Positions 1 through 64,000 of a DNA stretch of 64,000 nucleotides are shown in pieces. The stretch is from Leifsonia shinshuensis (GTDB taxonomy: Bacteria > Actinomycetota > Actinomycetes > Actinomycetales > Microbacteriaceae): NCBI RefSeq assembly GCF_022606355.1, contig NZ_JAHHZQ010000001.1, forward strand, positions 744,001 through 808,000. The letters run 5' to 3'. Within the stretch, counting starts at the first letter, position 1. Every line of letters starts with the position of its first letter. The notes below the pieces were generated by a model. It was given only the letters and a program-made list of their open reading frames with translations, was not told the origin of the DNA and did no database searches. Made by a program: the position numbers and the translations under genes.

Positions 1-531
1 CGCGGTGACCGGGTGCACCGCGTTCGCGCGCACGATCGTCTCCGGGGCGGCCTCCGACAGGCCGTAGTGGCGGATCTTGCCCTCCTCGATCAGTTCCGCC
101 AGCGCGCCGACGGTCTCCTCGATCGGTGTGCCGGGGTCCATCCGGTGCTGGTAGTACAGGTCGATGTGGTCGGTCTGCAGCCGCCGCAGCGAACCCTCGA
201 CCGACAGGCGCACGTTCTCGGGCGAGCCGTCGAGACCGCGCTCGTCCTTCGAGCGGTGCAGGATGGTGCCGAACTTGGTCGCGATGACCACCTTGTCGCG
301 GCGCCCGCCCGCGAAGGCGCGGGCCAGCAGCTCCTCATTCGTGTACGGGCCGTAGATCTCGGCGGTGTCGAAGAGGGTGACCCCGAGGTCCATCGCGCGG
401 TGGATGGTGCGGATCGAGCCCGCGTCGTCGGTGCCGGCCCCGGTGTAGAACGCGCTCATCCCCATGCAGCCGAGGCCGAGCCGCGAGACCTCGAGCTTCT
501 CCGTACCCAGTGTGATCGTCATCAATGCCAT
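1..531 (-). CDS. Aldo/keto reductase, 3' end cut by window edge
   Basis: NAD(P)H-dependent oxidoreductase of the aldo/keto reductase superfamily; the substrate cannot be read from sequence. The 177 visible residues cover the first half of the TIM barrel. The catalytic tetrad of the family is present: Asp55 and Tyr60 in FDTAEIYG, Lys86 in ATKFG and His129 in YYQHRMDP. The [11 protein letters not shown] stretch is typical of the YajO/PLR-like subgroup. The first ATG (531) is used here; a second in-frame ATG lies three codons in at 522. It is divergent from the RibD-like gene with 57 bp between them. The C-terminus lies outside the window. Confidence 0.9.
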
Positions 532-588
532 ACCGTCACGATAGACCCGACGGCCGTGGGTGTCCGACCCTCCTGATACGGTCGCCGC

Positions 589-1119
589 ATGCCTCTCACC
601 AAGTACTACGTCGCGTCCTCCATCGACGGCTTCATCGCCGACGTCCACGATCGCATCGAATGGCTCGAGCAGTTCGGTTTCGAAGAGTTCGACGAGCACT
701 ACCAGGCGTTCCTGTCCGGCATCGGCGCACTGGTCATGGGCGCGACGACCTACGAGTTCGTGCTCGCGCAGGGTGCCTGGCCGTATGCCGAGATCCCCAC
801 CTGGGTGGTCACGCACCGCGCGCTGCCCACGATCGAGGGCGCCTCGATCACCTTCTTCGCCGGCGATGTCGGCCAGCTCGACGCCGAGGTTCGCGAGGCC
901 GCGGACGACCGCGACGTCTGGCTGGTCGGCGGCGGAGCGCTGGCCGCGCAGTTCGCAGACCGCGGCCTCATCGACGAGCTGCACGTGACCTACGTGCCCG
1001 TGCTCGTCGGGTCGGGCAAGCCGCTGCTCCCGGTCGCCGAGGCGAGCCGTCCGCTGGTGCTGTCGAGCAGCAAGACGTTCCCGTCCGGAAGCGTCGAGCA
1101 CGTCTACCGCTTCGCCTGA
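589..1119 (+). CDS. Dihydrofolate reductase family protein (RibD C-terminal-like)
   Basis: A 176-residue single-domain protein of the RibD_C/DHFR-like fold. Visible hallmarks are the N-terminal strand [13 protein letters not shown], the [10 protein letters not shown] segment that corresponds to the DHFR MGRxTYE region, and [13 protein letters not shown] followed by [17 protein letters not shown], the conserved nucleotide-binding end. Members are NADPH-dependent reductases of unknown substrate, not the essential folate DHFR. It stands alone between the divergent reductase and a long hairpin that separates it from convergent dxs. Confidence 0.85.
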
Positions 1120-1154
1120 GCCGCGCGCGCCAGCCCGCGCCGCGCGGGCCCGCG

Positions 1155-1213
1155 CCGAGGGGCACGTTGTTGTCACTTCGCGACGCGAAAAGTGACAACG
1201 ACGTGCCCCTCGG
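1155..1213. terminator. Long palindrome between convergent genes; repeat copy 1
   Basis: Left arm 1155-1178 (starts CCGAGGGGCACGTTGTTG) pairs with right arm 1190-1213 over 24 bp with a single G-U wobble; the loop is rich in CGCGA. It lies between the stops of the RibD-like gene (1119) and dxs (1238), so it can end transcription from both sides. There is no clear U-tract. The outer CCGAGGGGCACG/CGTGCCCCTCGG part recurs at 36378-36432, so it also looks like a dispersed repeat. Confidence 0.75.
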
Positions 1214-1237
1214 CTGCGGGCATAGTGCGCAGGTGCG

Positions 1238-3190
1238 TCAGGCGCGGCGCTTCTTGGCGTCGACGCCCTCCGGCGCCGGCTCCTCCGCGGGCAGCGGCCG
1301 GGCGATCGGGATGCGGCTGCCGAGCACCTGGGCGACCAGGTCGCGGGCGATCTTCTGCGGGGTCAGGCCTGCGTCGTCGAGGATCTGGTCGCGCGTCGCG
1401 TGGTCGATGAAGGCGTCCGGCAGGCCCAGCTCGTCGACGGCGGTGTCGATCCCGGCCTCACGCAGGTCTTGGCGCACCCGCGTGCCGATGCCGCCGACCC
1501 GCACGCCGTCCTCGATGGTGACGACGATCCGGTGCTCGGCGGCCAGGCTCAGGATGCTGCGCGGCACGGGCACGACCCACCGCGGGTCCACGACCGTCGC
1601 ACCGATGCCCTGCGCGGCGAGCCGGTCCGCGACCTTGAGCCCCAGGTCGGCCATCGGGCCGACGGTCACCAGCAGCACGTCTCGTGCGTCCGACTCGCGC
1701 AGCACGTCCACGCCGTCGTCGAGGCGACGCACGGCGGGGATGTCCGCCTGCACGTTCCCCTTCGGGAACCGGAGCACGGTCGGCGCATCGTCGACCGCAA
1801 CGGCCTCCCCCAGCTCCTCGCGGAAGCGGGTGCCGTCGCGCGGCGCGGCCAGCCGGATGTTCGGCACCACCTGCAGGATCGCCAGGTCCCAGATGCCGTG
1901 ATGGCTGGGACCGTCGGGGCCGGTCACGCCGGCCCGGTCGAGCACGAACGTCACGCCCGCCCTGTGCAGGGCGACGTCCATCAGCACCTGGTCGAACGCA
2001 CGGTTGATGAACGTGGCGTAGATCGCGACCACCGGGTGGAGGCCGCCGTAGGCGAGGCCGGCCGCGCTCGTCGCCGCGTGCTGCTCGGCGATCCCCACGT
2101 CGTGCACGCGGTCGGGGAACCGCTCGGCGAACTTGTGGAGGCCGGTCGGCCGCAGCATCGCCGCGGTGATGCCGACGATCTTCGGGTTCTTCTCGGCGAG
2201 CTTCACGATCTCGTCGGCGAAGACGCCGGTCCAGCTCGGCTTGGTGGAGCTCTCGATCGGCTCCCCCGTCTCCGGGTCGATCTGGCCGACCGCGTGGAAC
2301 TGGTCCGCCGCGTCGCGCAGGGCGGGCTCGTAGCCGCGGCCCTTCTGGGTGATCGCGTGCACGATGACGGGGGCGCCGTAGTTCTTCGCCTGGCGGAGCG
2401 CCTCCTCCATCGCGTGGATGTCGTGCCCGTGCACCGGCCCGATGTACTTGATGTCGAGGTTGGAGTAGAGCGCCTCGTTGTTCGAGAACCGGCTCAGGAA
2501 GCCGTGCAGACCGCCGCGGATGCCGCGGTAGAACGACTGACCGGGAGATCCGAGCTTGTCGAACGCCTTGCGGCTGCTGAGGTAGAGATTGCGGTAGCCG
2601 CGACGCGTGCGCACGGTGTTGAGGAACCGCGCCATGCCACCGATGGTCGGCGCGTAGGAGCGCCCGTTGTCGTTGACGACGATGATCAGCCGGCGGTTGT
2701 TGTCGTCGGAGATGTTGTTGAGCGCCTCCCACGTCATCCCGCCGGTGAGCGCGCCGTCACCGACGACGGCGACGACGTGCCGGTCGTCCTGGCCGGTCAT
2801 GCCGAACGCGCGGGAGATGCCGTCCGCCCAGCTCAGTGACGACGACGCGTGCGAACTCTCCACGATGTCGTGCTCCGACTCGGAGCGCTGCGGGTAGCCG
2901 GCGAGGCCGCCGCGCTGCCGGAGGCGGGAGAAGTCCTGGCGGCCGGTGAGCAGCTTGTGCACGTACGACTGGTGGCCGGTGTCGAACACGATCGCGTCGC
3001 GCGGCGAGTCGAAGACCCGGTGGATCGCGATCGTCGTCTCGACGACGCCGAGGTTCGGACCGAGGTGGCCGCCCGTCTTCGCGACGTTGGCGACCAGGAA
3101 GGTCCGCACTTCTGCGGCGAGCTGATCGAGCTCCTTGTCCGTGAGCCGGTCGAGATCACGCGGCCCGTGGATGGTTTCGAGGATGCTCAT
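1238..3190 (-). CDS. dxs: 1-deoxy-D-xylulose-5-phosphate synthase
   Basis: Thiamine-diphosphate enzyme that condenses pyruvate and glyceraldehyde 3-phosphate, the first step of the MEP isoprenoid pathway; cytosolic homodimer. 650 residues, the usual length. Seen in order: [15 protein letters not shown] near the N-terminus, the ThDP motif [16 protein letters not shown], the HGHDI segment, then the transketolase pyrimidine-binding domain (DVGIAEQHA) and the C-terminal domain ([11 protein letters not shown]). The start is taken at 3190 ([13 protein letters not shown]), as the frame upstream of it is unlike the family. A 10-bp hairpin separates it from acnA upstream. Confidence 0.97.
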
Positions 3191-3220
3191 GGATTTCAGT
3201 GTAGAACCGTGTGAATCGGA

Positions 3221-3252
3221 GGAGGCTCGGAACCGTGCGATCCCGAGCCTCC
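3221..3252 (-). terminator. Hairpin downstream of acnA
   Basis: Perfect 10-bp arms GGAGGCTCGG (3221-3230) and CCGAGCCTCC (3243-3252) with a 12-nt loop, 18 bp past the acnA stop and 30 bp before the dxs start on the same strand. No U-run follows. It probably ends or attenuates acnA transcription before dxs. Confidence 0.6.
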
Positions 3253-3269
3253 CCTTGACAACGGTCTGG

Positions 3270-6095
3270 TTACACCAGGCTCCGCAGCACGTACTGCAGG
3301 ATGCCGCCGTTGCGGTAGTAGTCGGCCTCACCGGGGGTGTCGATGCGCACGACCGCGTCGAACTCGACGACCTGCTTGCCCGCGGGCGAGTGCTCGGTGG
3401 GCTCGGCGACGACGTGCACGGTCTTGGGCGTGCGGCCCTCGTTGAGCTCCTCGAGACCCGTGATCGAGAACGACTCGGTGCCGTCCAGGCCCAGCGACTC
3501 GATGTTCTCGCCTGCCGGGAACTGCAGCGGGACGACGCCCATGCCGATCAGGTTCGACCGGTGGATGCGCTCGAAGCTCTCGGTGATGACAGCGCGGACG
3601 CCGAGCAGGCTCGTGCCCTTCGCCGCCCAGTCGCGCGACGAGCCGGAGCCGTACTCCTTGCCGCCCAGGACGACGAGCGGGGTGCCCTGTGCCTGGTAGT
3701 TCTGCGACGCATCGTAGATGAACGCCTGCGGGCCGTCGGCCTGGGTGAAGTCACGCGTGTAACCACCCTCGACGCCGTCGAGCAGCTGGTTGCGCAGTCG
3801 GATGTTCGCGAACGTTCCCCGGATCATCACCTCGTGGTTGCCCCGGCGCGAGCCGTACGAGTTGAAGTCCTTGCGGTCGATGCCGTGCTCGGTGAGGTAC
3901 TGGCCGGCCGGGCTGTCCGCCTTGATGGAGCCGGCGGGCGAGATGTGGTCGGTGGTCACCGAGTCGCCGAGCTTGGCCAGCACGCGCGCGCCGGCGATGT
4001 CGGCGACCGGGGTGGTCTCCAGCGTCATGCCCTCGAAGTACGGAGGCTTGCGCACGTAGGTCGACTTCGCGTCCCACTCGAACACCGAGCCGGTGGGGGT
4101 GGCGAGCGACTTCCAGCGCTCGTCGCCCTCGAACACCGAGGAGTACTGGTGGATGAACATGCCCTCGTTGATGGAGGAGTCGATCGTCTGCTGCACCTCG
4201 GCGGCGTCGGGCCAGATGTCCTTCAGGAAGACGTCGTTGCCGTCGGTGTCGGTGCCCAGCGGGTCCACCTCGAAGTCGAAGTTCATCGAGCCGGCGAGCG
4301 CGTACGCGATGACCAGCGGCGGGCTCGCCAGGTAGTTCATCTTGACGTCGGGGTTGATGCGGCCTTCGAAGTTGCGGTTGCCCGAGAGCACGGCGGTGAC
4401 GGCGAGGTCGCTGTCGTTGACCGCCTGCGAGATCTCGTCGAGCAGCGGGCCGGAGTTGCCGATGCACGTGGTGCAGCCGTAGCCGACCGTGTAGAAGCCG
4501 AGGGCCTCCAGGTCTTTCGTGAGTCCGGCCTTCTCGTAGTAGTCCGTGACGACCTTCGAGCCGGGGGCGAGTGTGGTCTTGACCCACGGCTTGGCCTTGA
4601 GCCCCTTCTTCGCGGCGTTGCGGGCCAGCAGGCCCGCCGCCAGCATGACCGACGGGTTCGACGTGTTCGTGCACGACGTGATCGCCGCGATCGCGACGGC
4701 GCCGTGGTCGAGCACGAAGTCGGTGCCGTTCTCCAGCTTCACCGGGGTGGGGTTGGAGGCCGTCTTCGGCGCGTGGCTGTGGTGCGTGTGCACGTGGTGG
4801 CTGTGGCCGTCCTCCGGCTGCAGCTCGCCCGGGTCGGAGGCCGGGAACGACTCGGAGATGGTCAGGTCGACCAGGTCGTGCGAGATGTCCGCGTAGTCGG
4901 TGAGGTCCTTCTCGAACTGGCTCTTCGCGGCGCTCAGCTCGATGCGGTCCTGCGGTCGCTTCGGGCCGGCGATCGACGGGACGACCGTCGAGAGATCGAG
5001 CTCGAGGTACTCGGAGAAGACCGGCTCGTTCGCCGGGTCGTGCCACAGGCTCTGCGCCTTGGAGTACGCCTCGACGAGGGCGACCTGCTCCTCGCTGCGG
5101 CCGGTGAGGCGCAGGTAGTCGAGAGTCACGTCGTCGACGGGGAACATGGCGGCGGTGGAGCCGAACTCCGGGCTCATGTTGCCGATGGTGGCGCGGTTGG
5201 CCAGCGGGACCTCCGCGACGCCGGCGCCGTAGAACTCGACGAACTTGCCCACGACGCCGTGCTTGCGCAGCATCTGGGTGATGGTGAGCACGACGTCCGT
5301 CGCGGTCACGCCGGTGGGGATGGCGCCGGTCAGCTTGAAGCCGACGACCTTGGGGATGAGCATGGAGACCGGCTGGCCCAGCATGGCCGCCTCCGCCTCG
5401 ATGCCGCCGACGCCCCAGCCGAGCACGCCGAGGCCGTTGACCATGGTGGTGTGCGAGTCGGTGCCGACGCAGGTGTCGGGGTAGGCCTGGAGCTCGCCGC
5501 CGATCTCGCGCGTCATGGTGACGCGGGCGAGGTACTCGATGTTGACCTGGTGGACGATGCCGGTGCCCGGCGGGACGACCTTGAAGTCGTCGAACGCGGT
5601 CTGGCCCCAGCGGAGGAACTGGTAGCGCTCGCCGTTGCGCTCGTACTCGATGTCGGTGTTGCGCTCGAGCGCGTCCGGCTGGCCGAACAGGTCGGCGATG
5701 ACGGAGTGGTCGATGACCATCTCGGCGGGGGCGAGCGGGTTGATCTTGTTCGGGTCGCCGCCGAGCGACGACACGGCCTCGCGCATGGTGGCGAGGTCGA
5801 CGATGCAGGGCACGCCGGTGAAGTCCTGCATGATGACGCGGGCCGGCGTGAACTGGATCTCGGTGTCCGGCTCCGCCTGCGGGTCCCAGCCGCCGAGCGC
5901 ACGGATGTGGTCGGCGGTGATGTTGGCACCGTCCTCGGTGCGCAGGAGGTTCTCCAGCAGCACCTTGAGGCTGAACGGGAGCTTCCGGTAGCCGTCGACC
6001 GTGTCGATCTTGAAGATCGTGTAGTCCTTCGACCCCACCGTCAGGGTGCTCTTCGCACCGAAACTGCCGAACTCTGAATCAGTCGTAGCTGACAC
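3270..6095 (-). CDS. acnA: Aconitate hydratase A
   Basis: Interconverts citrate and isocitrate in the TCA cycle, using a [4Fe-4S] cluster. Cluster ligands are visible as SCTNTSNPS and [12 protein letters not shown]; the swivel domain carries [10 protein letters not shown]. The start chosen is GTG at 6095 ([15 protein letters not shown], 941 aa) because GAAGGAG stands just upstream; an in-frame ATG at 6143 would add 16 residues without family resemblance. A histidine-rich insert ([13 protein letters not shown]) sits between the catalytic domains. The gene is preceded by a perfect 18-bp palindrome at 6205-6222 and followed by a hairpin. Confidence 0.97.
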
Positions 6096-6204
6096 TGTGC
6101 CTTCTCCTTCGTCGGCAGGCGATTCACCGCGAGCCGTGTCCATCTTGGTCGTGCGTCGAAGCGTGTTTCCAGCAAGGTAAGCCTAAGTGGTCAGCTCAGG
6201 AAAG

Positions 6205-6222
6205 TATCTTGACGTCAAGATA
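6205..6222. promoter_or_regulatory. Perfect 18-bp palindrome upstream of acnA (candidate operator)
   Basis: TATCTTGACGTCAAGATA is a perfect inverted repeat in an AT-rich patch 110 bp upstream of the acnA start and just past the P-type ATPase stop. Its size and AT-flanked TCTTGA/TCAAGA arms suit a dimeric MarR-type repressor. A MarR-family regulator (TamR) is known to control aconitase genes in Streptomyces; whether this site belongs to a TamR-like protein is inference. It contains TTGACG, so it may also overlap a promoter -35 element. Confidence 0.6.
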
Positions 6223-6235
6223 AAATCTATCACGT

Positions 6236-8608
6236 TCACTCCCGGTCGAACACCAGGCCACGCCGCCTGGCAAACCGGTAGAAGAGCTCGATTCCGACCG
6301 ACCCGACGGCACCGACGGCGATCCCCCAGGCCAGCGCGGTGTCGAGGGAGAGGTGCATCTCGAAGAACGTCGCCGTGGCCGGGATCAGGCAGACCAGCAC
6401 GAAGGCCGCGGCGACCCCGCCGAGCAGGAACCACCGCCACGTGGTGAGCGGGCGCGTGAGCACGCAGAGGATCCAGAGCGAGACGCAGAACAGGGCGACC
6501 GTGGTCACGCTGCGCGCCTCGTGCAGCGGGATGGCGCGGTGCAGCGGCGCGTACGCGACCACCGCCGTCAGCCCGGCGATCACGCCTGTCGGGATCGAGT
6601 ACCGCAGGATGCGCGGGAGCACCCCCGGCGTGTAGATGCGCTTATTCGGCGCGAGGGCGAGGAAGAACGACGGGATGCCGATGGCGAGCGTCGAGACCAG
6701 CGTCAGCTGCCGCGGCAGGAACGGGAACGGCCATAGCACGACCGCGCTGACCAGCGCGAGCAGGATGCCGTAGACCGTCTTGGCCAGGAAGATATTGGAC
6801 ACGCGCTCGACGTTGGCGATGACCCGACGGCCCGAGGCCAGCACATCCGGGAGCCGGTCGAAACGGTTGTCGAGCAGCACCAGCCGCGACACCGCCTTGG
6901 TCGCCGCCGTCGCGGTCCCCATCGCGATCCCGAGATTGGCGTCCTTGATCGCCATCGCGTCGTTGACCCCGTCGCCGGTCATCGCGACCGTCCGGCCCTC
7001 ACGCTGCAGCAGGCCGACCGCGGTGCGCTTCTGCTCGGGGCTGACGCGGCCGAAGATGCTCGCGCGGCCCAGGGCGTCGGCGAGCTCCTCGTCGGTGCCG
7101 AGCGTGGAGGCGTCGATCGCCTCGCCCTCCATGTTCAGGGCGCGGGCGATGGCCTCCACGGTGACCGGATTGTCCCCCGACATGACGACGACGCGCACGG
7201 CCTGCTCGCTGAAGTAGCCGAGCGTCTCCGGGGCCTCCGATCGCAGGGTCTCCCCCAGGACCACGAGCAGCGCCGGCGCGACCCGCACGCCGGTGAGCGG
7301 CACGTGGGTGCCGCGCGGAAGCGGGTCGAGCGTGCGGGCGAGGGCCAGCGTGCGCCGGCCGGTCGCAGCGATGGCGTTCGCCCGCCGCAGCGCCTCGGCG
7401 TGGTCGGCGAGCACGCGCTCCGGAGCGCCGAGCACCCAGGAGGTCTCCTCGCCGTCGACCCGCATCACGAGCCCGCTGTACTTGGTCGCCGAGCTGAACG
7501 GGACGCGCCGCTCGATGCGGAACCGGTCGCTGCGGAACCGGGTCGACAGGATCCCGGACGTGGCGTTGCCGGTGTCGTCGGCGCCGAACGCCGCGAGCGC
7601 CGTCTCGGCGAGCTCGACCGGCACGTCCCCGATCGACTCGGTCCCCTCGAGCTCCAGCTCGCCCGTCGTGAGGGTGCCGGTCTTGTCCAGGCAGAGCACG
7701 TCGACACGGGCGAGCACCTCCACCGCCGCCAGCTCCTGCACGAGCACCTTGCGCGCGGCCAGCTGGATCGCGGCGACCCCGAACGCCAGGCTGGTGAGCA
7801 GCACCAGGCCCTCCGGGATCATGCCGACGACCGCCGCGACAGCGTCGAGGAGGGCGCGCCGCCAGCGGCTGTCGGTGAAGAGCTCGCCGAAACCGCCGTA
7901 CGCGAGCACGCGGCCGATCAGGGTCACCAGGATGACCGGGCCGAGGATCCAGGACAGGTAGACGAGGATGCGGTTGGTGGCGTCGCGCAGCTCGGAGTGC
8001 ACGAGCGAGTGCCGGCGGATCTCGCTGGTGAGCTTGCTGGCGTAGGAGTCGGCGCCGACGGCCGTGACGACGGCGTAGCCGGTGCCCGTAGCGACGTGCG
8101 ACCCCGACAGCAACTGCTCGCCCTCGTCTTTGAAGACCGGGTCGGACTCGCCCGTGAGCAGCGACTCGTCGAGCGAGAGTCCCGTGCTCTCGGCCACGAC
8201 CGCGTCGGCCGGGATCTGGTCGCCCGGTCGCAGCACGAGCAGGTCGTCGAGGACGACCTCCTGCAGCGGGATGGCGACGACCTCGCCGCCGCGCCGCACG
8301 CGGCTCTCCGGGGCGGCGAGCAGTGCGGCCTTGTCGAGCACCCGCTTCGCGCGGATCTCCTGGACGATGCCGATCAGCGCGTTGACGACGACGACGCCGT
8401 AGAAGAAGCCGTCACGCAGATCGCCGAGCAGCAGCACAGCGATGAAGCAGCCGGTGAGGATGCCGTTGAAGAGGGTGAAGATGTTCTCGCGGAGGATGTC
8501 GCCGAGCGAGCGCGAGCCCGGCTGGCGCTGGAGGTTGACCCGGCCGTCGGCCTGCCGTTCCGCGACCTGCGCGGCGCTCAGCCCCTCCCTGGTACGCGCG
8601 TCGAGCAT
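6236..8608 (-). CDS. P-type cation-transporting ATPase, CtpE-like
   Basis: ATP-driven cation pump in the cytoplasmic membrane, 790 residues. Order of features: short N-terminal domain, first helices, actuator domain with LTGES, the ion-site helix with IPEGL, phosphorylation motif DKTGTLT, nucleotide domain, hinge TGDGVNDA, and six C-terminal helices. The stretch around MIPEGLVLLTSLAFG and VLVQELAAVEVLARVD resembles mycobacterial CtpE, a Ca2+ uptake ATPase, so calcium is the best guess. No heavy-metal CPC motif or metal-binding domain is present. It is the last gene of the dut operon, 27 bp after DUF3159. Confidence 0.88.
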   Translation of the reverse strand: MLDARTREGLSAAQVAERQADGRVNLQRQPGSRSLGDILRENIFTLFNGILTGCFIAVLLLGDLRDGFFYGVVVVNALIGIVQEIRAKRVLDKAALLAAPESRVRRGGEVVAIPLQEVVLDDLLVLRPGDQIPADAVVAESTGLSLDESLLTGESDPVFKDEGEQLLSGSHVATGTGYAVVTAVGADSYASKLTSEIRRHSLVHSELRDATNRILVYLSWILGPVILVTLIGRVLAYGGFGELFTDSRWRRALLDAVAAVVGMIPEGLVLLTSLAFGVAAIQLAARKVLVQELAAVEVLARVDVLCLDKTGTLTTGELELEGTESIGDVPVELAETALAAFGADDTGNATSGILSTRFRSDRFRIERRVPFSSATKYSGLVMRVDGEETSWVLGAPERVLADHAEALRRANAIAATGRRTLALARTLDPLPRGTHVPLTGVRVAPALLVVLGETLRSEAPETLGYFSEQAVRVVVMSGDNPVTVEAIARALNMEGEAIDASTLGTDEELADALGRASIFGRVSPEQKRTAVGLLQREGRTVAMTGDGVNDAMAIKDANLGIAMGTATAATKAVSRLVLLDNRFDRLPDVLASGRRVIANVERVSNIFLAKTVYGILLALVSAVVLWPFPFLPRQLTLVSTLAIGIPSFFLALAPNKRIYTPGVLPRILRYSIPTGVIAGLTAVVAYAPLHRAIPLHEARSVTTVALFCVSLWILCVLTRPLTTWRWFLLGGVAAAFVLVCLIPATATFFEMHLSLDTALAWGIAVGAVGSVGIELFYRFARRRGLVFDRE

Positions 8609-8635
8609 CCCTCCCCCTTCTGGACGCGTGGCCGG

Positions 8636-9439
8636 CTAACCGGCGTTCTTCTCCGGCGAGCGCGGCGCCTGCTGCGGCTTCTGCGGGAACTGCCCCTTGA
8701 CGATGAACCAGGTCACCAGCAGCAGCGGTGCGTAGAGCGGCACGCCCATCAGCAGCTTGGTGAGCGCGAGCGCGCTGGTGGCCGCGTCGGTGTGCGCCAG
8801 ATAGAGCGGGACCTGGACGAGGAGCCGAGCGGCGAACAGCAGGAACCACAGGAACGTGAGCGCCTGCATGACACGGAACTTCGACCTGACGGACCGCCAG
8901 GCGAGCCCGTCGCCCATCAGGTAGCCGGCCGCGAGACCGATCAGCGGCCAGCGCACCAGGATCGAGATCAGCAGGGCGGCCGCGTACGCGGCGTTGGTCC
9001 AGATCCCCAGGATGAAGTTGTCCTCGCCGCGGCCGGTGATGAGCGCGAAGATCGCCGAGAGCCCGACGCCGATCAGACCGGCGAGCGCCTGCGTGATCGG
9101 CGTCTTGCCGATGATCCGCACAACGGTGAACACCACCGCGACCGCCGCCGAGACGCCGATGGAGAGCGGCACGTTCTGCGTGAACGTGAAGAGGATGAGG
9201 AAGACGAGCCCCGGGAGGATGGTCTCGAGCAGGCCGCGCACGCCGCCGAGCGCGGAGAGGAGCGCCGTACCGGTCGGCGCGCCGCCGTCGACCAGCTGGC
9301 CCATGCCCGAGTTGCGGGCGGCACGGGCGAGGGACTCGCCGACCGTGGACGCGACCTGATCGTCGCGCTCCTCCGCGCCGGTCTCGTCCGCGCCCTGCTC
9401 CGGGTCGCGCTGCTGCTCGGTCACGTCGCCGCCGCTCAC
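8636..9439 (-). CDS. DUF3159 family membrane protein
   Basis: 267 residues: an acidic, disordered N-terminus of about 55 residues (EQQRDPEQGADETGAEE), then about six hydrophobic helices, ending in a basic/proline-rich tail. The pattern and the LLSALGGVRGLLETILPGLVF start of the membrane part match the actinobacterial DUF3159 family, whose function is unknown. It starts with GTG that overlaps the TGA of DUF3710 by 4 nt (GTGA), implying translational coupling in the dut operon. Confidence 0.85.
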   Translation of the reverse strand: MSGGDVTEQQRDPEQGADETGAEERDDQVASTVGESLARAARNSGMGQLVDGGAPTGTALLSALGGVRGLLETILPGLVFLILFTFTQNVPLSIGVSAAVAVVFTVVRIIGKTPITQALAGLIGVGLSAIFALITGRGEDNFILGIWTNAAYAAALLISILVRWPLIGLAAGYLMGDGLAWRSVRSKFRVMQALTFLWFLLFAARLLVQVPLYLAHTDAATSALALTKLLMGVPLYAPLLLVTWFIVKGQFPQKPQQAPRSPEKNAG

Positions 9440-10080
9440 AGGGACGAGTAGCCGCTGTCGCCGGTGCTCGGCGCCGACGGCATCCGCAGCGGGATGAGGT
9501 CGCGCGGGGGCATCGGCACGTTGCCGCGCACCACGACGATGCTGCGGAAGAGATCCTCCACGAGCGCGGCGGCCTCCGGCTTGACGGCCGCGTCGCCGGC
9601 GATCACGCCGCGCAGGAACCAGCGAGGGCCGTCGACGCCCACGAACCGCGCGACCCGGGTCTCACCGGGCGCGCCCTGCGGAGGGGCGACGGGGATCTCG
9701 GCGACGAGCTCGGGACCGAAGACGCCGTCGCGCTCGCTGACCCGGCCGCCCTGGCGCTGCACCTGCTCCGCGATCTGTTCGCGGATCTCGTGCCACAGCC
9801 CGGTGGAGCGCGGTGCGGCGAACGGCTGCACCTGAAGGGTGGAGTTGGCGTAGTCGAGCCCGACCGCGACGACGCGCTGAGACTCCTCTTCGACCTCCAG
9901 CCGCAGGTGGAGGCCCTCGCGGGGCAGGATCTTGACGCCGCCGAGGTCGACATAGGGACGGACGGGGTTCGCCTCGCTCTCGTCGAGGGGACCTTCCGTC
10001 TCACGATCCTCCGGTGCGGACTTGTCCGCGTCCTGAGGAGCCGTGAGGTCCTCGCCCGGGGTGTCGCTGCTGTCGGTCAA
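9436..10080 (-). CDS. DUF3710 family protein
   Basis: 214 residues, soluble, with an acidic N-terminal tail followed by the conserved DUF3710 body (PYVDLGGVKILPREGLHLRLEVEE, then FVGVDGPRWFLRGVIAGDAA near the end). Function unknown. In actinobacteria it habitually follows dut, as here. The start is a TTG at 10080, chosen because AGGAGA lies 7 nt upstream and no ATG/GTG fits; this TTG overlaps the dut stop (TTGA). The 3' end overlaps DUF3159. Confidence 0.85.
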   Translation of the reverse strand: MTDSSDTPGEDLTAPQDADKSAPEDRETEGPLDESEANPVRPYVDLGGVKILPREGLHLRLEVEEESQRVVAVGLDYANSTLQVQPFAAPRSTGLWHEIREQIAEQVQRQGGRVSERDGVFGPELVAEIPVAPPQGAPGETRVARFVGVDGPRWFLRGVIAGDAAVKPEAAALVEDLFRSIVVVRGNVPMPPRDLIPLRMPSAPSTGDSGYSSL

Positions 10081-10535
10081 GCGTGTTCTCCTGCCTGGGT
10101 GACGGTGTAGCCGGACGAGCCGAAGCCCGCGCTGCCGCGGTGGCTGTCCGGAAGGGTGTCGACGGGGACGAACCGGGCCTGCACGACCGGCATGACGATC
10201 AGCTGGGCGATCCTGTCGCCGACGGCGATATCGTACGACATCGACCTGTCCGTATTCAGAACGGTCACCTTGATCTCGCCCCGGTAGCCGGCGTCCACCG
10301 TGCCAGGCGCGTTGACGATGGTGATGCCGTGCCGCATGGCGAGACCGCTGCGCGGCACGACGAAGCCGAGGTAGCCCTCGGGAAGGGCGATCGAGACGCC
10401 CGTGGCGACCGTGTAGCGCTCGCCGGGGGCCAGAGTGACGGCCTCCGCCGCGCACAGGTCGGCGCCGGCGTCACCGGGGTGGGCGTACGCCGGGAGATGC
10501 TGGGCGATGATCGGGACGTCCACGGTTTCGGTCAC
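10077..10535 (-). CDS. dut: dUTP diphosphatase (dUTPase)
   Basis: Hydrolyses dUTP to dUMP and diphosphate, keeping uracil out of DNA and feeding dTMP synthesis; homotrimer. 152 residues. All five trimeric dUTPase motifs are present: AGADLCA, PRSGLAM, GTVDAGYRGEI, GDRIAQLIV and RGSAGFGSSG, the last being the C-terminal lid. The start is GTG at 10535 (VTETVDVPI); the longer frame upstream is antisense to DUF3093. First gene of the four-gene operon that ends with the P-type ATPase. Confidence 0.96.
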   Translation of the reverse strand: MTETVDVPIIAQHLPAYAHPGDAGADLCAAEAVTLAPGERYTVATGVSIALPEGYLGFVVPRSGLAMRHGITIVNAPGTVDAGYRGEIKVTVLNTDRSMSYDIAVGDRIAQLIVMPVVQARFVPVDTLPDSHRGSAGFGSSGYTVTQAGEHA

Positions 10536-10574
10536 GTGTCGAGGGTAGTGCACGAAGGATGATCGAATAGGCCT

Positions 10575-11036
10575 ATGGACCTCTACCGCGAACGGCTCTG
10601 GGCGACCCCCTGGCTCTTCATCTCCACCATCCTCGTCGTGCCGGCCGTGCTTCTCGTTTTCGCCCCGATCAACTTCGCCGTCGGCGTGGTGCTGGCGATC
10701 GTCTTCTACGCCGCCATCGTGGTCGCACTGCTGGTCTCCGCTCCGGTCGTCCGGATCACGTCCGCCGAGCTGGTCGCGGGGCACGCGAGGATCCCCCTGG
10801 AGTTCATCGGCGAGCCGGTCGCCTTCCGGGGCGAGGAGGCGACGCTGGAGCGCGGCCAGCGGCTCGACGCCCGCGCCTGGCTGCTCATCCGCGGTTGGAT
10901 CAAGCCGGTCGTCAAGGTTCCGGTGCTCGACGTCGACGACCCCGCGCCCTACTGGCTGATCTCGACAAGAAACCCGGACCAGTTGGTCCGGGTTCTCGAT
11001 GAGGCCCGACGTTCCTCCAGCCCCCTCGGGGACTAG
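10575..11036 (+). CDS. DUF3093 family membrane protein
   Basis: 153 residues. Two close hydrophobic helices at the N-terminus (about residues 14-33 and 36-57), then a soluble beta-rich part with RITSAELVAGHARIP and AWLLIRGWIKPVVKVPVLDVDDPAPYW. This matches actinobacterial DUF3093; function unknown. It is divergent from dut with only 39 bp between starts. A perfect 10-bp hairpin (AACCCGGACC/GGTCCGGGTT, 10971-10994) lies inside its last codons. Confidence 0.85.
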   Translation: MDLYRERLWATPWLFISTILVVPAVLLVFAPINFAVGVVLAIVFYAAIVVALLVSAPVVRITSAELVAGHARIPLEFIGEPVAFRGEEATLERGQRLDARAWLLIRGWIKPVVKVPVLDVDDPAPYWLISTRNPDQLVRVLDEARRSSSPLGD

Positions 11037-11064
11037 TCGGCGTCGTAGCGGTGCGGTGCGTCGC

Positions 11065-11358
11065 TCAGGCGGCGCACTCCACGCAGATCGGTCCGAGCTT
11101 GCTCTCGTGGTCGATCTGCGAGCGGTGCTTCACCAGGAAGCAGCTCACGCAGGTGAACTCGTCAGCCTGAGGAGGCAGCACCACGACGTCGAGGTCGAGG
11201 TCCGACAGGTCGGCACCGGGGAGCTCGTAGCCGCCCGGGTTGTCGGCGTCTTCGACGTCGACGACACCAGACATCTTGTCCGGAACTCGCTCCTTGAGGG
11301 CCTCGATCGACTCGGAGTCGTCCTCGGTCTTCCGCGGTGCGTCGTAATCCGTTGCCAT
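11065..11358 (-). CDS. DUF4193 family small zinc-ribbon-like protein
   Basis: 97 residues starting MATDYDAPRKT (11358; an ATG two codons upstream is also possible). Highly acidic middle, then a C-terminal pair of CxxC motifs (CVSC and CVEC) that suggests one zinc ion. This is the actinobacterial DUF4193 family, function unknown, commonly near dut and sepH. It is divergent from sepH with 205 bp between starts; that gap contains a small CCGATT/AATCGG inverted repeat and otherwise only weak promoter-like sequence. Confidence 0.85.
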   Translation of the reverse strand: MATDYDAPRKTEDDSESIEALKERVPDKMSGVVDVEDADNPGGYELPGADLSDLDLDVVVLPPQADEFTCVSCFLVKHRSQIDHESKLGPICVECAA

Positions 11359-11563
11359 GCCCATCCACTTCTCGTCGTAACGGCCGATTCTCGCAATCGG
11401 CGGCCATAGTTTGCATCAATCCCCTGCGAATAGCAAAACCACGCAGGAGGCTCTCAGCGATTGCTCGGTCTTCAACTTCCGGCACGCCCGGGGTATTCCC
11501 CGGAAAGCCCCCGTTCTCGTGGCATTCTGGGCCGGAACGAACGCGAGCTCGGAAGGCATCACC

Positions 11564-12754
11564 ATGCAGGATTTGAAGGTCATCGGGGTCGAGAACGGCG
11601 CGATCGTCGCCGTCGGCGACGACGGTGAGCGATTCCGCATCGCCGTCGACGACACGCTGCAGTCGAAGATCCGGCAGGTGCGGCAGCAGGCGTCCGCGGA
11701 AGCCCCCAGACTCTCGCCGCGCGAGATCCAGGCGCACATCCGCTCGGGCATGTCCGCCGACGACGTCGCCGCCGTCACCGGCGCGCCCCTGGACTATGTC
11801 CAGCGCTTCGAGGGCCCGATCGTCGCCGAACGCGAACACGTCGTGGCCAGCGCGCTCAGCGTGCCCGTCCGCACCTCCGCCGAGGTCGACCCGATGGGCG
11901 ACCCCGACACCTTCGGTTCGGTCATCCGCGACCGGCTGGCCTCCCTCGGCGTCACCGGCGAGCGCTGGGCGAGCTGGAAGGACGAGGAGACCGGCTGGAT
12001 CGTCAAGCTGGAGTTCACGGCCGACGAGATCGACCACGACGCCCGCTGGAGCTACGACCTGCGCAAGCACGCGCTCGCGCCCCTGAACTCCGAGGCGACC
12101 ACGCTCTCGCAGGCCGGCGAGCTGCGGGGCGGGGCGCTCATCCCCCGCCTGCGCGCCGTGCTGCCGCACGAGGGCGAGCCGGACACCTCCCGCTTCGACA
12201 GCGGCGCCTTCACCTTCCCCGCTCCCGGCGCCGACCTCCTCGGTCCCGAGGTGACGCAGCCGATCGAGCCGCTGGAGCCGCACGTGCCCGGCCGCGCCAG
12301 CAACTCGATCGCCATTTCGGCGATCAAGCGCGCCGACGACGAGACGCCGCGCGATCTGCACCAGACCGCCGACCTGCTGGAGGCCCTGCGCCGTCGCCGC
12401 GGCGAGCGCGAGGCCGCGAACTACGACGACCGCACTCCTCAGCGCACGGAGCTTCCCGACCGCCGCGAGACCGGCAGACCGGACGCCGCGCAGACGGAAC
12501 CCGAGCAGCCGACGCTCCTCGACCCGCTGCCCTTCCGGCTCGTCGAGGAGAGCATCACCATCATCGAGGAGTTCGCACCGCCGCCCGCGCAGTCCGCTCC
12601 GTCCGTGACCACTCCGTCGACGCCGCCCGCGCCATCCGCGCCGGCTCAGCAGGCGCAGGCGCCCGCCTCGGGCGGACGCCGCAAGGGGCGGGCCGCGATG
12701 CCGAGCTGGGACGAGATCGTCTTCGGCGCGCGCACGGACGACGACCTGGCCTGA
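11564..12754 (+). CDS. sepH: Septation protein SepH (DUF3071)
   Basis: SepH binds FtsZ and promotes filament assembly at division sites in actinobacteria. 396 residues. The N-terminal DUF3071 domain (MQDLKVIGVENGAIV, then a helix-turn-helix around LSPREIQAHIRSGMSADDVAAVTG) covers about residues 1-180. The rest is a disordered proline/alanine linker ending in a short conserved basic tail (GRRKGRAAMPSWDEIVFG) known from the family. The start at 11564 is chosen from the family N-terminus; upstream in-frame sequence is unlike it. Confidence 0.9.
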   Translation: MQDLKVIGVENGAIVAVGDDGERFRIAVDDTLQSKIRQVRQQASAEAPRLSPREIQAHIRSGMSADDVAAVTGAPLDYVQRFEGPIVAEREHVVASALSVPVRTSAEVDPMGDPDTFGSVIRDRLASLGVTGERWASWKDEETGWIVKLEFTADEIDHDARWSYDLRKHALAPLNSEATTLSQAGELRGGALIPRLRAVLPHEGEPDTSRFDSGAFTFPAPGADLLGPEVTQPIEPLEPHVPGRASNSIAISAIKRADDETPRDLHQTADLLEALRRRRGEREAANYDDRTPQRTELPDRRETGRPDAAQTEPEQPTLLDPLPFRLVEESITIIEEFAPPPAQSAPSVTTPSTPPAPSAPAQQAQAPASGGRRKGRAAMPSWDEIVFGARTDDDLA

Positions 12755-12811
12755 GCCGCCCGGGGCGACAGCCGCGCCGACCGTCGCCGGTAACGCGCGA
12801 GGCGCTCCGGT

Positions 12812-13945
12812 TCAGACCGCCGCGCCGAAGCGCAGCAGCGGCACCCGCGTCTCCTCCGCCGTGAGCGACCCGTGCTGGCCGACCATGCTGCGCCCGGTGC
12901 GCTGCGGGTCACGCGAGTCGTAGTAGGCGATGCGTTTGCGCGCGGCGATGAGCACGTCGCCGATCCGTGGCGCGACCTCCGGAGCGACGATCGGACCGAA
13001 CCAGCCGGCGGCGACGGCCTCGTCGCGGGTGGCGACCCACGACCGGCCGCCCTCCACCGCGTTCCAGCGTGCGGCGACCTCCTCGGCGCTCGCCCCGGGA
13101 CGCACATAGAGGTGCAGCAGCCGCGGCTCGCCGGCGACCTCGTCGACACCCTCCAGCAGCTCCGGCGCGGTGTCGTAGAGCACGTGACCGCTCTCGGGGA
13201 TGTCGACGATCCCGTGGTCGGCGGTCACCAGCACGCCGTGGCCCGGACCGAGGGAGGTGGCGAGCTGTGCGACCAGGCCGTCCAGCGTCTCGAGCTCGGC
13301 GGTCCAGCGCGGCGACTCCCAGCCGCGCGCGTGGGCCGCCTGATCGAGTTCGGCGACATAGAGATAGGTGAGACCGGGACCGGGCGTGCGGAGGATCTCC
13401 CGCACGGCGTCGAACCGATCCGCCATGGTGCGGCCGGCGATGAACTCGGCTCCGCGGAGGATCGCGTGGGTGAACCCCGAGTCCGCATAGGCGGGCACCC
13501 CCACCGCGTAGGCGGCGACTCCGGCGGCCGAGGCTCTCTCGAACACCGTCCGCGAGCGCTGCCAGGTGGCCGGGTCCATCTTCTCGTCCCAGCCGTTCAG
13601 CTGATTGCTGAGCCGGCCCGCGTCGTCGCGCACGCGGTAGCCGACCAGGCCGTGCTCTCCGGGCGTCGTGCCGGTCGTGAGCGTGGCGAGCGCGGCGGCC
13701 GTCGTCGTCGGGAAGCCCGCGTCGATCGTCGTCGCCTTGCCGAGGCGGGAGGCCAGCGTGCGCGCGTGCCCCTCACGAGCCCGGAGCGCTGCCGCACCGA
13801 GGCCGTCGACAACCACGACCACCGCGTGCTGCAACGGGCGCAGCCCGAGCGCGTTGCCCTGGCCCTGCACCGCTGCCAGGGAACTCGGCAGAACCGTGGC
13901 GAGGCTCGCCGGGGTGGTGAACGCGGCCGGTAGCATGGGGGGCAT
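12812..13945 (-). CDS. Alkaline phosphatase superfamily / nucleotide pyrophosphatase-like protein
   Basis: 377 residues, probably a metal-dependent phosphodiesterase. Metal and nucleophile sites of the superfamily are visible: VVVDGLG (first Asp), [15 protein letters not shown] with the nucleophile Thr, [11 protein letters not shown] (Asp/His) and [10 protein letters not shown] (Asp-His). No clear signal peptide, so it is likely cytosolic; the substrate is unknown. It is convergent with sepH and divergent from parC, an arrangement common in actinobacteria. Confidence 0.88.
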
Positions 13946-14023
13946 CCGGCCCAGTCTGTCACAGCTGGACGGACGGGAGCCGTCGAACCCGCGCCTCCTG
14001 CCGCCCCATCACCGAATGCACGA

Positions 14024-16501
14024 ATGACACCAGCAGACGATCAGGCCCCCACCACCGAACGCATCGAAGACGTCGACGTCACGACGGAGATGCAGGGGTC
14101 GTTCCTCGAGTACGCGTACTCGGTCATCTACTCCCGCGCCCTCCCCGACGCCCGGGACGGCCTGAAGCCCGTGCAGCGGCGCATCCTCTACATGATGACC
14201 GAGATGGGCCTGCGGCCCGACCGCGGTCACGTCAAGTCCGCGCGCGTCACCGGCGAGGTGATGGGAAAGCTGCACCCGCACGGCGACAGCGCCATCTACG
14301 ACGCCCTGGTGCGCATGGCACAGGACTTCACCCTGCGCGTCCCGCTGGTCGACGGCCACGGCAACTTCGGCTCGCTCGACGACGGCCCCGCCGCTGCCCG
14401 TTACACCGAGGCCCGGCTCGCCGCCGCCGCGCTCGCGCTGACGGAGGACCTCGACGAAGACGTCGTCGACTTCGTCCCGAACTACGACAACCAGCTGCTG
14501 CAGCCCGACGTCCTGCCCGCGGCCTTCCCGAACCTCCTGGTCAACGGCGCGAGCGGTATCGCCGTCGGCATGGCCACCAACATGGCTCCCCACAATCTCG
14601 TGGAGGTCGTCGGAGCCGCGCGGCACCTGCTGGCGAACCCGGACGCGACGCTCGACGAGCTGATGGACTATGTGCCGGGTCCCGACCTCCCGAGCGGCGG
14701 CACCATCGCCGGCCTCGCCGGGGTGCGCGACGCGTACGCCACAGGCCGTGGCAGCTTCCGGATGCGCGCCAAGGTGTCCGTCGAGTCGATCACCGCGCGC
14801 AAGAACGGTCTGGTGGTCACCGAGCTGCCCTACATGGTCGGCCCGGAGAAGGTCATCGAGAAGATCAAGGACGGCGTCAACGCGAAGAAGCTGAACGGCA
14901 TCTCGGACGTCACCGACCTGTCCGACCGCCAGCACGGCCTCCGCCTCGTCATCGGCATCAAGACCGGTTTCAGTCCCGAAGCCGTGCTCGAGCAGCTCTA
15001 CCGGCACACGCCGCTGGAGGAGGGCTTCGCGATCAACAACGTCGCCCTCGTCGCCGGCGGCCCGCAGACCCTCGGCCTGCGCGAGCTGCTGAGCGTCTAC
15101 CTCGACCACCGCGTCCGTGTCGTCACCCGGCGCTCGGAGTTCCGGCTGGCCCGCCGCAAGGAGCGGCTGCACCTGGTCGAGGGCCTCCTCGTGGCGATCC
15201 TCGACATCGACGAGGTCATCCAGGTCATCCGCACCTCCGACGACACCGACGCGGCGCGTACCCGGCTGCAGCAGGTGTTCGATCTGAGCACGCTGCAGGC
15301 CGACTACATCCTCGAGCTGCGACTGCGTCGACTCACCCGGTTCTCGCGCATCGAGCTGGAGACCGAGCGCGACCAGCTGCAGGCCGAGATCGCCGAGCTG
15401 GAGGAGCTCCTCGCCAGCCGGGCGCGCATCGAGGCGCTCGTGTCGGACGAGCTGGAGCAGGTCGCCGCGAAGTTCGGCACCCCCCGCCGCACGCTGCTGA
15501 CCGAGGCCAAGCCGTCGATCGCCGGAGCGGGCTCCCGCAGCAAGGCCATGACCGTGCAGCTGGAGGTCGCCGACGTCCCCTGCCGGGTGTACCTGTCGAC
15601 CACGGGTCGCATCCTCCGCGTCGATGCGGCAGCGGACGGTGCCGAGGGCGAGGGACTCGACCGCATCCAGCCCCCGGCCCGTCGCAGCAAGCACGACGCG
15701 ATCCTCTCCCGGCTCGACACCACGAGCCGCAGCGAGATCGGGGCGATCACCGACCGCGGCCGGCTCATCCGGTTCTCGCCGGTCGACCTCCCCGCGGCGC
15801 CGCTCAACTCGGTCCAGCTCGGCGCCGGGGTCAAGGTCGGCGACTACCTGGCATTGGCCGACCGCTCGGAGCGCGTGCTCGCGGTGGTCTCGCTCTCCTC
15901 CGAGCTGCCCATCGCGCTCGGTACCCGGCAGGGCGTCGTCAAGCGTGTCACCCCGGGCGACTGGGCCAACAAGCCGGAGTTCGAGGTCATCACGCTCAAG
16001 GCCGGCGATGCGGTGGTCGGCGCCGTGCAGACCACGGACGACGCCGAGCTCGTGTTCGTGGCGAGCGACGCGCAGCTGCTGCGGTTCGCCGCGAAGTCGG
16101 TGCGGCCGCAGGGCCGTTCGGCCGGCGGCATGGCCGGCATCAACCTCGCTGCCGATGCCCGCGTGGTGTTCTTCGGTGCAGTGGAGGCCGCCGACCGCGA
16201 CCAGGCGGAGGTCGTCACGATCGCCGTCAGCGACCAGACCCTCCCCGGCGCAGACCCGGGCAGCGGCAAGGTGAGCGACTTCGGCGAGTTCCCGGCCAAG
16301 GGCCGGGCGACCGGCGGCGTGCGGTCGCAGCGCTTCCTCAAGGGCGAGACCGAGCTGGCGCTCGCCTGGGTGGGCGCCTCCGCGCTCGCGGTCGGCCCCG
16401 ACGGCGCCGCCCGCGCGCTGCCCGAGGGCGGCTCCCGCCGCGACGGCTCGGGTACCCCGCTCGACATGGTCGTGGGCTCCATCGGCCATCGCCTGGCGTA
16501 G
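14024..16501 (+). CDS. parC: DNA topoisomerase IV subunit A
   Basis: Cleavage/rejoining subunit of a type IIA topoisomerase that decatenates sister chromosomes. 825 residues. Winged-helix domain with [13 protein letters not shown] (quinolone-site Ser89), catalytic Tyr127 in AARYTEA, tower and coiled-coil region (about 330-480), then a C-terminal beta-pinwheel (about 500-825). The pinwheel lacks a canonical GyrA box (QRRGGRG-like), which favours ParC over GyrA. It faces parE tail to tail rather than forming an operon. Confidence 0.9.
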
Positions 16502-16517
16502 CTCGAGAGACCACGAC

Positions 16518-16718
16518 ATCTCCGTAACTCCGGAGTCCCGGCGCGGCACGCCGCCGACGTCTCCGTACCACCGGAGATGCGCCGACGTCTCGCCCACATC
16601 TCCGGCGTTGCGAATGCGTAGTCGTGTTGCCAACTCCGGAGATCGCGGCCCGGCCAGCCGAGATCTCCGGAGTTGCGGTTCGACACGCCGTTTGCGCGGC
16701 GCGACCTCCGGAGTTACC
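16518..16718. repeat. Cluster of CTCCGGAG palindromes between parC and parE
   Basis: The 219-bp gap between the parC and parE stops holds at least six copies of an AACTCCGGAGAT-like motif, complete or partial: near 16518-16536, 16560-16577, 16597-16610, 16631-16643, 16661-16675 and 16704-16718. The pair at 16631-16649 and 16657-16675 forms a hairpin with 19-bp arms, one mismatch and a 7-nt loop. It may act as a bidirectional terminator, but it lacks a U-tract and has more copies than a terminator needs. Confidence 0.75.
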
Positions 16719-16720
16719 GA

Positions 16721-18805
16721 CTACGCGTCGATGCGGGCGCGGGACAGGTCGTCGGCGCTCGCGATGAGGAACTCCTTGCGCGGGGCCACGTCGTTGCCCA
16801 TCAGCAGCTCGAACACGCGGTTCGCCGCCTCCGCGTCCGAGACGCGCACGCGGCGCAGCGTACGGTGCGCGCGGTCCATCGTCGTCGTCGCCAGCTGGTC
16901 CGCGTCCATCTCGCCGAGACCCTTGTAGCGCTGGATCGGCTCCTGGTACTTCCTGCCGCGCTTCTTCAGGTCGGCGAGCACGGCCTGCAGCTCCGCCTCG
17001 GAGTACGTGTAGATCGTCTCGTTGGGCTTCGAGCCGGGATTGATCGCCACCACGCGATGGAGCGGTGGCACGGCGGCGAACACCCGGCCCTCCTCGATCA
17101 TCGGCCGCATGTAGCGGAAGAACAGCGTGAGCAGCAGGGTGCGGATGTGCGCCCCGTCGACATCGGCGTCCGACATGATGATGACCTTGCCGTAGCGGGC
17201 GGAGCCGATCTCGAACGACCGGCCGGAACCCGCACCGATCACCTGGATGATCGCCGCGCACTCGGCATTCGACAGCATGTCGGACACGGAGGCCTTCTGC
17301 ACGTTCAGGATCTTGCCGCGAATCGGCAGCAGCGCCTGGTACTCGCTGTCGCGGGCGCGACGCGCGGTTCCGAGCGCCGAGTCGCCCTCCACGATGAACA
17401 GCTCGCTGTTCGCCACGTCGCTCGAGCGGCAGTCCACGAGCTTCGCGGGCAGCGAGGAGGTCTCCAGCGCGTTCTTGCGACGCTGCGTCTCCTTGTGCGC
17501 CCGTGCCGAGATCCGCGACTTCATCTCGGCGACGACCTTGTCGAGCACCAGCGCCGACTGCGTCTTGTCGTCGCGCTTCGACGACGAGAACCGCTCGGCC
17601 AGCGCCTTCTGGATCACGTTCGCGACGATGGTGCGCACCGCCGGGGTGCCCAGCACCTCCTTGGTCTGGCCCTCGAACTGCGGCTCGGGGAGGCGCACCG
17701 TGAGAACAGCGGTCAGTCCCGCCATCACGTCGTCCTTCTCGAGCTTGTCGGTCCCCGCCTTGAGCCGGCGCGCGTTCTGCTCGACCTGCTGGCGCAGGAA
17801 CTTGAGGAGTCCCTGGTCGAAGCCGGTCTGGTGGCTGCCGCCCTTGGGCGTCGCGATGATGTTGACGAACGACCGCATCACGGTGTCGTAGCCGGTGCCC
17901 CAGCGCAGCGCGATGTCGACCTGGCACTCGCGCTTGAGTTCGGTCGGCACCATCGCACCGCTGTCGGACAGCACGGGCACGGTCTCGGTGAAGTGGCCCT
18001 CGCCGGTGAGGCGCCAGGTCTCGGTGATCGGGCTGTCGGGCGCGAGGAAGTCCACGAACTCCGAGATACCGCCGTTGTAGCTGAAGGTGGTCCGCTCTCC
18101 CTCGGCCGAACGCTTGTCGTCGATCGTGATGGCGAGGCCCGGCACGAGGAACGCGGTCTGGCGGGCGCGACCGATCAGGTCGTCGACCGAGAACTCGGCT
18201 CCCTTCGTGAACACCTGGCGGTCGGCCCAGTAGCGGATGCGCGTGCCCGTCACACCCTTGGCGACCTTGCCGGCGATGCGCAGCTCGCTGCCGCTGACGA
18301 ACGGGGAGAAGGCGGCGTCCGGGCTCGGGGCGGCGGAGCCGTCGGCGAACACGCCGGGCTCGCCGCGGTGGAACGACATCGCCCAGGTCTTGCCGTCGCG
18401 GTCGACCTCCACGTCGAGTCGCTCGGACAGCGCGTTGACCACCGACGCACCGACGCCGTGGAGGCCGCCCGACGCCGCGTACGAACCGGTGCCGAACTTG
18501 CCGCCCGCGTGCAGCTTGGTGAACACGACCTCCACACCGGTCAGTCCGGTCTTCGGCTCGACGTCGACCGGGATGCCGCGCGCGGTGTCGCGGACCTCGA
18601 CGCTGTCGTCCGGGTGCAGGATGACCTCGATGGCACTGCCGTGCCCGGCCAGCGCCTCGTCGACGGAGTTGTCGATGATCTCCCACAGGCAGTGCATGAG
18701 GCCGCGCGAGTCGGTGGAGCCGATGTACATGCCCGGGCGCTTGCGCACCGCCTCCAGGCCCTCCAGCACCGAGAGGTGCCTCGCCGAATAGTCCGAGCTC
18801 GCCAC
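16721..18805 (-). CDS. parE: DNA topoisomerase IV subunit B
   Basis: ATPase subunit partnering ParC. 694 residues. GHKL ATPase domain with EIIDNSVDEAL and GGLHGVGASVVNAL, transducer domain, TOPRIM domain with EGDSALG and SDADVDGAHIRTLLL, and C-terminal YKGLGEM. The start is GTG at 18805 (VASSDYSARHL), with AAGGAG five bases upstream; an in-frame ATG at 18868 would add 21 residues unlike the family. Assignment as ParE rather than GyrB rests on its pairing with parC and absence of gyrA nearby. Confidence 0.9.
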   Translation of the reverse strand: MASSDYSARHLSVLEGLEAVRKRPGMYIGSTDSRGLMHCLWEIIDNSVDEALAGHGSAIEVILHPDDSVEVRDTARGIPVDVEPKTGLTGVEVVFTKLHAGGKFGTGSYAASGGLHGVGASVVNALSERLDVEVDRDGKTWAMSFHRGEPGVFADGSAAPSPDAAFSPFVSGSELRIAGKVAKGVTGTRIRYWADRQVFTKGAEFSVDDLIGRARQTAFLVPGLAITIDDKRSAEGERTTFSYNGGISEFVDFLAPDSPITETWRLTGEGHFTETVPVLSDSGAMVPTELKRECQVDIALRWGTGYDTVMRSFVNIIATPKGGSHQTGFDQGLLKFLRQQVEQNARRLKAGTDKLEKDDVMAGLTAVLTVRLPEPQFEGQTKEVLGTPAVRTIVANVIQKALAERFSSSKRDDKTQSALVLDKVVAEMKSRISARAHKETQRRKNALETSSLPAKLVDCRSSDVANSELFIVEGDSALGTARRARDSEYQALLPIRGKILNVQKASVSDMLSNAECAAIIQVIGAGSGRSFEIGSARYGKVIIMSDADVDGAHIRTLLLTLFFRYMRPMIEEGRVFAAVPPLHRVVAINPGSKPNETIYTYSEAELQAVLADLKKRGRKYQEPIQRYKGLGEMDADQLATTTMDRAHRTLRRVRVSDAEAANRVFELLMGNDVAPRKEFLIASADDLSRARIDA

Positions 18806-18961
18806 GAGCGCTCCTTGTGTTCCGTGCCTGTTCCGTGCGCACCCGCTACCGATCGGGGCGCCGTGCATCCTCCAGAGTATGCGGTGCGCGGGGTGAACCC
18901 GCGATCGACACCCGCGGGGCCGGAGGCTACGCGTTGAGCGAAATAGCAGCCAATACGCGCC

Positions 18962-18990
18962 TTGCAGCCGGGTTTACGTGGTTCTATAGA
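18962..18990 (+). promoter_or_regulatory. Predicted sigma-A promoter for the DUF7455 gene
   Basis: TTGCAG (18962-18967), exactly 17 nt, then TATAGA (18985-18990), in a locally AT-rich stretch about 40 bp upstream of the DUF7455 start. The match to -35/-10 consensus and spacing is good. Confidence 0.6.
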
Positions 18991-19029
18991 GATACCGAGT
19001 TCACCGGTTGCGACGGAAAGGAGCATCAC

Positions 19030-19266
19030 ATGTCTACTATCACCTCGGAGAACGGTGCGGTTGACGAGCTCGAGTCGGGGCCGCAACTGACGGCCGCGGA
19101 CCGCTGCGACAGCTGTGGCGCTCAGGCGTACATCCGCGTCGTCGTCAACAACGGCGAACTCCTCTTCTGCGCCCACCACGGCAAGAAGCACCAGGAGAAG
19201 CTCTCGCAGATCGCGCACAGCTGGCACGACGAGACCGCGCGTCTCTTCGAAGAGCAGCGCGCCTAG
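19030..19266 (+). CDS. DUF7455 family small zinc-binding-type protein
   Basis: 78 residues. Core LTAADRCDSCGAQAYIRVVVNNGELLFCAHH: a CxxC pair plus a downstream Cys and His-His that could bind one zinc. This is a conserved actinobacterial small protein of unknown function, often found close to sigA. A good promoter (18962-18990) and AAGGAG precede the ATG. Next to it on the same strand is the first alanine-racemase-like gene. Confidence 0.85.
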   Translation: MSTITSENGAVDELESGPQLTAADRCDSCGAQAYIRVVVNNGELLFCAHHGKKHQEKLSQIAHSWHDETARLFEEQRA

Positions 19267-19314
19267 GTCTGCCGCGGGTCCGCGGGCGAGCCTCGAGACG
19301 GAGCTGATCGGGCG

Positions 19315-20043
19315 ATGGCAGGAGCCACCGGCGTGCGCAGACGCGCATTCGTCGATCTCGATGCCATCCGCTCCAACCTCTCCGCTGCCGCCCCCGCACC
19401 ACTCCCCGACTGCACCGCCGATCTCCGCGCCGACGCGTACGGCCACGGGCTCATCCCCGTGGCGCGTGCGCTGACGGACGCGGGGGTCGGCGGTTTTCTC
19501 GTCTCCCGGGTCGAGGACGCCTCTGCCCTGGCGGATGCCGGCATCCCCGTTCCCGCGCGTGCGGGGGCGCCCGCCGGCCGGCACGCGAGCGGCGCTCAGA
19601 ACCTGCTCGGTCCGGAGATCCTCGGTCTCGACGCTTCCCGTTCGGCCACGCCCGCCCTCCGGTTGACGGCCGAGGTCATCGCCGTCAAGCGTGTGGGCGC
19701 CGACCGCGGCGTGTCGTACGGCTACACGTACCGCACCGAGCGGCCGAGCACGCTCGTGCTGGTCGCACTCGGTTATGCCGACGGGATCCTGCGGGTCGCT
19801 TCGAACAAGGCGCCCGTACTCGTCGGCGAGACGACGGGGCGCATCACGGGCCGCATCGCCATGGACCAGTTCGTGGTCGACATCGCCGACGCCGACGCCG
19901 CCACCGGCGATCCGGTCGTCCTGTTCGGCGACCCGGCCCGCGGCGAACCCGCCGCCACCGACTGGGCGGCCGCGCTCGGCGTCGCCGCGCCCGTCATCAC
20001 GAGCCGGCTCGGCCGGCGTATCGAACGGGTCTACGCAGCGTGA
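19315..20043 (+). CDS. Truncated alanine-racemase paralogue lacking the PLP lysine
   Basis: 242 residues against about 370 for alanine racemase. The N-terminal strand and DLRADAYGHG motif are present but the PLP-binding Lys is Arg38. After residue 85 the middle of the TIM barrel is missing and the chain resumes at the last barrel strand (GPEILGLD). The C-terminal beta domain is complete, with catalytic Tyr135 in GVSYGYTY and Met183 in RIAMDQ. Alone it cannot be a racemase. A GTG at 19333, with GGAG 8 nt upstream, is an equally good start (236 aa). The full-barrel partner follows after 37 bp. It is either a pseudoenzyme or one half of a heterodimer; clean frame and conserved motifs argue against a pseudogene. 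Confidence 0.85.
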   Translation: MAGATGVRRRAFVDLDAIRSNLSAAAPAPLPDCTADLRADAYGHGLIPVARALTDAGVGGFLVSRVEDASALADAGIPVPARAGAPAGRHASGAQNLLGPEILGLDASRSATPALRLTAEVIAVKRVGADRGVSYGYTYRTERPSTLVLVALGYADGILRVASNKAPVLVGETTGRITGRIAMDQFVVDIADADAATGDPVVLFGDPARGEPAATDWAAALGVAAPVITSRLGRRIERVYAA

Positions 20044-20080
20044 CCTTCGACCACCACCGACCGACGAGGAGCGCGAGCGC

Positions 20081-21157
20081 ATGACCATCGTGGACGCGAT
20101 CGCCGAACCCCTCCCCCGCGCGGTCATCGACCTGGCGGCCCTCCGCCGAAACGTGGCGCATCTCACTGAGCTCATCGCCCCGGCGCAGACCATGCTCGCG
20201 GTGAAGGCCGATGCGTACGGCCACGGGCTGATCCCGATCGCGGAGGCCGGGCTGGAGGCCGGCGCGACCTCTCTCGCCGTCCTGGAGGTGCCGGCCGGGC
20301 TGGTGCTGCGCAGCGCGGGCATCACCGTGCCGATGCTGGCGTGGTTGCACGGCCGCGACACCGACTGGCGCGCCGCGATCGAGGCCGACATCGAGCTCGG
20401 CATCTCCGCCGTCTGGCAGCTCGAGGCGATCGAGGAAGCCGGCGCCGACCGGCCGGCGGTCGTCCACCTCAAGGTCGACACCGGGCTCAGCCGCAACGGC
20501 GCCACCCGAGAAGACTGGCCGCACCTGATCGACGCCGCTCTCGACCTGGAGCGGCGCGGGATCGTCCGCATCCGCGCCGCGTGGTCGCACCTGGCCGACG
20601 CCTCCATCGCCGACGACGAAGCCGCCCTGGCGGAGTTCCGCAGCGCGGTCGCCGAGGCGGAGGAGCGCGGCGCACGGTTCGAGGTGCTGCACCTCGCGGC
20701 CAGCTCCGCGGGCATCCGCATGCCGGAGGCTCGCTTCGACTTCGTGCGGTTCGGGATCGCCGCCTACGGCTTCTCGCCGTTCGACGACAGCACGGGAGCG
20801 GAGCTGGGGCTGGAGGCCGTCATGCGACTGGAGGCGCCGGTCACCGAGGTGCACGTCGCCGGCACCACCCGGGCGCGACTCGCGATCGGCTACGGCGACG
20901 GCGTCCCGACGCTCGGGATCGCCAAGACGTCGGTGCTGCTGGCCGGCCGCCGCTGCCCGGTGATGGCGGTGGAGGTCGACTCCATGCTCGTCGACGCCGG
21001 CTCCGCTCGTGTGAACGTCGGCGATACGGCCGTGCTGTTCGGCACCGGCCGCTCCGGTGACGTCACCGCAGAGAAGTACGCCGACTGGGCCGAGACCATC
21101 GCCGACGAGATGGTCACCGGCGTCGCCTCACGCGTGCCCCGCGTCTACGTCAACTGA
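20081..21157 (+). CDS. alr: Alanine-racemase homologue with PLP lysine but no catalytic-tyrosine loop
   Basis: 358 residues, fold-type III PLP enzyme. The barrel is complete: Lys42 in VKADAYGHG, Arg138 in DTGLSRNG, His170 in WSHLADAS, and VRFGIAAYG. In the C-terminal domain the segment that should hold VSYGxTY is absent: VTEVHVAG (to 261) runs straight into TTRARLAIGYGDG, a deletion of about 12 residues. The MDQ motif that reaches the partner active site reads VDS (299-301). The residues a partner subunit supplies in trans are thus missing here and present in the preceding gene. GAGGAG precedes the ATG. Confidence 0.9.
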   Translation: MTIVDAIAEPLPRAVIDLAALRRNVAHLTELIAPAQTMLAVKADAYGHGLIPIAEAGLEAGATSLAVLEVPAGLVLRSAGITVPMLAWLHGRDTDWRAAIEADIELGISAVWQLEAIEEAGADRPAVVHLKVDTGLSRNGATREDWPHLIDAALDLERRGIVRIRAAWSHLADASIADDEAALAEFRSAVAEAEERGARFEVLHLAASSAGIRMPEARFDFVRFGIAAYGFSPFDDSTGAELGLEAVMRLEAPVTEVHVAGTTRARLAIGYGDGVPTLGIAKTSVLLAGRRCPVMAVEVDSMLVDAGSARVNVGDTAVLFGTGRSGDVTAEKYADWAETIADEMVTGVASRVPRVYVN

Positions 21158-21170
21158 CCCGCCGCCGGCG

Positions 21171-21887
21171 TCAGAGCGAGACGCTGAGCCGGTCGGCGAT
21201 CGCGCGGCGGGCGTTGGTGGCGTAGCGGTCGACACGCTCGGTCTGCGAGACCGGCGGCAGCTCGCCGCGAACGGCGGTCTGCAGCATCCGGTCGGCGAGC
21301 ACCGGGTTCATCGGCAGCACCGGACCGTGCAGGTGCGTCCCGATCGCGCTGCCGATGACGACCCCCTCCGTGCGGTCGCCGTTGCCGAAGCCGCTCACGA
21401 CGGTGCCCAGAGGCTCGCCGCCCTGGAGCGTCGTGGTCGCGGAGTGGTTCTCGAACCCGGCGAGGGTGAGGCCGTCCCGTGTCGTCACGACGACCTCGGC
21501 GACATGGCGGCGCGAGCCGAGCACGGCGCGCGTGGGGAAGACTCCCGCACCCGCGAGCGTCTCGCCCTCCGGCGTCACGATCTCGGTGCCGAGCAGCTGC
21601 CAGCCTCCCGCGATCGCGAGGATGGGCACACCCGCATCGCGCCACTGCCGCAGCTGCGGGGCGATGCGTGCCACGTCGCCCGCGACCGCGCGCTGCGACG
21701 AGAGCGGGCCGGAGCCGATGTGCACGATGTCCACGCTGGTGGGGAGTTCGCCGCCCGGCGCGTGAGTGACGACCTCCGCCTCCACGCCCCGCCAGCGGGC
21801 ACGCTCGGCGAGGGCCAGCACGTTGCCGGCGTCACCGTTGATCCCGAGTTCGCGCGGGTAGAGGTGGAGGATGCGCAAGACGCTCAC
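21171..21887 (-). CDS. gatD: GatD-like type 1 glutamine amidotransferase with Cys-to-Ala nucleophile
   Basis: GatD with MurT normally amidates D-Glu of lipid II using ammonia from glutamine. This 238-residue protein has the family frame (LRILHLYPRELGINGDAGN; GTHLHGPVLPMNP with dyad His187), but the nucleophile elbow, usually AICGGYQ, reads AIAGGWQ: Ala93 replaces the Cys. The substrate-side GGxxDREQ motif is also changed, to IGSGPLSSQ. Glutaminase activity is therefore not expected. It starts with GTG overlapping the murT stop by 4 nt, so the pair is co-translated. Convergent with the alr-like pair, 13 bp apart. Confidence 0.9.
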   Translation of the reverse strand: MSVLRILHLYPRELGINGDAGNVLALAERARWRGVEAEVVTHAPGGELPTSVDIVHIGSGPLSSQRAVAGDVARIAPQLRQWRDAGVPILAIAGGWQLLGTEIVTPEGETLAGAGVFPTRAVLGSRRHVAEVVVTTRDGLTLAGFENHSATTTLQGGEPLGTVVSGFGNGDRTEGVVIGSAIGTHLHGPVLPMNPVLADRMLQTAVRGELPPVSQTERVDRYATNARRAIADRLSVSL

Positions 21888-23158
21888 GAAGCACCGCCTT
21901 CCAGGTCGAGGAAGCCCAGCTGCTTGCGGATCGCCATCATCTGCTCGTAGTTCACGATCATCGTCTTGGTGCCACGCGCCGGTTTGGGCAGCGCCAGGAA
22001 CGCCTGCAGCGCGGGCTTGAGCTCGGGCATCACCTGGTCGACCTCGATGCCGGCGTAGGCGAACCGGGTGGCGAACTGCCAGGCCTTCGTGCCCGACACG
22101 ATGTCGACGTGCTCCAGCTTGGAGAGGTCGATGTCGTACACCCAGGACGGATCGGGCGTGCCCTCGTCGACGGAGACGAAGAGCTGCTCCGGGCTGTGGC
22201 TCAGGTAGTCGAGGTTGAGCTGCAGGCTCGGCGGGTTCTTCATCATGATGATCTCGATGTCCTCGTCGCCGACCCGCAGCGTCTCGCCGCGGCCGTAGAC
22301 CGTGCGGAGCGAGCCCATGGCCGCGACCACGGCCTCCGAGCGGAAGTCGTCGCCCAGCACCCGACGCGCCGTCGCCGTCGCTCCGGCCGCGTCCACCGCA
22401 TAGTGGAGGCCGCGCGCGGGAAGGCCGATGCGGAGGGACTCACCGCCGATGGTCAGCTGTGCGCTCTGGGTCTCCAGCTTGCTGACGAAGACGGCGGGCA
22501 CCGGCAGTGCACCAGCAGCGGCACCGGAGAAGTCGGTGACGTTGGCGAGGCCGTTCGGCGACGACTCGATGATCGCAGGGGCGACGGCGAACGTGGTGAC
22601 GTCCCGCCCCTCGGCGGCGAGCTCCGCGCCGACGCGCGCCAGGCTGTCGTCATCGGCGTTCACCACGACGAACTCACCGGAGCGCTCCGCGATGGTGCGG
22701 AGCATCCCGATGACGCGGGTGGGCTCGAAGAACCGGTTGAGCTGGTCGATCTGAACGTTGAGCAGCAGGGAGCCCCGGGGCTTGAGCACCGTCGCCAGGT
22801 CGACGCCGTAGGCCTCGTCGACCTCGATGACGCCGACGTCGCCGCGCACGTACCCGTCGAGCGGAACGTCCGCCAGCAGAGCCGAGGCGATCCCCTGCGG
22901 GAGGTTGCCTCCGGACGGGTTCGTGAAGACGTTCAGACCGTGCTCGCGCAGGATCGCCGTGAGCATGTTCGTCGTGGTCGACTTGCCGTTCGACCCGGAG
23001 ACGAAGACGACGCCGAGCGGAAGGCGGCTGACCGCACGCTCCAGGAACTTGGGCGCGATCGCGAGCGCGACCCGTCCCGGCACCGCGGAGCCGCCTCCCC
23101 GCAGGCGCAGAAGCCAGCGGGCGAGGCGGCCGGCGATGACCGCCAGTCGATAGCGCAC
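21884..23158 (-). CDS. murT: MurT-like Mur ligase without the zinc ribbon
   Basis: Mur-ligase-fold ATPase, 424 residues. P-loop VSGSNGKSTTTNML (GSNGKST at 55-61), VIEVDEAYGVDL, IDQLNRFFEP, and a C-terminal DUF1727 domain with DPSWVYDIDL, where the catalytic-region Asp of MurT is retained. MurT proteins carry a Cys4 zinc ribbon inserted in the central domain (CPxCG...CxCG); here that region (about 195-235) is AlaGly-rich and the whole protein has no cysteine. The GTG start at 23158 lies one base after the sigA stop and has no visible Shine-Dalgarno, so it depends on sigA translation. Forms a unit with gatD. Confidence 0.88.
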   Translation of the reverse strand: MRYRLAVIAGRLARWLLRLRGGGSAVPGRVALAIAPKFLERAVSRLPLGVVFVSGSNGKSTTTNMLTAILREHGLNVFTNPSGGNLPQGIASALLADVPLDGYVRGDVGVIEVDEAYGVDLATVLKPRGSLLLNVQIDQLNRFFEPTRVIGMLRTIAERSGEFVVVNADDDSLARVGAELAAEGRDVTTFAVAPAIIESSPNGLANVTDFSGAAAGALPVPAVFVSKLETQSAQLTIGGESLRIGLPARGLHYAVDAAGATATARRVLGDDFRSEAVVAAMGSLRTVYGRGETLRVGDEDIEIIMMKNPPSLQLNLDYLSHSPEQLFVSVDEGTPDPSWVYDIDLSKLEHVDIVSGTKAWQFATRFAYAGIEVDQVMPELKPALQAFLALPKPARGTKTMIVNYEQMMAIRKQLGFLDLEGGAS

Positions 23159-23159
23159 T

Positions 23160-24482
<1,323 letters not shown>

Positions 24483-24659
24483 GTGCCTACCTTCCATACA
24501 AAGCTGGCTTTCATACCGGGCGGGGGCCGAGGTGCGGCGGCCGGGCGCCCGACTGAGGTCGCGTGCGGACATTACTAAGACCCATGTCAAGTCCTGAGTG
24601 TTCTCGCCGGGCGCCATCAAGCGCTCCAACCTCAGGACATGAACGGGTCCAGATATCAA

Positions 24660-26000
24660 TTATTGCACGTTATCGCCGGGCTCCCGACCACGTCGCCCCC
24701 GCCAAACGTCTACGAGTGCAACCCAGAGAGGCCCCACTTCTATTCCCTCGTCCTCCGCCAGCCGGCGGCGGGTGCGTCGGCGCGCCCGCACGAGGAACAC
24801 CACGCCGAGCCCGACGATCAGGTACTGCAGCGCGAACGCCCAGCGGAACGAGTCGAGCGCGTACAGCCCCGCCGTCGTATGGGCCGTGTTCTGCGCGTCG
24901 AGGGCGACGCCGATGAGGAACATCATCACGAAGCTCGCGAGGAACCCTCCCACGTTCACGATCCCGTTGGCGGAGCCGAGACTGTGCAGCGGGTTCGAGG
25001 TGCGCGCGAAATCGAAGCCGATCAGCGACCCCGGGCCGCCGATCCCGATCGCGACCAGCAGCAGGATCAGCAGCCAGAGCGGAGGCGTCCCCGGCCACAG
25101 CAGAACCAGCGCCCAGACGAGGCCCATCATGCCGACGATGCCGAGGACCAGGTTGCTGCGCCGCAGCGGGAAGCGGGCCGTCAGCAGCCCGAGGATCGGT
25201 CCGGAGATCAGGCCCGCCACGACCGACACGATCAGGAGGCCGCTGGCCTCCGCCGGGTCGATGCCCAGCGCGAACACCATGAACGGCAGCCCCCACATCA
25301 GGCTGAAGACCGTTCCGGAGGACTGCGTCGTGAAGTGCGACCAGAAACCGAGCTGCGTACCGGGCCGCGCGAGGCTGATGCGCAGCTGGCGCATCGACTC
25401 CGGCCAGGTGGCGGGACGCGGACCCTCGCTGGATCCCACCGGGCGGTCGCGGATGGCCGCGACGATCCCGACGAGGGCGACGACCGACACCGACGCCGCG
25501 CTCAGGAAGGCGGTCGTCCACCCGGACTGGTGCAGCAGCAGGGCGAACGGGACGGCCGACAGAACCTGGCCGAGCTGGCCGATGTTGCCGATCCACTGCG
25601 ACAGCTGAGGGACGAGCCGGCCGCGGAACCAGGAGTTCACCAACCGCATCAGCGACGTGAACACCGTGGCATCGCCGGCACCGACCAGGATGCGCCCGAC
25701 GATCGCCAGCGTGATCGTCGGAGCGAAGGCCACGGTGACCTGGCCGACCACCATCAGAGCGGTGCCGGCGATCATCAGCGCGCGGGAGCCCACCCGGTCG
25801 ATGAGGACGCCGACAGGCACCTGCATCGCCGCGTACACGATCAGCTGGACGACGGCCAGCGACGAGAGGACCGCAGCCGAGACGTGGAACCGCTCCGTCG
25901 CCGCGACACCGGCGACGCCGATACTCGTGCGCTGCATGACGGCGACCAGATAAGCGAAGACTCCGATCCCGAAGATGACCCAGGACCGCCGCGAATTCAC
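24660..26000 (-). CDS. Major facilitator superfamily transporter
   Basis: 446 residues, twelve hydrophobic segments. The loop 2-3 signature is GVLIDRVGSRALM; the N-terminal RTSIGVAGVAATERF and the paired MRLVNSWFRG resemble the NarK/oligosaccharide-phosphate branch of MFS permeases. Substrate cannot be assigned. The C-terminal 45 residues are Arg-rich and cytosolic. It is upstream of sigA on the same strand with 177 bp between and is probably independently transcribed. Confidence 0.88.
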   Translation of the reverse strand: MNSRRSWVIFGIGVFAYLVAVMQRTSIGVAGVAATERFHVSAAVLSSLAVVQLIVYAAMQVPVGVLIDRVGSRALMIAGTALMVVGQVTVAFAPTITLAIVGRILVGAGDATVFTSLMRLVNSWFRGRLVPQLSQWIGNIGQLGQVLSAVPFALLLHQSGWTTAFLSAASVSVVALVGIVAAIRDRPVGSSEGPRPATWPESMRQLRISLARPGTQLGFWSHFTTQSSGTVFSLMWGLPFMVFALGIDPAEASGLLIVSVVAGLISGPILGLLTARFPLRRSNLVLGIVGMMGLVWALVLLWPGTPPLWLLILLLVAIGIGGPGSLIGFDFARTSNPLHSLGSANGIVNVGGFLASFVMMFLIGVALDAQNTAHTTAGLYALDSFRWAFALQYLIVGLGVVFLVRARRRTRRRLAEDEGIEVGPLWVALVDVWRGRRGREPGDNVQ

Positions 26001-26061
26001 CTCACGATCCTACGCCCGGCTCACACTCCACCCCCGACGCCTGCGGCGGCTGCGACGAGGT

Positions 26062-26991
26062 TCAGCGGTCGCCGCGGGGGTTCTCGTCGTCGCCGTGTCG
26101 GCGGAAGGCGAGGAAGTTCTCCAGCTCGGCGGCGATCTCGTCGGCGCTGGGCAGCTCCCCGTCGCGATCGGTGAGCGGGGAGCGCAGCTGCGTGTCCTCC
26201 ATATAGCTGTCGTGCCGCTCCTCCAGCGTGCCCACCAGCTTGCCGAGCTCGGGATTGCCCGCGACCTGCTCGTCGATGTTCGCGATGAACTCGCGGTCCT
26301 CCTCGCGCAAGCGGTCGGTCGGGAAGATGAGCCCGGTCGCCGCGCTGATGCTCTCGAGGCCGGCGATCGCGGCCGCGGGATACTCGGTGTCGGCCAGGTA
26401 GTGCGGGATCAGGAGCACGAACCCTGCGATCGGGTACGACAGCTGCTGCAGGCGGAACTCGAGGAGATGGAGGGCGTTGCCCGGCACCTGGGTCTGCGGC
26501 TTCCAGATCGACATCGCCTCGATCAGGTCGTGGCGGTTGCCGCTGACGGTCACACCGATGCGGCGCGTGTGCGGCACCGGCATCGGGATGGAGTGCACCC
26601 ACGTCACGTTCTTCACCTTGAAGCGCTCGATCAGGCCGAGGACCGCCTCGGTGAACGCCTCCCAGCGGAAGTCGGGCTCGAAGCCGGACAAGAAGAGGAA
26701 CGGCTGGCGCAGTTCGTCGTACACCAGGTGCAGCCGCAGCGTGGACGGCTGGTAATCGGCCAGGTGGTCCTGATCGAAGTAGATGATCGGCCGGCGAGCG
26801 CGGTAGTCCAGGAGGATGTCGGCGTCGAAGGTCGCGACGACTTCGCTGTCGAGCGTGCCGAGCAGATAGGTGCCCAACTGGCTCACACCGGATCCGGCAT
26901 CGGCGAAACCGGTGAGCCCCGCGATCAGCGGGAGGCCCTCCGGCACCTCCAGTGCCGGGTTCAGCTCGTACAGTTCGCCGGGGTCTCGCAT
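26062..26991 (-). CDS. PAC2 (proteasome assembly chaperone) family protein
   Basis: 309 residues. The PAC2 fold is recognisable from PLIAGLTGFADAGSG at the N-terminus, then FLSGFEPDFRWEAF, MPVPHTRRIGVTVSGNR and SYPIAGFVLLIPHYLAD. Actinobacterial PAC2 proteins are conserved even without a proteasome, and their role is unknown. ATG at 26991. It is divergent from pepA with 118 bp between starts and is followed by the MFS gene, 61 bp apart. Confidence 0.88.
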   Translation of the reverse strand: MRDPGELYELNPALEVPEGLPLIAGLTGFADAGSGVSQLGTYLLGTLDSEVVATFDADILLDYRARRPIIYFDQDHLADYQPSTLRLHLVYDELRQPFLFLSGFEPDFRWEAFTEAVLGLIERFKVKNVTWVHSIPMPVPHTRRIGVTVSGNRHDLIEAMSIWKPQTQVPGNALHLLEFRLQQLSYPIAGFVLLIPHYLADTEYPAAAIAGLESISAATGLIFPTDRLREEDREFIANIDEQVAGNPELGKLVGTLEERHDSYMEDTQLRSPLTDRDGELPSADEIAAELENFLAFRRHGDDENPRGDR

Positions 26992-27109
26992 ACTTCAACT
27001 CTAGGCCGAGCTCCCGGCGCGCACCCTGCGGTCGGCCCCGCTCGCAGCACGCCCACAGCGAACAGGCGGCATCCGCGAGGACACGGGCGGCAGCGGCTAA
27101 TGTCGAGGC

Positions 27110-28591
27110 ATGACCGCTCCCGCACTCCTCCTCTCGTCCGTTCCCTCCCCCGACGCCGCCGTTCTCGTCGTCGCCGCGCGCGGCGGCTCCGACGGCGTCT
27201 CGGTCCTCTCGTCCAGCGCCCGTGCCGGGCTGGCCGACGAGCTGGCGGCGGTCGGCTTCGGCGGGGGCAAGGACGAGCTGGTACGGCTCCCGGGCTCGGC
27301 GGGGGGCCCCGGGCTCGCGGTCGTCGGGCTTCCTGAGCCGGTCGACGAGGACGCCCTGCGGTACGCGGCGGGCACCGCGATCCGTCAGCTCGCCGGCGTC
27401 GGCCACGTCGCCATCGACCTCCCGGCGGCCGACGACGCGCAGCTGGGAGCCGTGCTCGAAGGAGCGGCGTTGGGCGCATACGCCTTCACCGAGTACCGCA
27501 CGGCCAGCCGCGCCGGTGTGAAGACCCCAGTCGAGACGATCGAGGCGATCGGGTCGTCCGACGCCGGCGACGCCCTCGTCGCCCGCGCCCGCGCAGTGTC
27601 GGGTGCCGCCTCCCTCGTGAAGGATCTGGTGAACACTCCCCCGATCGACCTCTACCCCGCGTCGTTCGTCGCGCGCGTCGAGGAGGCGGCAGAGGGTCTC
27701 CCCGTCACCGTCGAGGTCTGGGACGAGCGCCGTCTGGCCGCCGAGGGCTTCGGGGGCATCCTGGGCGTCGGGCAGGGCTCGACCCGTCCGCCGCGGCTGG
27801 TGAAGGTCGACTACGCGCCGGCGGACGCCGCCAAGCACCTCGCGCTCGTCGGCAAGGGCATCACCTTCGACTCGGGCGGACTGTCGCTCAAGCCGGCCTC
27901 CGGCATGGTGGGGATGAAGTACGACATGACCGGCGCGGCCACCGTCCTCGCCGTGGCCCTCGCCGCAGCACGGCTCGCTCTGCCCGTGCACGTGACCGCG
28001 TGGCTCTGCCTCGCCGAGAACATGCCGTCCGGCTCGGCCATCCGCCCCAACGACGTGCTGCGCATCCGCGGCGGTCGCACGGTCGAGGTGCTCAACACCG
28101 ACGCGGAGGGCCGGCTCGTGCTCGCGGACGGCCTCGTCGCCGCCGGCGAGGAGCACCCCGACGCGATCGTGGACGTCGCGACGCTCACCGGCGCTGCGAT
28201 GGTCGCGCTGGGCACGCGCTACGCGGCCGTGATGGGCTCGGACGACCTGGTCGGCGACGTCATCGCCGCGGCCAAGGCCTCGGGCGAGCTGCTCTGGCCG
28301 ATGCCGCTCGCCGGCGAGCTGCGGGCGACCATCAACTCCGACGTCGCCGACATCGCCAACGCCAACCCGGGCGTCACCGCGGGAGGGATGCTGCTGGCCG
28401 GCGTCTTCCTCCAGGAGTTCGTCGGCCGCACCGGCGACGCGGACGACGCACCGCGCATCCCGTGGGCGCACCTCGACATCGCGGGGCCGGCCAAGGGGCC
28501 GTCCGCCCCCTACGGGTTCACCGGCAAGGGACCGTCCGCCGTGAGCGTACGCGCGCTCATCCGTTTGGCCGAGGACTTTTCCCAGAGGTAG
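27110..28591 (+). CDS. pepA: Leucyl aminopeptidase
   Basis: M17 family metallo-aminopeptidase releasing N-terminal residues from peptides; hexamer with two metals. 493 residues. The signature NTDAEGRLVLADGL is present, with metal/catalytic residues in GKGITFDSGG and KYDMTGAA. Start ATG at 27110 (MTAPALLLSS). A hairpin follows the stop, before lpdA. Confidence 0.95.
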   Translation: MTAPALLLSSVPSPDAAVLVVAARGGSDGVSVLSSSARAGLADELAAVGFGGGKDELVRLPGSAGGPGLAVVGLPEPVDEDALRYAAGTAIRQLAGVGHVAIDLPAADDAQLGAVLEGAALGAYAFTEYRTASRAGVKTPVETIEAIGSSDAGDALVARARAVSGAASLVKDLVNTPPIDLYPASFVARVEEAAEGLPVTVEVWDERRLAAEGFGGILGVGQGSTRPPRLVKVDYAPADAAKHLALVGKGITFDSGGLSLKPASGMVGMKYDMTGAATVLAVALAAARLALPVHVTAWLCLAENMPSGSAIRPNDVLRIRGGRTVEVLNTDAEGRLVLADGLVAAGEEHPDAIVDVATLTGAAMVALGTRYAAVMGSDDLVGDVIAAAKASGELLWPMPLAGELRATINSDVADIANANPGVTAGGMLLAGVFLQEFVGRTGDADDAPRIPWAHLDIAGPAKGPSAPYGFTGKGPSAVSVRALIRLAEDFSQR

Positions 28592-28601
28592 TAGGGTCGT
28601 A

Positions 28602-28622
28602 TGGGCGGGAAAATCCTGCCCA
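28602..28622 (+). terminator. Hairpin after pepA
   Basis: Arms TGGGCGGGA (28602-28610) and TCCTGCCCA (28614-28622), 9 bp with one G-T wobble and a 3-nt loop, 10 bp past the pepA stop. No U-tract, so termination is not certain. Confidence 0.5.
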
Positions 28623-28697
28623 TGCAACTCCTGCTTCGGGCCACCCCTCGGGGCAGGATCGTGTCACGAATCCTGATGCACGCGAGGGAGTAGCTGG

Positions 28698-30071
28698 GTG
28701 TCTGAGCAGAACTTTGACATTGTGGTGCTCGGCGGTGGGAGTGGAGGCTACGCAGCAGCGCTGCGTGCGGCCGAGCTCGGTTTCACCGTCGGCATGATCG
28801 AGAAGGACAAGGTCGGCGGCACCTGCCTGCACCGCGGCTGCATCCCCACCAAGGCGCTGCTGCACGCGGCCGAGGTCGCGGACTACTCGCGCGAATCGGC
28901 CAAGTACGGCATCATCACCCAGCTCCAGGGCGTCGACATCAACGGCGTGACCGAGTACCGCCAGGGCATCATCGCCAAGAAGTACAAGGGCCTGCAGGGC
29001 CTGGTCAAGGCCCGCGGCATCACCGTCATCGAGGGCGAGGGCCGCCTCACCTCCCCCACCACCGTGCAGGTCGGCGACGACACCATCGTGGGCAAGAACG
29101 TCATCCTCGCCACCGGCTCCTACTCGCGCAGCCTCCCCGGCCTCGAGATCGGCGGCCGCGTGATCACGAGCGAGCAGGCGCTCGAGCTCGACTTCGTGCC
29201 CAAGAAGGTCGCGGTCCTCGGCGGCGGCGTCATCGGCGTCGAGTTCGCCAGCGTCTGGAAGTCGTTCGGCGCAGAGGTCACCATCATCGAGGCGCTGCCG
29301 CACCTGGTCCCCAACGAGGACGAGGCGATCAGCAAGTCGCTCGAGCGCGCGTTCCGCCGCCGTGGCATCGACTACCGCCTCGGCGTCCGCTTCTCGGGCG
29401 TGACCCAGAACGAGAACGGCGTCGTCGTCTCGCTCGAAGACGGCAGCACCGTCGAGGCCGAGCTCCTCCTCGTCGCCGTCGGCCGCGGCCCGCTCACGCA
29501 GGGCATGGGATACGACGAGGTCGGCGTCACGCTCGACCGCGGCTTCGTCATCACCGACGAGCGCCTCCAGACCAACATCCCCGGCGTCTACGCCGTCGGC
29601 GACATCGTCCCCGGCCTGCAGCTCGCGCACCGCGGCTTCCAGCAGGGCATCTTCGTGGCAGAGGAGATCGCCGGTCTCAACCCGATCGTCGTTCCCGACG
29701 TCAACATCCCCAAGGTCACCTACTGCGACCCGGAGGTCGCCTCCATCGGCCTCACCGAGGCCAAGGCGGTCGAGCAGTACGGAACCGACGCAGTCACGAG
29801 CTACGACTACAGCCTGGCCGGCAACGGCAAGAGCGAGATCATCGGCACGAGCGGCTCGGTCAAGGTCGTGCGCGTGAAGGACGGCCCCGTCGTCGGCGTG
29901 CACATGATCGGAGCCCGCGTGGGCGAACTGATCGGCGAGGCGCAGCTGGCCGTGAACTGGGAGGCGTACCCGGAGGACATCGCCCCGTTCATCCACGCGC
30001 ACCCCACGCAGAACGAGTCGCTGGGCGAGGCTTTCCTGTACCTCGCAGGCAAGCCGCTGCACACCCTCTGA
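28698..30071 (+). CDS. lpdA: Dihydrolipoyl dehydrogenase (E3)
   Basis: FAD enzyme that reoxidises the lipoyl groups of 2-oxo-acid dehydrogenase complexes with NAD+. 457 residues. FAD site VVLGGGSGGYAAA, redox pair Cys43/Cys48 in GGTCLHRGCIPTK, NAD site AVLGGGVIGVEFAS, and the C-terminal catalytic HPTQNE. GTG start with GAGGGAG upstream. It directly precedes the E2 gene and lies a few kilobases from lipB/lipA. Confidence 0.97.
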   Translation: MSEQNFDIVVLGGGSGGYAAALRAAELGFTVGMIEKDKVGGTCLHRGCIPTKALLHAAEVADYSRESAKYGIITQLQGVDINGVTEYRQGIIAKKYKGLQGLVKARGITVIEGEGRLTSPTTVQVGDDTIVGKNVILATGSYSRSLPGLEIGGRVITSEQALELDFVPKKVAVLGGGVIGVEFASVWKSFGAEVTIIEALPHLVPNEDEAISKSLERAFRRRGIDYRLGVRFSGVTQNENGVVVSLEDGSTVEAELLLVAVGRGPLTQGMGYDEVGVTLDRGFVITDERLQTNIPGVYAVGDIVPGLQLAHRGFQQGIFVAEEIAGLNPIVVPDVNIPKVTYCDPEVASIGLTEAKAVEQYGTDAVTSYDYSLAGNGKSEIIGTSGSVKVVRVKDGPVVGVHMIGARVGELIGEAQLAVNWEAYPEDIAPFIHAHPTQNESLGEAFLYLAGKPLHTL

Positions 30072-30137
30072 AGACGTCTGCCGCAGGTGCGGCTGCAATA
30101 AGCTACTGAACGATCAGGTTTTGAAGGAGAAAAGCTC

Positions 30138-31631
30138 ATGAGCGAATCCGTCAGCCTCCCGGCACTCGGCGAGAGTGTCACGGAAGGCACGGTCACCCGC
30201 TGGCTGAAGAACGTTGGCGACCGTGTCGAGGTCGACGAGCCCCTGCTCGAGGTCTCGACCGACAAGGTCGACACTGAGATCCCCTCGCCCGTCGCGGGCG
30301 TCATCGAGGCGATCCTGGTGCAGGAGGACGAGACCGTCGAGGTGGGCACCGCGCTCGTGACGATCGGCGACGGCTCCGGCGCCGGCTCGGCTCCCGAGGC
30401 CGCGGCCCCCGCGCAAGAGGCCGCCCCGGCCGAGGCTGCCGCTCCGGTGCAGGAGGTCGCTGAGCCTGCTCCCGCTGCGCCCGCTGCCGCTGAGCCTGCT
30501 CCTGCCGCGCCCGCTCCTGCCGCTCCGGTCCAGGAGGCCCCGGCCGCCGCTCCGGCGCAGGAGGCCGCTCCCGCCGCTGTGTCCGCTCCCGCAGCCGAGC
30601 CGACGCCGGCTCCGGCTGCTGCGCCGGTGCAGGAGGCTCCTGCTGCTGCTCCGGCTTCGGCCGCCGCTCCGGCTCCGGCCGCCGCTCCCGCTCCGGCTGC
30701 AGCTCCTGCTGCCACCTCGGGCGCGCACGCGGGCAATGCCGGCTATGTCACCCCGATCGTCCGCAAGCTCGCGAACGAGCAGGGCGTCGACCTGTCGACC
30801 GTCACCGGCACGGGTGTCGGCGGTCGCATCCGCAAGGAGGACATCCTGTCCGCCGCCGCCCCCGCGGCCGCTGCCGCTGCCCCGGCCGCCGCTGCTCCTG
30901 TCGTCGAGGTCTCGCCGCTGCGCGGTACCACGCAGCAGATGACGCGGCTCCGCAAGGTCGTGGCCGAGCGCGCCGTCGTCTCGATGCAGTCGACTGCGCA
31001 GCTGACGACCGTCGTCGAGGTGGACGTGACCAAGGTCGCCGCCCTCCGCGACAAGGTCAAGGCCGACTTCCTCGCTAAGACCGGCACGAAGCTGTCGTTC
31101 CTGCCGTTCTTCGCTCTCGCCGCCGCTGAGGCGCTGAAGGCCTACCCGGTCATCAACGCCACCGTCGACGGTGACAGCATCGTCTACCCGGACCACGAGA
31201 ACATCTCGATCGCCGTGGACACGGAGCGCGGGCTGCTGACCCCGGTCATCCGCAACGCGTCCGACCTCGACATCGCCGGCCTCGCCGGCGAGATCGCCGA
31301 TCTGGCCGAGCGCACGCGCGACAACCGCCTCAAGCCCGACGAGCTGGCGGGCGGCACGTTCACGCTCACCAACACCGGTTCGCGCGGCGCGCTGTTCGAC
31401 ACCCCGGTCGTCTTCCTCCCGCAGGTCGCGATCCTGGGAACCGGCATCGTCACCAAGAAGCCGGTCGTCATCTCGGCCGAGGGCACGGACTCGATCGCGA
31501 TCCGTTCGACGGTGTACCTCGCCCTGTCGTACGACCACCGCATCGTCGACGGCGCCGACGCCGCCCGCTTCCTCGTCGCGGTGAAGAACCGCCTCGAGGG
31601 CGGCGCGTTCGAGGGCAGCCTCGGCATCTGA
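30138..31631 (+). CDS. sucB: Dihydrolipoamide acyltransferase (E2) of a 2-oxo-acid dehydrogenase
   Basis: 497 residues. One lipoyl domain (1-80; lipoylated Lys in [14 protein letters not shown]), a long Ala/Pro linker of about 120 residues made of repeated APAQEA-like units, the peripheral-subunit binding domain ([22 protein letters not shown], about 203-235), then the catalytic CAT domain ending [15 protein letters not shown] with the active-site His. Genomes of this group call it 2-oxoglutarate E2, but in related actinobacteria this type serves pyruvate dehydrogenase, so the acyl group is not certain. RBS GAAGGAG. A strong hairpin follows. Confidence 0.92.
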
Positions 31632-31688
31632 CCCACCCGCGGCCTCGACGGTCGCACCAGCTCTGAGCTCACGGCTCGAGCGACATCG

Positions 31689-31726
31689 GTTCGGCCCTGT
31701 TCCGCTTCAGCGGACCAGGGCCGAAC
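31689..31726. terminator. Bidirectional terminator between sucB and the pseudokinase gene
   Basis: 17-bp arms (31689-31705, starting GTTCGGCCCTG; 31710-31726, ending AGGGCCGAAC) with one mismatch and a TTCA loop. The loop contains the stop codon of the minus-strand gene, so the hairpin serves both convergent genes. Confidence 0.75.
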
Positions 31727-33683
31727 TGCTTTCCCCGCTACCTCTCACGCTGCGTCCCCCCACCACCTCGCCCGCTGGTTCGTCGGCCGGGACCAGCACA
31801 AGGGCGAGCAGCACGCCCACCAACGGGACGAGCGCGATCCCGACCAGCAGCGGCCGCTCGGCAGCCCAGGCTCGCGCCGCGCCGACGAACCGCCCGAGCG
31901 GTCGGTCTCCGGCCGCGTGGAGCAGCCGTTCGACCGTGCCCAGAACGCGGTCGCTCCCCGACGCGGTTGCGCCGCGACGCTCCGCCGCGCGCCGGCCCAC
32001 CGACGGACGCCGTGCCGCGGGCGACCGCGCGGTCTCTTCGCCCAGGCGCGAAGGCACTGACGGTGCCGCTCGCCCGTCATCCCTCCGGGCCGGTGCTGCC
32101 CTCTCCGCCGCGGTGCCGCTGCTCAGCGCGGGCGCTGACGGTGCCGCACGCCCGTCATCCCACCCCACCGGTGCTGTGCCATACCCGGTGCTGCTGCGCC
32201 TCGGCGGCACCGTGGCAGGCGGGTCACCACTCCACCGGGCGGGTGTGGGTCGTTCGTCTCGGTCCCACCCGGCGCCTTCTGCGACTCGCTGATCGCGGTC
32301 CCACTGGGCAGACTCCCCGGCGGGTCCCGAGCCAGCACCCGCCGGTGACACTGCGTATCGCTGGTCGCCGTCCCAGCGGGCACCCTCAACGCTGCGCGCG
32401 CCGCCGTCCCAGCCCGTCTGTTCCGTACGACTCCCGCCGCCGCTATCCCCCACGCCAAGGGCTCCCGCTCTGCCGGCACCATCGCGCGCCGCTCCTTCCG
32501 TTACTGGGCCGCCATCGCGCGCCGCTCCATCCGTCGCTGGGCCGTCGTCGCCCCACCCTGCACGTCCCATCGCCCGGCCGTCGTCACCCCTCCCGGTCGG
32601 GGCCACGGTTCGCACCGCCTCGCGACGTGCGCCCTCCCCCGGCCCTCGGGCACCGTCGTGCGTCACTGCCGACACAGCCGCACGGACGTCTTCGCGGAGG
32701 ACGGTCGCTTCGAGATCCCAGGAGTGCTCGACCGCCTCCGGCGGGCGCAGCCGCGGGTGGGCGTCGCGAGCAGCGGCTTCCAGCGACCTCGGTCCGCTAC
32801 CGATGCGCAGCGGCGTCGCGCTCTCGACCGCGAGCGCCCTCCGGAGCGCCGCCGGTGCCGCTGCGGCCTCAGGGCGTCGCACGATCGCGGTCGGATCCGC
32901 GGCGCACAGGATCGCGGAGATCACGTCATCCCAGCACCGATGACCTCCCGCCGTCGCTGCTGCGAGCAGTCCCGCGGCGCGGCCGCCAGGCACCGCGGAG
33001 CACACGGTCTCGGCCAGGGCCGCGAACGCACGCAGGTCTTCCCGCCCAGTTTCGGGGTCGAGTGGACGCAGCCGTTCGATCCCCGTGAGGATCGGGCAGC
33101 CGTCGCCACGGAACCCGATGCACCCCGGGGTGAGCACAGCGGCCGCCCGGCCGCAGGCATGGAGGTCGGCGAGACCGCGAGCGACGGCCACCAACACCGT
33201 GGCGGCCTCCCCGATCGCCAGCCCGACCGCTCGCGCGAGCAGGTCGCCGAGTGTCCCCCTCGTCGGATGCTCGACGAGGCGGATCAGGAGCCCACGGGCA
33301 CGCGCCGCCCGGATCGCACGGAGCTCGGGGGGCGGCAGCATGCGAGGAACGTGCTCGGACCGGATGTCCGCGCATGCCTTCGCCTCGGATCCCTCGCCCT
33401 CGTCGTCGACGGCGAGCGTCATTCGCGCCGGGCTGGGCAGCTCTCCCCCACTCACCACGATCGAGACCCGCGTCGCCGACGGCGAGGCGACGGCCCTCCC
33501 GCGGAGCCCGCGCGCACGCACCGCACTCCCGCTCGGCCCGCGCTCCACGCCACCCGCACGCGCTTCCCCCTCCCCTTCCGCGCCGGCGTCCCCCTCGCAC
33601 CGCTCGATCTCCCACCCCGCTTCAGACGCCACGGCGGCGGCAAGCCGTGCCAGGTCGATCGGACGTCGCGCGAAGATGCTCAT
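31707..33683 (-). CDS. Pseudokinase-like single-pass membrane protein
   Basis: 658 residues. Residues about 110-290 resemble the protein-kinase C-lobe (TVLVAVARGLADLHACG, then VLTPGCIGFRGDGCPILTG, then EDLRAFAALAETVCS), but the HRDxKxxN and DFG motifs are absent, so kinase activity is not expected. Residues about 330-560 are low-complexity with repeated W-D-x-D/G units (GWGDDG, GWDGG, RWDGDQR, QWDRDQR, GWDRDER, GWDDG). One transmembrane helix (LLVGIALVPLVGVLLALVLV) is near the C-terminus, with a short outside tail. Start ATG 33683. Convergent with sucB. Function unknown. Confidence 0.75.
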   Translation of the reverse strand: MSIFARRPIDLARLAAAVASEAGWEIERCEGDAGAEGEGEARAGGVERGPSGSAVRARGLRGRAVASPSATRVSIVVSGGELPSPARMTLAVDDEGEGSEAKACADIRSEHVPRMLPPPELRAIRAARARGLLIRLVEHPTRGTLGDLLARAVGLAIGEAATVLVAVARGLADLHACGRAAAVLTPGCIGFRGDGCPILTGIERLRPLDPETGREDLRAFAALAETVCSAVPGGRAAGLLAAATAGGHRCWDDVISAILCAADPTAIVRRPEAAAAPAALRRALAVESATPLRIGSGPRSLEAAARDAHPRLRPPEAVEHSWDLEATVLREDVRAAVSAVTHDGARGPGEGARREAVRTVAPTGRGDDGRAMGRAGWGDDGPATDGAARDGGPVTEGAARDGAGRAGALGVGDSGGGSRTEQTGWDGGARSVEGARWDGDQRYAVSPAGAGSGPAGESAQWDRDQRVAEGAGWDRDERPTPARWSGDPPATVPPRRSSTGYGTAPVGWDDGRAAPSAPALSSGTAAERAAPARRDDGRAAPSVPSRLGEETARSPAARRPSVGRRAAERRGATASGSDRVLGTVERLLHAAGDRPLGRFVGAARAWAAERPLLVGIALVPLVGVLLALVLVPADEPAGEVVGGRSVRGSGESSSALVR

Positions 33684-33830
33684 ACCCCATCTCACCGCGC
33701 CGGCACAGGCTGCGGCGGCTGATCCGGCGATCAGTGGACAACGCCCGCAGACTCCCGGCTGTGAGGGACTGAAGACCGTGCTGCGGGTCACGGTTCGAGT
33801 TTTTGTACTGAGTCCACTTAGGATGCTGGC

Positions 33831-34589
33831 ATGACTCTCTTCGATGTCTCCGGGCTCGAGTCCGGCCACGTTCCCTACGACGAGGCGCTGCGGCACCAGC
33901 GCGCCGTCCACGCCGAGGTCTCCTCCGGCGCGGCGCCCGACACGATCCTGCTGCTGGAGCACGAGTCCGTCTTCACCGCGGGCAAGCGCACCTCTCCCGA
34001 CGAGCGGCCGACCGACGGCACGCCGGTGATCGATGTCGATCGCGGCGGCAAGATCACCTGGCACGGACCGGGACAGCTCGTCGGCTACCCGATCCTGCGG
34101 CTCGCCGAGCCGATCGACGTCGTCGGGTATGTGCGCTGGCTGGAGGACGTGCTCATCGGAGTGCTGCGCGGGCTCGGCGTGCCGGGCGAGCGCGTCGACG
34201 GACGTTCCGGGGTCTGGCTGCGCGGCGCCAGCGCAGTGCCGGGCGGCGCCGGCCGCGACGAGAAGATCGCCGCCATCGGCATCCGGGTCGCCGAGGGCGT
34301 GACCATGCACGGCTTCGCGCTGAACTGCTCCAACAGCCTCGACGCCTACGACACGATCGTCGCCTGCGGGATCCGCGATGCCGGAGTCACGACGATCTCC
34401 CGCGTCCTGGGCCGCACGGTCACTCCGGCGGAAGTCGCCCCGCTGGTCCGCGACGCCCTCGACCGCGCGCTGGCCGATCCGGCGACGAGCCCGGTCGCGG
34501 CCGCCCGACGATCCGAGCCCGGCGCGCAGCTGCCGACCGCGACGCAGTCCCCCGCAGCGCACCCCGCCGCACAGGAGGTCGCCGCATGA
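33831..34589 (+). CDS. lipB: Lipoyl(octanoyl) transferase
   Basis: Moves octanoate from acyl carrier protein to the lipoyl domains of E2 and GcvH proteins. 252 residues. Motifs: [44 protein letters not shown] with the catalytic Lys, and [14 protein letters not shown] with the catalytic Cys. The last 25 residues are an Ala/Pro tail. It overlaps lipA by 4 nt (ATGA). Confidence 0.96.
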
Positions 34590-35575
34590 GCGCACCGGTC
34601 GAGGGCCGCAAACTGCTGCGGCTCGAAGTACGCAACGCCCAGACGCCGATCGAGCGCAAGCCCGCCTGGATCAAGACCAAGGCCAAGATGGGGCCGGAGT
34701 ACCGGCAGCTGCTGAACCTGGTCAAGTCCGAGGAGCTGCACACCGTCTGTCAGGAGGCGGGCTGCCCCAACATCTACGAGTGCTGGGAGGACAGGGAGGC
34801 GACCTTCCTCATCGGGGGCTCCCAGTGCACCCGGCGCTGCGACTTCTGTCAGATCGACACCGGCAAGCCCGCCGAGTTCGACCGCGACGAGCCGCGCCGC
34901 GTCGGCGAATCGGTCGCCACGATGGGCCTGCGGTACTCGACGGTGACCGGCGTGGCGCGCGACGACCTCCCGGACGAAGGCTCCTGGCTGTACGCCGAGA
35001 CCATCCGCGAGATCCACCGGCAGAGCCCCGGCACCGGCGTCGAGATCCTGGTGCCCGACTTCTCGGGCAGCCCGGAGCACCTCGGCGAAGTGTTCTCCGC
35101 CCGGCCGGAGGTGTTCGCCCACAATGTGGAGACCGTCCCGCGCATCTTCAAGCGCATCCGTCCCGCGTTCCGCTATGAGCGGTCGCTCGACGTGATCACG
35201 CAGGGCCGTGCCGCCGGGCTGATCACCAAGTCGAACCTCATCCTCGGGATGGGCGAGGAGCGCGCCGAGATCAGCCAAGCCCTCCAAGACCTCCACGACG
35301 CCGGCACCGACATCATCACGATCACGCAGTACCTGCGGCCGAGTCCGCGCCACCTCCCCGTGGCGCGCTGGGTGCACCCGGACGAGTTCGTCGAGCTGAA
35401 GCAGGAGGCCGAGGAGATCGGCTTCCTCGGCGTGCTGTCGGGCCCGCTGGTGCGTTCGTCGTATCGCGCGGGCAGGCTCTGGGCGCAGTCCATGCAGGCC
35501 AAGGGGCGCCCGGTTCCCGCCGAGCTCCAGCACCTCGCCGACGCGTCCGCGGGGTTCGCTCAGGCGGTCTCCTGA
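34586..35575 (+). CDS. lipA: Lipoyl synthase
   Basis: Radical-SAM enzyme inserting two sulfurs into protein-bound octanoate, completing lipoate on E2 subunits. 329 residues. The auxiliary cluster motif is [12 protein letters not shown] (CX4CX5C), the radical-SAM cluster motif is CTRRCDFC (CX3CX2C), and the C-terminal RSSYRAGRL holds the Ser ligand. Translationally coupled to lipB. Confidence 0.97.
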
Positions 35576-35584
35576 CCGCCTGAG
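35559..35584 (+). terminator. Hairpin over the lipA stop codon
   Basis: Perfect 10-bp arms CTCAGGCGGT (35559-35568) and ACCGCCTGAG (35575-35584) with a 6-nt loop; the lipA TGA sits at its 3' edge. No U-tract. Confidence 0.5.
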
Positions 35585-35660
35585 CGGCGCCTCCGCATCG
35601 GCGCTACGCCGGCCGTGAACAGGTCATCCAGAGGACGGTCGAGCCGGTATCCTTGTGACT

Positions 35661-36359
35661 ATGGCACGCAAGGACAAGTCCACCAAGGAGCCCGGTCGGC
35701 TGAAGCAGATGTGGCAGGTCTTCCAGATGACCCGCCGCTACGACGACCGCGCGCTGCTCTACATCGTGGGCGGAATCGTGCTGCCGATCCTCGCCGGCAT
35801 CGCGATGGCCGTGTTCCTGTCCGGCGGCAATGTCTTCACGATGGTGCTGTGGATCGTGGCGGGCGTGCTCGCGGGCGTGCTGGTCGGCCTCATCATCCTG
35901 GGCCGACGCGCGGAGCGCGCCGCCTACTCGCAGATCGAGGGCCAGCCGGGCGCCGTCGGCGCGGTGCTGCGCAGCTCGCTCAAGCGCAGCTGGCGCGGCT
36001 CCGAGATGCCGATCGCGGTCAACGGCAAGACCCAGGACGCGGTCTACCGCGCCACCGGCCGCGGTGGCGTGGTGCTCATCAGCGAGGGCCCCAAGACCCG
36101 CACCCAGCGGATGGTCGACGAAGAGCGACGCAAGATCACCCGCGTGCTTCCCAACGTCCCCGTCACGACGATCTCCGTCGGCCCCGACGCCGACTCGGTG
36201 CCGCTCCACAAGATCCCGCGCACGCTAGCCAAGATCAAGCCGACCCTGACCAAGGCGGAGGTCCTGGCGATCAGCAACCGTCTGCAGTCGCTCGAGAACC
36301 CGATGCCGATCCCCAAGGGAATCGACCCGATGAAGGTCCGCGCCCAGCGCGCGCGCTGA
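35661..36359 (+). CDS. DUF4191 family membrane protein
   Basis: 232 residues. Basic N-terminus (MARKDKSTKEPGRLKQMWQVFQMT), two helices at about 33-53 and 58-78, then a soluble domain with QPGAVGAVLRSSLKRSW and RATGRGGVVLISEGP. Actinobacterial DUF4191, usually just after lipA, as here; function unknown. ATG at 35661 is preferred to an in-frame GTG two codons upstream because the family begins MARK. Confidence 0.85.
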   Translation: MARKDKSTKEPGRLKQMWQVFQMTRRYDDRALLYIVGGIVLPILAGIAMAVFLSGGNVFTMVLWIVAGVLAGVLVGLIILGRRAERAAYSQIEGQPGAVGAVLRSSLKRSWRGSEMPIAVNGKTQDAVYRATGRGGVVLISEGPKTRTQRMVDEERRKITRVLPNVPVTTISVGPDADSVPLHKIPRTLAKIKPTLTKAEVLAISNRLQSLENPMPIPKGIDPMKVRAQRAR

Positions 36360-36377
36360 CGCCGACCCGCCGCGTGC

Positions 36378-36432
36378 CGAGGGGCACGTCGTCGCGCTTT
36401 CCCCCGGGAGAGGTGCGACGGCGTGCCCCTCG
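36378..36432. repeat. Palindrome between convergent genes; repeat copy 2
   Basis: Left arm 36378-36395 (CGAGGGGCACGTCGTCGC) pairs with 36415-36432 over 18 bp with one G-U wobble. The arms share CGAGGGGCACGT and the GT-rich inner part with the palindrome at 1155-1213, and again it separates convergent genes (DUF4191 and ltrA). Confidence 0.75.
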
Positions 36433-36458
36433 TGCGTTCGGGCTCGCGTGAGCGACGC

Positions 36459-37637
36459 TCAGCCCTGCGTCCGGCCTCGGTACAGCAGTTGCTCAGCGAC
36501 GACCACGGCCGCCAGCACGGCGTTCGCCGTCCAGACCACGACCGCCGTCGGGAGGAGGCCTCCGAGCGGCCAGAGGGCCCCGAGCGCGAGGGCCCCGATC
36601 ACGACTGTGAGCGACCATCGCATCCCGGTCGCCCGGCGGAACAGCAACAGCCCGAGCAGGTAGACGATCGCCGAGCCGCACAGCAATCCTGTCAGCCACG
36701 GCGTCGGCGTTCCCAGCGGATGCCGGAGGACGAGCCCGTCGGCCACCGCGGAGAGCACGATCCCGAGCACGAGCAGCAGCGGGATGTACGTGTACGCGGT
36801 CTGAGCGATCATCCCGCGCTCCCGTGCGCTCTCGAGATACTCGCTTCCGCGCTGTTGCGCGTGCGAGAAGTAGAGCAGCCAGAGCAGCACCGTCCCGGCG
36901 AACGCGGCGAGGAACGCCCCGAGGTGCACGGCGTCGAGCGGTGCGGTGGAGAAGGCCGCCCCGGTGACCACGATCGACTCGCCGAGCGCGATGATCAGGA
37001 ACAGGCTCACCCGCTCGGACATGTGGGCACCGGAGACGTTCCAGCTCGCGAGCGGCGACCCTCCCATCCCCGGCGTCCAGAATCTGAGCCTCGGCCCGAC
37101 GTAGTCGATGGCGAGGGCGACCAGCCAGACGACGAGCCTGGCCTGGTCGGGCAGGAACGCGCCGACGATCCAGAGCGCGCCCGCGGTGGCGTGCCACACG
37201 ATGATGCGCACGAAGTTCGCCGCGTGGTCGGGATGCGCCCGGCTGAATGCGAAGAAGGTGAAGACGCTCCGGCTGAGCTGCATGGCCACCAGGCTGACGG
37301 CGAAGAGCAGCGCGCGGTCGCCGAACGCCTCTGGGATCGCCGATGCCAGGAGGAGTCCGAGCAGCATCAGCACGACGAAGAGCGCGCGGACCGCGCCCCG
37401 TTCCGGGTCGAGCCAGCTCGACGCCCACGTGGTGAACATCCACACCCACCAGACCACCATCGCGAGCATGACGGTGTGGAGCAGCGACAGCGCGGACTGC
37501 TCGTGGAGCAGCACGTGCGAGACCTGGGTGACGGCGAAGACGAACACCAGGTCGAAGAAGAGCTCGGTGTACGTCACCCGGTGAGCGCCGGCGGCGTCCG
37601 ACCGCAACACATCGCGGGCGAAACCGAAGGCGCGCAT
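36459..37637 (-). CDS. Low temperature requirement protein A family membrane protein
   Basis: 392 residues with about ten to twelve helices. The LtrA family signature is VTYTELFFDLVFVFAVTQVSH near the N-terminus, with HMSERVSLFLIIALGESIVVTG in the middle. First named from Listeria growth at low temperature; molecular function unknown. It is convergent with DUF4191 and stands alone. Confidence 0.88.
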   Translation of the reverse strand: MRAFGFARDVLRSDAAGAHRVTYTELFFDLVFVFAVTQVSHVLLHEQSALSLLHTVMLAMVVWWVWMFTTWASSWLDPERGAVRALFVVLMLLGLLLASAIPEAFGDRALLFAVSLVAMQLSRSVFTFFAFSRAHPDHAANFVRIIVWHATAGALWIVGAFLPDQARLVVWLVALAIDYVGPRLRFWTPGMGGSPLASWNVSGAHMSERVSLFLIIALGESIVVTGAAFSTAPLDAVHLGAFLAAFAGTVLLWLLYFSHAQQRGSEYLESARERGMIAQTAYTYIPLLLVLGIVLSAVADGLVLRHPLGTPTPWLTGLLCGSAIVYLLGLLLFRRATGMRWSLTVVIGALALGALWPLGGLLPTAVVVWTANAVLAAVVVAEQLLYRGRTQG

Positions 37638-37706
37638 GGCAGGAGTGTAGCCGCGACGACGCAGCGCAGCGGGTTCAGGCGCAGGGTGGCTCGGGCGCAG
37701 AAGCGC

Positions 37707-38132
37707 TCACGCGCGGATGAGGACCGTTCCGGCGACCTTGTCGTGGAAGCCGCGCTGGTCGGAGTCCCAGACGAGAGCCGGGATGACGATGCACAGCAGG
37801 ACGGTGCGAACGATCGGCCGCCACACGCCGATCCAGCCTCCGGCGACCGCGACCACGCGCATCCCGAACACACGGTGGCCGATGCTGCCGCCGATCGTCG
37901 GGATGAAGACGATCTGCATCAGCGCGAAGACGCCGAGCGTCGCCCACTGGTCGTAGCGGAAGAACGCGAAGGAGATCAGCGAGGCGAGAGCCCAGTCGAT
38001 CACGATCGCGCCGAGGCGGCGGCCGAGGCGCCCCACCGAGTGCGGACCCGCCTCTGGGAGGCCGAGCCGTTCGCCCGGGTAGCGGCTGGGCGCGATGTCA
38101 CCCGAGCGGGAGGACGGAGGGTTCTGCGGCAC
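37707..38132 (-). CDS. RDD family membrane protein
   Basis: 141 residues. N-terminal soluble part, then LGRRLGAIVIDWALASLISF (the RDD Arg/Asp motif in the first helix), GGSIGHRVFGMRVV, and three to four helices. Role unknown; in actinobacteria it commonly sits beside lipA/DUF4191 and glnA. Divergent from glnA, so the 178-bp gap with the GlnR box may serve both. Confidence 0.85.
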   Translation of the reverse strand: MPQNPPSSRSGDIAPSRYPGERLGLPEAGPHSVGRLGRRLGAIVIDWALASLISFAFFRYDQWATLGVFALMQIVFIPTIGGSIGHRVFGMRVVAVAGGWIGVWRPIVRTVLLCIVIPALVWDSDQRGFHDKVAGTVLIRA

Positions 38133-38201
38133 CCGTCGAGTTTAGCGGTCGCGGCTGCACGCCTCCCGAGCCCTGCACACGGTCGACGTGCCGGCCAGGG
38201 C

Positions 38202-38239
38202 GTAACATGCCGGAAACATTTGCGTCACCGGAGGGAAAT
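38202..38239 (+). promoter_or_regulatory. GlnR box upstream of glnA
   Basis: GTAAC (38202-38206), N6, GAAAC (38213-38217), N6, GTCAC (38224-38228), N6, GAAAT (38235-38239). This matches the a-b-a-b GlnR consensus of actinobacteria (gTnAc-N6-GaAAc, twice) in every spacing and in all but the last base. It ends 71 bp before the glnA start, with TAGCGT/TAGCTT -10 candidates at 38250-38262, which suits activation of glnA in low nitrogen. Confidence 0.85.
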
Positions 38240-38310
38240 GGCCTCCCCCTAGCGTGTAGCTTGGGCTGCACGCGCAGTCCCTCACCGCAAAGCCATTGGG
38301 AGTCCTCCGT

Positions 38311-39735
38311 ATGTTCCGTGATTCTTCCGAGGTGCTCAAGTTCATCAAGGACACCGACGTCAAGTTCCTTGATATCCGCTTCACCGACCTGCCCGGTGTG
38401 CAGCAGCACTTCAACATCCCCGCAGCGACCGTCGACGAGGAGTTCTTCTCGGTCGGCCAGCTGTTCGACGGTTCCTCGATCCGCGGCTTCGCGTCGATCC
38501 ACGAGTCGGACATGCAGCTGATCCCGGATGTCTCGACCGCCTACATCGACCCGTTCCGCGTCGAGCGCACGCTCATCATGGTGTTCGACATCTACAACCC
38601 CCGCAACGGTGAGATCTACGCGAAGGACCCCCGCCAGGTCGCCAAGAAGGCCGAGAAGTACCTCGCCTCGACCGGCATCGCGGACACCGCGTTCTTCGCT
38701 CCGGAGGCGGAGTTCTACATCTTCGACGACGTGCGATACGAGGTGAAGCAGAACTCGAGCTTCTACTCGGTCGACTCCGAGGAGGGCGCCTGGAACTCCG
38801 GCCGCGTCGAAGAGGGCGGCAACCTCGGCAACAAGACCCCTTACAAGGGCGGCTACTTCCCGGTGAGCCCTGTCGACAAGCAGGCCGACCTCCGCGACGA
38901 CATCTCGCTGAAGCTGATCGATGCCGGCCTCATCCTGGAGCGCGCGCACCACGAGGTGGGCACCGGCGGCCAGGCGGAGATCAACTACCGCTTCGACACC
39001 ATGGTCCACGCCGCAGACGACATCCTGAAGTTCAAGTACATCGTCAAGAACACGGCGGAGCAGTGGGGCAAGACCGCCACGTTCATGCCGAAGCCGCTCT
39101 TCGGCGACAACGGCTCGGGCATGCACACCCACCAGTCGCTGTGGAACGACGGCAAGCCGCTGTTCTACGACGAGGCCGGCTACGGCGGCCTGTCCGACAT
39201 CGCCCGCTGGTACATCGGCGGCCTCCTCAAGCACGCCCCGGCGGTGCTGGCCTTCACGAACCCGACGGTGAACTCGTTCCACCGCCTGGTCCCCGGCTTC
39301 GAGGCCCCGGTCAACCTGGTCTACTCGGCCGGAAACCGTTCGGCGTCCATCCGCATCCCGATCACCGGCACCAACCCGAAGGCCAAGCGCATCGAGTTCC
39401 GCGCGCCGGACGCCTCGGGCAACCCGTACCTCGCGTTCGCCGCCCAGCTGATGGCCGGCCTCGACGGCATCAAGAACCGCATCGAGCCGCACGAGCCGGT
39501 CGACAAGGACCTCTACGAGCTTCCGCCCGAGGAGGCCAAGAACATCCCCCAGGTGCCGGGATCGCTCGGCGAGGCCCTCGACGCCCTCGAGGCCGACCAC
39601 GACTTCCTCACCGCGGGCGGCGTGTTCACCCCGGAGCTCATCGAGACCTGGATCGAGTACAAGCGCGAGAAGGAGATCAAGCCCCTCGCGCAGCGCCCGC
39701 ACCCGTTCGAGTACGAGCTGTACTACGGGGTGTAG
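38311..39735 (+). CDS. glnA: Glutamine synthetase, type I (adenylylated)
   Basis: ATP-dependent synthesis of glutamine from glutamate and ammonia; dodecamer. 474 residues. Hallmarks: [40 protein letters not shown], and NRSASIRIP. Tyr in [11 protein letters not shown] (near residue 400) is the adenylylation site, matching glnE in this window. RBS GGAG 8 nt from ATG 38311. Regulated by the GlnR box upstream. The last 25 bp are duplicated 11.7 kb away where a genomic island has inserted; the coding sequence is intact, ending TAG instead of the original TAA. Confidence 0.97.
39710..39734 (+). repeat. attL: 25-bp direct repeat at the glnA 3' end
   Basis: The final 25 bases of glnA before the last stop-codon base (AGTACGAGC...GGGGTGTA) are repeated without mismatch at 51454-51478. 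The copies diverge immediately outside on both sides. They bound a lower-GC, accessory-gene region, which fits site-specific integration into the 3' end of a conserved gene. Confidence 0.85.
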
Positions 39736-39799
39736 CCAGAAACCCTTGATTTTCGGGGGTTTCTAAGGTTGTGGAGTTCGCGTAAGCGCAAACGCTGTA

Positions 39800-39839
39800 G
39801 AGCCCCGGCTCACCTTCGGGTGGGTCGGGGCTCTTTTTG
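39800..39839 (+). terminator. Rho-independent terminator at the left island end
   Basis: 15-bp arms GAGCCCCGGCTCACC (39800-39814) and GGTGGGTCGGGGCTC (39819-39833), two wobble pairs, TTCG tetraloop, then TTTTTGTTTG. A smaller hairpin (AGAAACCC/GGGTTTCT, 39738-39764) lies just before it. This is the clearest intrinsic terminator of the window; it now ends glnA transcription and shields the island. Confidence 0.9.
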
Positions 39840-39854
39840 TTTGTCACATGTGGG

Positions 39855-40271
39855 CTATCGAACGAGAACGTAGTCTGCCTTCGACAGAGGCCCGAGCTCG
39901 GCTGTAGCGAGTTGCTGTGCGCGCTGGTAGGACACTCCGAGGACGGTCCCGATATCGCGCATGGTTAGGCCGGCTGCTGCAAGTTCGTGCGCTGCGACTC
40001 GCGAATAGTACGCAGCGTCCCGGTTTGCTTGTGCTGCGAGCTCGCGTTGCAGAGCGGCGTCGTGCTGTGCACGTACCGCGGCCGCAGGGAGGATCGGCTG
40101 AAGGTCGATCTCGATGTCGTACTCTGCCTCGCCGGTGACGAACGAGATCGCTTCCTTGATCTGGTCGGCTTGGTCGAGTCGTGCGACCTGGCTGATCGCC
40201 CCGGGTGCTTCGACCGCCTGCAGCACCCACCACTTGGCGGTGCGCTCGGCGGTGACCGTGTAGGTGCTCAT
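39855..40271 (-). CDS. HicB-like antitoxin with C-terminal helix-turn-helix
   Basis: 138 residues from ATG 40271. The N-terminal part (TVTAERTAKWWVLQAVEAPGAI, QVARLDQADQIKEAISFVTG) is the actinobacterial HicB-like partial RNase-H fold. The middle is helical and Ala-rich. The C-terminus (LTMRDIGTVLGVSYQRAQQLA) is a sigma region 4-like HTH, presumably the DNA-binding part for autoregulation. Its ATG overlaps the toxin TGA by one base (TGATG). The order toxin-antitoxin is typical of HicAB. Confidence 0.78.
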   Translation of the reverse strand: MSTYTVTAERTAKWWVLQAVEAPGAISQVARLDQADQIKEAISFVTGEAEYDIEIDLQPILPAAAVRAQHDAALQRELAAQANRDAAYYSRVAAHELAAAGLTMRDIGTVLGVSYQRAQQLATAELGPLSKADYVLVR

Positions 40272-40480
40272 CAGCGCCACCATCCCTTTCCGAACTCGTT
40301 GGCGAACTGGTCGAAGAACTTGCGTGCGGTGACGTCGTCGATTTCGGCGTGTCGGCCGAGGGTGGAGCGGGTGTCGCCGATGGTGATACCGGTGTGGTTG
40401 GTCAGCTCCGTTTCGGAGTAGTCCTTCCCTGCCGCTTTGGCCTGGGCCTTCAGCTTTTTGAGGACGTCCCTGCGCTTCAT
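40271..40480 (-). CDS. HicA-like toxin
   Basis: 69 residues. MKRRDVLKKLKAQAKAAG, then TELTNHTGITIGDTRSTLGRHAEI and FFDQFANEFGKGWWR: the small dsRBD-like HicA-type fold with candidate catalytic His residues in NHTG and GRHAEI. HicA toxins cleave mRNA; activity here is inferred from family and from pairing with the antitoxin. The ATG at 40480 lies 7 bp from a duplicated 18-bp operator. Confidence 0.78.
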   Translation of the reverse strand: MKRRDVLKKLKAQAKAAGKDYSETELTNHTGITIGDTRSTLGRHAEIDDVTARKFFDQFANEFGKGWWR

Positions 40481-40487
40481 AAGGCTA

Positions 40488-40529
40488 GTCTAGTGCGGGC
40501 TAGACATTCAAGTCAAGTGTGGACTAGAC
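40488..40529. promoter_or_regulatory. Tandem operator of the HicAB-like pair
   Basis: Two 18-bp copies, GTCTAGTGCGGGCTAGAC (40488-40505) and GTCAAGTGTGGACTAGAC (40512-40529), 15 of 18 identical, 6 bp apart. The first is a palindrome with perfect 6-bp arms (GTCTAG/CTAGAC). Placement just upstream of the toxin start fits binding by the antitoxin HTH. Confidence 0.75.
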
Positions 40530-40875
40530 GAATCTGGATGGGCGGTGGACGATGCGGCTGGCACACTTGACCGCATGACGCGCGACGACGAACTCGAGAC
40601 GGGCCCCAACCACAACGATGGGCGGACGAGGAACGAGCAACATACCAGCTCACCTCAGCTGAACAGTTATCGACCTCTGTATTCGCGACAGACGTACCAG
40701 AGAGCACGTCGAAGGCGTCTAACTCCCCCGCTACGCCGAAAACTTGCGTCGCGTTGGCTTGGGAATCCAGGTCGATTGCGAGGACTCGCGTCTGCTGCCA
40801 CCGTGGTGGTGACGTTGATGCCGTACCAGCGGCATGAAGACCGTCTGCTCTTGAACGAAAGCCGGGCCGTTTCTC
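40530..40875. other. Island stretch without a supported gene
   Basis: Open frames of up to 134 codons occur on both strands, but their translations are rich in Arg/His/Ser without domains, helices or family resemblance, and none has a good ribosome binding site. Lower GC than the backbone. Nothing else seen. Confidence 0.5.
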
Positions 40876-41109
40876 TCAAGGTCTCTTCTTGTCATCCGGA
40901 TCCGCACCTTCTCCTGTGCCATGAAGAAGTCGACGTCGAGACCAGATGATCCACATCAGCTCACCAACCGCGAGGATAAGACCGCCTACGGCAAGTACAT
41001 AGCTTGTGGTCTGCCATCCGAAAAAGATTGCCGGGATGCTACCCAACGCCAGAAAGATCAGGCCGAGTGCGACCCCGCGCCAGTGGCGCGCCGCCCCGTT
41101 GCCTTCCAC
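40876..41109 (-). CDS. Small two-helix membrane protein, possible immunity protein
   Basis: 77 residues with two transmembrane helices (GVALGLIFLALGSIPAIFFG and SYVLAVGGLILAVGELMWII), then a basic/acidic tail. The GTG start at 41109 lies 1 bp after the stop of the RHS tip cassette, with GGAGGAGG just upstream, so the two are translationally coupled. The tip itself ends in a hydrophobic segment, so this could be an immunity protein against a membrane-active tip. No family recognised. Confidence 0.6.
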   Translation of the reverse strand: MEGNGAARHWRGVALGLIFLALGSIPAIFFGWQTTSYVLAVGGLILAVGELMWIIWSRRRLLHGTGEGADPDDKKRP

Positions 41110-41110
41110 T

Positions 41111-41971
41111 TCATCCTCCTCCTAGCGATCCACATGTCCAGCCGGCCAGTGCCACGCCAACTACTACTGCCAGCGGTAGCGCCTCGATGAATACGACGGA
41201 TGCTATGGACGCAGCGCACTGTGACGTTCCGTTCCCGTTGGGATCCGCAGGTGCCGGCCCTGAGTACGGTGAGTCAATGCCGGTACTCGGGTTGGTATAG
41301 CATCCCACGGAAGACGAGCAATACGCGGTTGGAGCCGTTGACGAGAACGGTGCGGCGGGTTTGACGGTAGGGGCAATCCACAGCGGCGGACGCGGCGGGG
41401 GCGAATAGACGGCGGAGTTGGAACTTGAGCCAGCGTGCGAGTTGGCGTTGCCTCTTGATGATCCACTATCGCCTCGTCTGGTTGCCACCGAGACAAGGCC
41501 GCCCGACTTCGTCACTCCAACACGGCCGTTGTTGATGCCTTTGAGGGTTGCGGGTGCGATTGCTCGTCCGCCGGGGCCGGCGTCGCTGAGCATGAGTCCC
41601 CATTTGCCTGTGAGATCGTTTCCGTTGATGGGGTCGTTGGGGTAGTTGTAGTCATTTGCATTACCACCGGCGACGGGGTCGACGGAGAGGAACCGGCCGA
41701 GGAGTGGGACGTATTGGCGGGCGCCCATTTCGATGGTGTTGAGACCGTCGAGAGTGAGGGAGCCTTTGCCGTGTTGCCCTTCGAACCCGTTCGAGACATT
41801 CGGGGTCGTGGTGTTGCTGGGGCCGGACGTATCTGCGGTGATGGTGCCGATGCTGCCTGTGCCCGGGTCGATGGGGTCACCAAACGGGTCGTAGAGCGCG
41901 ACCTTTCCGGTCCGGATTCCGGCCGCGTCGGTGGTGACGAGGTCGTTGCCGGTCAGCCCCGGGTAGGACCA
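41111..41971 (-). pseudogene. Displaced RHS core-plus-tip cassette (distal)
   Basis: Frame open from 41971 to 41111. It begins abruptly at [18 protein letters not shown], homologous to the core of the large RHS protein (residue about 2117 on), continues through [12 protein letters not shown] and the core end [19 protein letters not shown], then has a different tip of about 170 residues: Gly/Ser/Pro-rich and ending in a hydrophobic run ([14 protein letters not shown]). There is no start at the homology boundary, and the codon before it is the stop of the next cassette. An internal ATG at 41728 exists. Likely a silent donor cassette for tip exchange. Confidence 0.75.
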
Positions 41972-42367
41972 TCATGTCGAAATAGCATCCCCAACTCCGG
42001 CAGATGATTCTGCGTCGAGGTCGCAATCGGTGAAGCCGCTCTTCGCGCAAGCAACAGTATTCAACGGATTTGCTCCGATGAACGAGTCGCCTATGGCCGC
42101 GAAGTCATCCCAAGTCTTTTTGCACATTGAATCGCCATCGCAGATGTCGAATCCAGAATTGTCGGACGTGTCAGCGGCATTGACCGGGTCGTTGGGGTAG
42201 GTGTAGTCATTGGCGTTGCCTCCAGCGACCGGGTCGACGGAGAGGAAGAGACCGAGAAGCGGCACATATTGGCGGGCGCCCATTTCGATGGTGGCCAGTC
42301 CGTCGAGGGCGAGGAAGCCCTTGCCATGGGCTCCTTTTCGCGTTTGGCGGCTGGCCGAGCCGACCAT
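41972..42367 (-). pseudogene. Displaced RHS core-plus-tip cassette (proximal)
   Basis: 131 codons. After a few unrelated residues, homology to the RHS core runs from [20 protein letters not shown] to DYTYPNDPVN, followed by a distinct, cysteine-containing acidic tip of about 65 residues (FDICDGDSMCKKTWDDFAAIG to GVGDAIST). It lacks the upstream core, a signal peptide and a convincing start, so it is probably not made alone. Same frame as the distal cassette, separated from it only by the TGA. Confidence 0.7.
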
Positions 42368-42433
42368 CGTCGTCCATGTCGCTAATGCGGTCGAGCGCGG
42401 CGCGTCCCCGCTCTTCTTGCTTTCAACGCTCTG

Positions 42434-43309
42434 CTATGCCCCGGAGAGGGCACGAGTCGCCCATTCGTCGCCCCTGGACGCGGCCTCCATCAACCAGTAC
42501 TTCGCCTCAGCGGACCTGTCCTCTTGTGCCCCGAGAAGCACCGCGAGGTTGTATGCGGAGTGTCCGTCCCCGGCTACCGCTCCGATCTCAAATGCAGCCG
42601 CGGCTGCCGCGCTATCGTCCAAGTCATCTTGCAGGATGTTACCCAGCAGAATAGGCGCCCGGACGTTTCCCCTCTCGATTTCAGTCTCGAGTAGCCTGCG
42701 AGCGGCGTCGTATTCACCCAAAGCCCTGTGGGCCTTGGCGAGGTCGATGGCAAACTGTTCCGCCTGTTCGCGGGACTCACCCACTGAGGTCGAGCTCTCG
42801 AGCTTGGCGTATGCAGTAGCGAGCGCATCTACAGTATTCTCGCTGATCTGGGACAGCTCAACGTCCCGCTGGGCCAAGGCCCCGGCCGCGAGCTCCCAGT
42901 TCGGGAGACGCCGGCCAATCGCAGTTCGCACGAGATGGGTGGCCTCCTCAATGTGGCCCGTCCACAGCAAATAGGTGCCAAGAGCTGCGGGCGCCTCAGA
43001 CGAACCATGCCGGATCGCAGCCCGCAGAATTTCGATCGCCAGCGACTCCCGACCGTCAACGAGCCACACGGTCAGCCCCAGTTCGTAAAGGATTGCGTCC
43101 TCCGCGGCCGCATCGGCTACTGCGGCCCACGCCGCGGGATCGTCGCGCCAGTCACCGGCGATGGGAAACCTCTTCGCAAGCGCGGCAAAACCCACTCGAT
43201 CATCGGCTCGGAACGCATCTCTGAGCACATTGGCTGCGGCCAGAAAATTTCCTGAACTGAGTAGATCCTCGAACTTGTCTACCCAGCACGATTCTTGGTT
43301 TGGCATCAT
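42434..43309 (-). CDS. TPR/Sel1-like helical protein, probable RHS immunity protein
   Basis: 291 residues, all-helical, with several TPR-like pairs (for example FLAAANVLRDAFRADDRVGFAALAKRF; GEYDAARRLLETEIERGNVRAP; GHSAYNLAVLLGAQEDRSAEA and YWLMEAASRGDEWA, the Sel1-like form). No signal peptide, so cytosolic. ATG 43309 with AGGA upstream lies 20 bp after the RHS stop on the same strand, the usual place of the cognate immunity gene. Role inferred from position. Confidence 0.7.
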   Translation of the reverse strand: MMPNQESCWVDKFEDLLSSGNFLAAANVLRDAFRADDRVGFAALAKRFPIAGDWRDDPAAWAAVADAAAEDAILYELGLTVWLVDGRESLAIEILRAAIRHGSSEAPAALGTYLLWTGHIEEATHLVRTAIGRRLPNWELAAGALAQRDVELSQISENTVDALATAYAKLESSTSVGESREQAEQFAIDLAKAHRALGEYDAARRLLETEIERGNVRAPILLGNILQDDLDDSAAAAAAFEIGAVAGDGHSAYNLAVLLGAQEDRSAEAKYWLMEAASRGDEWATRALSGA

Positions 43310-43329
43310 CGGGACGTCCTCACGAAAGA

Positions 43330-46300
43330 CTAATACATGCGCTTGGGCTTAGGCTTGAAATTCGGCTTTTGCCTTCCTCCGTAACCTTGGACATCCTCAT
43401 GTTTCTGCGGGGGCTTTCCGGTCTTGTTCTCACCATGAGGATTCTTGCGTTCGCTGTTTCTAGCGCTCGTCCTCTTCCGGTGCGCCATGGCCATAATGCC
43501 ACCTAGAATCGAGATTGCTGCGTGGGCGCCCGCCATCGTGGTAGTGCGCCACTGCGCTCCAGCGTTTTGCGCGATGGATTGGATCCAGTGCTGAGAGGCG
43601 GTCCATGCTGCTACTCCCGCCGCGACCCATTCGCGCGCAGAGCCCACGGGATCCCAACTTACGCATGGAACGTCATAGCCGCAGCGGGCTTCTCCGGACA
43701 GGTCGTCGCTGTTGACAGGGTCGTTGGGATAGTTGTAGTCGTTTGTGTTGCCGTCTTCGACGGGATCAACCGAGAGGAAGCGGCCGAGGAGGGGGATGTA
43801 TTGGCGTGCGCCCATTTCAATGGTGTTGAGGCCGTCGAGCGTGAGCGATCCTTTGCTGTGCTGCCCTTCAAACCCGTTGGTGAGGTTCGGTGTTGTGGTG
43901 TTGATTGGACCTGATTTGTCGGCGGGGGTGGTACCGATGTTTCCTGTGGTCGGGTCGATCAGGTCACCGAATGGATCGATTAGCGCCACGTTGCCCGTAC
44001 GGGTGCCAGCGGCGTCGGTGGTGACGAGGTTGTTGCCGGTCAGCCCGGAGTACGACCACACTTGAGCGCTCGCGCGGATGCTGACGGTGACGCCGCCAGG
44101 AAGGTCCAGGCTTTGCTCCTGAAGAGCGTTCGACGCGGTCAGGGTATAGGCGGCGGCATCCCCGTCACCGTCGTAGGCGTAGTGCACCGAGGTGGCAGTC
44201 CCACCTGCGGGGGTTTGGGTCATGGCGATGACCCGGTCGGCGGCGTCGCGCTGGTAGCTGACCTTCGTCCCGTCCGTCAGGGTCGTGGTCAGGTGCCGGT
44301 TGGCCTCGTCATAGCCGAGGGTTTCGGTGCCCAGTGTCGTGATGTTGCCGTGGCTGTCGTAGACCAGGTTCGCCCCCGCACCGGCACTGGTCAGGTTCGT
44401 CCCCATCACGATGTCCGGGGACGCCGGTGCCCCGGTGATGGTGTCGGAGGTGAGCCGGTCGGCGTTGTCGTAGCAGTAACCGACGCTCACGGTCGGGTTC
44501 GCGGTCGACGCCCCAGGAGCCGTGGTGACATCGGTCATGCTGGTGCGGTTGCCGTCCTTACCCGCCGCCGCATTGGCCCCACAACCACCGGAGCCCGCAT
44601 ACCCGTAGGTGAGCTGGTTGAACGGCACGCTCGCCGTTACCAACCGGCCGACAGTGTCGTACCCATACGTGGAGACATAGTTCGTAGCGCCGTCGGCGAT
44701 CGTGTCCTGCACGATCCGCCCGGTCTGGGACCTCGCCACCGCGTCACTGACCGGACTCTGCCCGGCAGCGAACGCCCACGCCACCCCGGTTTCAGCGCCA
44801 GTGGGCCCGTACGTGAACGCTCCGGAGGTGCCGTTGCCGGCGTTGCCGGTCCCGGACGGGTAGGCGACGTTGGTGAGGATCCCGCCGGTGTAGGTGGACT
44901 GGGCGATCGTGTTCCCGTCCTCGGTCACGGTGGTGACTTGTCCGTCCGCGTTGTAGGTGTACGCCTCCGTGTGAGTGGAGCTGTCCGGCAGCTTCGCCGT
45001 GGCAGAGGTGACCTGCATCGCCTGGTTGTGGGCGGTCGTAGAAACGGTCCCCCAGCTGTCGACGTAGCGAGCCTGCTGCCCGTTGATGTCGACCGTGGTG
45101 AGAATCTTGCCCGCTGTAGGCGTGCTGGATTGGGTGGAGTCCTGCACCCACCCAGACAGCGGGTCACCACTGGTGGTCCCATTGGTCCCATCGCCGGTGT
45201 ACCCATAGGTGAGGGTGCGGGCGGGCTGCCCGCCGAACGCCGGTGTCGATACCGACGCCACTCGCCCGCGACTGTCGTAAGAGGTGCACGACCACGTCGT
45301 GTCCCCGGGAGCGAGGGCGCCGGCGACGCGACCCATGATGTCGTAGATGTACTTGGTGACCAGTGCGGCCCCGGTCGCTGGAGCGGGGCCGGTGACCGAC
45401 ATCGTCAACCCGTCCTGCGGGGTCGAGACCGGGACCCCGCAGACGGGGCTGCTGATACTCAGCGCGGTCCCGTACGAGGTGTTCGGCGTGGTGGTGCCGC
45501 CGTAGTACGCCGTGGTCGTGGTCGTTGCCGAGCCTGCCGGTTTGGTGGTGGTGAGCTGGCGCAGGTATCCGGCACCGGGAGTCTCAGTGGTCGCTGTGGC
45601 GGTCAGGTTGAGCCCGGATGGGTCGACGCTGGTGGAGGCGACGGTGCCGTACCAGGGGTTGCTGTAGCTGGTCGCGGTGCTCGCACCGGGCACGTTCGCA
45701 TTCGTGACGCCGGCCACCCCGGATGGTGCGGAGTCGGCCGAGCTGCTGGCGGTGGACAGGTTGTAGGCGGGCGCCAATGCGGTGCCGGGGATCGCGACGT
45801 TGTTCGCGGGGGCCGTGGGGATCGGTGTGGCCACGCCCCCGGTGCCGGGGGTGGTCCAGTCGAGCTCGAGGTGGGCGTTGCCGCTGTTCTGCAGGTAGGC
45901 CAGACGTACCCTGACGACTTCGCCGGCGGTGGCGGTGACCGGGTAGCCGGTGGAGTAGCCGACGACTCCGCCCGGCCACCGGTTGGTGGCGAGTTTGTCG
46001 TTGATCCACATCTGGGCGCCGTCGTCGGCGTAGGTGTAGAGGGTGTAGGTGCCGGCTGCGGGGAAGGTGATCAGGCCGGTGAACTGGGCGGTCCAGGCTG
46101 TTCCGCCGGGTCCTCCCACGACGGTCCCGGTGGGGCCGGTGATCGGTGAGACCGGGCTGGTGCTGCCCCAGTCGTGGCTGAGGGCGCCGCCCTTCTCGGG
46201 GGAGCTCGGCGAGCTTCCGGGAATGGAGAGGCTGTACGCGGCGGGTGGTCCGCTGAGGTTGGTGTTGTTGTACCAGGTGGCGTTCAGCCCGTGCATGCCG

Positions 46301-49300
46301 CCGTCGATGGTGGTGCTGGTGGTGGCGATGGCGGTGCCGTTCATCGCCGCGCACCCGGCGGCGGGAATGGGCCCGTCGGGCGGGTCGATCGCCCCGTTCT
46401 CATCCAGTGTCGTTGGACCGAACGGGAGCGAGCCGGTGGCGCCGAAGCAGGATGCGGGTGCGGGGCCGTAGCTGGTGATCGCCCGGTCTTGGGAGTCGTA
46501 GATCGTGGAGGTCTCGTGTCCCTGCGGGTCGAGGGTGGCGAGCGGGTTGTCGTGGTTGTTCCACAACGTACGGGAGACCAGCCCGGATGCGGAGGTGGTC
46601 GAGGTGTGGCGGAGGGCGGTGTCGAAGGTGACGACCTGCTGGTGCCCTGGGCCACCGACCGGCGGGGTGAGCCCGGCGACGTCCACAGCGGTGCTGCCGT
46701 CCGCCGAAGCGGAGGCCGCGGTCAGGTAGGTGTAGGTTTTCGCCGGTTGCGGGTCGGAGCCCAGTGCAGGCAGGGTGACGCCGGTGGCGCGGGCCTGGCT
46801 GTCGTAGCCGATCACGGTCTGCGGAACCGGGCTGCCCGCGTTCGCGGCCGCCCAGTCGGTCTGCAGCGGTGTGGAGACTCCGGTGAGGACGACCTGGCTG
46901 TTGCTGGTGCCGTAGCTGAACAGGGTGAGCGCGCCGCCGGGGTTCAGCACGCCGCCGAGCTGGCCGCCGGTGGTGTATTCCAGTTGGGTGGTGGAGCCAT
47001 CCGGATAGACGATCGCGCACATCATTCCGGCGGGGGCGGTGCCCCAGCCCGACCCGGAGGGCGTCACGCAAACCGGTCCGGTGGCGGGGATGCCGGCGTT
47101 GGCGGGGATGCCGAGGTTCGAGTACTGCTCGCCAGGGTAGGCGAAGTACACGGCCCGCTGGTACGACGGTGCGGATGCGGTGCCGGTGTTGGAGAGCGGG
47201 TCGGACAGTGAGCGCAGCGCGTTGTCCAGGCTGCCGGAGCTGACGTAGCTCGGGATCGGGGTCGCCGGTTTGCTGCTGGCGTCCACCGGCGGGGTGGCGG
47301 AGGTGAGCTTCCCGGCCGCGTTGAAGGTGTAGATGGTGCCGTCTTCGGCGGTGAGGTTGAGCCTTCCGGTGGCGTCGGTGGCGAGGATGCCACGCTCTCC
47401 GGGCGGCGGGGTGTATCCGCCGGTGCTGGTGCGCGTGTAGGTGTGGCTGCCACCGCCGTTGTCGGTGACGGTGACGGAGCCACCGTTGTTCTTCACCGAC
47501 ACATACTCCCCGGCGTCGCCGGTGATCGGGGTGGACGCCGCCCACCCGTCCGGCAGCGGCGGGTTGGTGTGGGTGAACCAGTTCGCCGGCACCAACTGCA
47601 CGTTCGCCGGGGCGGTGGTGTTCTCGACGTAGAAGTTCATCAGCCCGGCAAGGTCGCGCTGGTAGTAGTTGACCGTCACCGGCAACGGCAACGGCACGGC
47701 GGCTCCGCCAAGGGTGGCGGTGCCGTTGGCGTTCACGACCAGGATCTGGGCGGCGGCGGTCTCGAACTGCGGATTCAGCGGCGCCGCGCGAGGGCTCCAC
47801 TGGTCAGTGATCACCGGGGTGCCGTTCAGGGTGAGCTCGGCGCCGTCGTCGGCCTGGAATCCGAACGCGTAGGACCCGGCCGGCGGGTTGATGAACCCGG
47901 TCCACTGGATCTGATAGTTCGCCTGGCCGACCCCCGGCGCGGGCGGCTCAGTCCCGGTCGCCCGGAATGCGACCTGGGTCTCGGTGTCCACCAGCGCCAC
48001 CTGAGCGCCGGAGGGCAACGGGTTGTAGGCGAACGTCGCCGGGCTGGCGGTGATGTTGTAGTAGTGCGCGATCAGCCCCGCGTTCGAAGACTGCTGCGAG
48101 TTGTAGGTCAGCTGATACCCCATCGGGCCGCCCACCGTGTTCACGGTCGGCGTCGACACACTCGTGGAGACGTTGCCGTTGGCCAGGTTCACCGACACGG
48201 GCCCGGCGGTGTCCGTCGGCGCCGGTCCCGGATTCGTCACCCGCCGGTTGACCGTCAACCGCTGCACCGACCCGCTCCAGTCGTCGTAGACGTCGTTGAC
48301 CAGCAGCGTCCACGTGTACGCGGTGCCGTCCTGGAGGATCCCGGCCGGAACGGTCCACGACAAGCTGCCATTGGCGTCCGGGGTCACCAGCGGCGACATC
48401 GCCACCTGGCCGCTCATCCCATCCGAACCCGTAGCTAGCCGGAACGCGTACTGCAGCGGCTTGCCGTTCGTCGACGTCGCGGCCGGGGCGCTCAATACTG
48501 GGGTGGTGGTGGCCACGATCGAGTTGTCGGCCGGCGACGGCGAACCGGAACCGGCAGTGGGGTTCGTGCTCGTCTTCCACGAGTAGACCGGCGTGAGGCC
48601 TTGCGCCCCGTACTGGTCCTGCACCAACGCCTGCCAGTAGTACGTCGTCCCGGGACTCAACACCGCCGGCGGGACTTGAGCCTGCGCACTCGCTGTCCAC
48701 CCGGACTGCCACACCGGGTTGGTCATCGCCGAAGTGGCCGCGACCGAGTACCAGCGGTTCACGGCAGCGGACCCGTTGCCGCTGTCCTGCGTGTACGACG
48801 ACGTGAAAGTCGGCGTCGCCGACCCCACCGCACCGCCCTGCGGCGAGGAAGTTCCCGCAGCAAACCCGTTCGAATCCGGGACCGACACCTGCGTGGCCGC
48901 AATGGTCGGCTTCGACTCGTACGAGATGAACATCTCCAACCCGAGCGACTTGTACGTGTACACGCCGGCCTGCTCCTGCTCGCGCAACATCAGATAGTTA
49001 CCGGACGACCTCGCATTCACCCACGACGCGATCTGGTTCGTCAGGGCGGCATCCGTCGCATCCCCCGACCCCGACGTACCGGCCGAGATCGTGATCGACG
49101 ACAGATATGCGCCGACACCGTTGTAAGAGAACGAGCTCGCGTAGTCGACCTCGCCAGAGGTCTGATTCGTGGTGCCGTCCAGGTACCACTCCTGCAAGTC
49201 GACACCGAGAACCTGGTAGCCGAAGAGCTGCTCATAGTTGAAGTGCGTCGCCGCCCTCCACACCGTGTCACCGCCGGCGCGCGAGTTGCCCGCATAGGCA

Positions 49301-50409
49301 ACACCGGTCAACGTGGTTCCCGTGCTCTCGAACGAGCGAGCATCCGTGGCATACGAGGATGCTGTGGACGGGTCCACGAACACCGGGTACACCCGCGCAG
49401 AGTCATTCAGCCAGGACGCGTCCGGAGTCAGTGTCATCGTCCAGTCGGTGTCGGAGACCTGCGCCAGGGTCACCGGCACATTCGTCACGGCGTTGCTGGA
49501 TTGCCCCGTGACCCCCGAGGAGTCCATCATCGCCGGGATCGGAGTGACAAACTCCACGGTGCCGAGCAAGTCGGTGAACGTGATGTCTCCGAACTTGTCC
49601 TGCGCCAACGTCAAACCCGGGGCGCTCACCCGCCACGTCCACGACGGGTTGGCGCTGCTTGGCGCCTGGTTCAGAACCAGGGTCTCCTTCACCTGCCCCG
49701 GCGTCACCTCATAGGCCAAGTCCTGGCCCGGGTCCACACCCGAATACGCCACCGACGAGGCCGCATCCCCACCAGAGATGGTGCGTTGAACAGTCGTCGC
49801 CCGCTGCGCAGGCCGCTTCGCCGCCCCCTCCAGGCTGAAGGAGACCGTGTAATGCGCCGACGTGACCTGATAGTCCCCCGACCCCGTCCCCGAGGTCGCC
49901 GCGAACGACGGCGACAACGGGTGGTCGGCGACGTCATAACCGCCCGTCGAGTCCTTCACCGCGTCCGTGTTCACGGGCACCCACGAACCATCCGAGCGCA
50001 CCACATTCAACGGTTCCGTCGAGAACCGGGCCGTCTTCGACCCGTCCGTGTTCTGGTACACGGTCTCGAACTCCGAGCGCGACGACGGCGTCGACGTCGA
50101 CGCGCTGTACCCTGCCGCACCCTTCACCGACACCGTCGGGTTCGGCGATTGCGGAGCACCCTGCAACGCACCTCCACCCAGTGCGGTACCTTGCGCCGTC
50201 AAAGGCGACCCCACAGGCGTTCCCGGCACGCTCTGGTTCGGCAACGGGCTCAGGTCCGCGGCCTTCCCCGGCGCCGCCGCCGCAGCCGCCGGCATCACCA
50301 CCGGCTGCACCGTCAACGTCACCGCCACGACAGCTGCGGTCGCGATCGCCACCGCGGCGCGACCCCAGACCAGACGCAGAACCCCGGCACCACGAAACGG
50401 CTTCGACAC
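43330..50409 (-). CDS. Giant secreted RHS/YD-repeat protein with variable C-terminal tip
   Basis: 2,359 residues from GTG 50409. Signal peptide (helix [26 protein letters not shown] cleavage region), WapA-like N-terminal beta domains (about 110-500), fibronectin-like part (510-740), PA14-type domain (777-900, HYYN...[13 protein letters not shown]), YD repeats, a second PA14-type domain (about 1371-1500, [13 protein letters not shown]), more YD repeats ([25 protein letters not shown]), and the RHS core ending [17 protein letters not shown] (near 2215). The last 120 residues form a unique tip, Trp/Ala-rich then very basic ([12 protein letters not shown]), with no known toxin motif. Probably a contact-dependent effector of Gram-positive type. 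Confidence 0.9.
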
Positions 50410-51453
50410 GGACCCTCAGGCTCTCCACCGCACCCCCGAAAATGTGCAGTAGCGCAACGTTAGTGCCGGAGCAAACTGACCATCCAGTTTAAAAAGGTGA
50501 GAAACCTCACATATACCTACCCCCATTTCGGGGATCCGAAGCCGTCGGACTGGGTTTGGCCATCCGGTCAAACCACTGGTCGCCGCGCAGGGCGACACGG
50601 GTCAGCGCCTCCATCCGTCATAGTGCACGCGCCTGAAGAACCTCTCAGACACCAACCGTCCGGCGCTCTGCGTCTCCCCGGCGGAGACACATGCCGCGAG
50701 GCGTCGTGCAACCCGAGAGCCGCATCAGAACAAGTGGGTTGCGTTCAATAACCGGCCGATGGCCCTGTCGGAGTGGTTTAACACGTAACCACTATTGGGG
50801 TGTCCGGTCGAGGCTCTCTCTTGGCCGGCCCATCGAGCACCTTCAACGAGATCTCGGTTGGGGAGCTGCGACCTGAGACACGTCGCCCTCGACGTAGGCC
50901 GACGCGTTAGGCGACAACCACATACGCAGGAGGGATCGCCGGGAGCTTATAGAACTAGATCGGATCACGGTCGACCAACGGGCACTTCTGGAGGCTCACA
51001 AGGTGATCATTCGCAGCCAATGGGTCATTGCGAGCAGCAGCTTCCACCTCATCACCGCCCAGAGAGGGCCCGATTCTCGACGTCCGCGTCCTTGGAAGGG
51101 CGAGGCACCGCCGACAACGGGAACGCGGCGACTTGGATGCCCGACGGCGGCAACGTCGAGCCTGTCGTGCTGAGTGGCACCGAGGCGTTCCAAAGCGCCA
51201 TGAGGAAATCGAAAATGCTTGAAATCACGCGGCAGTTCACCGACTTGGCGGCGGCCCCGGGCCTTCTATTTGGGTTCGAGTCCCGCTGGGGCCGCTGAGC
51301 TCCATGCGGCTAACCCAAACAAGTACGGCTAGTCCGCAGTTAGTCCGCAGGAATCTCGATTGAGCACCCATTCTCGCGAACATGGCAAATCACTGAAATA
51401 GCCCTTGACCAGGATATTCAAGCACTCACAATCATGCACAATCATCTCTCGAA
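50410..51453. other. Right part of the island without a supported gene
   Basis: About 1 kb between the RHS start and attR. The first 120 bp should hold the RHS promoter (AT-rich stretch at 50485-50520). Open frames up to 167 codons on the plus strand lack domain resemblance and good starts. Visible instead are a tRNA-like hairpin at 51251-51295, two TAGTCCGCAG copies (51330-51339, 51341-51350) and two CACAATCAT copies (51427-51435, 51437-51445) close to attR. May be decayed integration-module DNA. Confidence 0.5.
51251..51295 (+). other. tRNA-like mini-helix (possible tRNA remnant)
   Basis: GCGGCCCC (51251-51258) pairs perfectly with GGGGCCGC (51288-51295), like an acceptor stem. Between them, GGG-TTCGAGT-CCC (51272-51284) is a T-arm with a standard TTCGAGT loop. 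D and anticodon arms are missing. It is not a functional tRNA; it may be the 3' fragment of a tRNA carried as an old attachment site. Confidence 0.4.
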
Positions 51454-51478
51454 AGTACGAGCTGTACTACGGGGTGTA
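51454..51478 (+). repeat. attR: second copy of the 25-bp glnA end
   Basis: Identical to 39710-39734. It is followed by A, giving TAA, and then by a terminator hairpin, which is the expected native context of the glnA end. Upstream there is no glnA sequence beyond the 25 bp. Confidence 0.85.
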
Positions 51479-51496
51479 AGCACCGCAGGCCGTCAC

Positions 51497-51533
51497 GGAA
51501 GGGCCGCATCCCCGGCGGGGGTACGGCCCTTCC
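51497..51533 (+). terminator. Original glnA terminator, now orphaned
   Basis: Perfect 10-bp arms GGAAGGGCCG (51497-51506) and CGGCCCTTCC (51524-51533), then GCGTTT. It lies about 20 bp after the attR copy of the glnA end, so it probably terminated glnA before the island inserted. Confidence 0.7.
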
Positions 51534-51566
51534 GCGTTTCCGGGTGCCGGCTCCCGGTTCGGTAGC

Positions 51567-53351
51567 GTGGGTGCCGTGGCGAAACGAGAGATCCCCGAGA
51601 TCGACGGCGTGGCGTACGCCTGGGAATCCGTACTGGGGCAGGGCGGAACGGCCGAGGTCTGGAAGGTGCGCTCCTGCGCGGACGGCCGCGAGTATGCGCT
51701 CAAGCGGATCGACAAGCGCGATGCGTCGGAACGACGCATTGAACGGTTCCGCAACGAGATCGCCTTCGGCCTGTCCACGCGGAGCGCGCACGTCGTGCGT
51801 ATCCACGCGCAGCTCGAGGACGAGGACTACTTCTACTACACGATGGACCTCTTCCCGAAGAGCCTTCGCGACGTCATCGCGGAGGTGTCTGACTACGCGG
51901 TGCTTCTCGAATACCTCTCGCAGCTCTGCGAGGGGATCGCGGAGGTGCACGCCGACGGCATCGTGCACCGCGACATCAAGCCGGAGAACATCCTCGTCGA
52001 TGTCGAGAACCAGAATCTCGTCGTCGCGGATTTCGGAATCGCCCATTTCAAGGACTCCACGCTGACCCGGCGCGGGGAGCTTCTGGCGAACCGCAACTAT
52101 CAGGCTCCCGAACAGATGACGAAGGGAGGCGCGCGTGGCGTCGGGAAGGCGGCCGACGTCTTCGCGCTGGGGGTCATCGCGACGGAGATGTTCACAAAGG
52201 AGAACCCCCGAGGAGGGCGGCATCGGAAGGTGGCCGACGTTCATCCGTTCCTGTCCGATATCGATCTCCTCGTCGAGCAGATGATGCTGCAGGACGACAC
52301 GCAGCGCATCAGGATCGAGGCCGTGCGCGACCGGCTGCGGGTGATCCGCAGACAGGTCGACACGAGAGCCGAAGACATTCGTGACGGGTTGCGGCGCACG
52401 GCGGCGACCGAGCGCGCGGCGAGCGCCGAACGCGTCCTCGATCAGGCTGCTAAGGACGTCCTGTCGGCGAAGTACATCTTCGAGCGGACCGACGACGACG
52501 ATCTCGGCCGGTACAACCCGATGTATCACAGCGAGATCCGGTACAGCGCGAGCGCTGAACTGTACAACGCGTGCGTCCAGTCGAGTCTGTACACCTTCTG
52601 CAAGTCGAAGTTCGAGAACGAAGCCGTTGGAGACTGGAACCAGACGGACCTCGGCCGGGTCTTGGCACCGGAGAAGGCGCAGCTCGTCGACGAATTCGAG
52701 CGCATCCAAGCCCGGTACCCGCTGCCGAGATGGTCCGTCTGGGCGAGCCTGCCGACCCTGGCCGCCCACTACTTCCGGTTCTGCAAGGACTACCACTGCG
52801 AGGAGCTGATCGCGAAAGCCAAGCACCTGACCGCGGACTACGGCCCCGAGGCATTGCGCCCGCGCCTCCAGGGTGTTCCGATCCTCGGGCTCGTCAGCAG
52901 CGTGCGGAGGCGCCTCGCGTCGGATCACTTCCCGATGACCCCGTCCAACCGGGAACGCGTCGAGTTCGAACGCCACATCGGTGTCGCCTGGAACGAGACA
53001 TACCTCGACGATCCCGTCCGATTCGAGTCGGATCTCGACCTCCTCGATCCGACACCCGATCCGACGCGCCCCGACCACATCCTCGAGGCCCTCGAGCAGA
53101 GCTGGGATGTCTCCGTCGCAGAACGAGCCGATGGACACTATTGGATCCACTTCCGATCGGGTGCTGAGTTCGAGAGGTTCCGCGCTGTCGCGCGCGCACT
53201 CGCCACACCGGACTCCCCGTTCGAGGCCGATGTGGACGAGCTGTTGACGACCGAGGAGGAGTTCGAGGACCTCGTCGCCCTCGTCTGGGAGCCCATCTTC
53301 CAGATCCCGACCACGCTCGCCAAAGTGCTCGGACTCCGGGAGGTCGCGTAG
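51567..53351 (+). CDS. Serine/threonine protein kinase with unknown C-terminal domain
   Basis: 594 residues (GTG 51567; GTG 51576 is an alternative). Active Hanks-type kinase in the first 260 residues: Gly-loop LGQGGTAEVW, ALKRI Lys, HRDIKPEN, DFG in VADFGIAHF, and the APEQ motif. There is no transmembrane helix and no PASTA domain, unlike PknB. The remaining 300 residues are helical with Tyr/Trp-rich patches (YNACVQSSLYTFCKSKF, RWSVWASLPTLAAHYFRFC) and no family I recognise. It sits just outside attR, thus originally next to glnA, and may be cotranscribed with the unknown gene after it. Confidence 0.88.
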   Translation: MGAVAKREIPEIDGVAYAWESVLGQGGTAEVWKVRSCADGREYALKRIDKRDASERRIERFRNEIAFGLSTRSAHVVRIHAQLEDEDYFYYTMDLFPKSLRDVIAEVSDYAVLLEYLSQLCEGIAEVHADGIVHRDIKPENILVDVENQNLVVADFGIAHFKDSTLTRRGELLANRNYQAPEQMTKGGARGVGKAADVFALGVIATEMFTKENPRGGRHRKVADVHPFLSDIDLLVEQMMLQDDTQRIRIEAVRDRLRVIRRQVDTRAEDIRDGLRRTAATERAASAERVLDQAAKDVLSAKYIFERTDDDDLGRYNPMYHSEIRYSASAELYNACVQSSLYTFCKSKFENEAVGDWNQTDLGRVLAPEKAQLVDEFERIQARYPLPRWSVWASLPTLAAHYFRFCKDYHCEELIAKAKHLTADYGPEALRPRLQGVPILGLVSSVRRRLASDHFPMTPSNRERVEFERHIGVAWNETYLDDPVRFESDLDLLDPTPDPTRPDHILEALEQSWDVSVAERADGHYWIHFRSGAEFERFRAVARALATPDSPFEADVDELLTTEEEFEDLVALVWEPIFQIPTTLAKVLGLREVA

Positions 53352-53460
53352 GCGCGCCCCGACATCCACTTCGACAACGCGGCCGATGATGCGCAGCCCG
53401 CGGCGCACCGTTACGGTGGTCGGTGTGTCCGCGTGAGCGGGTGACGGAGGAGGTCGTCTC

Positions 53461-53970
53461 ATGGCCGACAGGGATCTGAACGAGGTGCTCGACGAGATCG
53501 ACCGTGGGCTCTCCGGCCCCGCCTGGTCGCGCCTCCGCCGCGATGACCGAGCAGAGTGGCTCGGGCACTTCGTCAGCGGGATCGCCCTCGCGGTCGGGTT
53601 GAAGCCGATCGAGCACCTGGACTCCGGGGTACGGATCGACGACGCAGGAGTGTTCTCGGCGAAGGTGGTCGTCTTCACCGACAAGACCATCGTTTTCGCG
53701 GACGCCGTCGGCCGCAGCGCAGACCCTTACGACGTCGAGACGATCGTCGTCGCACGGCCCCGCGCCGGACTCGCCCAGCTGACGATCTCCGACGCGAACT
53801 CGGCGTACCGGCGCGATGTGTTCGACCCGTGGCCGGGCGACTTCACGGTCAGCGCGGAGTGGTCCTACGGAGCGAAGGTCACGTTTCCGCTCAGCCCGAT
53901 CGAGTCGGATGAGCACCGGCTGCGGTTCACCAGGCTCTACGCCGCGCTGATCGAGGCGTTGGGCGAGTAG
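53461..53970 (+). CDS. Protein of unknown function
   Basis: 169 residues, soluble, no Cys. The N-terminus is helical (LNEVLDEIDRGLSGPAWSRLRRDD); the rest looks beta-rich (AKVVVFTDKTIVFADAV, DVETIVVARP, DFTVSAEWSYGAKVTFPL) and ends in a helix. GGAGGA precedes the ATG. Codon use fits the backbone. 109 bp after the kinase gene, possibly the same transcript; tail to tail with the LCP gene, 6 bp apart. No family recognised. Confidence 0.65.
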   Translation: MADRDLNEVLDEIDRGLSGPAWSRLRRDDRAEWLGHFVSGIALAVGLKPIEHLDSGVRIDDAGVFSAKVVVFTDKTIVFADAVGRSADPYDVETIVVARPRAGLAQLTISDANSAYRRDVFDPWPGDFTVSAEWSYGAKVTFPLSPIESDEHRLRFTRLYAALIEALGE

Positions 53971-53976
53971 TCCCCG

Positions 53977-55305
53977 CTACTTCACGCAGGGCACTCCCCC
54001 GGCCGGCAGCGGCGCGGTCGGGTCGGTGTAGGTGCCGTTCGGGCCGGCCGGTTCCGTCGGGGTCGGCGAGGGCGACGGCGTCGCGGGCGAGGCAGGCGCC
54101 GACGAGGTCGTCGCGGGAGCGGTGGGCGATGCCGTCGCCACCTCCGGGTTCAGCAGCCGCTGCACGACGGCGCGGATCTGAGCCGGATCCACGAGGTTCA
54201 CGTCCTTGCCGTCCTTCACGCCGTAGCCGGTGATCGGCAGCGTGGTGAAGGTGATGTTCCCACCGGCGAGGTGCTGCGCCTCCGACGCCAAGCTCAGAAG
54301 GTCGAAGCCCGAGTCGACGGCGATGTTCTGCTTGGCCGTCGCGATCAGGGAGGACAGCGTCGCCGGGTCGGCGAAGGTGTCCGCCTTCTTGAGCTTGGTC
54401 GCGAGCGAGACGATGAACGCCTGTTGGCGGCGTTCCCGGTCGAGGTCGGTGAAGTCGAGCCCCGGGTTGCTCTCGTCGCGGCGCTGCCGCACGAAGCTGA
54501 CTGCCTGCGACGCGGACAGCTGCTGAACGCCGGCGCGGAAGTCGGCGCCCGAGTACGGATCCCTGGTGTCCTCCGCGATGCACACCGTGATGGGCTGCAC
54601 CGCCTGCGCCACCTGGTAGAACGCGGCCATCGTGACCTCGACGAAGTGGTCGATGCGCACGCCGCCGAGGAAGTCCGAGACCGTCTGCAGCTCGGTCTGG
54701 CGCGCGAAGGTGCGCGCCTGCTGGTAGGCGTCGGCCCGGCTGACGCCTCCCGCCTTCATCAGTTCCGTCAGCTTCTGGTCGAGGGCGAGGCCGTACGCTT
54801 CCTTGATCTTCGATTCCGACACCCCGTCCGGGCTGCCCGACAGCGGGGCGTAGTCGTCGCGCGGTATCGAGATGCCGACAGCGCTTCTCCCGCCCGCGGG
54901 GATGTGGATGAGCATCAGCACGTTGGCGTTGTAGCCGCCATCCGACTGGTCGCCCGCGTGCAGCGCGTTGTACACGTCCGCCGGAAGGGGGTCGCCGTCC
55001 TCGTCGAGCCGGCTGTCCAGCCCCATGACCAGGATGTTCGTCTCAGCCTGGTCGTGCTTCTTCCCGGCGCCTGGCAGGGTGACCGTCGAGCGGTGCAGGC
55101 CGTTCGACAGGTCGATGTACGAGTAGAGGGCGAACCCGCCAACGGCCAGGACCAGGACGCCCACGCCGGCGACGATCGAGAGAACGACGCGCTTGCGTAC
55201 CGACGGGCGGCGCGCCTGGGCGTGCGCGACGTTCGGACGATCGGGCCCCGTGGACCGGTCGGACCCGGGCGCAGGAGCGGGATCGGACGGGTTGGTCGGA
55301 TTCAT
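53977..55305 (-). CDS. LytR-CpsA-Psr (LCP) family cell-wall glycopolymer ligase
   Basis: 442 residues. Cytosolic Pro-rich start, one helix (VVLSIVAGVGVLVLAVGGFALYS split over residues about 40-62), then the extracellular LCP domain: NILVMGLDSR, NANVLMLIHIPAGG, GISIPRDDYAPL, IKEAYGLAL, DHFVEVTMAAFYQV, SFVRQRRDESNPGLDFTDLDRERRQQ. LCP enzymes attach polymers to peptidoglycan. The C-terminal 70 residues are a Ser/Thr/Pro linker. Confidence 0.9.
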   Translation of the reverse strand: MNPTNPSDPAPAPGSDRSTGPDRPNVAHAQARRPSVRKRVVLSIVAGVGVLVLAVGGFALYSYIDLSNGLHRSTVTLPGAGKKHDQAETNILVMGLDSRLDEDGDPLPADVYNALHAGDQSDGGYNANVLMLIHIPAGGRSAVGISIPRDDYAPLSGSPDGVSESKIKEAYGLALDQKLTELMKAGGVSRADAYQQARTFARQTELQTVSDFLGGVRIDHFVEVTMAAFYQVAQAVQPITVCIAEDTRDPYSGADFRAGVQQLSASQAVSFVRQRRDESNPGLDFTDLDRERRQQAFIVSLATKLKKADTFADPATLSSLIATAKQNIAVDSGFDLLSLASEAQHLAGGNITFTTLPITGYGVKDGKDVNLVDPAQIRAVVQRLLNPEVATASPTAPATTSSAPASPATPSPSPTPTEPAGPNGTYTDPTAPLPAGGVPCVK

Positions 55306-55493
55306 CGCCCCGATCGTCCCACCGTTCGCAGCGAGGGATGCGGAACGGCCGACGGACTCCCAGGAACCAGGGTGTGAACAGCGCCTGAGAACCGTCGCAG
55401 GGTGGTCGGGAGTGCATTCCCGCGGCGCAGGGGCGCGACTAGATTCGTGTCACACCGGGGCCACTCGGACCCCGCGAGAGATCGGAGACCTCC

Positions 55494-55805
55494 ATGGCCC
55501 GCTACCTCCTCCTCTACCGTGTCGACCCCGAGGCGATGGCCGCGATGCCGGAGCCCACACCCGAACAAGCCGAGCAGATGAACGCGGCGTGGAACGCCTG
55601 GGCGCAGCAGGCAGGCGCCGGGCTGATCGACTTCGGCGCGCCGACCGCCGCGGTCTCCGACGGCGCCGACCGCAGCGTCGGCGGGTACACGCTCATCGAG
55701 GCCGACGGTGCCGATGCCGTCGAGACCCTCCTCACCGGCCACCCGCACCGTGCGATGGGCGGCACGATCGACGTCTACGAGCTGACGCCCGTACCCGGCA
55801 TGTGA
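55494..55805 (+). CDS. YCII-related domain protein
   Basis: 103 residues: ARYLLLYRVDPEAMAAM, QMNAAWNAWAQQAGAGLIDFGAP, GGYTLIEADGADAVETLLTGHPH and GTIDVYELTPVPGM. This is the dimeric ferredoxin-like YCII fold; the biochemical role is unknown. 188 bp after the divergent LCP start, with no clear promoter seen there. Convergent with glnE over a shared hairpin. Confidence 0.85.
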   Translation: MARYLLLYRVDPEAMAAMPEPTPEQAEQMNAAWNAWAQQAGAGLIDFGAPTAAVSDGADRSVGGYTLIEADGADAVETLLTGHPHRAMGGTIDVYELTPVPGM

Positions 55806-55814
55806 CGAGGCAGA

Positions 55815-55851
55815 CAGCGCCCGGACGTCACCCCGTCGGCGCCGGGCGCTG
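55815..55851. terminator. Bidirectional hairpin between the YCII gene and glnE
   Basis: Perfect 10-bp arms CAGCGCCCGG (55815-55824) and CCGGGCGCTG (55842-55851). The glnE stop lies inside the loop (55828-55830). Confidence 0.65.
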
Positions 55852-58800
55852 CTGCACGCCGTAGAACGAACGCTCGAACACCGCGCGCGCCCGCCGGGTG
55901 ACGGCGAGGTAGTCCTCCTCGAGCCGGCTCGCCGACCCTGGCGGGTACTCCAGGAGACGGGCGACGCCCTCCAGCGCGACCCGATCGGCCGGGAGGACGT
56001 CGGCCGTCTTGTTCGTCCACAGGGTCATCGCCGAGCGAGCCCGGGACGCGAACAGCCAGGCGTCGTGGAGTTTCGCGGCATCCTCCGCGTCGATGAAATC
56101 GTGCTCGACCGCGACAGCGAGCGCCTCCAGGGTGGAGGTCGTGCGCAGCTCGGGGATCGCCGCCGCGTGCTGCAGCTGCACGAGCTGCACGAACCACTCG
56201 ACGTCGCTGAGCGAGCCGCGGCCCAGCTTGAGATGTCGAGACGGGTCCGCGCCCTGCGGCAGGCGCTCGCTCTCGACGCGTGCCTTGATGCGTTTGACCT
56301 CGCGGACCTCCTGCTCGCCGATGCTCGCGGGATACCGCACCTCGTCGGCGACGGCCTCGAAGTCGGCGAGCAGGGCCGGATCGCCCGCGACCCCTCTGGC
56401 ACGCAGGAGTGCCTGGGCCTCCCAGGTGAGCGACCAGCGGCGGTAGTAGGCGCGGTAGGCCTCGAGCGAGCGGACGGCCGGGCCGTTCTTGCCCTCGGGG
56501 CGCAGCCCGATGTCGAGGTCGAGCGGCAGTCGGTTGTCTTCGGTGAGGCTGTTGAGCTGCGCGACGATGGCGAGCGCGGCCTTGTGCGCCGTGTCCTGGT
56601 CGGCCGCGAGCGGCCGGAAGACGTACATCACGTCGGCGTCTGACCCGAAGCCGAGTTCGCGTCCGCCGAAGCGTCCCATGCCGATGATCGCGAACTCGAG
56701 CGCGTCGGCGTCGCCGCGCTCGGCACGGATGGCAGCGAGAACTCCGACGATGACGTTCTCGGTGACGGCCGTGAGCCCGCGCGCGAGCTCCTCGATCGTC
56801 GAGAAGCCGAGGATGGCGGAGAACGCCAGGCGCAGCACCTCGCGCCGACGGACCGCGCGCAGCGACGCCGCCGCCGTGGCCGCCGACTCGTGCCGGCCGA
56901 GGATCGCCGCCGTCTCCTCCCGCAGCAGCTCGGCCGTGCGCGGACGCAGCTCCTCCTCCGACTCCAGCCAGGCGACCGACTCGGGGATGCGCCCGAGCAG
57001 CTCTCCGGCGAACCGCGAGCCCGACAGCACGCGGGTGAGCCGTTCCGCGGCACCGGTGGAGTCGCGCAGCATGCGCAGATACCAGTGCGTCGAGCCGAGG
57101 TCCTCGCTCAGGCGCCGGAAGGTGAGGAGGCCGTAGTCGGGATCCGCCCCGGCGGCGAACCACTGCAGGAGCACAGGCAGCAGGTGCCGCTGGATGGTCG
57201 CGCGGCGGGAGACACCTGCCGTGAGCGCGGCGATGTGCGCCAGAGCACCGCGCGGGTCGCGGAACCCGATCGCCGCGAGCCGCGCCTCCGCCTGCTCGCT
57301 GGTGAGCCCTGCCCCGCCCTCGGCGGCCGTCGCGTCGGCGAGCCGCGCGTCGGCGTTGGTGGCCGCCACGGCGCTCAGCAGCGGCCGGTAGAACAGGCGC
57401 TCATGGAGGCCGCGGACGCGGTGCTTGATCTCGTTCCAGCGCACCATCAGCTGCTCGGCGCTCGGCGCCAGCCCTGTCGCCCTGGCCAGCACCCGCACGT
57501 CGCCCTCGTCGCGCGGCATGATGTGGGTGCGGCTGAGGTGACGCAACTGGAGGCGGTGCTCCATGAGCCGCAGAGTGCGGTAGTCCTGCGAGAACGTCGC
57601 GGCCTCCTCACGGCCGATGTAGCCCTGGGCGGCGAGGGCGGCGAGGGCCGAGAGCGTGTCGCGCTGGCGTACCAGCTCGTCGGTCTGGCCGTGCACCAGC
57701 TGCAACAGCTGCACGGTGAACTCGACGTCGCGCAAACCGCCCGGCCCGAGCTTCAGCTGATAGTGCACCTCGTCGTCGGGGATGTTGTCGGTGACGCGCT
57801 CCCGCATCCGCTGCACCGACTCCACGAAGTTCTCGCGCGACGCGCTGCTCCACACCTTCGGGGCGAGCGCGGCGAGGTAGCGTGCGCCGAGGTCGGGGTC
57901 GCCCGCAATCGGCCGCGCCTTGAGCAGCGCCTGGAACTCCCAGCCCTTGGCCCAGCGGTCGTAGTACGCGATGTGGGACTCGAGCGTGCGCACCAGCGCA
58001 CCGTCTTTGCCCTCCGGGCGCAGGTTGGGGTCGACCTCCCACAGCCCCGGCTCGACCGCAGGTTCGTGGATGCCGCGCTGCGTGAGCATCGCGAGCCGGG
58101 TGGCGATGTCGACCGCGCGGCCCGCACTGAGGCCGGCGGACTCCACACCGTCCGTCACGTAGATGACGTCGACATCGCTCACATAGTTGAGCTCGCGTGC
58201 GCCGGCCTTGCCCATGCCGATCACGGCGAACGGGGTCGCGCGCACCTCGGCCTCGGGGAACCGGCCGGGACCGGTGCCGATGGTCTGCTTCCTGGCGACG
58301 GCGAGCGACGCCTCCAGAGCGGCCGCGGCCAGGTCGGAGAGCGCCGCGGCGACCGCGTCGAACCCGCCGACAGGGTCGTCCTGCTCGAGGTCGAAGCTCG
58401 CGATCTGCACGAGACGGCGACGGTAGCGGACGCGCAGCGCGATGCGTCCCTCGTCCTCCTCCAGTGCCGCGACACCGTCGACGGCACCGACGGCGTCGAG
58501 CAGGTCGGCACGCAACTCGTCGGCACTCGGCAGCGCGGTGATCGGGAAGTCCAGCGCGCTCAGCTCCGCCGGCTGGCGGAGGAAGAACTCCGCAGCGCCC
58601 TCCGATGCGCCGATCACCCGCAGCACCCGGCGCGCGTCGTTGCGCGACGGCACATAGCGAGCGCTCTGCACCGGAGCGTGCCGCAGCAGCCGCAGCGCGA
58701 GCGCCAGCGCGGTGTCCGGGTCGGCCGCGGCAGAGAACGCGGGGAGCAGGTCGTCCACGTCGATGCCGGTCAGCTCGACGAGCTCGTCCAGCTGCCCCCG

Positions 58801-58866
58801 CACCGAGCTCAGCCCCACGAACCCGGCACGCGCGAGGGCCGTGAGGGAGAGCTGCTCGCGGGTCAC
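55828..58866 (-). CDS. glnE: Bifunctional glutamine synthetase adenylyltransferase/deadenylase
   Basis: Adds and removes AMP on the regulatory Tyr of GlnA according to nitrogen status. 1,012 residues with two nucleotidyltransferase halves: an N-terminal one with GMGKAGARELNYVSDVDVIYVT (deadenylylation) and a C-terminal one with GMGRFGGRELGFGSDADVMYVF (adenylylation), each followed by a GlnD-UR-like helical domain (LKLGPGGLRDVEF; LKLGRGSLSDVEWF). Seven base pairs after glnA2, so cotranscribed. The substrate GlnA is encoded 16 kb away in this window. Confidence 0.96.
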   Translation of the reverse strand: MTREQLSLTALARAGFVGLSSVRGQLDELVELTGIDVDDLLPAFSAAADPDTALALALRLLRHAPVQSARYVPSRNDARRVLRVIGASEGAAEFFLRQPAELSALDFPITALPSADELRADLLDAVGAVDGVAALEEDEGRIALRVRYRRRLVQIASFDLEQDDPVGGFDAVAAALSDLAAAALEASLAVARKQTIGTGPGRFPEAEVRATPFAVIGMGKAGARELNYVSDVDVIYVTDGVESAGLSAGRAVDIATRLAMLTQRGIHEPAVEPGLWEVDPNLRPEGKDGALVRTLESHIAYYDRWAKGWEFQALLKARPIAGDPDLGARYLAALAPKVWSSASRENFVESVQRMRERVTDNIPDDEVHYQLKLGPGGLRDVEFTVQLLQLVHGQTDELVRQRDTLSALAALAAQGYIGREEAATFSQDYRTLRLMEHRLQLRHLSRTHIMPRDEGDVRVLARATGLAPSAEQLMVRWNEIKHRVRGLHERLFYRPLLSAVAATNADARLADATAAEGGAGLTSEQAEARLAAIGFRDPRGALAHIAALTAGVSRRATIQRHLLPVLLQWFAAGADPDYGLLTFRRLSEDLGSTHWYLRMLRDSTGAAERLTRVLSGSRFAGELLGRIPESVAWLESEEELRPRTAELLREETAAILGRHESAATAAASLRAVRRREVLRLAFSAILGFSTIEELARGLTAVTENVIVGVLAAIRAERGDADALEFAIIGMGRFGGRELGFGSDADVMYVFRPLAADQDTAHKAALAIVAQLNSLTEDNRLPLDLDIGLRPEGKNGPAVRSLEAYRAYYRRWSLTWEAQALLRARGVAGDPALLADFEAVADEVRYPASIGEQEVREVKRIKARVESERLPQGADPSRHLKLGRGSLSDVEWFVQLVQLQHAAAIPELRTTSTLEALAVAVEHDFIDAEDAAKLHDAWLFASRARSAMTLWTNKTADVLPADRVALEGVARLLEYPPGSASRLEEDYLAVTRRARAVFERSFYGVQQRPAPTG

Positions 58867-58873
58867 GACTCGA

Positions 58874-60211
58874 TCAGAGGATCTCGAGGTTGGTGCGCAG
58901 CTCGTACGGCGTCACCTGGGCGCGGTACTCCGCCCACTCCTTGCGCTTGTTGAGAAGGGCGTAGTTGAACACCTGCTCGCCGAGCGTCTCGGCGACGAGC
59001 TCCGAGTCCTCCATGAGCGAGATCGCGTGGTCGAGGCTGGCGGGCAGCTGGCTGTAGCCCAGCGCCCGGCGCTCGGCGTCGGACAGCGCCCACACGTTGT
59101 CCTCGGCCTCCGGAGGCAGCTCGTACTGGCCCTCGATGCCCTTGAGGCCGGCGGCCAGCATCAGCGAGAACGCGAGGTAGGGGTTCGCTGCCGAATCGAT
59201 CGCGCGGTACTCGACACGCGAACTCTGGCCCTTGTTGGGCTTGTAGAGGGGGACGCGCACGAGTGCCGAGCGGTTGTTGTGTCCCCAGCAGACGAAGCTC
59301 GGCGCCTCGTCACCGCCCCACAGCCGCTTGTAGGAGTTGACGAACTGGTTGGTGACCGCCGTGATCTCGGGCGCGTGCTTGAGCAGGCCCGCGATGAACT
59401 GACGGCCGACCTTCGACAGCTGGTACTGCGCCCCCGCCTCGAAGAACGCGTTGGTGTCACCCTCGAAGAGCGACATGTGGGTGTGCATGCCGGAGCCCGG
59501 GTGCCCGGAGAGCGGCTTGGGCATGAAGGTCGCATAGACGCCCTGCTCGATCGCCACCTCCTTGACCACCGTGCGGAACGTCATGATGTTGTCGGCGGTG
59601 GTCAGCGCGTCGGCGTACCGGAGGTCGATCTCGTTCTGGCCCGGGCCGGCCTCGTGGTGGCTGAACTCCACCGAGATGCCGAGGTCTTCGAGCATCCGCA
59701 CCGAGCGCCGGCGGAAGTCGTGCGCGGTGCCGCCGGGGACGTTGTCGAAGTAGCCGGCCGAGTCGACGGGCTCCGGACCCTCATCGCCGAAGGTCGAGGA
59801 CTTGAGCAGGTAGAACTCGATCTCCGGGTGCGTGTAGAACGTGAACCCGCGATCGGCGGCCTTCTCGAGCGTGCGCTTGAGCACATTGCGCGGGTCGGAC
59901 ACCGACGGCTGTCCGTCGGGAGTCGTGATGTCGCAGAACATGCGGGCGGTCGGGTCGACCTCCCCGCGCCACGGCAGGATCTGGAACGTGGTGGGGTCGG
60001 GATGCGCGAGGAGGTCGGACTCGAACGCGCGGGTCAGACCCTCGATGGCCGAGCCGTCGAAGCCGAGGCCCTCGGTGAACGCGCCCTCGACCTCGGCCGG
60101 GGCGATGGCCACCGACTTGAGCGTGCCGACGACGTCGGTGAACCACAGCCTCACGAACTTGACGCCGCGCTCCTCGATTGTCCGAAGAACGAAGTCGCGC
60201 TGCTTGTCCAT
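58874..60211 (-). CDS. glnA2: Glutamine synthetase-like protein, GlnA2 type
   Basis: 445 residues of GS type I. Motifs: [59 protein letters not shown]. At the adenylylation position it has [10 protein letters not shown] rather than LYxLPPEE, so it should escape GlnE control, as with GlnA2 of Mycobacterium and Corynebacterium. First gene of the glnA2-glnE pair; RBS GAAAGGGG. No GlnR box seen upstream. Confidence 0.93.
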
Positions 60212-60303
60212 CCTGCCCCTTTCGTCAGCCCCTCCAGACTAGTGGTTCGGACGCCGGATTCCCGCAGGATCCCGCTCCGGTACGCATCACTAGACTGAGG
60301 CGC

Positions 60304-61155
60304 ATGAGCGAGCAGTCCCCTGTGCCCTCCGTCCACCCCGCCACCCCGTCGATGGAGTCGCTGAAGCGGGTCCGGACCCGCCACTTCCAGGCGGCGAAGG
60401 AGGAGGGCGCGCCGTTCACCGGTCTCACCAGCTACGACATGCTGACGGCCCAGATCTTCGACGAGGCCGGGATCGACTTCCTGCTGGTCGGCGACTCGGC
60501 CGGCAACAACGTCCTCGGCTACGACACCACGCTTCCGGTGACGGTCGACGACCTCATCCCGCTGACCCGCGCCGTCGCGAAGGCGGTCAAGCGCGCGTTC
60601 GTCGTCGCCGACATGCCGTTCGGCTCCTACGAGACCGGCCCGCAGGAGGCGCTGCACACTGCCGTCCGGTTCATGAAGGAGACGGGCGCGCACGCCGTGA
60701 AGCTCGAGGGCGGCGAGCGCAGCGCGAAGCAGATCCGGCGCATCGTCGACGCCGGCATCCCCGTGATGGCGCACATCGGCTTCACCCCGCAGAGCGAGCA
60801 CGGGCTCGGCGGCCACATCGTGCAGGGACGGGGCGAGGGAGCCGAGCAGGTGCTCGCGGACGCCCACGCGGTCGAGGATGCGGGAGCGTTCGCCGTGGTG
60901 ATGGAGATGGTCCCGGCCGACGTGGCCCAGCGGGTGACCCAGGAGCTGCGCATCCCGACGATCGGGGTCGGCGCCGGCCCGCACGTGGACGGTCAGCTGC
61001 TGGTGTGGACAGACTGGGCCGGGTTCACGACGGGTCGCATCCCGCGCTTCGTCAAGCAGTACGCGGATCTGAAGGGCGTCCTGTCGGATGCCGCGCGGGC
61101 GTACAAGGCAGATGTCAAGGGCGGTCAGTTCCCGACCGAGGAGCACAGCTTCTAG
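60304..61155 (+). CDS. panB: 3-methyl-2-oxobutanoate hydroxymethyltransferase
   Basis: First step of pantothenate synthesis: hydroxymethyl transfer from methylene-tetrahydrofolate to 2-oxoisovalerate. 283 residues, TIM barrel. Motifs: [68 protein letters not shown], and [15 protein letters not shown]. Start at ATG 60304, 92 bp from the divergent glnA2 start. Its TAG overlaps the DUF6194 stop on the other strand. Confidence 0.96.
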
Positions 61156-61622
61156 ACGGCGCCGGCCCGGCGCTCGACCCGGCGCCGGTCGTCGCGGTGC
61201 GCGTCGGCGAGGGCCTCGAGCGCGCGGTCGAGCGTGAGTGCTCCGGGGTTCACGACGCAGATCCACCCCAGGGCAGCGTAGAGCGGATGCGGGAGGAAGA
61301 CGTCCTCGGCGCCATAGTCCGGCTCGGCGCGACCGGAGCCGGCGGGGGCATGATCGACGAACCGGGCCACGGCCGTCGCCCCGACGTGGATGTTGAGCCG
61401 CCACCGGTCGGGAGCGCCGAGCCGGGACCGGACGTCGTCCGGGTAGTCCTTCGTCACGATCGTCGCGTAGGGCTGCCGGTTGGTCGGCACCCGGCCATCG
61501 GGCGCGAAGTAGAAGAAGTGGTCGCCCCAGGAGATCTCCGGGAACCCGCTGCCGGCCTCCGGCGCGAGTTCGAGAACACCGTCGAAACCCCTGACCTCTG
61601 AGAGAATCCGTTCCATCGTCAT
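61152..61622 (-). CDS. DUF6194 family protein
   Basis: 156 residues (ATG 61622; ATG 61616 possible). [42 protein letters not shown]-like RWRLNIHVG and [15 protein letters not shown]; this MmcQ/YjbR-like small domain is annotated as DUF6194 in actinobacteria, function unknown. Divergent from the MerR regulator with 42 bp between starts, so it may be its target. Confidence 0.8.
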
Positions 61623-61664
61623 GATTCGAGTGTCTGCTTGAAGTGCTAGTGGAGGGTTGGGCCG

Positions 61665-62423
61665 ATGAGCGATCCGGACCTCGACGCCGGCACGTTCTTC
61701 TCGACCGGCCGGCTCGCCGCTGCGAGCGGCTACTCGGGGCAGCAGTTGCGCGACCTCGAACGGCTCGCCGTGATCCCTCCCGCGCTCCGGAAGCCCAACG
61801 GCTACCGCCGCTTCGACCGGCAGCACCTCATCGCGCTGCGCGCCTACCGCGGCCTGGCCGTGGCCATCGGGCCCGTCGCGGCCCGAGCCGCGATGCGCGA
61901 GCTCCGAACGTCGCCCTACGACGAGGCGATCGCCCGCATCGTCGCGCTGCACGTGTCGCTCGCCGTCGCCCGAGACGAGGCGCTGGCCGCCCTGCGCGCC
62001 CTCGACGCCATCGACGCGGAGCGCGCGCATGACGCGCCCGCCCTGCCCGGAGACGCCATGACCATCACCGAGCTGTCGGTCGCGATCGGCGTGCGCTCGT
62101 CGACGCTGCGCTTCTGGGAGCAGCAGGGCCTCATCACCCCGGAGCGCGACGCGACCTCGGGTGCGCGCAGGTATCCGCCGGACGCGGTGCGCAACGCGCG
62201 GATCGTGCGCTCGCTGCGCGCGGGCGGCTACCGCATCCCCGACGTACGGGTCGTCCTGGGGTCGCTGATCGGCTCCGGGAATCCCGCCGAGGCGCGCGAG
62301 GCGCTGCGGGGCCGGTTGCAGGCCATCGCCGTGCAGTCCGAGGCGCTCGTGCGGGCCGGCGCGGATCTCGCCGATCTGCTGACGCCGCCCGAGGACGGCC
62401 GGTCAAACGGCGGCGGCCGCTAG
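61665..62423 (+). CDS. MerR-type regulator with two DNA-binding domains in one chain
   Basis: 252 residues. Two MerR winged-helix domains: the first at about 12-75 (FSTGRLAAASGYSGQQLRDLERL, NGYRRFDRQHL), the second at about 128-198 (TITELSVAIGVRSSTLRFWEQQGLI, GARRYPPDAVRNARIVRSLR). A helical link joins them and a C-terminal helix (LRGRLQAIAVQSEALVRAG) may dimerise. Normal MerR proteins have one such domain per chain. No cysteines, so not a metal sensor of the classic kind. Divergent from DUF6194 over 42 bp. Confidence 0.88.
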   Translation: MSDPDLDAGTFFSTGRLAAASGYSGQQLRDLERLAVIPPALRKPNGYRRFDRQHLIALRAYRGLAVAIGPVAARAAMRELRTSPYDEAIARIVALHVSLAVARDEALAALRALDAIDAERAHDAPALPGDAMTITELSVAIGVRSSTLRFWEQQGLITPERDATSGARRYPPDAVRNARIVRSLRAGGYRIPDVRVVLGSLIGSGNPAEAREALRGRLQAIAVQSEALVRAGADLADLLTPPEDGRSNGGGR

Positions 62424-62636
62424 CTAGCGGCCCTCTTCCCTGTCCTCTTCAGCCCACTTCGCACTGTTCTCGCGGAGCTTCTCGAGGGCGTTCTCGGCCT
62501 CGGCGTGCGTGTCGAACGGGCCGACACGGTCGGGCGCGGGCGACAGGAAGCCCTGCTCGACCTGGCCGGTCTTCAGGTTGTACCAGTACTTGTGCTCGGC
62601 ATCCTGGCGGATCCCGTAGTCGTTCTCGCCGGTCAT
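62424..62636 (-). CDS. Small SPOR-like domain protein
   Basis: 70 residues: [17 protein letters not shown], then [25 protein letters not shown]. Annotated as SPOR domain-containing in relatives; the family is short and charged, possibly nucleic-acid or cell-wall associated, role unknown. ATG at 62636, 12 bp from the divergent map start. Its stop abuts the MerR gene stop with no gap. Confidence 0.8.
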
Positions 62637-62648
62637 AAGCTTGATCCT

Positions 62649-63515
62649 ATGCCCAAGGATTCCGCCGGTCACCTGATCCCGGGCCGCGTCACCGCGATGC
62701 GCCCCGTCCCGTCGCGCATCCCGCGGCCGGAGTATGTCGGAAAGCCCGGCCCGACGCCAACGGACCGCGGTGACGTGTACACGCCGGCGGAGGTCGAGCT
62801 GATCCGCGAGTCCGGCAGGATCGCGGCACGGGCGATCGAGCGGGTCGGTCAGGCCGTTCGCGCCGGCATCACGACGGAGGAGCTCGACGCCATCGGCCAC
62901 GAGTTCTTGATCGAGCACGACGCCTACCCGTCGACGCTGGGTTACCGGGGCTATCCGAAGTCGCTCTGCAGCTCGGTCAACGAGGTCGTCTGCCACGGCA
63001 TCCCCGACGACACCGTGCTCGAAGACGGCGACATCGTCAACATCGACATCACCGCGTACAAGAACGGCTTCCATGGCGACAGCAACCAGACTTTCATCGT
63101 CGGAACGGCCTCCCAGGAGGTCACCCTGCTGGTCGAGCGCACCCGGGAGGCCCTGAACCGCGGCATCAAGGCCGTCGCCCCCGGCCGACAGGTCAACGTG
63201 ATCGGCCGGGCGATCGAGTCGTACGCCCGGCGCTTCGGCTACGGCGTGGTGCGCGACTTCACCGGACACGGCGTCGGGGCGACCTTCCACTCCGGCCTGA
63301 TCATCCCGCACTACGACGCGGCTCCGGCGTTCGACGACGTGATGGAGGTCGGCATGGTCTTCACCATCGAGCCGATGCTGACCCTGGGAACGAGCGAGTG
63401 GGACATGTGGGCGGACGACTGGACGGTCGTCACACGCGACCGGAGCATCACCGCCCAGTTCGAGCACACGCTCGTCGTCACCGAGCGGGGCGCGGAGATC
63501 CTGACGCTGCCGTAG
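62649..63515 (+). CDS. map: Methionine aminopeptidase, type I
   Basis: Removes the initiator Met from new proteins. 288 residues. N-terminal extension with the actinobacterial [16 protein letters not shown] linker, then catalytic domain: [32 protein letters not shown] with two metal Asp, GHGVGATFH with metal His, and FTIEPML with metal Glu; the final Glu in TAQFEHT. ATG at 62649. Its 3' end overlaps the convergent MFS gene by 38 bp. Confidence 0.96.
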
Positions 63516-64000
63516 CGGGAGCGGACGAGGGAGCGGGCGCCGGACTCGCCGCCGCAGCAGCCGCAGCGGCCTTCACCGCACCCGCTGACGGCAGGACGAA
63601 CGAGATCCCCACGCCCAGCACGGTCGCGGCCGACGCCACCCAGAACGCCAGGTCGAACGCCCCGGTGAGCTCGGCCCCGCCCTGCACCGCCGCCTGCAGG
63701 AGCACCGCGAACAGCGCCGTGCCGAATGAGCCGCCGAGCTGCTGGGCCGTGCGCGTGAGGATGCTCGAGTGCGCGATCTGCTCCCCCGCGAGACCCTCGT
63801 AGGACGCGACCATGAGCGGCATGGTGATCGCCCCGAGGCCGAACCCGCGGACGAAGAGCGCGACGAGCAGCAGCGGATCGGCGGCGGAGGTCGGGCCGAG
63901 GGCGAACGGAACCGTCGCGACGGCGACGATCGCGAAGCCGACCACGGCGATCCAGCGCGCACCGACGCGATCGATGAGCCGCCCGGCGATCGGACGGCAG
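63478..64000 (-). CDS. MFS drug-efflux-type transporter, N-terminal part outside window
   Basis: The last 173 residues of a DHA2/EmrB-QacA-like permease. Visible: [19 protein letters not shown] (motif A-like loop), helices, [40 protein letters not shown], and a last helix ending GISFVLP, followed by an Ala/Pro/Ser tail. The substrate cannot be assigned. The tail coding region overlaps the end of map by 38 bp. Confidence 0.8.

Follow-up and report, generated by a model that had tools for sequence, protein, structure and literature searches.

Complementary partial alanine racemases in Leifsonia shinshuensis and other Microbacteriaceae as putative subunits of one heterodimeric enzyme

Two adjacent genes of Leifsonia shinshuensis, each encoding an incomplete alanine racemase (Alr) and here called A and B, very likely specify the two subunits of a single alanine-racemase-type PLP enzyme that would function as an obligate heterodimer (probability approximately 0.92). 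Our data show that the losses in the two proteins are reciprocal, that the genes are inherited together, that both are under selection, that they occur as natural fusions and that some genomes carry them with no other racemase found. The complex and its activity are inferred, with neither a complex model nor an assay behind them, but the two halves are very probably one enzyme because the same division recurs across the family and because some genomes have it with no alternative version found. The genes lie in a 64,000-nucleotide stretch of contig NZ_JAHHZQ010000001.1, the whole of which is here called the window. The original prediction, made before any database search, was aware of no split alanine racemase in the literature; none was found by us in the open-access literature searched, be it split, heterodimeric or single-chain (most subscription papers were outside this scope), and the main text of PMC2447455 mentions none of the three.

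Textbooks present Alr as a homodimeric PLP enzyme, and it is a target for drugs. If our reading is correct, many genera of one family would hold a natural graded series of a homodimer turning obligately heteromeric, the separate genes would allow one to ask how many active sites are needed, and the drug target in some organisms would be a two-protein interface. It would then be misleading to annotate the two genes as distinct enzymes, one as 'alanine racemase' and the other as 'alanine racemase C-terminal domain protein'.

Reciprocal residue losses in the two genes

Gene A (19315..20043, + strand), defined by its open reading frame, Pfam domains and AF2 model, encodes a putative C-domain donor subunit of 242 aa, which keeps roughly 80 residues at the start of the barrel, has the middle of the barrel deleted and retains a complete C-terminal domain. 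Only positions 1-71 of the 220 in the Pfam profile Ala_racemase_N are matched (E 5.3e-11), and the match to Ala_racemase_C is complete (1-127, E 4.8e-34). Where the PLP lysine would be expected the protein has Arg38 (19426..19428, + strand; motif DLRADAYGHG). Tyr135 (19717..19719, + strand; motif VSYGYTY) we take to be the trans catalytic base, Tyr265 in the numbering of G. stearothermophilus Alr, and Met183 (19861..19863, + strand; motif AMDQ) corresponds to the trans residue Met312. The single-chain AF2 model (pLDDT 92.4, pTM 0.87) has Alr as its best structural match (VIA-align against S. coelicolor Alr 5fag; Z 25.6, rmsd 2.2, 238 residues).

Gene B (20081..21157, + strand), defined by the same three lines of evidence, encodes a putative catalytic-barrel subunit of 358 aa with a full barrel, including the PLP lysine, and a C-terminal domain without the catalytic-Tyr loop. 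The full Ala_racemase_N profile is matched (1-220, E 8.4e-53), and Ala_racemase_C, a profile of 127 positions, is matched no earlier than position 32 (E 1.2e-18). Lys42 (20204..20206, + strand; motif VKADAYGHG) is the equivalent of Lys39, which forms the Schiff base to PLP. The VSYxYTY loop is absent near residues 257-261 (20849..20866, + strand), and the codons of residues 299-301 (20975..20983, + strand) read VDS in place of MDQ. Its model (AF2, single chain; pLDDT 92.1, pTM 0.89) also has Alr as its best structural match (1vfh; Z 45.2, rmsd 1.7, 352 residues). The original prediction had described exactly these two frames, with Arg38, Tyr135 and Met183 in the first and Lys42, a lost loop and VDS in the second, and each of these points held.

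Both proteins share with the Alr/DadX enzymes (PF01168 + PF00842, TIGR00492) the fold, the PLP lysine motif and the trans Tyr and Met, but neither chain of the window's pair carries the lysine and the Tyr265 loop together: K39 is present in B and not in A, and the cut-off of TIGR00492, the NCBI alr equivalog model (168 bits), is passed by B alone (197.8 bits), with A below it (136.7 bits). A homodimer with two active sites is disfavoured for the window's pair, an inference drawn from sequence alone. When A and B were compared with the canonical Alr of their own genome, their losses were reciprocal. In the solved AlrTt structure, the partner subunit brings Tyr268', Tyr287', Arg293' and Asp317' to the active site, to which the site's own chain contributes Lys40 and Arg138 (PMC4517790); we take these six to be residues 265, 284, 290, 313, 39 and 136, respectively. 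An intact site in AlrTt requires the homodimer, in which each chain carries both residue sets (PMC4517790), whereas in the pair the sets are divided over two chains or fused halves.

The same division is found throughout the relatives. Once duplicates had been removed, the residue count covered 99 rows of A and 100 of B, representing 99 distinct pairs or fusions from Microbacteriaceae (L189 was excluded, as were L191, which is the same gene as L185, the duplicate L144 and 12 duplicates of named and unnamed loci; L210, L212-L215, L217, L219 and L220, read by BLAST or by eye only, lie outside the count). The PLP lysine is present in 0 of the 94 readable A rows, which have R, T, S, A, G, D or P instead, and Tyr265 (99/99), Met312 (99/99) and Arg290 (98/99) are kept; at Tyr284, the entry-channel tyrosine, 90 A rows have Y and nine have F. 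The B rows keep Lys39 (100/100), Arg136 (100/100), His166 (98/98 readable) and Arg219 (98/98) and have lost Tyr265 in every case (98 gaps, two Gly), with no [VI]SY[GC] motif in any of the 100 B sequences. Met312 survives in one of 96 readable B rows (L163), and Arg290 in seven of 95; this last residue, which the original prediction had not named, thus also fits the trans pattern. Ordinary Alr proteins in the same alignment (29 alr1 and eight alr2, with the distant second Alr-like gene L003 excluded) have K39, R136, H166, R219, Y265, R290, M312 and D313 in 37/37. The claim that the losses are exactly reciprocal therefore held in the 99 pairs or fusions, with a partial exception at Asp313, where 75 of the 96 readable B rows retain the aspartate. 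A heterodimer predicts that A should retain the trans residues and B the cis residues, each having lost the other set; this is fulfilled apart from the partial exception, and the reciprocity is more than chance because it recurs in 99 pairs or fusions with all 37 ordinary Alr intact. Tyr354, considered as a further cis residue, was dropped because the aligned column varies in ordinary Alr as well.

Both genes of the pair are under purifying selection: over seven named Leifsonia loci, the ratios of computed dN and dS were 0.16-0.37 for A and 0.08-0.23 for B, and the pair is present in 5/5 sampled Leifsonia genomes, including its own. The relaxed selection that would mark a pair of pseudogenes was not seen. 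The original prediction would have been refuted by a complete alr elsewhere in the genome accompanied by a pair degenerate in, or absent from, close relatives; such an alr was found (at C7), but the pair is neither.

Distribution, locus forms and ancestry of the halves

Co-occurrence of the two genes across Microbacteriaceae had been proposed as a check, and it was met in two scans. B was adjacent to A, or fused to it (L057), in all 35 A-type loci fetched from an A-driven scan of 249 family genomes (B extends past the contig end in L058 and L071), and it lay directly downstream of A in 40/40 loci of a scan of named genomes with A N-terminal parts (a contig end cuts B in L106). Of these 40 loci, 37 are labelled as Microbacteriaceae or as genera taken to be members; the other three bear the labels Acidobacteria (L104), Actinomycetes (L106) and Actinomycetota (L112). 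To counter any bias from querying with A, a B-driven scan was added, of which only the 29 fetched loci were checked: in 26 of them A lies next to B or is fused to it, L160 and L170 are ordinary alr1, and in L143 a contig end truncates the locus but leaves part of A visible. A census of one genome per genus placed a pair or fusion in at least 29 of 85 genera (G012, G015 and G037 were assigned by reading their loci). Among the matches of an order-wide scan down to E 1.6e-45 (396 genomes, 362 from other families; its loci L192-L201 excluded from reading) no A-type protein was found outside the family. Broken frames were seen in L093 (Homoserinibacter gongjuensis; the end of A and B) and in L111 (MAG UBA6152; B), from either sequencing error or real decay.

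One chain carries both halves in 12 genomes, as A-B fusions (L057, in which the N and the C profile each match twice, and L149), B-A fusions (L181-L185, L210) or B-A-TsaE fusions (L187-L190), and in the last of these A is reduced to part of the C domain with its trans motifs retained. The wide distribution of the pair, its natural fusions and the genomes in which no other racemase was found go beyond what had been predicted. The loci take five forms: (i) an intact tandem alr1-alr2 at glmS-acpS-x-tsaE (L114-L117, L120, L128, L137, L138; L216 was counted as such by BLAST only); (ii) 13 pairs with an A of 314-384 aa, whose barrel persists in decayed form and lacks the lysine; (iii) pairs with the A barrel deleted, the window's included; (iv) single-chain A-B or B-A proteins; and (v) B-A-TsaE. 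These may represent successive evolutionary stages, a possibility in which the order itself is an inference. The genus g50 loci (L187-L190, L207, L208) place the racemase halves and TsaE (tRNA t6A ATPase) in one frame of approximately 620-660 aa, a triple fusion that joins unrelated functions. In L128 (2581-5010, 809 aa) and L137 (919-3492, 857 aa), alr2 and the tsaE region downstream of it lie in a single open frame; these frames raise the possibility of alr2-TsaE fusions in other genera.

Upstream of the window's pair lies a type II topoisomerase B subunit gene (16721..18868, - strand), called ParE here although the models cannot separate ParE from GyrB, which adjoins the pair in many relatives. 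Between the two, here and in many relatives, is a DUF7455 protein of unknown function (19030..19266, + strand; PF24254, E 1.8e-24). Convergent with the pair are GatD- and MurT-like genes (21171..23248, - strand) for lipid II glutamate amidation, for which GatD and MurT are the best NCBIfam models, yet under their equivalog cut-offs, and which contain the Pfam domains GATase_3, Mur_ligase_M and MurT_C. Window-type pairs usually lie between ParE and a GatD-MurT/SigA block, and every window-type locus with flanks read shows at least one of ParE, DUF7455, GatD, MurT and SigA. In L074, approximately 1.6 kb (9843-11428) is additional between B and GatD relative to the arrangement of the window. Genus g77 has a second pair (L059, L060, L065, L069) at glmS-acpS-x-tsaE, which is the canonical alr place elsewhere, and the eight B-A fusions with longer flanks read (L202-L208, L210) are at this place also.

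The barrels at the two chromosomal places appear to be of separate ancestry. In barrel trees the ParE-place B cluster with alr2 (99/91; 100/99 in another tree) and the acpS-place B do not; the tandem alr2 barrel, for its part, is closer to ParE-place B than it is to alr1. AU tests rejected trees in which the B of g77, of g21/G136 or of g50 was held with ParE-place B (p 6.6e-8, 7.8e-4 and 3.0e-3, respectively), and a single origin of all B barrels was rejected with them. These tests used a reduced set of 48 rows (without the seven full-length A rows, B_L186, B_L065, B_L151, B_L147b, B_L168 and alr1_L135), and their groups were defined with a tree already in view, which is a caveat of the test. 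Several alternatives were not rejected on the same set: the g77 second-pair barrel B' as sister to alr2 + B (p 0.37), the other placement being with alr1; the acpS-place B of g77, g21/G136 and g50 as one clade (p 0.13); and ParE-place B alone as one clade (p 0.21), so that alr2 may be either sister to ParE-place B or nested in it.

The AU results thus support separate origins for the barrels and do not settle the matter for A. In the C-domain tree, 60 A cluster with alr1 (100/92) and the four g77 A' fall outside; the grouping of ParE-place A with alr1 depends on the position of the root, and the outgroup row is a long branch. If right, this tree would make the ParE and acpS places mirror images, which is no more than possible given that one clade of all A, ParE-place and acpS-place together, was not rejected (p 0.42). 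The same tree places g77 B' inside B (98/96), contrary to its barrel, which we read, without proof, as an attraction of decayed C domains.

These data are compatible with a bolder reading, which we regard as likely when its parts are taken jointly: complementary decay within Microbacteriaceae would have turned Alr into an obligate heterodimer on more than one occasion, with the ParE-place barrel derived from the alr2 lineage and the acpS-tsaE-place barrel from another, nearer to alr1 in the trees. The series would run from the intact tandem alr1-alr2 through a full-length, decayed A barrel and a deleted barrel to enzymes with one site on a single chain, some of them joined to TsaE as well, and the product would be the sole alanine racemase in several lineages, probably including Tropheryma whipplei.

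Proposed mechanism and genomes with no other racemase found

The original prediction that the pair could form one competent site per heterodimer is supported by the sequences; the physical complex, its activity and its substrate are inferred. In the mechanism that we propose, B would supply the barrel, with PLP on Lys42 and the cofactor held by Arg, His and Arg residues, and A would complete the site from the other side of the dimer interface, its C-terminal domain contributing Tyr135 as second catalytic base together with Met183, the counterpart of Arg290 and the entry-channel Tyr. A 1:1 heterodimer would then have one competent active site, against two in a homodimer, and the second site, formed of the A barrel and the B C domain, would have decayed because nothing selects for it. 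The N-terminal remnant of A, with its xADAYGHG motif preserved even where R, T, S or A replaces K, is inferred to pack on the C domain of B, probably as the lost half did.

Such an organisation has a precedent in serine palmitoyltransferase SPT1/SPT2, a heterodimer with one presumed site and the PLP lysine from one subunit, whose relatives are homodimers (PMC6148460). SPT1/SPT2 is a PLP enzyme of fold type I. One subunit without the lysine, another with it and their joint inheritance are features that the pair also meets, by analogy and not by kinship: fold and reaction are unrelated, in the pair, most of the A barrel has gone as well, and the two halves also occur on single chains. VanT-type serine racemases (NF033131) have the same domains and sequence similarity to the pair, but their cut-off of 460 bits is far above the scores of B (157.9) and A (118.5). 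The 'monomeric' alanine racemases of Shigella associate weakly and their activity depends on dimer formation, which occurs upon addition of substrate or inhibitor (PMC4517790). The two chains of those dimers are identical.

No other Ala_racemase_C protein was found by Pfam search in 14 genomes that carry a pair or fusion (G077, G140, G192, G238; G020, G100, G161, G211; G049, G119, G174, G223; G136; G015). The four g77 genomes have four Ala_racemase_C matches each, which are A, B, A' and B', and a search with Ala_racemase_N added no complete Alr to them. The four g50 genomes each have one or two further full-length Ala_racemase_N proteins (frames of 362-402 aa) without Ala_racemase_C, and G020 and YggS-like places elsewhere likewise have Ala_racemase_N matches and no Ala_racemase_C match. 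No D-amino-acid transaminase was found above the curated cut-off in any of the 14, and sub-threshold aminotransferase matches occur in 13 of them. G015, a single contig of 927,303 bases with 46.2% G+C in the stretch read, we take to be Tropheryma whipplei Twist; Tropheryma has approximately 46% G+C and is sister to Microbacteriaceae (PMC6113628). Its one pair, at the ParE-GatD place as in the window and orthologous to the window's pair, is the sole Alr-type protein found, so the orthologues are likely to supply D-alanine there, other routes to D-alanine not being excluded. Alanine racemisation is thus inferred because some genomes have no other Alr found, and between alanine and another wall amino acid, the two substrates originally proposed, we favour alanine as the likely substrate of the window's pair.

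Substrate and alternative explanations

The strongest alternative accepts the heterodimer and assigns another substrate to the window's pair, which would racemise a different wall amino acid (2,4-diaminobutyrate, ornithine or lysine) and leave D-alanine to the complete alr. This is possible. In the own genome (G000), a complete canonical alr with every catalytic residue present stands between acpS and tsaE at C7. Another complete Alr-like gene, at C5 (L003 21-2187), lies away from the canonical alr and adjoins a D-Ala-D-Ala-ligase-like gene, so the pair is not the sole racemase candidate there and its substrate may differ. Ten further pair-carrying genomes with the alr place read also keep a complete alr1, D-Orn and D-Lys are diamino acids of some Microbacteriaceae genera and DAB of others (PMC7033078), and lipid II amidation genes adjoin the pair. 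Against this, G015 yielded no Alr-type protein other than the ParE-place pair, so that orthologues of the window's pair most likely supply D-alanine there, and the trans residues retained in A are those of ordinary Alr.

It is very unlikely that B alone is active as a Tyr-less homodimer with A as a mere regulator or stabiliser. In its favour, B passes TIGR00492 by itself and most B rows retain Asp313, but this reading leaves unexplained why Tyr265 and Met312 are invariant in 99/99 A proteins while the A barrel decays, and the fusions unite both halves on one chain, with the A of g50 reduced to part of a C domain that still has the Tyr and Met motifs. We also consider it very improbable that A, B or both partner the canonical Alr of the same cell and not each other: the own genome does encode an Alr able in principle to exchange subunits, but A and B are adjacent, co-inherited, sometimes fused, and present in genomes with no canonical Alr found. 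Finally, a functionless, decaying duplicate pair, suggested by the large deletion in A, the complete alr and the broken frames in two loci, is all but excluded by the low dN/dS of both genes, their presence in every Leifsonia genome sampled and catalytic residues invariant in 99 pairs, and this pseudogene reading was dropped because of selection and residue invariance.

The alternatives aside, the heterodimer remains our preferred reading of the window's pair. The own genome holds other genes of related type: the C5 Alr-like gene and its ligase-like neighbour could possibly form a separate D-amino-acid cassette, and at C4 (L004 1027-2337) there is an Alr-like protein distant from Alr, with neighbours that by eye are an amino-acid permease and an IclR-type regulator.
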